Source: a virus. Taken from it: DNA of 35,973 bases. The position numbers and the translations under genes are program-made. The notes below the pieces were generated by a model. The model saw only the letters and a list, made by a program, of their open reading frames with translations. It searched no databases and had not been told where the DNA came from. Each line of letters opens with the position of its first letter. Position 1 is the stretch's first letter. Shown here in pieces: positions 1-35,973 of this stretch. Where the stretch lies: positions 1 through 35,973 of IMG/VR virus record IMGVR_UViG_3300015209_000002; one strand, written 5' to 3'.

Positions 1-57
1 CGCAGCCCACGCAGCCTCCGCAGCCCTCGCAGCCCCCGCAGCCCCCGCAGCCTCCGC
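1..57. repeat. 9-bp tandem repeat at left edge (about 6 units)
   Basis: The first 57 bases are about six copies of a 9-base unit of the form CGCAGCCYC. On the minus strand they encode the Ala-Ala-X tail of the truncated protein. The window stops inside the repeat, so the true copy number is unknown. Confidence 0.85.
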
Positions 58-552
58 AAGCTCGGCGTCGCTCGCCTGTCCGGCAAGCCAACGATCGGTG
101 ACGTCGTTGCACGCCTTGACCCGTGGGTCGGTGCTCAGATGCTCCACGGACCGGGCACACCACAACGCCACCCGCCGCTCGACTCTTTTCACGACGGCCG
201 GATCGGCGTCAGCAGAGAGGCTGGGGATGAGTGGGATGCGACTGGCCATGCGCTGCTTGCCCGCGTCCGTGAGACGGTCGTTCACCAGCGGGATCGCCCT
301 GGCGATGGTGCCCGGCGTGCATGGCGGGGAGTCGGTGAGGGCCAACCCCTTCGCTTTCGCCTCGGCGCAGCGGGCGCACCCGCATAGGATGTAGCGCCAC
401 TCGGCAGAACACTTCGCCCCATTCGGGTCCGTGTGCGATCCGTGGGCGATGTGCATGGCTGCCATGGCGGCGGTCATACGAACGACTTTCGCTTGGGCCG
501 GCACGAGATGACGGGGTTCGGCGCGCTCACCACTGGCTCCCGATGCGCTCAT
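1..552 (-). CDS. Ala-rich phage protein, C-terminus cut by window edge
   Basis: The frame opens at ATG 552, which has GAGG just upstream and overlaps the previous stop by 26 bases; an in-frame ATG at 477 is an alternative. It stays open to base 1, giving 184 residues without a stop. Residues 48-62 hold four cysteines (C48, C57, C59, C62), a possible metal site. A helical middle follows, and from about residue 163 the protein becomes an Ala-Ala-X repeat (AAGAAGAARAAEAAWAA). Phage and actinobacterial proteins with long AAX tails of this kind are common but have no known function that I can name. It is the last gene of the leftward run and is incomplete. Confidence 0.75.
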   Translation of the reverse strand, partial: MSASGASGERAEPRHLVPAQAKVVRMTAAMAAMHIAHGSHTDPNGAKCSAEWRYILCGCARCAEAKAKGLALTDSPPCTPGTIARAIPLVNDRLTDAGKQRMASRIPLIPSLSADADPAVVKRVERRVALWCARSVEHLSTDPRVKACNDVTDRWLAGQASDAELAEAAGAAGAARAAEAAWAA

Positions 553-685
553 CGACCTCGCTCGGCACGTGGGGCGCGATGCGCTCGGCCAGCGTGGGCG
601 TGGAGCGGACCACGGCCCACTTGGCGAGGCACCAGGCGGCGAGGACGAGCACGGACAGGGCGAGCCAGACGACGAGGGCGATCAC
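527..685 (-). CDS. 52-residue single-pass membrane protein
   Basis: GTG start at 685 overlaps the upstream TGA by four bases (GTGA), which fixes the start better than the longer open frame extending to 730. A hydrophobic helix occupies residues 1-22 (IALVVWLALSVLVLAAW), followed by a short basic patch and a soluble tail of about 30 residues. It is translationally coupled to the small helix-turn-helix-like protein upstream. No family recognised. A membrane role is inferred only from hydrophobicity. Confidence 0.7.
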   Translation of the reverse strand: MIALVVWLALSVLVLAAWCLAKWAVVRSTPTLAERIAPHVPSEVDERIGSQW

Positions 686-894
686 GACGCCGCTCGCTCG
701 GGCTCGGGGATGCCGAGGGCATCGCCCCACTGACGCAGCGTCTCTCGGCTCACGGCGAGCGACGTGGCGGCGTTGATGTCGGCTTCGAGCCAGCGCCAGC
801 TACGACCGGCGGCGCGGTTGCGCTCCAGGTAGTCGGTCAGCGACCCGCCGAAGCGCATGTCTGTGAGTTGCCACAGTGCGGAGGTGGGGGGCAC
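682..894 (-). CDS. Small DNA-binding-like protein (helix-turn-helix)
   Basis: Seventy residues from GTG 894, which has AAGG about eight bases upstream; ATG 849 and an upstream ATG near 957 are other in-frame choices, so the N-terminus is uncertain. The core LTDYLERNRAAGRSWRWLEA followed by a segment ending VSRETLRQWGDAL matches the pattern of short phage HTH proteins, in which the second helix (VSRETLRQW) reads DNA. It starts the final minus-strand block, downstream of a 650-base gene-free island, so it may be the first cistron of its own transcript. Regulatory function is inferred. Confidence 0.6.
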   Translation of the reverse strand: MPPTSALWQLTDMRFGGSLTDYLERNRAAGRSWRWLEADINAATSLAVSRETLRQWGDALGIPEPERAAS

Positions 895-954
895 GGCACG
901 TACCTTGCCACGTCCCGGCCGAGGATGCAACCCCCAATTTCGGGGTTTCTCTAA

Positions 955-1146
955 CCACATACCCGCCAGCCTGTCGAGGCAGTCAAGGCGAACCTGCTCT
1001 ACAGGCCGAGCACAGGGAAGTACCGGGCTACGAAGTGGCTCGGTATGGGCAACCCCGCCTCGTCGGCCCCCACGTTGCGGCCCGCTAGCCCTGGTCCCTA
1101 CGGCGGCGACATCGGCACCGGCATGGGAAAGGAGGTGGTGTCGTAG
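955..1146 (+). other. Open frame without a start codon (possible gene remnant)
   Basis: Between TAA 952 and TAG 1144 one plus frame is open for 63 codons with strongly G/C-biased third positions, and it reads like protein (ANLLYRPSTGKYRATKWLG, later GPYGGDIGTGMGKEVVS). There is no ATG, GTG or TTG until ATG 1051, near the middle. It may be the 3' part of a lost gene, an insertion scar, or chance. No family recognised. Confidence 0.35.
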
Positions 1147-1157
1147 ACAAATGAAGC

Positions 1158-1206
1158 GGGGTCTTGGAGGGCTACAGGATTGCGGCCCCTTGCCCTCCAA
1201 GACCCC
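1158..1206. repeat. Perfect 15-bp inverted repeat
   Basis: GGGGTCTTGGAGGGC at 1158-1172 is exactly complementary to 1192-1206, with a 19-base loop. It ends seven bases before the tRNA. Neither strand has a T-run after the stem, so it is not a typical intrinsic terminator. Possible roles are a processing signal for the tRNA transcript, a barrier between opposing transcripts, or a protein-binding site. Confidence 0.8.
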
Positions 1207-1212
1207 CACCCT

Positions 1213-1285
1213 GCCCGTATAGCTCAATGGACAGAGCGTCTCTTTGCCTGAGAGATAGATGCCGGTTCGAATCCGGCTGCGGGCG
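1213..1285 (+). tRNA. tRNA with GCC anticodon (Gly by anticodon)
   Basis: A full cloverleaf can be drawn. Acceptor GCCCGTA/TGCGGGC (1213-1219 with 1278-1284, one T-G pair); D stem GCTC/GAGC with A14, G18G19 and A21 present; anticodon stem TCTCT/AGAGA with loop TTGCCTG, giving anticodon GCC at 1246-1248; T stem GCCGG/CCGGC with loop TTCGAAT; unpaired base G73; no encoded CCA. T at position 37 is unusual because a purine is expected there. A20, C35 and G73 resemble arginine tRNAs rather than glycine tRNAs, which normally have U73 in bacteria. It lies opposite in strand to the surrounding phage genes. Confidence 0.85.
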
Positions 1286-1386
1286 CTGTTGCACGTCCAC
1301 CTTACCCCGTCGCGCCCTTCAAGGGCTTCATCGTCCGCCTGGGCGTGTTCCAGTACGGCGACTTGCACTTCGGGCGCCCCGGATGA
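1252..1386 (+). other. Second start-less coding-like frame, overlapping the tRNA end
   Basis: A plus frame open from 1252 to TGA 1384-1386 becomes strongly coding-like after the tRNA (PFKGFIVRLGVFQYGDLHFG) with G or C at nearly every third position from about 1303. No usable start codon exists before GTG 1351. It may be a gene 3' end left beside an inserted or recombined tRNA. Function unknown. Confidence 0.3.
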
Positions 1387-1504
1387 CCAGGACGAATGAC
1401 CAGGACACGTCGTGGTCATCACCGGGCGACGGCTGTCGCCCCCGGCTCAGGCTGGGTCCGACCGCCGGCATGCTCGGCCTGCCGTGATGGTGGGCCATTA
1501 GGGC

Positions 1505-1533
1505 TTGACGTGGTCACAGCCCGGTGGTACGAT
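1505..1533 (+). promoter_or_regulatory. Sigma70-type promoter for a leaderless mRNA
   Basis: TTGACG (1505-1510), a 17-base spacer and TACGAT (1528-1533) form a near-consensus promoter. Only seven bases separate the -10 box from ATG 1541, so transcription should start at or one base before the A of the start codon. No ribosome-binding site precedes the ATG. Leaderless messages of this kind are common in actinobacteria. Confidence 0.8.
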
Positions 1534-1540
1534 TTGGGCC

Positions 1541-1969
1541 ATGACCACGACGACAACCACAACCACCACCACCTACCTGTACGAATCCAACGGGGGGTGG
1601 CTGTACCTCGCTCAGGGGACTTCGGTGGATCGCGAGGAGGGTTGGGCCGTCGTGGTCCCGGCCGAGGTGTACGCCTCCGCCTGCTTCCGCGTGGACGCTG
1701 GCTGCATCGCTCGCGCGCCGGCCCCGATGGAGCAAGTCAGCGAGTTCCTCGCCCGTGAGGGATGGCTGGGCTTCGAAGTCGTGCCCTGGCGCGAGGTCGA
1801 GGACATGGACTGTGTGGCTGCCTTCGACCCTGACCACCCGACCGACCTGTTCGTGGCCTGGGCCGACGATCTGGTCCACGAGGCCGGTCACGACTACAGC
1901 CACGATTCCCTCCGAGCCGCCGGGGGCGCCGCTCGGGACTACCTGGGGCTGAAGACGACGGGTGGCTGA
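1541..1969 (+). CDS. Plus-strand protein of unknown function with Thr-rich N-terminus
   Basis: 142 residues from ATG 1541, chosen because the promoter -10 box ends seven bases upstream. The protein begins with ten consecutive threonines, then TYLYESNGGWLYLAQG, a pattern I associate with small uncharacterised actinobacterial proteins. The rest is acidic, with many Asp/Glu, and has no signal peptide or membrane segment. Being on the opposite strand with its own strong promoter suggests expression independent of the lytic genes, as seen for cargo or lysogenic-state genes; that is inference. It is followed by a second gene overlapping by eight bases. Confidence 0.75.
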   Translation: MTTTTTTTTTTYLYESNGGWLYLAQGTSVDREEGWAVVVPAEVYASACFRVDAGCIARAPAPMEQVSEFLAREGWLGFEVVPWREVEDMDCVAAFDPDHPTDLFVAWADDLVHEAGHDYSHDSLRAAGGAARDYLGLKTTGG

Positions 1970-2216
1970 TCGACCACTGGTCCACGGCTCGACCAACACC
2001 TACACCTACCGCGGGTGCCGGTGCGGCCCATGTCGCGCCGCCCGGCGCGACTACGTCCGGGCGCTGCAACCGGATCGCCAACGCCGCAAGGTCGGCCGCA
2101 CCCACGGCATCCGCGCCACATACGCCAGCGGGTGCCGCTGCGAGGCGTGCCGCCGGAGCGAGGCCGACTACCGCCGGGCGCACCGCCACACGCTCGGTGC
2201 GGACGGCGTGGCCTAG
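1962..2216 (+). CDS. Duplicated Cys-rich small protein (two GCRCxxCR modules)
   Basis: 84 residues from GTG 1962, overlapping the previous stop (GTGGCTGA). The protein is an internal duplication: HG (8-9) followed by GCRCGPCRAARRDYVR (18-33), then HG (48-49) followed by GCRCEACRRSEADYRR (57-72). Each module has three clustered cysteines and a basic helix, suggesting a small metal-binding nucleic-acid-binding fold widespread in actinobacterial phages. The stop TAG at 2214-2216 overlaps the stop of the convergent minus-strand gene at a shared CTAG. Function unknown. Confidence 0.7.
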   Translation: MADRPLVHGSTNTYTYRGCRCGPCRAARRDYVRALQPDRQRRKVGRTHGIRATYASGCRCEACRRSEADYRRAHRHTLGADGVA

Positions 2217-2464
2217 CGCCCGCGCCACCACCCGGCGAGGTTCTGCGCCGTCGCCACTGCGAGCACCAGCCCGGCCGTCACGGCTGGCCAACGCTGCGCC
2301 GACTGGTCCGGCGTCCAGTGATCGGCGCCCCAGAGGCCGAAGCTCTGCCAAAGTTGCACCAGCACCAGCACGGCGCCGCCCTGGCCTGCCGTGCGGGCCT
2401 TGCCGGGCAGCGTGGGCGGAGTGGCAGCGGGCGAACTACGTGCGGCCGAAGGGCAGCTAGCCAT
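2213..2464 (-). CDS. Small membrane protein (83 residues)
   Basis: ATG 2464 overlaps the upstream TAG in ATGGCTAG. The first 30 residues are Ala/Pro/Ser-rich and may be untranslated if the real start is a GTG near 2368. Two hydrophobic stretches follow: AVLVLVQLWQSFGLW (about 33-47) and WPAVTAGLVLAVATAQNLAGWW (about 60-81). It closes the post-lysin run of small membrane proteins. Its stop converges on the plus-strand pair. No family recognised; it may be a holin accessory or membrane anchor, on position only. Confidence 0.55.
   Translation of the reverse strand: MASCPSAARSSPAATPPTLPGKARTAGQGGAVLVLVQLWQSFGLWGADHWTPDQSAQRWPAVTAGLVLAVATAQNLAGWWRGR
2392..2460 (+). pseudogene. Fragment resembling the GCRCGPCR module of the adjacent gene
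   Basis: One plus frame encodes CGPCRAAWAEWQRANYVR and ends at TAG 2458. CGPCRAA is identical to residues 21-27 of the gene ending at 2216. Upstream in this frame there is no matching HG...GC segment, so only the 3' part is recognisable. It is antisense to the start of the 2213-2464 membrane protein, so it is either a decayed duplicate or a coincidental shadow. Confidence 0.35.
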
Positions 2465-2630
2465 GGGCAATCCGGCGGCCGATGCCGATCAGCACGGCGG
2501 CGTGGAGCTCCAGCGACAGCCACAGGCAGAGCCAGCGGGAGTCGCACCACGATCGCCGTGGTCCCGGACAGCGGGCGTCGGTCCCGGGCGGCGGGTGGAT
2601 GGCTGACACCACGATCACGGACGCGCGCAC
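2457..2630 (-). CDS. Small membrane protein (57 residues)
   Basis: GTG 2630 is preceded closely by GGCGGAG. The N-terminal third is polar and Pro-rich; the C-terminal part SRWLCLWLSLELHAAVLIGI is a plausible membrane helix followed by basic residues. The start is uncertain because the spacing to the ribosome-binding site is short. It lies between two other small membrane proteins in the post-lysis block and has no recognised family. Confidence 0.45.
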   Translation of the reverse strand: MRASVIVVSAIHPPPGTDARCPGPRRSWCDSRWLCLWLSLELHAAVLIGIGRRIAHG

Positions 2631-2671
2631 ATGCTCCGCCAACCGGGCCGAGCACAGGATGGACAGGCGCC

Positions 2672-2767
2672 CTAGTGCTGGCCGACCCGGTAGGCGGTCC
2701 AGATGAGCAGGTCCACCCAGACGACGAGCGCCAGCCACAGGGCAGCCCAGCGGAGATGGTGCCTCAC
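2672..2767 (-). CDS. 31-residue membrane peptide
   Basis: GTG 2767 overlaps the preceding TGA as GTGA, and the frame encodes RWAALWLALVVWVDLLIW flanked by basic residues, then stops at TAG 2672. The exact 4-base overlap, high hydrophobicity and G/C-rich third positions argue that it is real despite its size. It resembles tiny single-helix phage membrane peptides. Function unknown. Confidence 0.6.
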   Translation of the reverse strand: MRHHLRWAALWLALVVWVDLLIWTAYRVGQH

Positions 2768-3105
2768 TCCGTTTCCTCGTCCCACACGTCGGCAAAGTGC
2801 TCCGGGTCCTCCCGTGCCAGGCGCAGCAACACCCGGTCCTTGACGGCGGCGAGGGCCTGGCGCAGCCGGTACCGCTCCTTGTTGGCCGTGTTCCGTTCAT
2901 CGCGGTTGGCCTCGTGGCGGGCGCGGTCGTAGGCGGTCGTGCAGGCCCGGCACCACAGGCCGTAGGACTTCGGGTTGTCCCGCATGAGGAAGCGCACGAA
3001 GCACTTCGAGCACGTCAGCTCCTCGCCCGGGTCACGGCGCCGCCTGCGCCCGGTGCGGGGCGGGCCGCCCATGACCGAGGGGGCAATTCGCTCGCCGTCC
3101 TTCAC
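2764..3105 (-). CDS. Basic protein with a zinc-ribbon-like Cys pair motif
   Basis: 113 residues from GTG 3105 (GTGA overlap); the open frame continues upstream but overlaps other genes there. An Arg-rich segment GRRRRRDPG precedes CSKC (about 48-51) and, 16 residues later, CRAC, forming a CxxC...CxxC ribbon. The C-terminal half is a charged helix (KERYRLRQALAAVKDRV). Such a layout suits nucleic-acid binding, as in HNH-like or ribbon phage proteins, but there is no clear catalytic HNH core. Function inferred only as metal-binding. Confidence 0.65.
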   Translation of the reverse strand: MKDGERIAPSVMGGPPRTGRRRRRDPGEELTCSKCFVRFLMRDNPKSYGLWCRACTTAYDRARHEANRDERNTANKERYRLRQALAAVKDRVLLRLAREDPEHFADVWDEETE

Positions 3106-3200
3106 GTCGCCAGCACCACCACTGCCACGAAGCCGGCCACCACGAGCGCCACGACCCCCCACCACAGCACGACGATGGTCAGCCGGCGCCACTCCTTCAC
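3102..3200 (-). CDS. 32-residue membrane peptide
   Basis: GTG 3200 and TGA 3102 form GTGA overlaps with both neighbours. MKEWRR is followed by an uninterrupted hydrophobic stretch (LTIVVLWWGVVALVVAGFVA) to the C-terminus, a typical single N-in helix. Both overlaps make it a convincing cistron. It sits among lysis-region membrane proteins and could modulate holin timing; that is inference from position. Confidence 0.65.
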   Translation of the reverse strand: MKEWRRLTIVVLWWGVVALVVAGFVAVVVLAT

Positions 3201-3559
3201 GGCGTCGGCCGCCGCCGGTCATGCTCCACCGGGATGTCCTGGGTGCGCCGATCCCAAAGATTGTCAAGACGGCGAACCACCTCCGCGTGCATCGCGGCCA
3301 CCGCCTTTCGTAGCTCGGCCACGGCAGCCGCTCCGGTCACCACCTCCAGCGCCGCCTTCATGGCGGCCAGCTCCTCCTTGCACTTCGCCCGGTCGGCCTC
3401 CAGCGTGGTTATCCGGTTCGATTGGTCGGCGTTCTGCTCGCGGAGGATGGCGCTGGTGTTGCGCTTGAACTGGGTGAACAGCACGGCGATGACGCCGCCC
3501 AACAGGACTGCGGTGCCAAGAACGGCGGCGATGAGGCTGAGGACGGCGGGAAGGGTCAC
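3197..3559 (-). CDS. Membrane protein with coiled-coil tail (lysis-region)
   Basis: 120 residues from GTG 3559 (GTGA overlap). One N-terminal transmembrane helix (LPAVLSLIAAVLGTAVLLGG, 3-22, running on to about 30) is followed by a heptad-rich helix from about 40 to 100 (ITTLEADRAKCKEELAAMKA). This architecture and its place two to four genes after the endolysin suggest a holin-associated or spanin-like membrane protein, but no lipobox or holin family signature is visible. Confidence 0.65.
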   Translation of the reverse strand: MTLPAVLSLIAAVLGTAVLLGGVIAVLFTQFKRNTSAILREQNADQSNRITTLEADRAKCKEELAAMKAALEVVTGAAAVAELRKAVAAMHAEVVRRLDNLWDRRTQDIPVEHDRRRPTP

Positions 3560-3834
3560 CTGGACCGGCCGGCGGCGTCCCCCGCCTTGCCCGGCACTTC
3601 CGAGTCGGCGGCGTCGGCTCGGGCGTGGGAGGAAGCAAGATCGTCGGCCACGACCTGGACCTTCGTCTGCGCCACGACTAGGTCGGCGGCGACTTCGCGG
3701 GCGGTGGCCTGGATCTCACGCAGCGCCCGGCGCAGGTCGTCGCCCAGGGTGTCGAGCACCAGCAGCAGGCGCACCGACACGCCGACGAACACAACGAGGG
3801 CGGCCGTGCCGAGGACGGCGGCGACGACGGTCAT
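3556..3834 (-). CDS. Membrane protein with coiled-coil tail, second copy-like
   Basis: 92 residues from ATG 3834 (ATGA overlap). Architecture matches its downstream neighbour: N-terminal helix VVAAVLGTAALVVFVGVSVR followed by a long amphipathic helix (RRALREIQATAREVAADLVV). The tandem pair of helix-plus-coiled-coil proteins after the endolysin may act together at the membrane, as holin/antiholin or pseudo-holin candidates. Sequence identity between the two is low by eye. Confidence 0.65.
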   Translation of the reverse strand: MTVVAAVLGTAALVVFVGVSVRLLLVLDTLGDDLRRALREIQATAREVAADLVVAQTKVQVVADDLASSHARADAADSEVPGKAGDAAGRSR

Positions 3835-4139
3835 GCCTTCCGCCAGACGTGGCCCTCGTCGAGGTAGCCGTGCCAACCATCGCTCTCGGAGCGCGAGCCA
3901 GCCGTGTCACCGATGCTGGCCCGGATCTCCAGCGAGCCGTCCTCGCACTCCCTGTAGGTGTGCGGCGGGAAGGCGACGTGCTGGATGCTCCGGGCGATCG
4001 CCGGGGCGTCGGCGTCTCTGGCGTTCGGCTTAAGGAAGAAGCACGCCAGCCCGTCGGGACCGGTAAAGCCCCTGGTCGGCCCGCAGTAGTCGCCCGGCTT
4101 CTCGATGGCGGCGATGGTCGCCATCCGGCGGCCAATCAT
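3831..4139 (-). CDS. Unknown soluble protein in lysis region (102 residues)
   Basis: ATG 4139 overlaps the preceding TGA as ATGA. The protein starts with a basic segment, then a Gly/Pro-rich region containing CGPTRGFTGPDGLACFFLKP, and ends with charged and aromatic residues (SDGWHGYLDEGHVWRKA). There is no signal peptide and no membrane segment. No family recognised. It is co-translated with the endolysin cluster. Confidence 0.65.
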   Translation of the reverse strand: MIGRRMATIAAIEKPGDYCGPTRGFTGPDGLACFFLKPNARDADAPAIARSIQHVAFPPHTYRECEDGSLEIRASIGDTAGSRSESDGWHGYLDEGHVWRKA

Positions 4140-4267
4140 CGGTGGGCCTTCTTCTTGCGGCGAAGGGCCGGCTTGGTGATGCCACGGCCCTTTCCGTGGC
4201 CCACGGGAGGCGCCAACTTCGACCGGTCGAAGTTGGCGAAGGACATCCCTGAGTACGGCATGGTCAT
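4136..4267 (-). CDS. 43-residue basic protein
   Basis: ATG 4267 overlaps the endolysin stop as ATGA, and its TGA overlaps the next ATG in the same way. The product is MTMPYSGMSFANFDRSKLAP followed by a Gly-rich linker and a strongly basic tail (ALRRKKKAHR). Short proteins with this sort of lysine/arginine tail occur beside tail or lysis genes in actinophages. Function unknown. Confidence 0.6.
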   Translation of the reverse strand: MTMPYSGMSFANFDRSKLAPPVGHGKGRGITKPALRRKKKAHR

Positions 4268-4998
4268 GCGCCCACCTTGGCGGCGATGGCCACAACGACC
4301 CGGGCCAGGTCCTCGAGCCGCTTCTGAGCGTCGACGGCATAGTTCACGGCGTCGGTGGCTTTCTGGGCGGCGAGGGCGAGCTGGGTTCGTTCGGCGTCGG
4401 TCATCTCTTCGTCTCCTTGTGGTGGGCGGGACAAGATGGCGGCCACCCGCAGGCGCATCGACGCCATCGAGAAGCCGAAGGGGTCGGGCTTACGGCGGGT
4501 CCATTCGAGGTGCCCGATGACCCGGTTGGATGTCCAGCCGTGGTGACGGCACAGAGCGGCGCACACGGCTGCGATCGTCTCCAGTTGTTGCGCCGGCCAC
4601 GGCTGGCCGTTGCCGAGGTTCTCGGCCTCGATGCCATGGAAGTAGCCATTCCCTGTCGGCCCGTCGAGCAGGCCCCTCGCCACGGCCGGGCCGGTCGGCG
4701 CCACGTCCCGGCGTACGTCGTCGAGCACGACCTGGGCGCCGGCCCCGGCGTGATTGCATCGGCCGCCCGAGATGAGCGTGATCGTGTGGGGCGGGTCCCG
4801 GTCCGAGTAGAGGTTGGCGAGGGGGCCGGCGAGGTCGGGGCGGCCGACGACGACGGTGTTGAGGTCGTTCGCTCCCCCGGTGTGGTGGACGATCACACCC
4901 ACTGGTCCCCACTGTCCAGGGCGTACCCGTGTCTGCCAGCCCGGCAGTACCGAAAGGGCTACCCCGCTGGAGCGGACGACTTCTGCAAGGTCAACCAT
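4264..4998 (-). CDS. Endolysin: N-acetylmuramoyl-L-alanine amidase (PGRP/amidase_2)
   Basis: 244 residues. It should cut the amide bond between N-acetylmuramic acid and L-alanine in peptidoglycan. The zinc site is visible: VIVHHTGG (H38/H39), NGYFHGIEAENLGNG (118-132), and IGHLEWTRRKPDP (161-173) with H163 and D172 as likely ligands and K170 nearby. The domain covers about residues 14-190. The C-terminal 45 residues form a helical/coiled segment rather than a known cell-wall-binding repeat, so targeting is unclear. ATG 4998 overlaps the stop of a 31-codon leader cistron (ATGGTTGA), implying coupled translation. No signal peptide, so a holin is expected. Confidence 0.92.
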   Translation of the reverse strand: MVDLAEVVRSSGVALSVLPGWQTRVRPGQWGPVGVIVHHTGGANDLNTVVVGRPDLAGPLANLYSDRDPPHTITLISGGRCNHAGAGAQVVLDDVRRDVAPTGPAVARGLLDGPTGNGYFHGIEAENLGNGQPWPAQQLETIAAVCAALCRHHGWTSNRVIGHLEWTRRKPDPFGFSMASMRLRVAAILSRPPQGDEEMTDAERTQLALAAQKATDAVNYAVDAQKRLEDLARVVVAIAAKVGA

Positions 4999-5086
4999 TC
5001 TCGGCCGCCATTGCGCTTTGCACCAGTCGCACGTCGCTGTGGTGTCTCCAGCCCGCGTCGCTCGTAGTACCTCGATCGGATGTCAT
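4991..5086 (-). CDS. 31-codon leader cistron before the endolysin
   Basis: ATG 5086 has an excellent ribosome-binding site (GAGGAGG, spacing six), stronger than that of the endolysin itself, and the cistron ends in an 8-base overlap with the endolysin start. The peptide is hydrophilic and unremarkable. The likely role is to load ribosomes for coupled endolysin translation. Oddly, the endolysin frame also reads protein-like just upstream of its ATG (TCDWCKAQWRPRM) but is closed by a stop with no start codon. Confidence 0.5.
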   Translation of the reverse strand: MTSDRGTTSDAGWRHHSDVRLVQSAMAAENG

Positions 5087-5130
5087 GGCGGCCTCCTCAG
5101 GCGTGGCGGGGGGCGGCCGCCATGCCGCAG

Positions 5131-5679
5131 CTAGCGGTACAGGAGCGTGACGCTCCAGTTGCCGTCCGTGAGCCCTTGCGACCCGGCCTCGTCGTGCTGC
5201 GCCCGGACGAGCAGTCCATCCGGCCCGGCAGGCAGGTAACCCCAAAACGGGACGGTCGTGTTCTGGTCGTCTCCGAGCACCGAGTAGGCGGTATCGGAAG
5301 GGTTGCGGTCGGCCAGGCCGGATACCTCGATGCGCCGCTTGCCGGCAGCGGCGCTTGCCCAGCGCAGGTCGGCCACGCCCATGACCCAGCACCCGACAGG
5401 GACTGTGATGGTGTCGGGCGCCACCCAAGTGAAGAACCCCCCGACGTTGAAGGTGGTGAGGTTGTTGGCGGCCGGGTCCGACCACTCGACGATGCGGTTC
5501 CCGCCTGCGGTTATCACTTCACCGGACGGCGTGCGAAGCGAGATGGTCGGAAGACCGAAACTCGGGCGACGAGCTGCATCGGTCTGCTTCGTTTTCAGCC
5601 GACGCTCCAGCCGTTCGATCCGGGTGTCGTGGTCCCCGATCAAGGCCGGGCCGGACAGCCGCCGCAGGCGCCCGGTCAT
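5131..5679 (-). CDS. Minor tail / fibre-tip protein
   Basis: 182 residues from ATG 5679 (ATGA overlap). N-terminal 35 residues are charged and helical (HDTRIERLERRLKTKQ), then a beta-rich C-terminal domain (FNVGGFFTWVAPDTITVPVG, ending WSVTLLYR). This trimeric-fibre-like plan, and its position after the tail proteins and before the endolysin, suggest a receptor-contacting tip protein. No enzymatic motif. Family assignment is by architecture only. Confidence 0.65.
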   Translation of the reverse strand: MTGRLRRLSGPALIGDHDTRIERLERRLKTKQTDAARRPSFGLPTISLRTPSGEVITAGGNRIVEWSDPAANNLTTFNVGGFFTWVAPDTITVPVGCWVMGVADLRWASAAAGKRRIEVSGLADRNPSDTAYSVLGDDQNTTVPFWGYLPAGPDGLLVRAQHDEAGSQGLTDGNWSVTLLYR

Positions 5680-7184
5680 GCCGCCTCGCAGGTCAGCGTG
5701 AGGCAGTCCGTCACCAAGTCCAGCGCCGTCTCCATGGCCCGCCAGGTCCCGGCGAGGTTCATGTAGCCGTGCACGGCGGCGGGGCCGGCGAAGGTATCGC
5801 CCACAGCCATCGAGCCCACCCGCAGGCCCGGCCCGAGGGTTACCTCCATCCGGGCTGCGGTGATGCGGATGCGGAGTTCCTCAGCCGCCTTGGAGTCGAG
5901 CCCGTCGATCGGCGTCCCCGTCTCGGCGCTGATGACCTCCTCGAGCGTCACGCCGCCGAACGCTCCCGTGTCCACGGCGGCGCCCTCCTCCCGGTCCGGT
6001 CCGTCGCCGTCGCCGAGCACCACGATCGAATCGGCCGCCTGCTCGCCCTCGACGGGGACCCACCGGACCTGCACGATCTCCGACCATACCAGCGCCGTGC
6101 GGGACGTGCCCTTCCGGGGGTAATGGGTGGTGTATGTCCGAGTGGTGGACGTGAGCGCTATCGACTGGTCGAAGCCGTCGCTCAGGGCGGGGAACTCGCT
6201 GAGCGCCTGGCCGATGTTGGCGTGCTCGGCGTGCTGGTAGTGGCGGTCGCGGGTGATCCCGGTGGCGGGGGTCGAGGTCCCGATGTTCAGGTTGCTCTTG
6301 CCGTAGGTGGCGTCCTGAGCGTGGGCGACGATCCCGCCAGCGATGGTCGCCTGGTCGGTGGCGTAATAGCTCAGGGAGTCCATGGCGACCAACTCCACCT
6401 CATCCCACCAGATCGAGCCGCCAGGTGAGTACAAGCGCACCTCAACGGCCTCGGTGGCGTTGGGGGGCACCCAGACCGACACCTTGCGCCGCTGCCAAGA
6501 GTTCTGGACGGCATCTCCGCCGTCGCCGCTGTCGAGCGGCGCGAAGTCGAACTCATTAACGACGCCGCCAACAGACCGCTGGAGATATAGGCCCCGGTCG
6601 CCGCTGGCCGTGCCGACGTAGCCGGTCGAGGAGACGTAGAACCACCCGGCCACCGTGAGCAGAGTTCCCACGCCGGTGCCCGTGATGCTCACCGACTGCT
6701 TCAGGTAGGTGTCGGTCCCGGCGCTGGCCTGCACCAGCTTGGCGGCATAGGTGCCATTGATCCGGTGCGCCGTGTCGCGCGTCGCCGTGGTCCCGACCGC
6801 TGTCCACGAGGCGAGCCCCGCCGTCTCCATGCCGCCGTTGGCGATGTAGTTGAGCCGGTCGGCGTCACCGAAGAACCGCCGGTCGAGGTACCAGAACAGG
6901 CCCCGGCACTCGAACTCCACCACGTCCGTGTTGCCGTTGATCTCGGACTCCGGGGTGATCGGTACCACCCAGCCACCGTCAGCGACCAGCGACCCGTTGC
7001 GCCAGACTTGGATCTCGGTGCCGATGGCCTGCACGGTCGGGGCCTGGGGGTCGAGATTGTGCAGGCCGAAGCGCAGGTGCCCGCCCTCGTTCAGCACGTC
7101 GACAAGCGGCGATGCGCTGACCACATTGGCGAGGGTGGCGGCCACGGTGCCGGACTTGTTGACCACCTTCAGTTCGACGGTCAC
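5676..7184 (-). CDS. Minor tail protein with carbohydrate-binding-like insert
   Basis: 502 residues from GTG 7184 (GTGA overlap with the previous gene); the frame is open for 66 more codons upstream but that part is antisense-like filler. Residues 1-110 look like a tail baseplate-hub domain (IGTEIQVWRNGSLVADGGWV). Residues about 112-268 form a jelly-roll-like insert beginning LNYIANGGMETAGLASWTAV and ending SIWWDEVELVAM, the pattern of CBM4/9-type sugar-binding domains. The C-terminal part returns to tail-type sequence (Gp37-like, as in siphoviruses of actinobacteria). The insert probably contacts cell-wall glycans during adsorption. Confidence 0.8.
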   Translation of the reverse strand: MTVELKVVNKSGTVAATLANVVSASPLVDVLNEGGHLRFGLHNLDPQAPTVQAIGTEIQVWRNGSLVADGGWVVPITPESEINGNTDVVEFECRGLFWYLDRRFFGDADRLNYIANGGMETAGLASWTAVGTTATRDTAHRINGTYAAKLVQASAGTDTYLKQSVSITGTGVGTLLTVAGWFYVSSTGYVGTASGDRGLYLQRSVGGVVNEFDFAPLDSGDGGDAVQNSWQRRKVSVWVPPNATEAVEVRLYSPGGSIWWDEVELVAMDSLSYYATDQATIAGGIVAHAQDATYGKSNLNIGTSTPATGITRDRHYQHAEHANIGQALSEFPALSDGFDQSIALTSTTRTYTTHYPRKGTSRTALVWSEIVQVRWVPVEGEQAADSIVVLGDGDGPDREEGAAVDTGAFGGVTLEEVISAETGTPIDGLDSKAAEELRIRITAARMEVTLGPGLRVGSMAVGDTFAGPAAVHGYMNLAGTWRAMETALDLVTDCLTLTCEAA

Positions 7185-7621
7185 GGCGGCGTCCCGGTCA
7201 CGAGCAGTCCGGTCGTGGAAAAGAACTCGATCGTGATGCCGTCCTGGGGCACCTTGAACGTCGGGATCGGGTCCTCGCACTCGATAGGGATGGTGCGCTT
7301 GCGGGGCCGGCACATGATGTAGCGCGTGGAGCCGAACACCTGCAACGGCTTCTCGGCCGTCTGCACATCGGTGGCCGTGCACATGGCGTCCACCAGCGAG
7401 TCGTAGTCGCTGATCGAGTCAGCGATGATGATGATCCCGAGGGTGACAGTCAGCCCGCCCTTGCGGTCCACGCCGGGGAACAGGCCGCCGACGAACGGCC
7501 TCGGCTGGTCGGTGGTCACCACGTCGGGCAGGTCGAAGAACCCGCTCATGCCGGCGACGTGGTACTTCGTCCCGTTGCCGAAGATCCACCCGTTGTAGAC
7601 ACCCGCCTTGGACGACGGCAC
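7181..7621 (-). CDS. Distal tail protein (Dit-like)
   Basis: 146 residues from GTG 7621, whose first base is shared with the tape-measure stop. Position immediately after the tape measure and before the minor tail protein is that of the distal tail protein, which caps the tail tube and anchors the baseplate. Beta-rich sequence (GLTVTLGIIIIADSISDYDS; RYIMCRPRKRTIPIE) fits. The protein is shorter than most Dit proteins (200-250 residues), so an accessory domain is probably absent. Confidence 0.75.
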   Translation of the reverse strand: MPSSKAGVYNGWIFGNGTKYHVAGMSGFFDLPDVVTTDQPRPFVGGLFPGVDRKGGLTVTLGIIIIADSISDYDSLVDAMCTATDVQTAEKPLQVFGSTRYIMCRPRKRTIPIECEDPIPTFKVPQDGITIEFFSTTGLLVTGTPP

Positions 7622-10089
7622 TACCGAGCCCTCGCCGCCGCACGAGCTGTGCGCTTGTCGATCTCGCGGGCCACGTCGGCGTTGACGCCGGGGGCCACGA
7701 CGGTCGTGTTGATGTTCGTCGTACTTACCGACCGTGCGGCGGCGGTTGAGCCCGCCAGCGGGCGTGCGTTGGCGCCTGCCGGCACGAGGTTGGCGATGTT
7801 CGGGGCAGAGGGGACGGTCAGTGACGGCAGCGGGCCGAGCGCTGCGAGAGAGGGGATCAGGTTGGCGGTGTCGCTCTTGATGCTGTCCACGAGCGTCCGG
7901 AGCGTGGTCAGGGCGTTGGTGGCCCCGATCGTGTCCACAGTGACCGTGAGGGGCTTCACTGCCGGGATCGAGTTGATCTGGCCGAGGATGCCGTCGAGTG
8001 CCGACTTGACCGGCCCGGAGGCGATGCCAGCCACTTCGGCCAGCTTCGAGCGGAACACCTCGTAGGACTGAGAGACGGTCAGGGGCAGTCCAGCCTTCTT
8101 GGCCGTCTCCTCGGCCACAGCCTGGAACGTGTGCGCCTGAGCCACGGCGGCGTCCACGGCAGCCTGCTGCGAGACAGCCAGGGCGTCCTCTGCAACCTTG
8201 ATCCGCTTGGCGCTGGCCTCTCGTGCGTCGGCCAGGTCGAGCGCTGCGCTCTTGGCGTCGAGGCGGCTCTTGGTCAGCGCCTCAGTGGCGTCTGCCACGT
8301 CGCGCGACTGACCACCGTCCGCCTGGGCTGCCCGTAGCCGCTCCTCAGCGTCGGCAACGCCGGATGATGCCTTGGCCAGTGCCTTGACGCCGTGAGCCCC
8401 GGCCGCTTCATCTCGCGCCTCGGCGAGCGCCTTCTCGGCCTCAACCAGTTCACGAGCCCGGTTGCCCCGACCGGCCCGGGCGTCGGCAAGGTCGCGCTCG
8501 CGGTCGACCACCGAGGACTTGGCATCCTCGATCGACAGGAGCGACCGTTCGACGGTGATGGCGTCACGGGAGGCGTCGCCCCGCTTGCGCCGTGCATCGG
8601 CAAGGTCCCTCTCCTTCGCCGTCACGTCGTCGAGAGCAGATGCGAAGGTTGTGATCGCGCGCCGGTTGGCGGACTCGGCGTCGACCAGGCCGAGGACGGC
8701 TGTGCGACGGTCGTCCGACGACTTGTTCACCGCGTCGAGGGTGGCCGCGACTGCTTTGTTCGAGTCGGCCCATGCCTTGCCGGCAACGATCTCGGATTGC
8801 GTGACAGAACCAGCGTCGTTGCTGTTGAGCCCGAAGGAGTTGAGGGCGAAGTTCAGTTCTTCCAAGGAGGCAGCGGTCTTGTGGCTGGACTTGCCGAAGC
8901 CGAGCACCTTGGAATCGAGCCCGGCGAGAAAGCCGCCGACAAGCGGGATGTGCTTCTCCCAACTCACCACTGTCTTGTCGATCGCTTCGAGTGCCGGTAC
9001 CGCTTCATCCGCCTTGCGGGCGGTGATGACGAGCCCGGTCCCGATGGCGGCCACGGGCAGGGCCAGTTCCCCCGCCGTACCGATGAGCAGGCCGGCAGAA
9101 CCAGCGACCGACTCGAAGCCGCTGCCGAGAGCGGCCAGGCCGGCGCCGGCCCGCAGGAGAGCCGTGCCGGCAAGCTTCACGCCGAGCCCGCCGATTGCGA
9201 GACTGAGCACATCGACGCCACCGGCCAGTTGCGTGATCGTGGTCAGCGTCCGCGTGGCCCCGCCGATGAAGGGGATGAAGGCGCGGGCGGCCTGGATCTC
9301 CAATCCCGTCAGCGCCGTCTTTAGTTCACGGCTGGCGAGCGCCAGTTCCCGTCCCTGGTCGAGAGCCTTCTGGTCGAACACAAGGCCGCTGCGGGCCAGT
9401 TCGTCATTCAGTGCCCGCAAGCCATCTCGGCCCCGTGCCAGCAAGGGGACAAGTTCCTGGTACCCCCGGCCGAATGCGGCTCGGGCGGTGTTCGCCTTCT
9501 CCACCGGGCCAACGGCCTTGTTGTAGGCATCGGACACGCTGAAAAGGGTCCCGACGAGTGACCGAGTGCCGTCCTTGTTGCGGGCGACCTCGATGTTGTA
9601 CTTCGCAAAGCCCTTCTGATTCGTCTCAATGTTCTTGGCGAGCAGTCCGAACGCCTTCGACGCGGCAGCCGGTTCGATGCCGAGCAGCTTCATGGAACCG
9701 ACGAGGCGGGACGCGTCCTCGGCACTGGCCCCGGAGGCTCGCTGGAACTGGCGGATTTCGGCGGTGAGGGATACGAACTTGCCGACGCCCGCTGTTGCCA
9801 GAGCGCCGATGCCGATCAAACCAGCGCCGATGCCCACCGTCAATGCGTTGCCTGACGTGAGCGAGGCAGTGCCGATCCCGTCAAGAGCCGACTTCACCCT
9901 TACGCCTGCCGGGCCGAGCTTTGAGGTCAGCGACGTGGTGAGTGAGTCGAGCCCCTTGCCGACGTTGGCGCCGAGGCCGCCGCCAACAGAGTCGAGGGAC
10001 GTGGAGAACTTCTTGACCTCGCCCTTGGCCCGGTCGAGGTCGCGCGTATCGAGGCGGAGGCGGCCTACGAGGTCGGGCACGCGGGGCAT
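7621..10089 (-). CDS. Tail tape measure protein
   Basis: 822 residues, the longest gene in the window and directly after the tail chaperone pair. N-terminal segment (VGRLRLDTRDLDRAKGEVKK) is typical of siphovirus tape measures. Hydrophobic Gly/Ala stretches around 80-105 (GIGAGLIGIGALATAG) and 300-360 may form membrane-inserting parts. Residues about 485-650 are a long coiled coil with repeated RDLADAR motifs. By the usual 0.15 nm per residue this predicts a tail of roughly 120 nm. It sets tail length and is ejected into the host envelope. Confidence 0.93.
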   Translation of the reverse strand: MPRVPDLVGRLRLDTRDLDRAKGEVKKFSTSLDSVGGGLGANVGKGLDSLTTSLTSKLGPAGVRVKSALDGIGTASLTSGNALTVGIGAGLIGIGALATAGVGKFVSLTAEIRQFQRASGASAEDASRLVGSMKLLGIEPAAASKAFGLLAKNIETNQKGFAKYNIEVARNKDGTRSLVGTLFSVSDAYNKAVGPVEKANTARAAFGRGYQELVPLLARGRDGLRALNDELARSGLVFDQKALDQGRELALASRELKTALTGLEIQAARAFIPFIGGATRTLTTITQLAGGVDVLSLAIGGLGVKLAGTALLRAGAGLAALGSGFESVAGSAGLLIGTAGELALPVAAIGTGLVITARKADEAVPALEAIDKTVVSWEKHIPLVGGFLAGLDSKVLGFGKSSHKTAASLEELNFALNSFGLNSNDAGSVTQSEIVAGKAWADSNKAVAATLDAVNKSSDDRRTAVLGLVDAESANRRAITTFASALDDVTAKERDLADARRKRGDASRDAITVERSLLSIEDAKSSVVDRERDLADARAGRGNRARELVEAEKALAEARDEAAGAHGVKALAKASSGVADAEERLRAAQADGGQSRDVADATEALTKSRLDAKSAALDLADAREASAKRIKVAEDALAVSQQAAVDAAVAQAHTFQAVAEETAKKAGLPLTVSQSYEVFRSKLAEVAGIASGPVKSALDGILGQINSIPAVKPLTVTVDTIGATNALTTLRTLVDSIKSDTANLIPSLAALGPLPSLTVPSAPNIANLVPAGANARPLAGSTAAARSVSTTNINTTVVAPGVNADVAREIDKRTARAAARAR

Positions 10090-10093
10090 CCCG

Positions 10094-10692
10094 CTACCTC
10101 CCGCCGAGAGACGCCAGGGCCATCAGGTCGGCCCCGGTGCCACGCTCAGGCGCGCGAGATCCGGTCGTGGCTTGCGGGTCGTTCAGGTCGTTCTCGGCCA
10201 CGATCAGCGCATTCAGCTGCGCCATCGTCATGCGCCAGAAGGCGTCGTCGTGGCGGCCGAAGCGGGAGGCGGCGTGGTAGAGGCGTCCCCACTCGATGCC
10301 GGGGCTGCCTCCTCGGCTTTTCCCCGGCCGCTGGCCGGCGCCGGGAACGCCTGGTCGAGCGCCTGCGCTATGGCATCGAAGTAGACGCTCGTCAGCCGGT
10401 CGTGTTCCAGCAGGTCACCATCGTACAGGTCGTCCTCCGTCAGCCCTTCGTGCTGGAGCCCGGCGGCGAGGATCGGGACGATGGTGGAGACGGCCTTGGT
10501 ATTGCTCGCAGGCTCGCCGGGCCGGTCGGGGATAAGGCCGTTCAGCAGCGCCGTAGCGGCGCCGATGGAACCGAAGGCGTCCTCGAACGCTTTCAGCGAA
10601 CGGAACGTGAAGCGGAGCGTTACAGCCCGCTCCCCGGCCAGCGTGAGGGGCACGCCGGGCGCGAGGATGCGGTCGGACTCGGATGCCGTCAT
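10094..10692 (-). CDS. Tail assembly chaperone, frameshifted long form (GpGT-like)
   Basis: The short form is read from ATG 10692. At GGGAAAA (10318-10324) a -1 slip moves ribosomes into a frame that stays open to TAG 10094-10096, adding about 74 residues (GIEWGRLYHAASRFGRHDDA ... LMALASLGGR) for a product of about 199 residues. This mirrors lambda G/GT and most siphoviruses, where the long form bridges tape measure and tail protein during tube assembly. The extension has coding-type G/C bias and no start of its own near the junction. The span contains one -1 shift. Confidence 0.85.
10228..10692 (-). CDS. Tail assembly chaperone, short form (GpG-like)
   Basis: 154 residues from ATG 10692, which overlaps the preceding TGA as ATGA. 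Features include LRFTFRSLKAFEDAFGSIGA near the N-terminus and an Ala/Ser/Thr-rich tail after the slip site, typical of in-frame readthrough sequence. It lies between the major tail protein and the tape measure, the invariant place for this chaperone, which keeps the tape measure soluble and coats it before tube polymerisation. Confidence 0.88.
   Translation of the reverse strand: MTASESDRILAPGVPLTLAGERAVTLRFTFRSLKAFEDAFGSIGAATALLNGLIPDRPGEPASNTKAVSTIVPILAAGLQHEGLTEDDLYDGDLLEHDRLTSVYFDAIAQALDQAFPAPASGRGKAEEAAPASSGDASTTPPPASAATTTPSGA
10318..10324 (-). promoter_or_regulatory. Programmed -1 frameshift slippery site
   Basis: On the minus strand the 0-frame codons CGG GGA AAA contain the canonical heptamer G GGA AAA (X XXY YYZ). 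A -1 slip re-pairs as GGG AAA and enters the extension of the tail chaperone. It differs from the lambda site (GGGAAAG) only at the last base. Confidence 0.88.
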
Positions 10693-10883
10693 GCGTCCGC
10701 CTTCCGAGTGCACGACCAGCGGGGCTCCCACCACCAGCGGCGCATGATGCGGACGCCGTGGCCGAGGGCGGTGGCCCACACGCCGCCGATCCATCGGCCT
10801 TCGTTCGCAGTGACTCGCAGTAGTCCGACGCCCGGGAGTCGATCGTCGGATCGGTAGAAGCCGATCCGTGGTTCTTCGGTCAT
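10689..10883 (-). CDS. 64-residue protein between major tail protein and chaperone
   Basis: ATG 10883 has a strong ribosome-binding site (AGGAGG, spacing five), just after a hairpin, and its stop overlaps the chaperone ATG. The product is compact, Trp-rich and basic at the end (RIMRRWWWEPRWSCTRKADA). No family recognised. Its strong initiation site may also serve to load ribosomes for the coupled chaperone. Confidence 0.7.
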   Translation of the reverse strand: MTEEPRIGFYRSDDRLPGVGLLRVTANEGRWIGGVWATALGHGVRIMRRWWWEPRWSCTRKADA

Positions 10884-10904
10884 GTGTCCTCCTGGAACGA
10901 CGAA

Positions 10905-10925
10905 GCCCGCCGGGTTTCGGCGGGC
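10905..10925 (-). terminator. Hairpin after major tail protein
   Basis: GCCCGCCG (10905-10912) pairs perfectly with CGGCGGGC (10918-10925) around a five-base loop. Reading leftwards it is followed by TTCGTCGTT, a weak U-rich end. It lies 48 bases after the major tail stop and just before the next ribosome-binding site, so it may partly terminate transcription and lower expression of downstream tail genes. Confidence 0.6.
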
Positions 10926-10972
10926 GTCTGGATGCCGCCTTTCGGCAGCGGGGGCGGAGGTGGAGAGATGGT

Positions 10973-11539
10973 TTAGACGATGGCGGCGGCCGTCTCGTTG
11001 AAGATCACGGTCAGCCACTTGCGCGACGTGGCGAGGAGCGGTGAGCACACGGCGTCGAAGCCGACCGTGCGGTAGTCCTCCTCTGCGAAGCCGATGTCAG
11101 GCAGGCCCGAGACCACGCACTTGTGAACCACGATGTGAACGTCGCCGCCGATCACGTCGCCGCCGTCTGTCGGCGTCTTGGCCTCGAACTTGAAGTAGTT
11201 CGGGGTGTCCGTTCCGAGCAGGTCGTAGGTCACCTTCTGGTTCGGCGTGGTGCCCGAGTCCGTGGTCGTTCCACCGAGCAGGACGGGGAGCACGTCGAGG
11301 CTGACCTTGGCGTGCTTGACGCTGATGCTCAGCGACTTGAACACAGATCGGGCGTCGAGCAGAGCGTTGTCACCACGCAACTCCTTCGACTCGACGGTTC
11401 CGGAAAGGGTTACCTCCTTGATACCCGGAACGTCGATGATCGTGGCGTAGGTGGCAGCGCCGCCGGACGGGTCGGCGGTCAGCTTTGCGATCTTTGCATC
11501 TTCGATCGCAAACTCTTTCGAGAAATGACTGATGGGCAC
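10973..11539 (-). CDS. Major tail (tube) protein
   Basis: 188 residues from GTG 11539. Beta-rich sequence without cleavable leader (GIKEVTLSGTVESKELRGDN; VFKSLSISVKHAKVSLDVLP) and the order terminator, small protein, this gene, chaperones, tape measure mark it as the tube subunit that polymerises into the tail. It is followed by a hairpin, as expected for a gene that must be expressed at high level. Confidence 0.85.
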   Translation of the reverse strand: MPISHFSKEFAIEDAKIAKLTADPSGGAATYATIIDVPGIKEVTLSGTVESKELRGDNALLDARSVFKSLSISVKHAKVSLDVLPVLLGGTTTDSGTTPNQKVTYDLLGTDTPNYFKFEAKTPTDGGDVIGGDVHIVVHKCVVSGLPDIGFAEEDYRTVGFDAVCSPLLATSRKWLTVIFNETAAAIV

Positions 11540-11578
11540 GGGATGCCTAGCTTTCTGGCCGGGGTTCGGCCGGGTTGG

Positions 11579-11752
11579 TTACTTGCCGGTGTCGGCGGTG
11601 GCGCCGTCAACGACGGCGAGGAATGTGGGCAGGTCGGTGTCCTTGACGGACACGGTGCCGTCGTTGACTTTGTAGACGGTGGGATCGTCGCCGTTGCGGC
11701 TGATGGCGATTTCGCCATCCTTCTGCGGGACGGTCACCTTGACGTTTGGCAT
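11579..11752 (-). CDS. 57-residue acidic protein before major tail gene
   Basis: ATG 11752 to TAA 11579, seven bases after the tail terminator stop. The product is a small beta-type domain (MPNVKVTVPQKDGEIAISRN; VYKVNDGTVSVKDTDLPTFL). It may be an accessory of the tail tube or a decoration peptide, given placement and polar composition. No family recognised. Confidence 0.65.
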   Translation of the reverse strand: MPNVKVTVPQKDGEIAISRNGDDPTVYKVNDGTVSVKDTDLPTFLAVVDGATADTGK

Positions 11753-11759
11753 GTGGCTC

Positions 11760-12185
11760 CTACGGGCGTCGGGCCAAGGTGCGGCGCACCTCGACGGTTA
11801 TCGGATCGTGCAGAATCGAGTCCTCGTCCTCGAAGAGCCGGGTCCTGCCGAGGACCCGAACGTGGCCGCCGTAGGTGGGCAGCGTCGTAAGGCGCCCACC
11901 CATGAACAGGGCGCAGATGGCGTCGGGGAGCGTGTAGGACTCGGTTATGGCGAGCGTGGCCGGGTTGCGCCGTTGCTGCCACAGGCTGACCTGTACCTGC
12001 TCGGTGACGTGGTGCTCAGGATCGTCGCGGGGATTGAACGCCGTCTCGGCGTTTACGGTGATGGCCTCGGATACCACCACGTAGGGAAAGGTGGCGCCGG
12101 TCGGGGCCTGGTCGCGATAGACGGTGACCCCGAGGCCAGCTGCTTCGATGAACGCCTTGATCGCCGTGGCCGTTGTGGCGCTCAT
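11760..12185 (-). CDS. Tail terminator protein (DUF3168-like)
   Basis: 141 residues from ATG 12185 (ATGA overlap). N-terminal helix (TATAIKAFIEAAGLGVTVYR) followed by a beta sheet with FPYVVVSEAI and VSLWQQRRNP matches the alpha/beta fold of tail terminators, which form the ring stopping tube growth and joining it to the head. Position just upstream of the tail tube gene agrees. Confidence 0.75.
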   Translation of the reverse strand: MSATTATAIKAFIEAAGLGVTVYRDQAPTGATFPYVVVSEAITVNAETAFNPRDDPEHHVTEQVQVSLWQQRRNPATLAITESYTLPDAICALFMGGRLTTLPTYGGHVRVLGRTRLFEDEDSILHDPITVEVRRTLARRP

Positions 12186-12544
12186 AGCTCGGCAAGCTGC
12201 GCTCGTGCCGCCGCCATCGCTGGGCGCAGCTTCGGCCGGGGCGGCTGGTGTCGGGTCCCAAACTCATCGAAGGCCGCTGGGAACGGGATGCGGATCTCCA
12301 CCACGAGTCGCCCCTTGGCCGTATAGCGGTGCGTGCAGGTGATGCCGTCGCGCGTGTGCTGGCCTGCCACCTTGCGCCGGGTGCGGGCGTCTCCGACAGG
12401 CCATGCGGCCCGGACCTTGGCGGCCACGTCCTGTCCGACCTTGATCTCGTGGGCCTCGGCGACGAGGCGGATGGCGTCGAGTGCCCTTGTGGTGCCGGTC
12501 ACGAACGAGCGAGCGTCGAAGTCGACTCGGGCGGGGCGGGGCAC
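12182..12544 (-). CDS. Neck / minor head-tail protein (HK97 gp10-like)
   Basis: 120 residues from GTG 12544, immediately after the TAG of the previous gene. It is basic and has a helical N-terminus (AIRLVAEAHEIKVGQDVAAK), then AAWPVGDARTRRKVAGQHTR and a C-terminal FGTRHQPPRPKLRPAMAAAR, the 'G-T-x-x-x-P-P/R-P' style ending typical of HK97 gp10 family proteins. It probably sits at the head-tail joint. Confidence 0.75.
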   Translation of the reverse strand: MPRPARVDFDARSFVTGTTRALDAIRLVAEAHEIKVGQDVAAKVRAAWPVGDARTRRKVAGQHTRDGITCTHRYTAKGRLVVEIRIPFPAAFDEFGTRHQPPRPKLRPAMAAARAQLAEL

Positions 12545-12853
12545 CTACTCCACCTGCCGCAGGCCAAGACGCATGTGGAACCTCGTGTCGTGGACCGTCT
12601 CGACTGTGTACGTCTTGCCCCGCACGATCACCCGGTCGTTGATGCGGATGTCGGCCGTGGCTGTCGCCACCACGGCGTCAACGACCTGCCCTCCTTGCTG
12701 CGCCCGGGCGATGTCCCGGTACGAGGGGCTGCCCCATGTGCCCACCGTCGTCAGCACGGTCGTGAGCGCCAGCGACGGGTTCCCTTCGGCGTCGAGGGCG
12801 GTGCCGGGGCGGGCGACGGTTACGGGGTCTCTGTCCAGTCCAGGAAGGGTCAT
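12545..12853 (-). CDS. Head closure (stopper) protein
   Basis: 102 residues from ATG 12853 (ATGA overlap). A beta-barrel-like sequence (ATADIRINDRVIVRGKTYTV followed by ETVHDTRFHMRL) is typical of head-completion stoppers such as SPP1 gp16 and HK97 connectors, where a short barrel closes the portal channel. Gene order (adaptor, this, gp10-like, terminator) is standard. Confidence 0.75.
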   Translation of the reverse strand: MTLPGLDRDPVTVARPGTALDAEGNPSLALTTVLTTVGTWGSPSYRDIARAQQGGQVVDAVVATATADIRINDRVIVRGKTYTVETVHDTRFHMRLGLRQVE

Positions 12854-13737
12854 GCGATCGCCACGCCGCCTGCCGTGGTCGAGCGCTTCCACTGGTTGAT
12901 GTAGTCGTCGGCCACGGTCGAGCCGGTGGCGCTGGTGTTGGCGTAGCTGACGCTGTAGCCCTCGACGGACAGGCTGCGGACGTTGGTGAGCGACGGGTCC
13001 GTGGTGGCGAGGTCTTCGATCATCTTCAGCTTGAACAGCGCTCGGGCGGCTCGGGTTATGAGCGGGGGAGGCGAGTCGTAGCCATGCTCGTACTCCACGA
13101 CGATGTTGCGGCTGCCGAGCGGCCACACGCCGAGCGACCAGCGCCCGACGCGGCCGAAGGATTCGTAGCGCAGGTCAGCGAGCTCGGCGGAAGTGAAGGC
13201 AGTGAAGGCGGACGCTGAGGTGTAGGTGCGGGCGCTCAGGATGGTGCGGGGGGCGATGCGGTTGAGCAGGAGGTATGTGGACCCGTTGCCGTCGAGCGTC
13301 TCCCGCGCGTAGCGGTTCACGAAGGCAACGCCGGTCTCAGCCTCGATGGCGTCCTCCACCTCGGCCAGCACCCGTCGCAGGTCGGCGATGGCGATCAGCG
13401 GCGTGGCGGTGGCGGCGAAACGGGCGTCGAGCTTCCGCAGTTCGTCCAGCGTCAGGTAGAAGTCCCCGACGATCTCCACCTTCTGCGTCTCGGTCTGCAC
13501 AGCCCCGCCCCATGTGCCGGTGTAGACCAGCGTGAGCAGGTCAAGGTTGCTCTGTGCGGCCAGGTTGTAGGTGTAGACGCCCGTGGCGGAGTTGGTCGTC
13601 GCTGCGTTGGTGGCGAGGGCGGTGCCGTCAGCCCGGGTGGCGGTGACGGTCACGCCTGCGGTGGCGTTGGTCAGCACCCCATCGACGTAGAAGGACTGCG
13701 AGATGGCGGCGGTCTTCCCACGCTCGATACGGATCAC
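12850..13737 (-). CDS. Head-tail adaptor with extra N-terminal beta domain
   Basis: 295 residues from GTG 13737. The C-terminal two-thirds (from about residue 94, FYLTLDELRKLDARFAATAT) is a helical gp6-like connector, which binds the portal ring. The first 90 residues are a separate beta-sandwich (KTAAISQSFYVDGVLTNATA ... LTLVYTGTWGGAVQTETQKV) resembling BppU-type or Ig-like decorations. Usual adaptors are 90-200 residues, so this is a fusion. The extra domain may project from the neck as a whisker. Confidence 0.78.
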   Translation of the reverse strand: MIRIERGKTAAISQSFYVDGVLTNATAGVTVTATRADGTALATNAATTNSATGVYTYNLAAQSNLDLLTLVYTGTWGGAVQTETQKVEIVGDFYLTLDELRKLDARFAATATPLIAIADLRRVLAEVEDAIEAETGVAFVNRYARETLDGNGSTYLLLNRIAPRTILSARTYTSASAFTAFTSAELADLRYESFGRVGRWSLGVWPLGSRNIVVEYEHGYDSPPPLITRAARALFKLKMIEDLATTDPSLTNVRSLSVEGYSVSYANTSATGSTVADDYINQWKRSTTAGGVAIA

Positions 13738-13928
13738 GGTGCGCTCCCGTCCATCTGCTCCTGTAGGTGCTCGCGCGCCTCGTCGACCATTGCCACCACG
13801 TTGGGCCAGTCGGCCGAGGTGACGAATACCGGCTGGATCGGGGGCGCAGGGACCAGCGTCTCGCCGTCGTGGTCAACCACGAACTGCGGCGTGACCTGGA
13901 CGCACACGAGGCGGAGGCGAGCGGTCAC
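13734..13928 (-). CDS. 64-residue protein before head-tail adaptor
   Basis: GTG 13928 overlaps the fibre-like gene's TGA as GTGA, and its stop overlaps the adaptor start. The product begins MTARLRLVCVQVTPQFVVDH and ends with an amphipathic helix (VVAMVDEAREHLQEQMDG). No family recognised; it is likely structural or an assembly factor on context. Confidence 0.65.
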   Translation of the reverse strand: MTARLRLVCVQVTPQFVVDHDGETLVPAPPIQPVFVTSADWPNVVAMVDEAREHLQEQMDGSAP

Positions 13929-15220
13929 GATGCGGCGTAGGCCGGGATCACGAAGACGGACCCGGCGTTGTCGAGCACCTTGAGATATTTGCTTGGCGCG
14001 GCGGGCAGGGCGCTGGCGCCGCCGGCAGCGCCGACCGTCGTTTGGATGTTGCCGGCGCTGTTCCACTTGATCTTGCCGAGGACGTTGATGTCACTCCTCG
14101 CCTCCACCGTCGATTGCAGCCAGGTGGAACCACCCGTCCCGCTCGGATTGCCGATGCGGACCTCCTCATTGTTCCCGGCGTTGATGTCGAGTCGCCCATT
14201 TGTGGTGTACATCGACACAACAGAAGTCCCTGCGCCGGGAGTGTCTCGGCTGAGTTGGAAGTAGCCGATTCCGCCTCCGTCTTTGAGCGCTACCGATGAG
14301 ACTTCCGACAGGGACCCGAACATCTGGAACACGTTCCGGGAGCGGTCAACGATGTCCCCCATGGCGAGCGACGCCTTGCCGATGTCCATGTCGTAGACGA
14401 AGAACCACGGGCGCACGGGCGTGCCGACTGCTCCCGCCAGCGTCGGGAAGATGTCGAGGTTCCACTCGAACGAACCCTTGATTGCCAGCGGGTCAGCGGC
14501 GTAGTCCCGGAACGAGGACTCGAAGCCGAACCGGATGGCGTGCGACCCGTCGAACTCCCGCACCCATGTGTTGCCGAAGTCGTCCCAGCGCATGTTGAAC
14601 GTGTGATGAAAGACGTGATCGTAGTCCTGCGTGAAGGCGTTCCCGACGGCAAAGAACCACGACGGGGCGGAGGGCAGTGCGCCCGATGTGACGGTGGCGA
14701 TGGTGACGGTGCCCGTGCCGCCGGTAGGGGTGGCGGTCATTTGAGGCACGTCGGTGTTGGCCAGGGCGCCGACGAAGGTGACGGTGTACGGCCCGCCGTT
14801 GGCGCCCGTGACAGACACGTTGCCGGCGCCGATGGTCGACAGTGCGGTGAGTGCGGTCTGGACCGTGGCAGCGGTGGCGGCCTGCGCTATGGCGACCGTC
14901 GTCTGGCCCGAGAAGGTCAGGGTGTAGGAGGTCAGCCCCGCCCCGCCCTGCGTGATGCTCTGCACCTCGTTCGAGAAGGTCGTCGTCTGGAACCGGATCT
15001 GGCCGGGGTAGTTGGTGGCGCCGCGGGGGGCGATGAGCAGCTCTTGGGATGCGCCGATGGTGACCGGCCCCGTCGTGGTCCCGCCAGCGAGGGGGAGCAA
15101 TCCCGCCCGGACCTGGGTCGTGGTCGCCTTCTTGTCCACTCCTCCCTGCGTCAGCGGGAATATCTCGGTGCCGTCGAGGGTGGACGCGGCCGGGTTGTCG
15201 GTGAAGCGACGGTTCGCCAT
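13925..15220 (-). CDS. Fibre-like structural protein placed among head genes
   Basis: 431 residues from ATG 15220, adjacent to the previous TAA. N-terminal region (TEIFPLTQGGVDKKATTTQV) is the attachment motif commonly seen in tail and head fibres. Residues about 85-180 contain a Thr/Gly/Ala-rich beta domain (GAGNVSVTGANGGPYTVTFV); the remainder is beta-rich with aromatic residues (WFFVYDMDIGKASLAMGDIV). There is no enzymatic motif. Fibre genes normally follow the tape measure; here it sits between capsid and connectors, suggesting a head fibre or neck appendage. Confidence 0.7.
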   Translation of the reverse strand: MANRRFTDNPAASTLDGTEIFPLTQGGVDKKATTTQVRAGLLPLAGGTTTGPVTIGASQELLIAPRGATNYPGQIRFQTTTFSNEVQSITQGGAGLTSYTLTFSGQTTVAIAQAATAATVQTALTALSTIGAGNVSVTGANGGPYTVTFVGALANTDVPQMTATPTGGTGTVTIATVTSGALPSAPSWFFAVGNAFTQDYDHVFHHTFNMRWDDFGNTWVREFDGSHAIRFGFESSFRDYAADPLAIKGSFEWNLDIFPTLAGAVGTPVRPWFFVYDMDIGKASLAMGDIVDRSRNVFQMFGSLSEVSSVALKDGGGIGYFQLSRDTPGAGTSVVSMYTTNGRLDINAGNNEEVRIGNPSGTGGSTWLQSTVEARSDINVLGKIKWNSAGNIQTTVGAAGGASALPAAPSKYLKVLDNAGSVFVIPAYAAS

Positions 15221-15364
15221 TTACGGCGCCTGCACGTAGAAGTCGCCGGTTTCGGTCACGTAGAAGTCGCCGGTTTCGGTCACATAGCCCGTCGTTGGCC
15301 CCAGGGAGTCCTCATTGGCTGCGCCCTCCATCGTGGCTGTCGTCACGGGCGGTCCCCCTTCCAT
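15221..15364 (-). CDS. 47-residue protein with perfect tandem repeat
   Basis: ATG 15364 to TAA 15221, whose end abuts the ATG of the fibre-like gene. The last third is YVTETGDFYVTETGDFYVQ, two copies of an eight-residue unit encoded by an exact 24-base duplication. Gly/Glu/Thr-rich remainder. The repeat suggests a short beta-strand adhesive or decoration element associated with the neighbouring fibre proteins. Confidence 0.6.
   Translation of the reverse strand: MEGGPPVTTATMEGAANEDSLGPTTGYVTETGDFYVTETGDFYVQAP
15236..15283. repeat. Exact 24-bp tandem duplication inside a small gene
   Basis: 15236-15259 and 15260-15283 are identical and in frame (eight codons each), encoding YVTETGDF twice. 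The perfect identity, including third bases, indicates a recent slippage event. Confidence 0.85.
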
Positions 15365-15370
15365 CCCCAC

Positions 15371-16078
15371 CTACGCCGTCCCCATATAGGTGAGGACGAT
15401 GTAGCTGTTGATGGCCACGGTGGTGTTGCCGGGGTCGCTGGTGTTCTGCGCCCATTGCAAGGTGAGGTTCCCAGCCGTGCCGCCGGCCGCCGGGTTGTAG
15501 ACGAAGCCCTGGAACAGGAGGGGCACCTGGCCCGTCGCCCCCGTGCCGAATGTGCCGGCGGTGTCGGGGGAGTTGTTGGAAATCTGCTTGCCGACGTAGA
15601 CGCCGTCGGTCATCGACGCGGCCGTGGTCGGCATCCGGGCGACGGAGAACCGGGACACGGCTCCGGTCGGCACCGTCCACTGGAACTGGAAGTCGGCGGC
15701 TGCCGGGCCGTTCACGACGACGAACGCCTTGAAGTCGTAGAACTGGCCGACCACGATGGGGATGGTGAGATGGGGGTCATCAGCCAGCGTGGTCGTGGCT
15801 GTGCGAATGGTCGAGGCCGCTTTCTTGACGAAGGCAGCCACCGGGGCCTTCTTGGTATCGAGTTCGGCCAGCGCCGCCTGCACGTTGGTGGCGACGATGA
15901 GGCCGGTCGGCGTGAAGCTGACGGCGGAGGCGGCGTGAGCGGCGGAGGCGGCTGAGATGTGATTGAAGACGGTCGTGTCGGCGGCGTCGAGCCCCGAGGC
16001 GATCACGTTGTCTCCGGTCGAGGCCAGGTCGGTCCCGAGCGGCTTTTGCCAGCCGTAGTGGGCCGTCGTGCCCGGCAT
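15371..16078 (-). CDS. Fibre / appendage protein
   Basis: 235 residues from ATG 16078, directly after the previous TAG. The opening HYGWQKPLGTDLASTGDNVI and later NVQAALAELDTKKAPVAAFV are standard for phage fibre N-termini (attachment followed by a short trimeric neck). The C-terminal 130 residues are a beta-rich globular domain ending YIVLTYMGTA. Together with the next two genes it forms an appendage cluster downstream of the major capsid. Confidence 0.72.
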   Translation of the reverse strand: MPGTTAHYGWQKPLGTDLASTGDNVIASGLDAADTTVFNHISAASAAHAASAVSFTPTGLIVATNVQAALAELDTKKAPVAAFVKKAASTIRTATTTLADDPHLTIPIVVGQFYDFKAFVVVNGPAAADFQFQWTVPTGAVSRFSVARMPTTAASMTDGVYVGKQISNNSPDTAGTFGTGATGQVPLLFQGFVYNPAAGGTAGNLTLQWAQNTSDPGNTTVAINSYIVLTYMGTA

Positions 16079-16228
16079 CTACAGCCCGTTCCAGGTGCCG
16101 ACGAGCTGGTCCCACGTCCCGGCCAGTTGGTCCCAGGTCAGGTTTGCGAACGTAGGCATGGCGCCCTCCGAAGTGGCGCCCTCCAGCGATGTCCCTGCGA
16201 CGGTCGACCCTTCGAGACGTTCGCTCAT
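16079..16228 (-). CDS. 49-residue protein with Trp-centred repeats
   Basis: ATG 16228 has AAAGGA upstream, and TAG abuts the next ATG. The C-terminus repeats a seven-residue unit: LTWDQLAGTWDQLVGTWNGL. The N-terminal half repeats EG-(S/A)T blocks. This kind of WDQLxGT repeat is found in small actinophage structural proteins, and it may be an assembly or attachment peptide for the fibre proteins that follow. No defined family. Confidence 0.6.
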   Translation of the reverse strand: MSERLEGSTVAGTSLEGATSEGAMPTFANLTWDQLAGTWDQLVGTWNGL

Positions 16229-16259
16229 GGAGGGGTCCTTTCGCCGGGCGGTCGAAGGG

Positions 16260-16302
16260 AGCGGCACGGGCCGGGTGCTGGGGGGACCCGGCCCGTGCCG
16301 CT
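16260..16302 (-). terminator. Strong 17-bp perfect hairpin between capsid and fibre genes
   Basis: 16260-16276 and 16286-16302 are exactly complementary (17 bp, almost all G-C) with a nine-base loop. Read leftwards it begins two bases after the stop of the 74-residue protein and is not followed by a T-run. It may terminate or attenuate transcription after the capsid operon, or stabilise the upstream capsid mRNA 3' end. Confidence 0.65.
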
Positions 16303-16304
16303 GG

Positions 16305-16529
16305 TTACCTGATGCTCTTGGATCGGGAGTCGGTCGTCGTGGGACCGGACGTGACGGGCTTCGGATCGTCGGTGGATGCCGCCTTGGCGACCTCGATGGC
16401 CCGGGCCGCCTGATCGTCGATGACGCCGCCGGGCGAGACCAGCTGCACACCTTCCTCGGGCTGCGAGGTCGTGACCTTGCCCGTGGAGTTGTCGATGAAC
16501 ACGCCGCTCTTGGATACTTCGTCTGTCAT
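16305..16529 (-). CDS. 74-residue polar protein downstream of major capsid
   Basis: ATG 16529 with AAAGGA about eight bases upstream, ending TAA 16305. Sequence is polar: KSGVFIDNSTGKVTTSQPEE followed by a helix (DDQAARAIEVAKAAST) and a disordered tail. It could be a capsid accessory or decoration protein, given its place directly after the major capsid gene, but no family is recognised. Confidence 0.7.
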   Translation of the reverse strand: MTDEVSKSGVFIDNSTGKVTTSQPEEGVQLVSPGGVIDDQAARAIEVAKAASTDDPKPVTSGPTTTDSRSKSIR

Positions 16530-16544
16530 GGGGGGTTCCTTTCT

Positions 16545-16641
16545 CTAGCCCAAGACCTCATCCGGCACGTCGCCGTAGAGGTCGATGATTTCTCTTGCCC
16601 AAGCGAGCTTGTCGAGCCCTATCAGATTGTGCCGTTCAACC
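16545..16641 (-). other. Coding-like frame after major capsid without a start codon
   Basis: Immediately after the capsid stop, the +1 frame reads RVERHNLIGLDKLAWAREII then DLYGDVPDEVLG and stops at TAG 16545-16547. It looks like a genuine helical peptide, but no ATG/GTG/TTG precedes it, and the frame runs back into the capsid 3' end. It could be a rare frameshift extension of the capsid protein, a start at CTG 16617, or a cistron that lost its start. Confidence 0.35.
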
Positions 16642-17895
16642 CTACGTGGTCCCGTTGTACGTAATCTTGCAGACCCCTTTCGGATCAAACAACGCAAGTC
16701 CAATCCGAGTCTCCAGCAGCAAAGTCAAAATGTTGGCGATGAAGTTGCTCGCATGCGAGTCCGTCATGTAGCTGGTGACCTGCTGGCGGTCGAGCACGGC
16801 GACGGCCATCGGGTCGATGAGCAGGGCGGTACCCGAGGCGAGCGCCGTCGAGCGCACCTGGGTGAGTCCCCACGCCGTGCGGGCCGGCGCCTGGGTGACG
16901 CCACCGAAGGCGTCGGGGGTGGCATGGATGCCGGCGGTGGCCGAGTTCGACAGGTCGAATATCTCGGCGTCCGCCGGGTTCATCACGATGATCTCGGGGA
17001 CGGCCTCCACGTCCTCCATCAGCCGGATGCCGTGGCGGATGCTGACGTACCGGGCCTCGGCCACGCCAGGGGCGTAGGCGGTGATCCCGGTGCGGTTGAG
17101 CAGGCCCTTGATGTTCGGCGAGGTGCCGTTGCCGTTGATGGACTGACCATCGGCCCGGCGCTTGAGGGAGTACCGCAGGCGGCCGTCGAGGTAGCCCATG
17201 ACCTGGGGCACGTCGGCGGCGGTCTGGCGTGTGATGTTCACCCATGCGGCCACCACCGGGATGGCCTCGGTGATGACAGCCAGCGTCGGACCAGCCTGCG
17301 GCTTGGCGACACCCTCAGCGACCTCGATCGCTGCGTCGGAGAAGTCCGCTTGGGGCGACTGGTCCTGCACGTACTCCACCGATCCCTGGCTGACGGGGAT
17401 GTGGGGGAGCAGGTCGAGCAGGTAGGTGCGCCGGTCGAGGAAGTCCCGGCCGAGGCGGTCGAGCCGCTGGGCACGGGTAAGCGCACCGCCGGAGGTGGCG
17501 CCAAGGGTCACGTTGGTGACGGCCCGGAACTCCATCTCGGCCGTCATGGCCGGGGACTGGCCGCGCGCCGTGCCCATCCACTCCTTGACGCCATCGGCCT
17601 CGACGTAGCGCCGGCCGATGCTGCGGGTGTCGGTGACCTCGCCGCTGTCGCGGTCGAGCATGGCGCCGAGGAGGCCCTGCACGCCCTCGTCCAGGTTGGC
17701 CGAGCGCATCTCCTGCTCCAGCAAGGTCGACAGGCGGCCGTCGATGAGCTCCAGTTCGGAGCGCTTCTCGGTGACGGTTGCCGTCTCCTCGTCGGAGTAA
17801 GCGCGCCCTACGGCGGCCTCGTCGATCGAGCGCAGTTCGTCCACGATGTCCTTGCGGGCGCCGAAGTTGGCCCGCACGATTTCCAGGGTCTTCAC
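16642..17895 (-). CDS. HK97-fold major capsid protein
   Basis: 417 residues from GTG 17895 with GAAAGGA upstream. Residues 1-110 are a helical, charged delta/scaffold-like region (SDEETATVTEKRSELELIDG). The mature part shows HK97-type motifs: RTYLLDLLPHIPVSQGSVEY, ITEAIPVVAAWVNITRQTAA, VMGYLDGRLRYSLKRRADGQ, and a C-terminal LLETRIGLALFDPKGVCKIT. It assembles the icosahedral shell together with the portal and protease encoded just upstream. Confidence 0.93.
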   Translation of the reverse strand: MKTLEIVRANFGARKDIVDELRSIDEAAVGRAYSDEETATVTEKRSELELIDGRLSTLLEQEMRSANLDEGVQGLLGAMLDRDSGEVTDTRSIGRRYVEADGVKEWMGTARGQSPAMTAEMEFRAVTNVTLGATSGGALTRAQRLDRLGRDFLDRRTYLLDLLPHIPVSQGSVEYVQDQSPQADFSDAAIEVAEGVAKPQAGPTLAVITEAIPVVAAWVNITRQTAADVPQVMGYLDGRLRYSLKRRADGQSINGNGTSPNIKGLLNRTGITAYAPGVAEARYVSIRHGIRLMEDVEAVPEIIVMNPADAEIFDLSNSATAGIHATPDAFGGVTQAPARTAWGLTQVRSTALASGTALLIDPMAVAVLDRQQVTSYMTDSHASNFIANILTLLLETRIGLALFDPKGVCKITYNGTT

Positions 17896-17970
17896 GGTGG
17901 TGTTCCTTTCAAGAAAAAGGGGGGGGGTTGAGGGGGTGCCTGTGCGGTGCCGGTCGGGCGGGCGCTTCGG

Positions 17971-18651
17971 CTAGTAGGCCGACGCTCGGCGATAGACGAC
18001 GGAGGGGTCTTCCCCGTCGTCGTCGTCGCTGCGACGGTCAAGTTCGTCGTCCTCGATCGGGACGATGAGGGTGGGAAGCTCGCCACGTTCGGCGGCTTCG
18101 AGAAGGGAGCGGAGTTCGCGCCCGGTCTGCTCGGCGAGTGAGCGGAACGCCATCTCGGCCGTGCTGTCCGGGTAGTAGGGCTGCGTGGTGAGGTCGACCC
18201 GAACCAACTTCGCCGCCGAGATTGACCGCAGCGCCAGGCCGTCGTCATCAACGGTCCATGTGACCTGCTTAGGGATGGCCCGGAACCCGATGCTCGAACC
18301 CTTGATGTCGCCGCGCTCCAGCAGCACGGCGGCGTCCCTGCCGGCGCTGGTGTCGGGGAGGTCGATCTCGTAGGCCAGCTCGGAGCGTGAGTCGAGGAGG
18401 CGGAGGGAACCGGCGCCCGATCGCGCGAGATATGGGCCGTCATGCTCGTTGTGAGCCTGCACGTCTTGGTGAGCTGCGTCCTGGGCGTTGATGGTCCGGG
18501 TAAACGCCCCGGGCCTGAACACCTCGCGGAACTGGCCCTTGATGGGCTTCGACTTGGCGCCGTAGCGCATCGCCACGCCGGCTGCGACGAGCTTCCCGCT
18601 GTCGCTTCGGAACTCCGGGCGCTCGACGAGAGAGCGGATTTCGAGAGTCAT
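17971..18651 (-). CDS. HK97 family prohead protease (S78-like)
   Basis: 226 residues from ATG 18651, abutting the portal stop. The fold markers are VAMRYGAKSKPIKGQFREVF, HNEHDGPYLARS with candidate catalytic His (67 or 70), GDIKGSSIGFRAI with candidate nucleophile Ser (119/120), and LVRVDLTTQPYYPDST. It matures the prohead by cutting the scaffold region of the major capsid protein and itself. The acidic tail (DDELDRRSDDDDGEDP) after residue 200 is probably removed or interacts with scaffold. Confidence 0.88.
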   Translation of the reverse strand: MTLEIRSLVERPEFRSDSGKLVAAGVAMRYGAKSKPIKGQFREVFRPGAFTRTINAQDAAHQDVQAHNEHDGPYLARSGAGSLRLLDSRSELAYEIDLPDTSAGRDAAVLLERGDIKGSSIGFRAIPKQVTWTVDDDGLALRSISAAKLVRVDLTTQPYYPDSTAEMAFRSLAEQTGRELRSLLEAAERGELPTLIVPIEDDELDRRSDDDDGEDPSVVYRRASAY

Positions 18652-19881
18652 CTACATGCCCCCTGTCGGGATCGGTGGAGTCGGAGCGGCGGGCGCCGGG
18701 AAGGTGTCGCCACCAGGCAACGGCGGCAGGTCTTCGGTCTTGCGGGCCTCGTTGCGGGTGAGGAACTCGTTCTCGATCCCAACGGCGTAAGCGGCGTAGC
18801 GGTCGGTGAGGGACGCACGGAGCAGGGCGTCGAGGTTGAGCTTGACGAACACGTCTGGCAGGCCGTGAGTCGTCAGGAGACGGCCGTGAGCGTCCTCGAT
18901 GCGCTCGATCCATGGGCGGAGGCTGAACTGCCCGAAAGCGAGGTTCTGCTCCGCCAGGCCGGAGCCCCATGAGGTCGAGTTCGAGGCGTCGGCGATGAGG
19001 TGGGGCGGAACGCCGAAGATGCGGGCGACGTCGGGGACCTGGAATGCCCTCGTCTCGAGGAACTGGGCGTCTTCGGGGGCGACCGAAATCTTATCGATCG
19101 TGGCGCCCTCGGTGAGCACGCCCATTTTCTGAGCGTTCCCGACGCCCTGGTGCCCGTCGTTCCACGTCTGCTGCCACCGCTTGACGGCCATGTCGCTCAT
19201 CTGGCCGGGCGCCTTGATGACGATGCCGGGCAGGGCGCCGTTCTCGAAGAATCCCTGCCCGAAGCGTTGGGCGGCGAGGCCGAGGCCGATGGTTTCACGG
19301 GCGTAGGCGATGGGTGACAGCCCCCGCAGGGCGCCCGGCATGGTCATGCCCTTGATGTGCAACAGGTCGTTCGTGGCGTCGACCTCGGTCTTGTTGACCT
19401 TGTAGACGAGGCGGCCGTTCCTCCGTTCGACGGTTACCATGGCGGGGTCGAGGACGATGAGAGCGATGGGGACGCCCATCGGGTCGCGCGGCGTGGCGAC
19501 GAAGGCGTTCCCGTCCGTGAGCAGCGACAGCATGAGCTGTCCGAGGTAGTCGATCCGGCTGGCAAGGGGCGGCTGGAACGAGAGGTAGTCGGGCCGGGGG
19601 CGGTAGGGGCGGCGGGTGCCGCCGAGACGGATGAAGGTGTCCAGGGGGAGGGTGGCGATGGCCTCGGACAGCAGCCGCAGACAGGCGAACACGGCGGACA
19701 GGCGCATGGCCGAATCGGTGTTGACGGTGGTCCCGCCTACTGCGTTCCAAACCATGCCTGAGCCCCACGAGCCCGATGAGTTCTCCGGGGTGTACGGGCT
19801 CCACGTCAGGCCAACAGGCGGGACGGAAACGGTGCCTACCGCCCGCTGTTCGACGCCGAGCAGACGGCCTAGAACGGTCAA
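18652..19881 (-). CDS. HK97 family portal protein
   Basis: 409 residues from TTG 19881, chosen because GAGGAGGGCGGAGG lies just upstream; no better start is found and the frame further upstream is antisense. Recognisable blocks: NTDSAMRLSAVFACLRLLSE, AIATLPLDTFIR, DLLHIKGMTMPGALRGLSPI, RIFGVPPHLIADASNSTSWG, and FSLRPWIERIEDAHGRLL. Twelve copies form the packaging and ejection channel at one capsid vertex. TTG is rare here and may limit the amount made. Confidence 0.92.
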   Translation of the reverse strand: MTVLGRLLGVEQRAVGTVSVPPVGLTWSPYTPENSSGSWGSGMVWNAVGGTTVNTDSAMRLSAVFACLRLLSEAIATLPLDTFIRLGGTRRPYRPRPDYLSFQPPLASRIDYLGQLMLSLLTDGNAFVATPRDPMGVPIALIVLDPAMVTVERRNGRLVYKVNKTEVDATNDLLHIKGMTMPGALRGLSPIAYARETIGLGLAAQRFGQGFFENGALPGIVIKAPGQMSDMAVKRWQQTWNDGHQGVGNAQKMGVLTEGATIDKISVAPEDAQFLETRAFQVPDVARIFGVPPHLIADASNSTSWGSGLAEQNLAFGQFSLRPWIERIEDAHGRLLTTHGLPDVFVKLNLDALLRASLTDRYAAYAVGIENEFLTRNEARKTEDLPPLPGGDTFPAPAAPTPPIPTGGM

Positions 19882-19909
19882 GCCTCCGCCCTCCTCAAGC
19901 GACAAGTGC

Positions 19910-20074
19910 TCACTCAGGCGCCGCCGCGACCGGACGGCGGTCCTGCACCCAAGCGAGGGCCACGGCGCCGGCCATGGCGAGGACGCCTCCACAGATGACG
20001 GCGGCGGCGAGGCAGAGCATCCCTGCCCCGATGACGACGGCAACGGCGCCGGCTACCAAAAGAGCGAGCGCCAT
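19910..20074 (-). CDS. 54-residue two-helix membrane protein
   Basis: ATG 20074 with AGGAGG overlapping the terminase stop. Two hydrophobic segments (ALALLVAGAVAVVIGAGMLC and AAAVICGGVLAMAGAVALAW) joined by a tight turn, then a basic tail (VQDRRPVAAAPE). It lies between large terminase and portal, an unusual place for a membrane protein. Possible role at the membrane during late infection; no family recognised. Confidence 0.7.
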   Translation of the reverse strand: MALALLVAGAVAVVIGAGMLCLAAAVICGGVLAMAGAVALAWVQDRRPVAAAPE

Positions 20075-20084
20075 GGGGGGCCTC

Positions 20085-21545
20085 CTAGATCACGATGAAG
20101 TCCGACTCCCGAGGTCCGGGGGCGTCGATCCCAGCTCCCCACAGCGCCAACGTGGCGGCCACCAGGGGCGAGATGTCGGCAGTGCCCTTGCGGGTCCAGG
20201 CGAAGCTGTCGCCCACGATGCGCTTGGCGACGGCCGCCGCGGCGGCGTCCATGTCGGCGTGGCGCCGGACGGCGACCGTTCCCTCCATGACGCCATCGAA
20301 GAACTGGCCTGTGGCGTCGATGTACTCGTGCGAGGTGGCCGGGTGGACACGCAGCCCGGCGGCGGTGAGGTTGGGGATTAGCCCGGATGCGGGGGAACTG
20401 GCGGTGGCGTCGACCACCCACAGGGGATGGCCGTGCGAGGCGTCGAGGTCGGTGGCACGGGCGACCAGCCAGCCGACGCCGGGGCGGTGGTCGACCAGCT
20501 CCACCACTCCGGGGGAGGCGGCCACGATGGCGCCGGCCGAGCGCTCGGGGTTGACGTCGAGGCAGAAGGCGGCGACGGGATCGGGGCGGGCGGTGTCGGA
20601 GCAGACGGCGGTCCACTCCTTGACGGGGAGGATGCGGTCGTCGGCCCGTGTTTTGCGGTTGCAGAAGGCACGCAGGAACTCGCCGGCCGGCAGGCCGCCG
20701 CCGGGGCCGGCGTGGCGCACGACGGGCTCGGTGATGGTGAAGCCGAGGGCGGGCATGCAGCGCCGCCAGGTGTCGGGGTCGTCGGGGTCGTCGTCGTCCT
20801 CGGCGGACCACTCGAAGTAGGCGATGCCGCTGCGCTGGTCCGCCTCGACGGCGAGGCGGCCACGGTCCACGAGGGCGTTCCAGGGCACCGACTCGTCGGT
20901 GCCCATGGTCGAGCAGGCGAGCACCTGAGCGGCGGCGCGGGTGGCCATGGCTGGGATGAGGGCTTGGTCGCGGCGGGAGTCGAAGTCGGAGAACAGCTCG
21001 TCCTTGACGCCGAGGTCGACGGAGGGGCCGTGGCCGGATGCCTCGGTGTTGTTGAGCAGGACGAGGCGACTGCCGTTGTGCCAAACCACGCCTTCGCTGC
21101 CCATCGCCTCGTAGACACGGCGGACGCCGAGGGCGGGCATGTGGCGGTCGATGATCGGCTTCTGGTCGTTCAGCAGCTTCTTGCGGGCGTCAGATCCGGT
21201 TTGTGCGCTGTAGGAGATGCGCTGGGGGCCGAGGTGCTCCCAGCCGATGGCCCGCTGGCACTCCCATGCGAGCACGAGCGAGGTCTTGCCGTTCTGGCGG
21301 GGGACGGTGAACACGACCTCGCGGAAGGCGGGGATCAGCAGGCCGCCGGGGCCTTCGACCAGTTCGCCTCCGACGTCGGCCACGAGTTTTTGCCAGGGCA
21401 TAAGGGGCTGGCCGAAGCGCTCGGCAATGGCGGCAATGGCGGGGCCGAAGGTGGGGCGGCTAGGTGTCCTCGGGGTGGCCCAGCGAGGGGCGGCTTGGGG
21501 TCTGGATGCTGACCCGGAAGGCGAGCGTGTCATCGTCGATGTCAT
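20085..21545 (-). CDS. terL: Terminase large subunit
   Basis: 486 residues. ATPase: Walker A-like VPRQNGKT (81-88), Walker B VDLGVKDE (176-183), coupling region LACSTMGTD (209-217). Nuclease domain: FCLDVNPERS with D330, and VVDATASSP with D379 as acidic candidates. It cuts concatemeric DNA and drives packaging through the portal. The start at ATG 21545 has GAGG upstream and overlaps the small subunit gene by 86 bases, because no other start exists before the conserved N-terminal block; ATG 21533 is an alternative. Confidence 0.95.
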   Translation of the reverse strand: MTSTMTRSPSGSASRPQAAPRWATPRTPSRPTFGPAIAAIAERFGQPLMPWQKLVADVGGELVEGPGGLLIPAFREVVFTVPRQNGKTSLVLAWECQRAIGWEHLGPQRISYSAQTGSDARKKLLNDQKPIIDRHMPALGVRRVYEAMGSEGVVWHNGSRLVLLNNTEASGHGPSVDLGVKDELFSDFDSRRDQALIPAMATRAAAQVLACSTMGTDESVPWNALVDRGRLAVEADQRSGIAYFEWSAEDDDDPDDPDTWRRCMPALGFTITEPVVRHAGPGGGLPAGEFLRAFCNRKTRADDRILPVKEWTAVCSDTARPDPVAAFCLDVNPERSAGAIVAASPGVVELVDHRPGVGWLVARATDLDASHGHPLWVVDATASSPASGLIPNLTAAGLRVHPATSHEYIDATGQFFDGVMEGTVAVRRHADMDAAAAAVAKRIVGDSFAWTRKGTADISPLVAATLALWGAGIDAPGPRESDFIVI

Positions 21546-22065
21546 CGGCGCCCACCTCTGTCAGGGTCGCAATCGCCGCCCTGAACTCTTTCCAGAGGGC
21601 GGCCATTCCGGGCGCCTGATCAACGGCCGTCGCCAGGTTCCTCACCATGGCGACCAGCGCGGCGTCCTCGTCCGTCAGCCGTCCGCCGTTTTCCAGAGCG
21701 GTGATCGTCACTTCCACTGCGGCGGCATTGGCGCCCGGCGCCAACCCGGCGCGCTGCTGGCGAGAGGCCGGGGTAAGACCGAGAGCGGTCGAGAGTCGCA
21801 CGATGTCTGCCCGCAACGCCCGCAATTGCCGGTACTTCGGGGCGTCGCCGGTCCCCTTGACCTGGCCCTTGTCGTCTCGTGTCGTGTAGGTGGTCCCGTG
21901 CTCGGCGACCCACGCTTCGCATGTCCTCGACTCCGCTACCGACGCACACAGAGCCCGGAGCAATTCTTCGTCGACCGAGTGAGACAAACCCTCCAACTCA
22001 GGGAGCATCTCCCGCCAGACGGCGGCGGCGGGGGCTGGAAGATCGGCCGGTACCGTCAGTCCCAC
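21460..22065 (-). CDS. terS: Terminase small subunit (P27 family-like)
   Basis: 201 residues from GTG 22065, overlapping the upstream TGA by ten bases. The block PKYRQLRALRADIVRLSTAL GLTPASRQQR is the signature seen at the end of P27-family small terminase proteins, preceded by helices (AAAVWREMLPELEGLSHSVD). It binds packaging sites and regulates the large subunit. The C-terminal 80 residues, beyond the usual P27 end, are acidic and helical (LTEVGADDIDDDTLAF) and share sequence with the start of terL in another frame. Confidence 0.85.
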   Translation of the reverse strand: MGLTVPADLPAPAAAVWREMLPELEGLSHSVDEELLRALCASVAESRTCEAWVAEHGTTYTTRDDKGQVKGTGDAPKYRQLRALRADIVRLSTALGLTPASRQQRAGLAPGANAAAVEVTITALENGGRLTDEDAALVAMVRNLATAVDQAPGMAALWKEFRAAIATLTEVGADDIDDDTLAFRVSIQTPSRPSLGHPEDT

Positions 22066-22751
22066 GCCATACCGGCCCGGTTGACATCTTGCCCGTAGGG
22101 AGCCGGGTCGGAGTGCAAAGCGAGCGCCTCTGGTGCGTCGGTCACCAGCCCGAGCCCGGACAGGGTTGCCTTGTTCTTCCCTGGCCGGGCCGATACAGCC
22201 GCCTCGCCCGTGGTGGCAGCAAAAGCCTCGTTCACCACGGCGCCGAGGTAATCGGCCATGGCCGGGTCGTCGCTGATCTCGATGCTTTCCAGCCGACGAT
22301 TTAGGTTGAGGTTCATTGATGTGCGCAGGACAAGGGACCACGCATCGTTCCGCAGGATCACGAACTTGGCGTGGTTGGCGGTGGCGCGAATGGCGTCGGC
22401 ACCGAAGCGGTCGACCAGGAGGGCGAAGTAGGCCGGCTGGCGTTGCGGGAAGGAGAAGTCGACCAGCCAGCGGCAGGAAAGGACTCGGCCATCGCTCACG
22501 AAGCCCTCGGCAAATCCGAGGTCGGCGCCAGCGGCCGTCCACGTGCTGATCGTCGCGTTGACGGGGCCAGTGGCGGACAGGCAGTGCTCGATGATGTCGA
22601 TGAGCGAGTAGTCGCCCCGGCACAAGGCGTACATCTCGATGCCGGGGGTGATCGGGCCGAGCGCATCTTTGGCGTTGGCAACGGTCAGCGTGCGGCGGAC
22701 CTGCCGTCGGTCGGCCGCACCAGACCGGCGGTAAACGGTAGTGTCAGTCAC
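22056..22751 (-). CDS. PLD-fold (HKD-motif) protein next to terminase
   Basis: 231 residues from GTG 22751 with GGGAGG ten bases upstream. The motif HAKFVILRND (H127, K129, D136) followed by TSMN (144-147) is the HxK...D...(G/T)SxN half-site of the phospholipase D superfamily, which includes nucleases. One copy is present, so a dimer would form the site, as in single-motif PLD nucleases. The HxK to D spacing is six rather than four, so activity is uncertain. Position next to terS suggests a DNA-processing or packaging role. Confidence 0.75.
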   Translation of the reverse strand: MTDTTVYRRSGAADRRQVRRTLTVANAKDALGPITPGIEMYALCRGDYSLIDIIEHCLSATGPVNATISTWTAAGADLGFAEGFVSDGRVLSCRWLVDFSFPQRQPAYFALLVDRFGADAIRATANHAKFVILRNDAWSLVLRTSMNLNLNRRLESIEISDDPAMADYLGAVVNEAFAATTGEAAVSARPGKNKATLSGLGLVTDAPEALALHSDPAPYGQDVNRAGMAWD

Positions 22752-22816
22752 GTCGATGTCCTCCCGAGGGCGTCGGCCACGCCGGGGGCTTTGGCGAGCG
22801 CCCCGGCACCTGCCAT
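22748..22816 (-). CDS. Possible 22-codon cistron between HNH and PLD genes
   Basis: ATG 22816 begins one base after the HNH stop (TAA) and its TGA overlaps the PLD gene's GTG as GTGA. The peptide MAGAGALAKAPGVADALGRT is Ala/Gly-rich. The exact fit into the overlap chain is the only support; it may simply be a spacer. Confidence 0.35.
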   Translation of the reverse strand: MAGAGALAKAPGVADALGRTST

Positions 22817-22817
22817 T

Positions 22818-23123
22818 TTACCACTCGCGCGACGGTCCTGGGTAGGTGGTCGAGGGGGACTTGCGCAGCCGGCGCCCGTAGTTGCACGGCTCGCAGCTCG
22901 GGACCATCCGGTCGTGGCTCCCGCCTTGTTCGAGCGGCGGCTCGTGGTCGGCCGTGGTGGCGATGCCCGTGCATCGTGGGCTGGCATCGGGGGTGCCGAG
23001 CCAGTGGCACGCAACGTCGGCGCTCAGGCTGCCCTTGCCGGAAGGGCCGAGGATGGCGGCACGGGCTCGCACGTAGGAGCGGCCGTAGGGGTGCGCGCCT
23101 CGGGGGTGGACCTTGTTGGGCAT
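22818..23123 (-). CDS. HNH endonuclease
   Basis: 101 residues from ATG 23123. Core: ACHWLGTPDASPRC with an upstream Cys, then TADHEPPLEQGGSH (catalytic H60 of the DH pair) and PSCEPCNYGRR (C77, C80, N81). The CxxC ribbon plus DH...GG...N pattern is the HNH fold. Located just before terminase genes, it fits the known group of HNH proteins that work with terminase in cleaving concatemers at cos or pac sites in siphoviruses. Confidence 0.85.
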   Translation of the reverse strand: MPNKVHPRGAHPYGRSYVRARAAILGPSGKGSLSADVACHWLGTPDASPRCTGIATTADHEPPLEQGGSHDRMVPSCEPCNYGRRLRKSPSTTYPGPSREW

Positions 23124-23212
23124 CTGGACTCACTCAAAGTTTGGAGCCGGAAAAGGAAGTTGAGGGCAAGGGTCACGCTGAGTGCTGATTCCCCGAACTT
23201 TCACCCTCCCGG

Positions 23213-23458
23213 TCAGCGGGGACGGAGCCTGCGCCAGCGGCGACGTGGGGAGGCGACTATCCGCACAGAGTCGGGGAAGACAGGACCAGCGGCGAGCGGA
23301 CGGGGGAGGGCGTCCCATCTCGCCTTGACCTCGGCGTAGAACGCATCCTGCTCGGCGGCCATGCGCTCCTGCCACTCGTGCGAGTGGAGCAGGCCACGAC
23401 TGCGCTCGGCATTGTACGTGGCGAGGTCGCTCCATCGGTCGCTCACGTCAACAGCCAT
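23213..23458 (-). CDS. Unknown 81-residue helical protein
   Basis: ATG 23458, first gene after a 100-base spacer with a possible promoter. Sequence has a charged helical core (HEWQERMAAEQDAFYAEVKA RWDAL) and a basic Arg-rich tail (SPRRRWRRLRPR), suggesting nucleic-acid contact. An 89-base gap follows before the HNH gene, containing no convincing gene. It may be the first cistron of the packaging/head transcript. No family recognised. Confidence 0.65.
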   Translation of the reverse strand: MAVDVSDRWSDLATYNAERSRGLLHSHEWQERMAAEQDAFYAEVKARWDALPRPLAAGPVFPDSVRIVASPRRRWRRLRPR

Positions 23459-23524
23459 CGGTGGTTCCTGCCTGCCGCGGCCACCAAGGGGCGCTGCGGG
23501 CGGACTTCACACCGAATGCCCCAA

Positions 23525-23553
23525 GGGTTAGCAGGTTTTGGGCTAGCGGTCAA
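23525..23553 (-). promoter_or_regulatory. Possible promoter for packaging and head genes
   Basis: On the minus strand TTGACC (23548-23553) and TAACCC (23525-23530) are separated by 17 bases. The -35 is good, but the -10 matches only its first two positions. It lies in one of the few gene gaps (23459-23561), about 60 bases before ATG 23458, between the replication-region genes and the packaging/structural genes, where a late promoter is expected. Confidence 0.4.
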
Positions 23554-23561
23554 GGACCGGC

Positions 23562-24014
23562 TCATACTGCGTTCTTAGGGCGCCCATGCAGGATGGTGTC
23601 CCACTCGGCTAGTTCGGCCTCAGCCTCGGCCGTCATCGTCGAGAACGACACGGAGTGGGCGTCGGCAGACATTGACACGGCGCTGGCCCAGCGTCGGGAT
23701 GCGGGGGGATGCACCACGGGCGGTGTCCACGCCGGCCAGGACTCCCATGTCACGGCCTCGCTGGGGGGTTCGACCCCCTCGACCGTCCACACTTCAAAGG
23801 TCCGGTCCAGCGGGGCGCTGCGGAACCGGGTGGAGCCCGCCCACAGAACGCCGCGGCGGTACTCGGTACGGGGGCAGGGCATCGCTGCTGTCAGGCCGTT
23901 CTCGGCACCTGCCCAACCCCTGCCGATGACGTGCTGAATCACCGACAGCGACGACCCCTGAACGGCCCGCCACTGACCGTTCATGGGGCCTCCCAGCAGG
24001 AGAACTTCCCTCAC
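23562..24014 (-). CDS. Conserved-type phage protein with LLLGGPMNG motif
   Basis: 150 residues from GTG 24014 (GTGA overlap). It opens VREVLLLGGPMNGQWRAVQG, a pattern (hydrophobic strand, GGP-x-[DN]G) seen in many small actinophage proteins of unknown function. The middle part is beta-rich (LDRTFEVWTVEGVEPPSEAV) and the end helical and acidic (AEAEAELAEWDTIL). It is the last gene before the spacer preceding the packaging genes. Confidence 0.7.
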   Translation of the reverse strand: MREVLLLGGPMNGQWRAVQGSSLSVIQHVIGRGWAGAENGLTAAMPCPRTEYRRGVLWAGSTRFRSAPLDRTFEVWTVEGVEPPSEAVTWESWPAWTPPVVHPPASRRWASAVSMSADAHSVSFSTMTAEAEAELAEWDTILHGRPKNAV

Positions 24015-24604
24015 CCTGCCCGCCTCCTCCGTGCGCGCGCCCGCTTGCTGCGCCGATGCGCCAGCGCCCGGTCGATGTCGGCGTCGTAGATGCGCCCACC
24101 ACGGGCACGCTTGGCCAGCAGGACGGCCGGGGCATCCACGCCCTGGACGGTCCAGAACTCGTAGCACCACCGGCACCGCTCCTTGACCAACACCGGCTCC
24201 CATCCGAGCCCGTGCGTGGCGTGGTTCCGGCAGCCATCGGGCGCGGTGTGCTCCCGGCCCGGCTCCAAGGCCCGGGCTCGTGCGCCGTCAGCCTGCGCCA
24301 CGAGGGCGAACACCTCTGACAGCGCCCCGGTGAGGACATCGACCTCCCGGCTCACGGTCGAGCTGCGGCCATCCATGATGGCGACCACCGTGGCCCCTGT
24401 CGGGTCGGAGTGGCCGGGCAGCGTCTCGCCGTCGTCGTCGGTCGCGGGCCGGCTGCCCTCCATGGGGCGCACGGAGCGCCGGTAGCCGTCGGGGCGGGCC
24501 GCAGACCGGAGCTTGGCGTCGAGGGCGTAGACGGCTGCCAGGTCGGCGCTGATGCTCTCCAGCGTGCGGATGGCGTCGGCAACCTGCGCGGTGGTGACCT
24601 TCAC
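24011..24604 (-). CDS. Helical protein with Cys/His cluster (197 residues)
   Basis: GTG 24604 overlaps the previous TGA. N-terminal half helical (TTAQVADAIRTLESISADLA; STVSREVDVLTGALSEVFAL). C-terminal part has a possible metal site: CRNHATHG followed by ERCRWCYEFW, then a basic tail (AHRRSKRARARRRRAG). Similar plans occur in unassigned actinophage proteins located among replication genes. Function unknown; nucleic-acid binding is suggested by the tail. Confidence 0.7.
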   Translation of the reverse strand: MKVTTAQVADAIRTLESISADLAAVYALDAKLRSAARPDGYRRSVRPMEGSRPATDDDGETLPGHSDPTGATVVAIMDGRSSTVSREVDVLTGALSEVFALVAQADGARARALEPGREHTAPDGCRNHATHGLGWEPVLVKERCRWCYEFWTVQGVDAPAVLLAKRARGGRIYDADIDRALAHRRSKRARARRRRAG

Positions 24605-24897
24605 GAGTCTCCTTCGTCGTCGGGCAACTCCTGCACGTTCAGCACGTTGTCATCGTCGAGCCAGATGCGGGCACGTCCGCGCGTCGTCCAGCCCTCTCGC
24701 AGTTGGGCCACCATCTCGGGCGACACGGGGCACAGGACGGCGTCGGGCGTGACTGGCCGGGTCACTGCCAGCGCCGCCTCGGCGCCGTCCGCCCATCCCT
24801 GGTGGTACTCGCACGGCTTGCGGTACGAGGCGCACCGGCACCCCGCACGGGCAGCGGTGACCAGCTGGGCGTACAGGGCGTCGGTCTGGTCGGTCAC
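24601..24897 (-). CDS. 98-residue protein with CRC/C cluster
   Basis: GTG 24897 overlaps the upstream TGA as GTGA. The motif AGCRCASYRKPCEYHQGWADGA gives Cys-x-Cys...Cys...His, a possible metal-binding site, followed by an acidic tail (DDDNVLNVQELPDDEGDS). It resembles other small phage proteins with 'C-x-C...P-C-x-x-H-x-G-W/Y' segments. Function unknown. Confidence 0.68.
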   Translation of the reverse strand: MTDQTDALYAQLVTAARAGCRCASYRKPCEYHQGWADGAEAALAVTRPVTPDAVLCPVSPEMVAQLREGWTTRGRARIWLDDDNVLNVQELPDDEGDS

Positions 24898-25412
24898 AGC
24901 GGTGCTCGTTCAATGGCCCGCTGCGCCGACAGGTCGAGCGTTGACAGCAGGGCGGCGACGCTCGGCGGCATGAGGGCGGCTGTCGTGTGGCGCCGCTCCA
25001 CGCTGCCGTACAGGCGCAGGAAATGGGCACGGTCGGCCATGGTCGATTCCTCGGACATGCACAGCGCCCGGTAGCCGCCCATGGCAGCCACGGCGTCACC
25101 GATGGCGGGGTGTGACCACTTCGGGACGCCAACGTGACCGACTTGGGCGATGACCCGCCACACCTCGGCCATGGCCTCATCTGCGCTCGGGGTCGGGCTC
25201 GACAACGCGACGGCCTGGCAACGCACCTGACCGGGATTGGGAGCGAATCGCTCCCCCTCCGCCGACAGGGTGCGGATGGCAGCTAGGACCACGGCGGCGG
25301 CGAGGTCCAACAACAGGTGCTCGGACGCTCGGATCGTGCCGACTTCCCACTTCGAGCCCGGCCACAGCAAGCCGATTTCGGCGGCGACCTCGCCCAGCTC
25401 CGTCTTGGTCAT
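24894..25412 (-). CDS. Possible helicase loader (SPP1 G39P-like)
   Basis: 172 residues from ATG 25412 (ATGA overlap with the replication initiator). The layout TKTELGEVAAEIGLLWPGSK followed by a helical bundle and RFAPNPGQVRCQAVAL resembles the G39P/helicase-loader family (helices, then a 'F-x-P-x-x-G-x-[IV]R' element), here with an extra C-terminal half of 90 residues. Position directly after the initiator supports a replisome-organising job, recruiting host DnaB to the origin. No phage helicase is seen in the window. Alternative: unrelated replication accessory. Confidence 0.5.
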   Translation of the reverse strand: MTKTELGEVAAEIGLLWPGSKWEVGTIRASEHLLLDLAAAVVLAAIRTLSAEGERFAPNPGQVRCQAVALSSPTPSADEAMAEVWRVIAQVGHVGVPKWSHPAIGDAVAAMGGYRALCMSEESTMADRAHFLRLYGSVERRHTTAALMPPSVAALLSTLDLSAQRAIERAPL

Positions 25413-26293
25413 CCCACCAGCCCCTCTTGCCGCAGGTACTCCGCAGCGGCGTCGAGACCCACGGGGCGACCGTGGCCGTTCCGGTTGGGTAGACCCTCGG
25501 ACGCCTTGCGGACCCACACCTGCCACGCCTTCGTCCAGTCCACCTTGCTCGCCCGCTGGCCGCTCTCGGCCTGCCAGTAGTCACGGAACTTCGCCGTCTC
25601 GGCGGGCAGGGCCACTCCGGGCGCTTCCCGTTTCGCCCAGACGAGCATGTCGGTCGTGACCTCGAAGTCGTCGGGGATGCGGTGACCTTTTCGGCCCGGA
25701 GCCGAAGGCGACGGGGGGTCCGGCGGGAGGTTTGTGATCGCAGGCGGGATTCGTGCCGAACATTCTCTCGTCTCGTCTTCTCTCGTCTCGTCTTCTCTCG
25801 TCTTCTCTAGCGATCCGGTAAGCGATCGGTTGTGCGAATCCGATTCGGATCGCACTTGCGATCCCGCAGGCGATCGTTCTTGCGAACACCACTGGCATCC
25901 CCCCTGCGATTGGTCCTGGTGCCAGCGGTCGTGGTTCCCCTTCTGCCCAGCCACGGTCCGCTTGTCCCGTTCTGCCTGCACGTCCTTACGGGACGGGTTG
26001 TGATCGAGGAAGCCGACGATGAGGAACCCGTCGCCGTCCGCAGGGACCCACAGGTTGCGTCGAACCATCTCGGGCACGACCTTGGCAACGTCACGCTCCC
26101 TGAACCCGAGTGAAGTGGCGAGCCCGTCATCGGGAACCCAGCCGTCCGTGCCGTGCTCGTAGCAGTAGGAAATGGCGGCGGTCTGCAACCCGACAACGGC
26201 AGGCGACGCGCCGGCGTACCGGCGGGTACGCCAGAACCCGCAGTCGAGTGCGAACCGGGGCAGGCTGGCCGCCGACTTCATCAGCCCCTTCAT
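25409..26293 (-). CDS. Replication initiator carrying the origin within its gene
   Basis: 294 residues from ATG 26293 (ATGA overlap). N-terminal domain (about 8-110) is winged-helix-like: LPRFALDCGFWRTRRYAGAS, then EMVRRNLWVPADGDGFLIVG. The C-terminal domain (about 204-265; HRIPDDFEVTTDMLVWAKRE, VDWTKAWQVWVRKA) resembles the DnaT/primosomal type found in phage replication proteins. The linker 125-200 is low complexity, and its codons form the 12-bp iterons (residues about 128-161) and the following TREDE repeat. This is the lambda O plan: initiator with origin inside the gene. It should bind the iterons and recruit host helicase. Confidence 0.82.
   Translation of the reverse strand: MKGLMKSAASLPRFALDCGFWRTRRYAGASPAVVGLQTAAISYCYEHGTDGWVPDDGLATSLGFRERDVAKVVPEMVRRNLWVPADGDGFLIVGFLDHNPSRKDVQAERDKRTVAGQKGNHDRWHQDQSQGGCQWCSQERSPAGSQVRSESDSHNRSLTGSLEKTREDETREDETRECSARIPPAITNLPPDPPSPSAPGRKGHRIPDDFEVTTDMLVWAKREAPGVALPAETAKFRDYWQAESGQRASKVDWTKAWQVWVRKASEGLPNRNGHGRPVGLDAAAEYLRQEGLVG
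25766..25805. repeat. Strand-asymmetric 15-bp tandem repeat beside the iterons
   Basis: Two 15-bp units TCTCGTCTCGTCTTC plus a 10-bp partial, within a pyrimidine-rich tract at 25763-25808 (purine-rich on the gene's sense strand, encoding TREDE repeats). It is the lowest-GC stretch nearby. Next to the iterons it is a candidate DNA-unwinding element. Confidence 0.7.
25810..25911. repeat. Probable replication origin: nine 12-bp iterons
   Basis: On the minus strand the hexamer GATCGC or a variant recurs exactly every 12 bases, ending at 25810, 25822, 25834, 25846, 25858, 25870, 25882, 25894 and 25906. Four units are exact GATCGC; AATCGC, GTTCGC and ATTCGC differ by one or two bases; GATCCG and GATGCC are more diverged. 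The six bases between units vary, so the array is conserved as binding sites rather than as a simple duplication. It is followed in the gene direction by a purine-asymmetric, lower-GC tract, matching the lambda ori layout. Confidence 0.8.
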
Positions 26294-26487
26294 TGCCGGC
26301 GCCCTTGCTCGTGCCGCTTGAACCGCTCGCACCCGAAGCACGTCTCATCGCCACGGGCCTGCGCCTGCGTGCAACAGGGGTGCTCGGGGAGGTCGAGGAA
26401 GACAGGGATCTCGCAGAAGGCGCAGGTAGTGCCACCTGCCATCCGAGTCGCTACCGGCGCCGGGTCCCGACCGTGTATCTTCGTCAT
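26290..26487 (-). CDS. 65-residue zinc-finger-like protein, first gene of replication operon
   Basis: ATG 26487 with a strong AAGGAGG ribosome-binding site, first cistron after the putative promoter. CAFC (22-25), CC (38-39) and CFGC (50-53) suggest a compact zinc-binding fold: TTCAFCEIPVFLDLPEHPCC, then ETCFGCERFKRHEQG. It is coupled (ATGA) to the replication initiator. Could regulate or assist replication; no named family. Confidence 0.7.
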   Translation of the reverse strand: MTKIHGRDPAPVATRMAGGTTCAFCEIPVFLDLPEHPCCTQAQARGDETCFGCERFKRHEQGRRQ

Positions 26488-26557
26488 CGCTGGTCCTCCT
26501 TCGTAGGACTGGCCACGGTCCCGGGTCGCGCAAACGACGCCGGGACCACTCGCGCCA

Positions 26558-26586
26558 ATCCTACCGCACGGCGAACGCTCGTTCGC
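26558..26586 (-). promoter_or_regulatory. Putative promoter and operator for replication operon
   Basis: On the minus strand a palindrome GCGAACG-AG-CGTTCGC (26571-26586) is followed by TAGGAT (26558-26563), a good -10. No consensus -35 exists; the palindrome occupies its place, which fits a regulated promoter. It lies in the 103-base gap between the HTH gene (ending 26591) and the zinc-finger gene, about 70 bases before ATG 26487. The HTH protein encoded just upstream is a candidate regulator. Confidence 0.5.
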
Positions 26587-26590
26587 AGCT

Positions 26591-27133
26591 TCACGCGACA
26601 GCCTCGTCCACGGATCGCGGACCTTCGGTCCCCGCTCGCCTCCCGGCCTCCCGCCGTTGGTTCTGTTGCTCCAAGATCCGCTCCCTGTTGCGCCGGAAGT
26701 AGGCCCGCCGGTAGGCGTTGTGGCCCGCCCGGTGCTCGGTGCGGAGCACCCGTTGGCGCTCCCGCTCGGCCGCTAGGACCCGCTCGAGGTGGCGGAGCCG
26801 GTACCGCCGGTCCCGCTCGGCCCGCATCGCCCGCCGCCGTGCCGCCTCGGCATCGCCCGCCGCCCGCTCGGCTTCCTCGGCCGCATCGGCCTTCTCCACC
26901 AGATGCGCCGTCGCATCCTCCCACGCCTGCCCCCAGAGCAGCTCGGGGCACAGCCCCAGCGCCACCGCGGCCCGCTCGGCGCTGCGCTCGGGGATGGCGC
27001 CCTCTGCCTGCCACCGCTGGAGGACGCGCCGGGACACGCCCGTGCGCTCGGCCAGCTCCACCAGCGTCCACTGGCGGCCGGCGGCGAACGCCCAGAGTGG
27101 TTCCCAACTCAGCCGGGGCTGTACGGGGGTCAC
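26591..27133 (-). CDS. HTH DNA-binding protein with long basic coiled coil
   Basis: 180 residues from GTG 27133 (GTGA overlap). Residues about 22-62 are a Cro/CI-type helix-turn-helix (WTLVELAERTGVSRRVLQRW). From about 75 to 170 it is an Ala/Glu/Arg coiled coil (EEAERAAGDAEAARRRAMRA; ERERQRVLRTEHRAG) with an HNAYRRAYFRRNRERILEQQ segment. It precedes the palindrome-containing promoter of the replication genes, so it may regulate them, perhaps as an oligomer held by the coiled coil. Not a classical phage repressor by length or layout. Confidence 0.75.
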   Translation of the reverse strand: MTPVQPRLSWEPLWAFAAGRQWTLVELAERTGVSRRVLQRWQAEGAIPERSAERAAVALGLCPELLWGQAWEDATAHLVEKADAAEEAERAAGDAEAARRRAMRAERDRRYRLRHLERVLAAERERQRVLRTEHRAGHNAYRRAYFRRNRERILEQQNQRREAGRRAGTEGPRSVDEAVA

Positions 27134-28326
27134 GCGGCCACCACGGCGAGCAGGGCGGCCGCCATCGGCGGCGGAACGGCGTTACCGATCTGGCGCGCCT
27201 GCTCGCTCTTGTTGCCACGCCACGGGTAGTCGGCGGCGAAGCCCTGGAGCACGCCGAGCTCCCACAACTCAACGGCAACGGCGCGCGTCGACCACGACGG
27301 GTCGCCCGACTCGGGATGGTGGCCGCCGGGCGGGAACACGCGCCGGTCGCCCATGATCGTCGTCGCCGGCCGCTCCCAGCACCACCCGGCGACGTTGTGG
27401 CCGAGGGCGACGGTCGGGGCCGGGTCATTGACCAATCGGGCAGCCGGCCCAGCGACGTAGGACCGGCCGGGGTAGCGGAGCTTCCAGTTCGATCGGCCGG
27501 CGTTGGGGACCACCGTCGGGGCCGGTCCGTCGAGCGGCTTCTCGTGGTATCGCCGGTTTGCGACGGGTCCGGTGTAGTTGCTGGTGCGGAGCGTGGCGCC
27601 GTGCGTCCCGTCCCGGTCCTCGTAGAGCCACCGAGGCACTCGGGCACCACAGATGGTCCGGCTCGGCTTGGCGAAGGGATCGCAGTAGTTCCCGCTAGGC
27701 GCTGCGCTCCCGTTCTGCGTTTCTACGATCCGCCCGTCCCAGCCCCACCCCAGCGCCTCGGCCATCGAAACCCACCGTTGCCGGCCGGTACCGAACATCT
27801 CGCTCGCCCCGCTCTTGGAGTGCGTCGGCGCCGGCGGGGCCACACGTCGGTCCAGCGAGGCGAGAAGGAACGCACGGCGGCGGTTCTGGGCCACGCCGAA
27901 GTCGGCCACGTCGAGCACGCCACACCACACGGAGTAGCCCAGCGCGGCCAGCGGCGCTCGGAACGAGCGGAAGATGGGCGCCACCTCCTTGACGTTCTCC
28001 ACGGCGATCCACCGGGGCCGGGCCGCCTCGGCCCAGCGCATCACCTCGTAGACCAGCGGCCCCGTCTTCCCGCCCAGCCCAGCCCGTTTCCCGGCCGCCG
28101 AGAAGTCGGTGCAGGGTGGGGAGCCGATGAACCCCCACAGGCGGCCGTAGAGCGTCTCAGCGGGCCAGGTGGAGGAGTCAGCCCGGATGGTCAGATGCCC
28201 GGCCGCCGAACGGGTCAGGCACTCCGCTGCGCCCATCTCGATACCCACCGGCCGCAGGCCGAGCGTTGCCGCTCCAACGTCCCAGCCGCCGGGGCCGGCG
28301 CCCCAATCCACGATGAGGTCGCTCAT
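27130..28326 (-). CDS. DNA (cytosine-5-)-methyltransferase
   Basis: 398 residues from ATG 28326 (ATGA overlap). Conserved motifs are all present: I VDWGAGPGGWDVG (6-18), IV GSPPCTDFS with catalytic C72, VI ENV (110-112), VIII QNRRRAFLLAS (from 147), and X QIGNAVPPP near the C-terminus. Between VIII and X lies the target-recognition region of about 190 residues. No endonuclease partner is adjacent, so it is an orphan methylase, most likely protecting phage DNA against host restriction or marking it. Motif I has W-G-A in place of the usual L-F-A. Confidence 0.93.
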   Translation of the reverse strand: MSDLIVDWGAGPGGWDVGAATLGLRPVGIEMGAAECLTRSAAGHLTIRADSSTWPAETLYGRLWGFIGSPPCTDFSAAGKRAGLGGKTGPLVYEVMRWAEAARPRWIAVENVKEVAPIFRSFRAPLAALGYSVWCGVLDVADFGVAQNRRRAFLLASLDRRVAPPAPTHSKSGASEMFGTGRQRWVSMAEALGWGWDGRIVETQNGSAAPSGNYCDPFAKPSRTICGARVPRWLYEDRDGTHGATLRTSNYTGPVANRRYHEKPLDGPAPTVVPNAGRSNWKLRYPGRSYVAGPAARLVNDPAPTVALGHNVAGWCWERPATTIMGDRRVFPPGGHHPESGDPSWSTRAVAVELWELGVLQGFAADYPWRGNKSEQARQIGNAVPPPMAAALLAVVAA

Positions 28327-28589
28327 CGCCCCGCACGAGGGTTGACCTCGGTCACGTCCACCGTCAGCCCCCACCGGCACCCGGCCGCCGCCAGCGCCGC
28401 CACGCACAACCGGCTCGTGGTGCGCCGCACCGCGCCGTAACCGCCGTGGGCGAACAGGGGCGGCTCGTCCACCGTCACTGTCGTCACCAGCCCGGCGCAC
28501 GAAGGGCAGGTATTGGCGGGCAGGGGCACGAGGGCGCGCGAACCCGTCCAGCGGGCACGGGGGGCGAGGTCGAAGAGGGCGTCAGGCAT
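28323..28589 (-). CDS. 88-residue Cys-rich protein
   Basis: ATG 28589 overlaps the previous stop by eight bases (ATGCCTGA). The motif PLPANTCPSCAGLVTTVTVD then LFAHGGYGAVRRTTSRLCVA gives CPSC...C plus a later Cys, resembling a small zinc ribbon widespread in actinobacterial mobile elements. It is coupled to the cytosine methylase. Function unknown. Confidence 0.68.
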   Translation of the reverse strand: MPDALFDLAPRARWTGSRALVPLPANTCPSCAGLVTTVTVDEPPLFAHGGYGAVRRTTSRLCVAALAAAGCRWGLTVDVTEVNPRAGR

Positions 28590-28854
28590 TGGGCGCCTCC
28601 GGTGCGATGGCGGCGAGAATGCACGCCGGATGACGGAAGGGCAGCGCCTCACACGAGTTGCGTTCATCGAAGTTGACGCAGGGGGCCTTGACTATCGCCG
28701 CCCGTACCTCGTCGGACGTGGCGAGGGCGTGGAGACTCAACCCGGCGTTGTGCAGACAGACAACGCAGGGCACTTCGGCTGGTGGGTACGGGCCATGACG
28801 CTCTCGGCAAACTGCTTCTGCCACCACCCGCTCGAACATGGTGGGGTCGCTCAC
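28582..28854 (-). CDS. 90-residue protein with multiple cysteines
   Basis: GTG 28854 overlaps the upstream TGA. Sequence: TMFERVVAEAVCRERHGPYP, then VPCVVCLHNAG and later KAPCVNFDERNSCEALPFRH PAC. Five to six spaced cysteines and histidines suggest metal binding. No family recognised. Part of the chain of small early proteins. Confidence 0.65.
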   Translation of the reverse strand: MSDPTMFERVVAEAVCRERHGPYPPAEVPCVVCLHNAGLSLHALATSDEVRAAIVKAPCVNFDERNSCEALPFRHPACILAAIAPEAPNA

Positions 28855-29027
28855 AGCCGGTCCTCCCCGCTTTCGTAGCGGGCCAGCGCCGTCCGGTACT
28901 CCTCGATGGCAGCCACCACCGGCCCCAGCAGGGCGATGGCGCGGGCACTCGGGCGGCGCTGGTCGACCACCAACAAGATGTAGCCGCCGGCCACGGGCCA
29001 GCTCTGCGCCACGGTGGAATCACTCAC
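28851..29027 (-). CDS. 58-residue small protein
   Basis: GTG 29027 overlaps the previous stop (GTGAGTGA) and its TGA overlaps the next GTG. Product: MSDSTVAQSWPVAGGYILLV followed by a helix (AIALLGPVVAAIEEYRTALA). No membrane anchor convincing enough to assign, and no family recognised. Confidence 0.6.
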   Translation of the reverse strand: MSDSTVAQSWPVAGGYILLVVDQRRPSARAIALLGPVVAAIEEYRTALARYESGEDRL

Positions 29028-29214
29028 CGTCCACCAGCCTCGCCACCACGTACCCGGCCGCCGCCAGCGCCTCCAACGCCGCCTCGGCGTCGGCCACCGT
29101 CAGCGCCCGACACTCGGCCACCATCTCCGAGTCCTCGCACGCCCCGTCACTGCCGTAGGTGCGGGCGTAGAGGGCGTCAGCGACGGCGGCCACGGCTGCG
29201 GCGTGGGCGCTCAC
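29020..29214 (-). CDS. 64-residue Ala-rich helical protein
   Basis: GTG 29214 overlaps the WhiB stop as GTGA. The sequence is Ala-rich with two Cys (DGACEDSEMVAEC) and ends in a helix (DAEAALEALAAAGYVVARLV). This type of short phage protein (helical, 'ALxALxxAGYVV') is common in actinophages but unassigned. Confidence 0.65.
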   Translation of the reverse strand: MSAHAAAVAAVADALYARTYGSDGACEDSEMVAECRALTVADAEAALEALAAAGYVVARLVDGE

Positions 29215-29507
29215 GACGCCTCCCGTTGCTGCGCCCGGCGCCACGCGGGCCGCATCTGGCGGCGCTCACGCGCGCTGCGGCCACCCCAGACGCCGAACAT
29301 CTCTGCCATCCCGTATTCGAGGCAGGCTGCCCGCACCGGACAGGCGGCGCAGACGGCCTTGGCCTCGGTGATGTCGTCGTTTTGGCCCCGCTCGCTGAAG
29401 AAGAGCCGGTTCACCGTGTCGGCGTCGAGGCCCCGGCATGCGCCGTCCGCCATCCACGAGCGGTCCCGGTGGTCGTCGCCGCGCAGCGGGCTGCGGTCGA
29501 GGTTCAC
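29211..29507 (-). CDS. WhiB-family iron-sulfur transcription regulator
   Basis: 98 residues from GTG 29507 (GTGA overlap with the methylase half). The four cluster cysteines are C24, C53, C56 and C62 in the order C...CxxC...C (GACRG, VCAACPVRAACLEYG). GVWGG (72-76) and the following basic segment (RSARERRQMR) are the family's DNA- and sigma-contacting parts. WhiB proteins bind a [4Fe-4S] cluster and work with the housekeeping sigma factor; they are restricted to actinobacteria and their phages. A phage copy may reprogram host transcription or septation, as phage WhiB TM4 does. Confidence 0.93.
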   Translation of the reverse strand: MNLDRSPLRGDDHRDRSWMADGACRGLDADTVNRLFFSERGQNDDITEAKAVCAACPVRAACLEYGMAEMFGVWGGRSARERRQMRPAWRRAQQREAS

Positions 29508-29890
29508 GCCGGGGCCGGGTCGAACAGGGTGGGCAGGCTGGCGGCGTGCTCGGCCCGCTTGCAGTTCTCCACGGCCACCCGCCAATAGGACGGCTTTAGC
29601 TCGATGCCGATGGCCCGCCGACCGTGGCGCAGGGCGCCGACCAACTCGGAGCCGATGCCGGCGAAGGGCGTCAGGACCGTCTCGTCGGGGTTGCTCCACA
29701 GTCGCACGCACCGCTCGATCAGCGGGAGCTGTAACGGGCAGATGTGGCGCTCGTCCTCGTTCTCCCGTGCCACAGCGGCGTTGAGGGTGGCCGACTCCCG
29801 AATGTCGTACCAGCACGGACTGGCCCAGGCCCGCCCGGAATCATGGGCGACACGTCGCTTAGTGGCGAGGAACTCGGCATAGTCGCTCAC
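29504..29890 (-). CDS. C-terminal half of an N4/N6 DNA methyltransferase
   Basis: 128 residues from GTG 29890 (GTGA overlap). It has the SAM-binding motif I TPFAGIGSELVGALRHGRRA and the preceding ERHICPLQLPLIERCVRLWS, typical of the C-terminal part of N6/N4 methylases and of SNF2-methylase fusions in actinophages. The catalytic DPPY/SPPY motif, usually upstream in this class, is absent: the protein starts with a short N-terminal tail (SDYAEFLATKRRVAHDS). It may be an inactive remnant, a regulatory subunit, or half of a split enzyme. Confidence 0.8.
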   Translation of the reverse strand: MSDYAEFLATKRRVAHDSGRAWASPCWYDIRESATLNAAVARENEDERHICPLQLPLIERCVRLWSNPDETVLTPFAGIGSELVGALRHGRRAIGIELKPSYWRVAVENCKRAEHAASLPTLFDPAPA

Positions 29891-30309
29891 GCTGCCTCCC
29901 ACGTCACGGTCACCACGCCCGCCGAGAGCGGCGCGATGGCGGCGAAGCTGGCACGGCTGAGGTCGAGCGCCCGGCCCGTCCTCCGGCTTGGCCCCCTGTC
30001 GTTCACCCGAACCTCGACACAGCGCCCGTCGTGGCACACCCGCAGCCGGGTGCCGAACGCCAGCGTGCGATGGGCAGCCGTCAGCCCGTTCGGGTCGAAC
30101 CGCTCGCCGCTGGCCGTCGTGCGCCCACGGGCGTACCACGAGGCCAGTCCGCCCCCCGCCGTCGGGGGAGACTGACGGGGGGCGGACACGCTCGGCTGGG
30201 GCACCGAGCGGACTGGGGCCACGGGCAGCGCGGCAGCGGGGGGCGGCGAGTCCGGGCCGGCGCAGGCGACGAGGGTGGCAGCGACGAGGGCGAGGCGGCG
30301 GCTACTCAC
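29887..30309 (-). CDS. RlpA-like double-psi beta-barrel lipoprotein
   Basis: 140 residues from GTG 30309. Signal peptide with lipobox LVAC (C16) predicts export and lipid anchoring. After a Pro-rich linker (20-50) comes GLASWYARGRTTASGERFDP (54-73), TAAHRTLAFGT (78-88), then VEVRVNDRGP (98-107) with D104, and ALDLSRASF, the signature of RlpA lytic transglycosylases and related DPBB domains that cut peptidoglycan strands. It is encoded among early genes, far from the endolysin. Possible roles: cell-wall remodelling during early infection or superinfection exclusion. Confidence 0.88.
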   Translation of the reverse strand: MSSRRLALVAATLVACAGPDSPPPAAALPVAPVRSVPQPSVSAPRQSPPTAGGGLASWYARGRTTASGERFDPNGLTAAHRTLAFGTRLRVCHDGRCVEVRVNDRGPSRRTGRALDLSRASFAAIAPLSAGVVTVTWEAA

Positions 30310-30473
30310 GCCGGGCCGCCGTCACCAGGTCGAGCGCCGGGCCGCCGCTCCCATTCCGGGCGCCACGGCTCTGGCGCCGTCCACGGGTCCTCCGAGCACC
30401 AGTCGATGACGAGGCGACCGAGGGGCACGGCAGCGGCCACGGCGACGAGGGCCGCCAGCCAGGTGGCGGTCAC
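30306..30473 (-). CDS. 55-residue membrane protein beside RlpA-like gene
   Basis: GTG 30473 overlaps the previous TGA and its TGA overlaps the RlpA-like GTG. An N-terminal helix (TWLAALVAVAAAVPLGRLVI) is followed by a Trp/Pro-rich tail (DPWTAPEPWRPEWERRPG). Co-translation with the lipoprotein suggests a partner at the membrane. No family recognised. Confidence 0.65.
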   Translation of the reverse strand: MTATWLAALVAVAAAVPLGRLVIDWCSEDPWTAPEPWRPEWERRPGARPGDGGPA

Positions 30474-30622
30474 TTGGCGGGCCTGACCGGGCGAATGGCG
30501 ACCTGCATGTAGCCGCTACCGGGATCGCGGCGCCTCAGCTCGAGCACGATGCGGTTGTCCTCGGCCGACAGGGCGTACTCGCCTTCGGGCCCCGTGGCGA
30601 TCACCGTCCAGTCGTCGGTCAT
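30470..30622 (-). CDS. 50-residue protein
   Basis: ATG 30622 (ATGA overlap) to TGA 30470 (GTGA overlap). Beta-type sequence (TDDWTVIATGPEGEYALSAE; NRIVLELRRRDPGSGYMQVA). No family recognised. The double overlap supports its reality. Confidence 0.6.
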   Translation of the reverse strand: MTDDWTVIATGPEGEYALSAEDNRIVLELRRRDPGSGYMQVAIRPVRPAK

Positions 30623-30864
30623 TCCGCCACCTCCGTCGTCCACATCCACTCGTTCCGTGCGTGGCCGGGGAACTCCCGCCCGTGGCGCTCGGCCGCGGCG
30701 TAGGCGGTGTTCTCAGCCCCACAATGGGCGCAGCGGAACCACCCGGCCGCCTTGGTGAGCGGCACCGCCGCCGTGGCGTCGTGGGCACGCCGGGCTCGTG
30801 CCATCGGCGTCTGGGGGAGGCGGCGGCGGACGTGGAGGGGCAGGTCGTTGGGGCGGATGGTCAT
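30619..30864 (-). CDS. 81-residue C2H2-like zinc protein
   Basis: ATG 30864 (ATGA overlap). After a basic N-terminus (NDLPLHVRRRLPQTPMARAR) the motif FRCAHCGAENTAYAAAERHG followed by EFPGHARNEW has the layout C-x2-C-x12-H-x5-H, a C2H2-type zinc finger. A DNA- or protein-binding role is likely. One of several small metal-binding proteins in the early region. Confidence 0.7.
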   Translation of the reverse strand: MTIRPNDLPLHVRRRLPQTPMARARRAHDATAAVPLTKAAGWFRCAHCGAENTAYAAAERHGREFPGHARNEWMWTTEVAE

Positions 30865-31223
30865 GAGGCCGCCATCTCGTGCAGGTGGAAGGTCGTCGGG
30901 TGGACGGCCACGTACTCGTCCATGGGCGGCAGGAGCATCGCCATCGTGATGTCGGCCGGGCATAGCTCATAGCGGGCGTGGGCGATCTCGTCCCACGACG
31001 GGTAGCGGCCGGGCGAGCCGTCCGGCTTGCGGTGCGAGATCGACAGGTGGAACCCCTCCGCCGGGATCGTGCCGGTGAAAGCGGCCAACCAGCCGTCGTG
31101 GACGTTGCGCCGGTAGATTCGCAGGTCCGGCTCCATCCCTCCCGCTGCCCGTGCCTGTGTAGCGGCAGCCGGGTCCTCGACCCACGGCGAGCGTTGCTTC
31201 GTCATCGGCTGGAGTGCGGTCAC
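30861..31223 (-). CDS. DUF7694-like protein
   Basis: 120 residues from GTG 31223 (GTGA overlap). The C-terminal 90 residues carry a conserved-looking pattern: GFHLSISHRKPDGSPGRYPS, WDEIAHARYELCPADITMAM, and EYVAVHPTTFHLHEM. This resembles a domain of unknown function (DUF7694, by recollection) common in phage early regions. Function unknown; the His/Trp-rich conserved residues hint at a binding or catalytic site. Confidence 0.7.
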   Translation of the reverse strand: MTALQPMTKQRSPWVEDPAAATQARAAGGMEPDLRIYRRNVHDGWLAAFTGTIPAEGFHLSISHRKPDGSPGRYPSWDEIAHARYELCPADITMAMLLPPMDEYVAVHPTTFHLHEMAAS

Positions 31224-31360
31224 GACACCTCCCTCTCGGTGAACCTCATGCACTTGCAGAAGATGGACGACGTGGGCGACTCGGGCAGGTACTTCCAATC
31301 GCACCACCCGCCGTAGAGCCCGTGGTGTTCCCGGTCATGGCCGCACACGGCGCACGTCAC
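31220..31360 (-). CDS. 46-residue zinc-binding-like protein
   Basis: GTG 31360 overlaps the upstream TGA. MTCAVCGHDREHHGLYGGWC and later SSIFCKCMRF form two Cys pairs with intervening His, a mini zinc ribbon. Typical of small actinophage proteins. No defined role. Confidence 0.65.
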   Translation of the reverse strand: MTCAVCGHDREHHGLYGGWCDWKYLPESPTSSIFCKCMRFTEREVS

Positions 31361-31557
31361 GCCGCCTCCCTCGGTGCGAGCTGGTCCACCACGGCACGGG
31401 CCATGGCGCCGCACAGGGCGGGGTCGTAGCTCCCGGCGAGCGTGGTGCCCACCACGACGTGTGCGGCGGAAACGTCGTCGTGCGGTCGGTCGTTGCGGGC
31501 CTCGAAGCCGTAGGTGTTGTGCGGGGCACGGCGGGGGCCGTCGAGGTTGGCGGTCAT
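31357..31557 (-). CDS. 66-residue protein
   Basis: ATG 31557 (ATGA overlap) to TGA 31357. Soluble and mixed: APHNTYGFEARNDRPHDDVS, then HVVVGTTLAGSYDPALCGAM and an Ala-rich helix. No family recognised. Confidence 0.6.
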   Translation of the reverse strand: MTANLDGPRRAPHNTYGFEARNDRPHDDVSAAHVVVGTTLAGSYDPALCGAMARAVVDQLAPREAA

Positions 31558-31682
31558 GCTCGCCCCCCCCAGAAGGCGGCCACGGGGACGCGGTGGAACG
31601 CCCACCTGTGGAAGCTGCCCGGAGTGGCGAACACGTACAGGGCGCCCTCTCGGCGCATGAACACGAAGCGGCGGCGGGTCAT
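31554..31682 (-). CDS. 42-residue basic protein
   Basis: ATG 31682 overlaps the annealing protein's TGA as ATGA. Product MTRRRFVFMRREGALYVFAT then PGSFHRWAFHRVPV. Basic and aromatic, it may bind nucleic acid; no family. The tight overlaps on both sides support it. Confidence 0.6.
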   Translation of the reverse strand: MTRRRFVFMRREGALYVFATPGSFHRWAFHRVPVAAFWGGRA

Positions 31683-32581
31683 CCCAGCGTCATCCCTTCG
31701 GGTGTCAGGGCCTCGGCCGCCTCGATGAGTGCCCCCGCCTCCGCCCTGGTCAGCGACGAGAACGAGGCGACGGGGCGCCCGAGCTCCAGCGCAGCCCACC
31801 CCAGGCGGTCCTCCCGGTCAGCCAGTCCCCGCTCTGCGAGCAGCGGCATGAGGCGCCGCCGTTGGGGGTCGGTCATTGGTGAAGGGGCGGCCCCGGTCGA
31901 TCCAAGGGACGGAGACGCCGGGGCCACCCCCTCGGCCTCCGGGACGGGTGCGCCGCCCGGAGGCGTTCCGACGCCAGCCGACAGGTCGTGCCCGTCGTCG
32001 TCCGCCGCGGGGGGTGCGGCGGTGGAACTGGTGTCGGTGGTGGTGGTGGGCGGGCGGACCTTGCCGCCAGACTCGGTCCACCCGTGAACGTTGACGAGGT
32101 GCGGGATGTGCGCCGCCTTGCTCGGTGCCTTGGCCGTGCAGCCATCGACGGGGCAGGCGACGGGTGCCGACCTGCGGACCTTCGCCGCTTCGGCGTCGAA
32201 GTGCGCCGACTCCAGTTCAGCCTTGCTCCACAGGTCGAGCGCCACTCCGAAGCGCATAGCTGCGTTGCGGATGGCATCGCCAACCAGCTGCTTCTCCACG
32301 TCGAAGGCGTTGGGGGCGACGGAGCCGACGCCGAGACGGGACACGCCGCCGACAGTGAGGCGAATCCACATGGTCAGTTCCTTCGCCCCGTGGCGGATCA
32401 GCGGCCCGCCGTCGTCGGCCACGGCCATCGGCTCCCACGACCATTCCGGGTCCACAGACAGCAGGCGGTCGGTGACCGTGGCGTGGCCGATGTAGTCGAG
32501 CGTGATCCCCGCCTTCGGCAGCTTGCCCACGGCACTCGCTGGAAAGGCGGCACGAAGGGCGGAACTCTGCTCGGGCGTCAT
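31679..32581 (-). CDS. Rad52-like single-strand annealing protein with zinc finger
   Basis: 300 residues from ATG 32581. N-terminal annealing domain (about 18-125): LDYIGHATVTDRLLSVDPEW, then GVSRLGVGSVAP and GDAIRNAAMRFGVALDLWSK, the signature of phage Rad52/DdrA-type annealases. Residues 143-166 form an apparent C2H2 finger (C143, C148, H158/H161, H166). A disordered Pro/Ala linker (175-235) leads to a C-terminal helical domain (RRLMPLLAERGLADREDRLG) often found in these proteins. With the Gam-like protein and nuclease encoded just upstream, it forms the phage recombination module. Confidence 0.85.
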   Translation of the reverse strand: MTPEQSSALRAAFPASAVGKLPKAGITLDYIGHATVTDRLLSVDPEWSWEPMAVADDGGPLIRHGAKELTMWIRLTVGGVSRLGVGSVAPNAFDVEKQLVGDAIRNAAMRFGVALDLWSKAELESAHFDAEAAKVRRSAPVACPVDGCTAKAPSKAAHIPHLVNVHGWTESGGKVRPPTTTTDTSSTAAPPAADDDGHDLSAGVGTPPGGAPVPEAEGVAPASPSLGSTGAAPSPMTDPQRRRLMPLLAERGLADREDRLGWAALELGRPVASFSSLTRAEAGALIEAAEALTPEGMTLG

Positions 32582-33183
32582 GCGCCGACCTCGGGCTTGG
32601 CCTCGAGCCGCTCGGGCGAGCGACGGACCTCCACGAAGCGAGCGACCTCGCCACCCTCGAGGATGACGGTTACGCCATCGGCGCCCACCTTCATGCGCTT
32701 GATGGCCGCCTTGTCGGGCGCCTCCTTGGTGCGGATGAGCGACGCGTTGCCGCTCTCCTTGGCCCACTCCACGAAGCGCTCCTCGTCCACGACCTCGATG
32801 CGCTCGGGCTGGCGCCGGCCGGTGATGGTGCCGGTTGGCAGCCGGTAGGACTTGGTGACCGGGTTGTCCTCGTCCTCGCCCCGCTCCCGGCGGATGTGGC
32901 GCAGGTACTCGGTCAGGCAGCCGGTGAAGAAGTTCTCGTCGCCCTCCAGCGGCTTGTCCGCCGAGTCCACCCACTCACCGATGCGGCGGACCTCGGCGTC
33001 GGCCACGGCCACGATGCGGGCGCGCTCGGCCTTGATCTTCCCCAGCCGGCGCATGGCCCACGTCGCCACGCCGTCCCGAGCCTCGGGCTGGTAGCCCATG
33101 ATCGACCAGCGGCCCTCCTCGTCCACCCGCCACAACTCGGTGCCGTCGGGCGGGGCGTCGAGGAACTCGTCCAAGTCCGTCAT
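32578..33183 (-). CDS. Mu Gam-like DNA-end-protecting protein
   Basis: 201 residues from ATG 33183 (ATGA overlap). The family pattern is recognisable: MRRLGKIKAERARIVAVADA, FFTGCLTEYLRHIRRERGED, SYRLPTGTITGRRQPERIEV, and the late ASLIRTKEAPDKAAIKRMKV. Mu Gam relates to Ku and binds linear DNA ends, shielding them from RecBCD/AddAB-type exonucleases. The first 45 residues (TDLDEFLDAPPDG...) are an added N-terminal tail. Coupled upstream to the PD-(D/E)XK-like protein and downstream to the annealase. Confidence 0.85.
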   Translation of the reverse strand: MTDLDEFLDAPPDGTELWRVDEEGRWSIMGYQPEARDGVATWAMRRLGKIKAERARIVAVADAEVRRIGEWVDSADKPLEGDENFFTGCLTEYLRHIRRERGEDEDNPVTKSYRLPTGTITGRRQPERIEVVDEERFVEWAKESGNASLIRTKEAPDKAAIKRMKVGADGVTVILEGGEVARFVEVRRSPERLEAKPEVGA

Positions 33184-33626
33184 CGGTCGTTGTCCTCCAC
33201 TGGTCGGAACAACTCGGTGAGCAGGCTCTTGAAGGGGATGACAACGCCTTTGGTGGGGTGGCTCCCCCGAACACACTCCTTGCCAAAGAACCGCGGAGCT
33301 GACTTCAATAGCCGCCGAGCAGCAACTTTGAGTCGCCACGTCGGCACAATGAGGACGGTGTCACTGGCGATGACGATGGCCCACAACTCTGCTTGGGTCG
33401 TGGCGATGCCGCTCTTGACGTACACGCCGAACCTCTTGCACTCGTACTCCACAAAGATCCGCTCGTACTTCGTGGCCTTCTCGTCGGTCTTGATCTCCAC
33501 CCGGCCCGTGCCGTCTCGAAGCGCGTCACAGATGCTCGCCACATACAGTTCGCCTTGCGCTCCGACGGCAAGGTCGATGTCAAAGTCGGGCTGGTAGCCG
33601 TCAGCCATCCGGTCTACGGCGGTCAC
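33180..33626 (-). CDS. PD-(D/E)XK-like nuclease
   Basis: 148 residues from GTG 33626 (GTGA overlap). The core reads DFDIDLAVGAQGELYVASIC (E26), GRVEIKTDEK with E44-I-K46, and RIFVEYECKRFGVYVKSGIA, matching the fold of small holiday-junction-resolvase/VRR-like nucleases (E...D/E-x-K). It lies in the recombination module with Gam-like and annealing proteins, so branch resolution or end processing is likely. Exact family uncertain. Confidence 0.7.
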   Translation of the reverse strand: MTAVDRMADGYQPDFDIDLAVGAQGELYVASICDALRDGTGRVEIKTDEKATKYERIFVEYECKRFGVYVKSGIATTQAELWAIVIASDTVLIVPTWRLKVAARRLLKSAPRFFGKECVRGSHPTKGVVIPFKSLLTELFRPVEDNDR

Positions 33627-34582
33627 GACTCGTTCCCCCAAGTGCTCCAGCCCAGGCGGCGGCGACGGGCGAACATGTCGAGAAACGGACCGTTGCTGGC
33701 CTTCTCGACGAGGTCGTAGAAGGAGTCGGGCTTGGCCGAATGGCGTCCGCGGGGCGCCTCGAAGTGGTTGCGGAGCGTGCGGTCATTGGTGGGTAGGCCG
33801 CCACGGGTGCCGAATAAGACGTGCTCGGTGCACGAGCGAAAGTAGTTGCCCATACCAATCTGCGGCTTCACCCATGTGAGAAGCGTCTTGTAGGTGAAGC
33901 CCCACGACTCCATGACGGTGAACGCCTCTCGCAGAAACCCGTTGGTTGTCCACAGGTACAGGTGGGCGGCGTCGGCGGCGGGCACGTCGAGGGCACACAG
34001 GGCCTCAATGGTCATGGTGGCGTAGTGGTCTTCGGCCGCCCCGCGCGTGGCGGTGTTGCCGTACTGCCAGGGCGGGTCGGCCACGACGGTGACGAACACG
34101 TCGGGAACCGCATCGGCGTCCCCCACAACGTGAAGTTGTGGGGTGCTTACTGACGCCCGCGTCTGCTTCGCCACCTTTAGGACGCCAGCGGTGGTCAACT
34201 CCTTTGCCTCGTTGTGCGCCTCCGCAATGCACGCCTCGAAGTCGGGTTCAGGCAGGGCAGCGATGCGCTGCCAGCGGGAGGACTGGTTGTGGTTGATGCC
34301 TGCTCCTCCCAGCGTGGGAGCGGCACCGTGCTGGTTCGGCTTCTTCGCCATACCGGTCAGTAACTCACCGGCCCTGCGCTCCGCCCGCAGCTTCAACTCG
34401 GCGCACTGGTTCTGCATCTCCAGGCCGTAGTTCGCCTGCTTGGCGTAGAGGCGCAGGGCCTCCGCCTTGTCTCGGATGGACTTCACCTCGTCCACCGTCC
34501 CAGCGGCTTCAAGCATCGCTCGGGCCTGCGTCAGCAGGGCGAGGGGAGCATCCGCCTCGGTGTTGACGGCGAGGTCCGTCAT
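33623..34582 (-). CDS. MT-A70 family adenine DNA methyltransferase
   Basis: 319 residues from ATG 34582. The catalytic motif DPPW lies at 169-172 (VTVVADPPWQYGNTATRG), followed by HLYLWTTNGFLREAFTVMES and KTLLTWVKPQIGMGNYFRSC, standard for MT-A70 enzymes that make N6-methyladenine. The N-terminal 140 residues form a helical ParB-linked-like extension (DEVKSIRDKAEALRLYAKQA; AELKLRAERRAGELL) seen in mobile-element members. No cognate nuclease is adjacent; protection against restriction is likely. Confidence 0.9.
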   Translation of the reverse strand: MTDLAVNTEADAPLALLTQARAMLEAAGTVDEVKSIRDKAEALRLYAKQANYGLEMQNQCAELKLRAERRAGELLTGMAKKPNQHGAAPTLGGAGINHNQSSRWQRIAALPEPDFEACIAEAHNEAKELTTAGVLKVAKQTRASVSTPQLHVVGDADAVPDVFVTVVADPPWQYGNTATRGAAEDHYATMTIEALCALDVPAADAAHLYLWTTNGFLREAFTVMESWGFTYKTLLTWVKPQIGMGNYFRSCTEHVLFGTRGGLPTNDRTLRNHFEAPRGRHSAKPDSFYDLVEKASNGPFLDMFARRRRLGWSTWGNES

Positions 34583-34617
34583 CGGTCCGGGTCCCCAAAC
34601 TCACCCAGGTCCGTCAC
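34579..34617 (-). CDS. 12-codon micro-cistron linking two genes
   Basis: GTG 34617 overlaps the previous TGA (GTGA) and its TGA overlaps the MT-A70 ATG (ATGA). The product is MTDLGEFGDPDR, close to the start of the Gam-like protein (MTDLDEFLDAP). It may be a translational bridge or the remnant of a duplicated gene start. Confidence 0.4.
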   Translation of the reverse strand: MTDLGEFGDPDR

Positions 34618-34799
34618 GGTGCCCACCCGTGCCCCGCCAGCACGTAGGCCGTGGCGGCGGCCAGGAAGGCCCGGTCGCTGGACGCCACCGCCGTCCCGTT
34701 GGCAACCAGGAGGGTGCTGACATCCTGCTCGTCGTAGGGCCGGTCCTTGCCTCGGTGCTCCAACCAAAACGGCGTGGTGGATCGCTCTGGGTGGGTCAC
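34614..34799 (-). CDS. 61-residue protein
   Basis: GTG 34799 overlaps the previous TGA. Soluble, charged: TPFWLEHRGKDRPYDEQDVS followed by an Ala-rich helix (DRAFLAAATAYVLAGHGW). No family recognised. Part of the early chain. Confidence 0.65.
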   Translation of the reverse strand: MTHPERSTTPFWLEHRGKDRPYDEQDVSTLLVANGTAVASSDRAFLAAATAYVLAGHGWAP

Positions 34800-35008
34800 G
34801 AAAACCCAACTCCCTCGTAATCGTGAGCGGTGGGGGCGTGGTCGGCACCGACGCCGAACCCGTCATGGCGCTGAGCGTGGGCCATCTCCAGCGTCTCCCG
34901 CGGAGTGTGCTCGGGGATGGGCAGGCCGTGGTGGTAGCGCATGTGGTGGAACAGGTCGTCGGGGTGGGTCGTGTCCGGGTGCCCCGTCCTTCGCTTCGTG
35001 GTTCTCAC
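34796..35008 (-). CDS. 70-residue His-rich protein
   Basis: GTG 35008 overlaps the upstream TGA. His-rich: THPDDLFHHMRYHHGLPIPE followed by TLEMAHAQRHDGFG. The spacing H-x2-HH-x3-HH...H-x3-H resembles small C/H-type zinc-binding phage proteins built on an H-x(n)-H helix pair. Function unknown. Confidence 0.68.
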   Translation of the reverse strand: MRTTKRRTGHPDTTHPDDLFHHMRYHHGLPIPEHTPRETLEMAHAQRHDGFGVGADHAPTAHDYEGVGFS

Positions 35009-35304
35009 CGCTCCACGTTCCCGAATTCGGCTGGCGTGTCGTCGCCGTCCAACGTGCGCCCCTCCCGCTGACAGTCGAAGCACCCGATCGTCTCCACCCC
35101 CGCCGCCTCCTGCGCCGCCTCCAGCCGGGACATGCCGCCCAGGTCAACGAGCAGCCCGCAAGCACGGCAGCGCACGGCAGCCGGCGCTTCGGGGCAGTCG
35201 CAGGCGGTCCACCGTTTGCCGCACCATCGGCACACGTGGTCAGCGACCGTTCCGCCGGCCCCGTCGCTGTCGGCCAGGGCCGGGCGGTAGGAGGGGGCGG
35301 TCAC
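35005..35304 (-). CDS. 99-residue multi-CxxC zinc protein
   Basis: GTG 35304 overlaps the DUF7666-like gene's TGA. CRWCGKRWTACDC, then RCRACG and CFDCQ provide four Cys pairs, enough for two zinc sites. The remainder is polar. It resembles other small zinc-ribbon proteins in the early region; a DNA or RNA contact role is likely. Confidence 0.7.
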   Translation of the reverse strand: MTAPSYRPALADSDGAGGTVADHVCRWCGKRWTACDCPEAPAAVRCRACGLLVDLGGMSRLEAAQEAAGVETIGCFDCQREGRTLDGDDTPAEFGNVER

Positions 35305-35973
35305 GACGCAACCAGCGCCCGGCCGTGGACATCGACCTCGACGCACCCCGGCGACACGACTCGGCGGGCTTTTATTTTGGCCGGGTAGTTGTCGTTGGCC
35401 CGCGGCGCCCGCATCTCGTCCACCCGCACCGGGCAGGCGACGAACCGGGTGAACGAGGCGTCGAAGGCCCCCGCCTCGTGCGGACTGGCGCAGAAGTGGA
35501 GCCCGCCGCCGCACTCTTGCTTGCCGCCGTCCCAATCGGCCGCCTCGGGTGTGGCGCCGGGCGAGTAGTCGGCGCCTCGCTGGCTGGCGAAGTCGTCCCG
35601 CACCGCCTTGTACAGCGTGGCGATGCCGTCGACCACCTCGACGCCCCTGTACTCGCACCACTCCTCGGCCGTCGTGGGGTGGGGCACGGTGATGATGACG
35701 CCGCCGTGGAGCGACGTGCGTGGCCCGTGGTCCTGGACGGCGACGAACTTCGAGGCCGTGACGGTGGCCGAGCCGGATGCCCTGACGGTGGCCGAGCCGG
35801 ATGCCCTGACGGTGGCCGAGCCGTAGGCCCTGACGGTGGCCGAGCCGTAGGCCGTGACGGTGGCCGAGCCGTAGGCCGTGACGGTGGCCGAGCCGGATGC
35901 CCTGACGGTGGCCGAGTCGTAGGCCGTGACGGTGGCCGAGCCGTAGGCCGTGACGGTGGCCGAGCCGTAGGCC
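35301..35973 (-). CDS. Solenoid-repeat protein with C-terminal DUF7666-like domain, 5' end missing
   Basis: The frame is open from TGA 35301 to the right edge. The N-terminal visible part is eight-residue repeats (ATVTAYGS, ATVRASGS and similar) from the 24-bp array, likely a beta-solenoid. After TASKFVAVQDHGPRTSLHGG comes a compact domain: KAVRDDFASQRGADYSPGAT, DWDGGKQECGGGLHFCASPH, RFVACPVRVDE, YPAKIKARRVVSP. I recognise this as a DUF7666-type domain found with such repeats in phage proteins. Function unknown; the start lies beyond the window. Confidence 0.78.
   Translation of the reverse strand, partial: AYGSATVTAYGSATVTAYDSATVRASGSATVTAYGSATVTAYGSATVRAYGSATVRASGSATVRASGSATVTASKFVAVQDHGPRTSLHGGVIITVPHPTTAEEWCEYRGVEVVDGIATLYKAVRDDFASQRGADYSPGATPEAADWDGGKQECGGGLHFCASPHEAGAFDASFTRFVACPVRVDEMRAPRANDNYPAKIKARRVVSPGCVEVDVHGRALVAS
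35760..35973. repeat. 24-bp tandem repeat at right edge (about 9 units)
   Basis: Eight complete 24-base units (GACGGTGGCCGAGCCGKAKGCC plus a CT or GT end) and a partial ninth reach the window edge. Units differ by few bases, so the array has expanded recently. It encodes the eight-residue solenoid repeat on the minus strand. Confidence 0.9.

Follow-up and report, generated by a model that had tools for sequence, protein, structure and literature searches.

Iterons, a strand-polar ladder of short repeats and a low-stability region at the probable replication origin of a tailed phage

The window, by which we mean the whole 35,973-bp virus record analysed here, very probably contains the replication origin of a phage, located within the linker of the phage's own initiator gene. 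The site consists of an array of iterons followed directly by a ladder of short tandem units in DNA of low stability. Iterons, ladder and instability peak occur in this order, abut each other and are conserved at the DNA level, not at the protein level, and the ladder is strand-biased. Judging from the sequences compared, the ladder appears to be a general component of phage origins of this kind.

The origin region of the window

The record was identified as that of a tailed phage from its terminase, portal, capsid and tape-measure genes. Its host is probably actinobacterial, based on the presence of a gene for a WhiB-type regulator, and its whole-genome GC content is about 69%. Megablast of the 11–36 kb stretch against phages returned no match. 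The following features of the origin region were assigned:

25810..25911, minus strand: iteron array of nine GATCGC-like hexamers in 12-bp steps, from the hexamer register
25763..25803, minus strand: ladder of tandem 5-bp units GACGA/GACGA/GAGAA, from tandem-repeat, composition and stability analyses
25409..26293, minus strand: replication initiator gene, from matches to PHROG replication initiation families (E 1e-16) and AlphaFold domains
25409..25681, minus strand: DnaT-like C-terminal domain of the initiator, starting with RIPDDF, from alignments with relatives
24894..25412, minus strand: probable helicase-loader gene, from a match to the P-like helicase loader phrog_109 (E 2.4e-7)

The ATG at 26293 is the likeliest start of the initiator gene; the open frame reaches 26341. 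The ATG of the loader gene overlaps the stop codon of the initiator gene (ATGA), and the query used in the phrog_109 search started three codons upstream of the gene start. The cumulative GC skew has its maximum at 23,725, 2 kb from the iteron array. Elsewhere in the window, genes for C5-cytosine and MT-A70 methyltransferases are found at 27130–28500 and 33623–34582, and adjoining genes for a single-strand annealing protein and a Mu Gam-like end-protection protein lie at 31679–33339. A 24-bp tandem repeat (35753–35973; 9.2 copies, 93%) extends into the contig end and encodes AVTVAEP repeats in one reading frame.

An earlier note on this DNA had described nine GATCGC-like hexamers at an exact 12-base period, four of them identical, and this was confirmed on the minus strand, where the first bases of the hexamers are at 25911, 25899, 25887, 25875, 25863, 25851, 25839, 25827 and 25815. 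Four of the nine are exact copies of GATCGC (25875, 25863, 25827 and 25815), two have one mismatch (AATCGC and GTTCGC) and three have two (GATGCC, GATCCG and ATTCGC). The array also includes an imperfect dyad, GTGCGATCCGAATCGGATTCGCAC. The serine at every fourth residue of the encoded protein, also pointed out in the note, is real. Only three sites in the window have at least four exact in-register hexamers at periods of 9–15 bp, namely the array and the simple tandem repeats at both ends, while random Markov genomes yielded 0.017 such sites per genome. (By plain 12-bp identity, disregarding the hexamer, the array ranks only fourth in this coding-rich window, which is not unusual.) When the peptide was preserved and recoded with phage codon usage, none of 20,000 trials contained four exact copies, the maximum being three, and none reached the observed register score. 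The array is thus constrained as DNA beyond the requirements of the protein. No DnaA box was found near it.

The ladder starts directly after the last iteron and forms a perfect 15-bp super-unit repeated 2.7 times. On the initiator strand it contains 49% A and no T. The asymmetric tract of lower GC described in the earlier note was borne out as far as asymmetry and composition are concerned (about 50% GC, compared to about 69% in the genome), but it is a structured tandem array and not a plain tract. Among all 40-bp stretches of the window, the one at 25770, which the ladder overlaps, ranks sixth for low stability. Neither a hairpin nor a separate AT-rich element was found after the ladder; here, the low stability resides in the ladder.

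The initiator matched PHROG families 1408, 2447 and 3926 over most of its length, with E values of about 1e-16. These are initiation families other than the O family, to which the protein does not belong; by sequence, it is a distant member of the PHROG 2447/3926 actinobacteriophage initiators. Only one distant viral contig was found to carry a relative of this protein, and none was found among the genome contigs searched. The AlphaFold model is confident at residues 12–127 and 201–266 and has low confidence at residues 146–197. The protein is laid out as a winged-helix N-terminal domain, a disordered linker and a DnaT-like C-terminal domain, and the iteron array encodes its middle, i.e., the predicted disordered linker. 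The best fold matches of the N-terminal domain were winged-helix DNA-binding proteins, although these matches were weak (E 0.02–0.1). The C-terminal domain is helical and confidently modeled; a fold search with this domain produced no match in the PDB, and sequence searches of the PDB gave no useful match.

Related and held-out initiators

We collected some 100 loci of related initiators and selected from them 67 non-redundant discovery loci on the basis of less than 50% shared 8-mers; related loci remain among these, and the statistics given for them are not fully independent. The tandem arrays of the relatives are concentrated 250–500 bp downstream of the initiator start. A ladder score was defined from runs of 4–8-bp units, with a threshold that 1% of 805 control stretches exceed (99th percentile). 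Of 101 loci, 79% were above it, compared to an expected 1%. Upstream of the ladder, repeats at lags of 11–13 bp, or doubles thereof, were significant in 52 of the 67 loci, and the gap between the last iteron and the ladder had a median of 3.5 bp. Since relatives carry arrays at the same place, the absence of the array, which the earlier note had named as the observation that would speak against an origin, was not what was found, with the provision that no close relative was available. The proposal of that note that the phage origin lies in the initiator gene is supported by these arrays and by the presence of the initiator and loader genes. Counting against it are the position of the GC-skew maximum, which does not decide the matter, the low stability of the window's ladder in place of a separate AT-rich element or hairpin, and the purine composition of this ladder. 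Its description of the array as unusually short and dense has to be given up, as dense steps of 11–13 bp are the rule among related initiators.

Stability drops sharply in the 30 bp that follow the ladder, with a destabilization peak of +0.22 kcal/mol per bp (t = 18.5, 67 loci), and the ladder itself is often GC-rich in the relatives, as in CCCGA. A hairpin with arms of at least 8 bp follows the ladder in 18% of loci, compared to 0.9% of controls; with arms of at least 6 bp, hairpins were found in 23 of the 67. The hairpins located right after the ladder in L026–L028, L031, L040–L044, L073 and others have a common four-base loop, TAAC, TGAC or TAAA, closed by a C-G pair.

The ladder units of the relatives include CCCGA, CCCGAA, CCCGTA, CCCATA, ACCAGA, ACCAAC, ACNN and ACCATTA, among others, so the sequence varies while spacing and strand bias are constant. 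The ladder of the window differs from the usual ACC/CCC type in being of a purine type; other ladders that are not of the C type were found in L161 (CAGAG), L240 (AGAGGT) and L242 (ACAGG). There was no clear link between the period of the ladder and that of the iterons. On the N-terminal tree, which is poorly resolved and has the window on a very long branch, at least nine changes of ladder period were counted. The C-terminal domain is often swapped among the L003–L104 initiators, being DnaT-like, of an FWxxYPRK type or missing, and 18 such changes were counted on the N-terminal tree, with iterons and ladder persisting.

In 26 of the 67 loci the initiator frame stops before the array and the ladder, which identifies the ladder as a DNA element. 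In Dori, DrYang and Doucette the region of array and ladder is intergenic, with no depositor-annotated gene. The Arthrobacter phage DrYang group has its iterons in non-coding DNA and shares with the window an iteron core, ATCGCA/TGCGAT, in a 12-bp register, while the proteins are only about 31% identical to that of the window.

Two sets of loci were held out, with the ladder score and its threshold fixed in advance. The first comprised 23 initiator loci found in 395 genomes drawn from a single class (that of an Arthrobacter genome). In this actinobacterial set, ladders were detected at 12 of 23 loci, compared to 3 of 79 control stretches (p = 3e-7). The second set was reached through the contig L002, whose protein combines a C-terminal domain like that of the window (39% identity) with an unrelated N-terminal domain, DUF1376, and whose locus contains iterons of 11 bp and a ladder of 6 bp together with an AT-rich stretch and a hairpin. 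The L002 protein scores above the cut-off for the Pfam DnaT family PF17948; when this profile was compared with the C-terminal domains, the window itself gave no match and one of 18 members matched with an E value of 2e-4. The L002 protein led to 15 phages, 13 of them proteobacterial, with the different N-terminal domain. Ladders, with units including ATACAG, AACCAG, ACCCAAT and AAGCCAG, were present in 12 of the 15, compared to none of 57 controls (p = 3e-11).

Two further observations concern other elements near these origins. The DnaA-box sequence TTATCCACA or TTATGCACA is found 89–144 bp past the ladder in L005, L078, L089, L091 and L095, all of the Dori clade, and the Dori-clade set has five boxes in 54 kb, compared to seven in 333 kb elsewhere. 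The DnaA box was rejected as a general origin part, being near the ladder only in these five loci. Three loci that lack a ladder (L022, L082 and L088) have an HNH or endonuclease-VII-like sequence at the place where the origin is expected, where homing endonucleases may possibly reside.

Role of the ladder and alternative explanations

The step that leads from iterons to a correctly oriented helicase is settled only for lambda and a few other models. We tentatively suggest that the ladder is a strand-specific loading element with a function like that of the DnaA-trios. The winged-helix domain would fill the iterons, which are spaced 12 bp or about one helical turn apart, to form a nucleoprotein complex, and strain in this complex could open the adjoining DNA, which is of low stability. 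The ladder would then provide the direction of opening and the strand, its spaced units acting as recognition rungs on the T-poor strand. The reader of these rungs might be the C-terminal DnaT-like domain, the phage loader, or a host or other partner, bound to the single-stranded ladder, and such binding would set the polarity of DnaB loading. Similar ladders occur with DNA-binding domains that are unrelated to each other, and the reader may therefore be the loader or a host protein rather than the initiator. The idea that the 5-nt unit corresponds to the footprint of DnaT was dropped, because DnaT binds 2 nt per subunit (PMC4132743).

With equal reserve, we extend this reading to a wider group of phages. 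Unrelated initiators in phages of Actinobacteria and Proteobacteria would have in common a strand-polar ladder of 4–8-bp units, usually with an ACC or CCC anchor, between the iterons and the melting region; it could serve as a single-strand recognition ladder that fixes the strand and direction of helicase loading, and the PEPEPE, DTDTDT and PTRPD linkers would be its shadow in the protein. If the ladder is such a general element, phage origins could be located by a sequence signature from the genome alone, the odd dipeptide linkers of many annotated initiators would be explained, and the polarity of helicase loading could be tested through synonymous recoding.

It is unlikely that the ladder acts through the shape of the DNA, with a G-quadruplex on the G-rich strand holding the origin open. 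A four-run G3 motif is indeed present opposite the initiator strand in 37 of the 67 ladders, compared to 0.27% of background stretches. However, the other 30 ladders, including that of the window and the 4-bp ladders, keep the regular spacing without the motif, and no folding of the window ladder was predicted on either strand. The G-quadruplex was rejected as the common denominator of the ladders on account of these 30.

Similarly doubtful is the possibility that the ladder has no function and grew by slippage where the strands are opened again and again. Slippage readily generates short tandem repeats, and the copy number differs among relatives. However, the anchor bases are spared by substitutions: none of 19 substitutions in ladders with 5-bp units fell in the CCC anchor, and none of 32 in ladders with 4-bp units fell in the AC anchor, the changes being confined to the other bases. 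(The phase was picked by the anchor, but this choice does not account for that many zeros at adjacent positions.) Moreover, the T-poor strand is constant: over all sets, 90 ladders differ in A and T content on the initiator strand, and A is the more frequent base in 84 of them. In addition, differing unit sequences are found at the same place in unrelated initiators.

We considered whether the array might be an operator and not an origin, through which the initiator represses or tunes its own operon, the ladder being incidental. Winged-helix regulators bind such repeats, and the fold matches include AraR and MarR-type regulators. This explanation is quite improbable, however, given that the array is located inside or after the gene rather than at a promoter, that it abuts the ladder and the instability peak with replication genes next to it, and that lambda and SPP1 have proven origins with the same arrangement (PMC6316719).

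Selection of the repeats for the protein, as a proline-rich or charged dipeptide-repeat linker, is very unlikely. Coding ladders do encode PTRPD, PEPEPE, DTDTDT or REDET, but units of 4, 5, 7 and 8 bp and 11-bp iterons break the codon phase, the 26 ladders noted above are outside the initiator frame, and the peptide fails to explain the window array upon recoding. That the array is a GATC methylation switch, a cluster for adenine methylation read by a phage or host enzyme, is extremely improbable: the window has no denser cluster of GATC (five in 100 bp) and the phage has the MT-A70 gene at 33623–34582, but the iteron cores of most relatives lack GATC.

Comparison with known origins

An origin inside the initiator gene is of an already known kind, represented by lambda O and SPP1 gp38/oriL, and the window has the features of this kind, i.e., iterons in the initiator gene and an adjacent low-stability, strand-asymmetric element. 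The lambda gene O origin, like the window, has iterons in the initiator gene, an A-rich, strand-asymmetric tract and an adjoining loader gene. The lambda tract contains loose AAAAGA units and is followed by a hairpin, the same order as in the relatives; the palindrome that follows the asymmetric tract in lambdoid O/P origins is absent from the window. The lambda iterons are 18 bp long and spaced by 20–24 bp, compared to 12-bp steps in the window, the lambda initiator is of another family, and the lambda tract is less regular than the tandem array of the window and falls below the ladder-score threshold in the reference sequence.

In SPP1, gene 38 contains direct repeats, there is a DUE rich in AT, and the loader gp39 is encoded downstream (PMC6316719). 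The window resembles it in having direct repeats inside the initiator gene and a loader downstream, whereas a regular ladder of short units is not part of the published description of oriL, by which it was compared. Many genes of the PHROG 2447/3926 actinobacteriophage initiators end before the array, unlike that of the window. Text searches within a published survey of 46 Arthrobacter phages turned up no mention of a replication origin or of iterons. Our search of the open-licence literature, a scope that does not establish priority, gave no description of such origins as having a regular, strand-polar ladder for a constant third component.

The closest described principle is that of the DnaA-trio and DnaD recognition element of Bacillus subtilis oriC, in which short repeats specific to one strand and an unwinding region come after the double-strand binding sites (PMC10201434). 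DnaA-trios consist of a trinucleotide repeat beside DnaA boxes, and the window has neither; its units are 5 bp long, and those of the window and its relatives together range from 4 to 8 bp, compared to 3 in the trios, and the initiator family differs. The DnaD element consists of TnnT pairs opposite the trios. The plus strand of the window contains TTCT and TCGT in phase, whereas most ladders, TCGGG being an example, are without such pairs.
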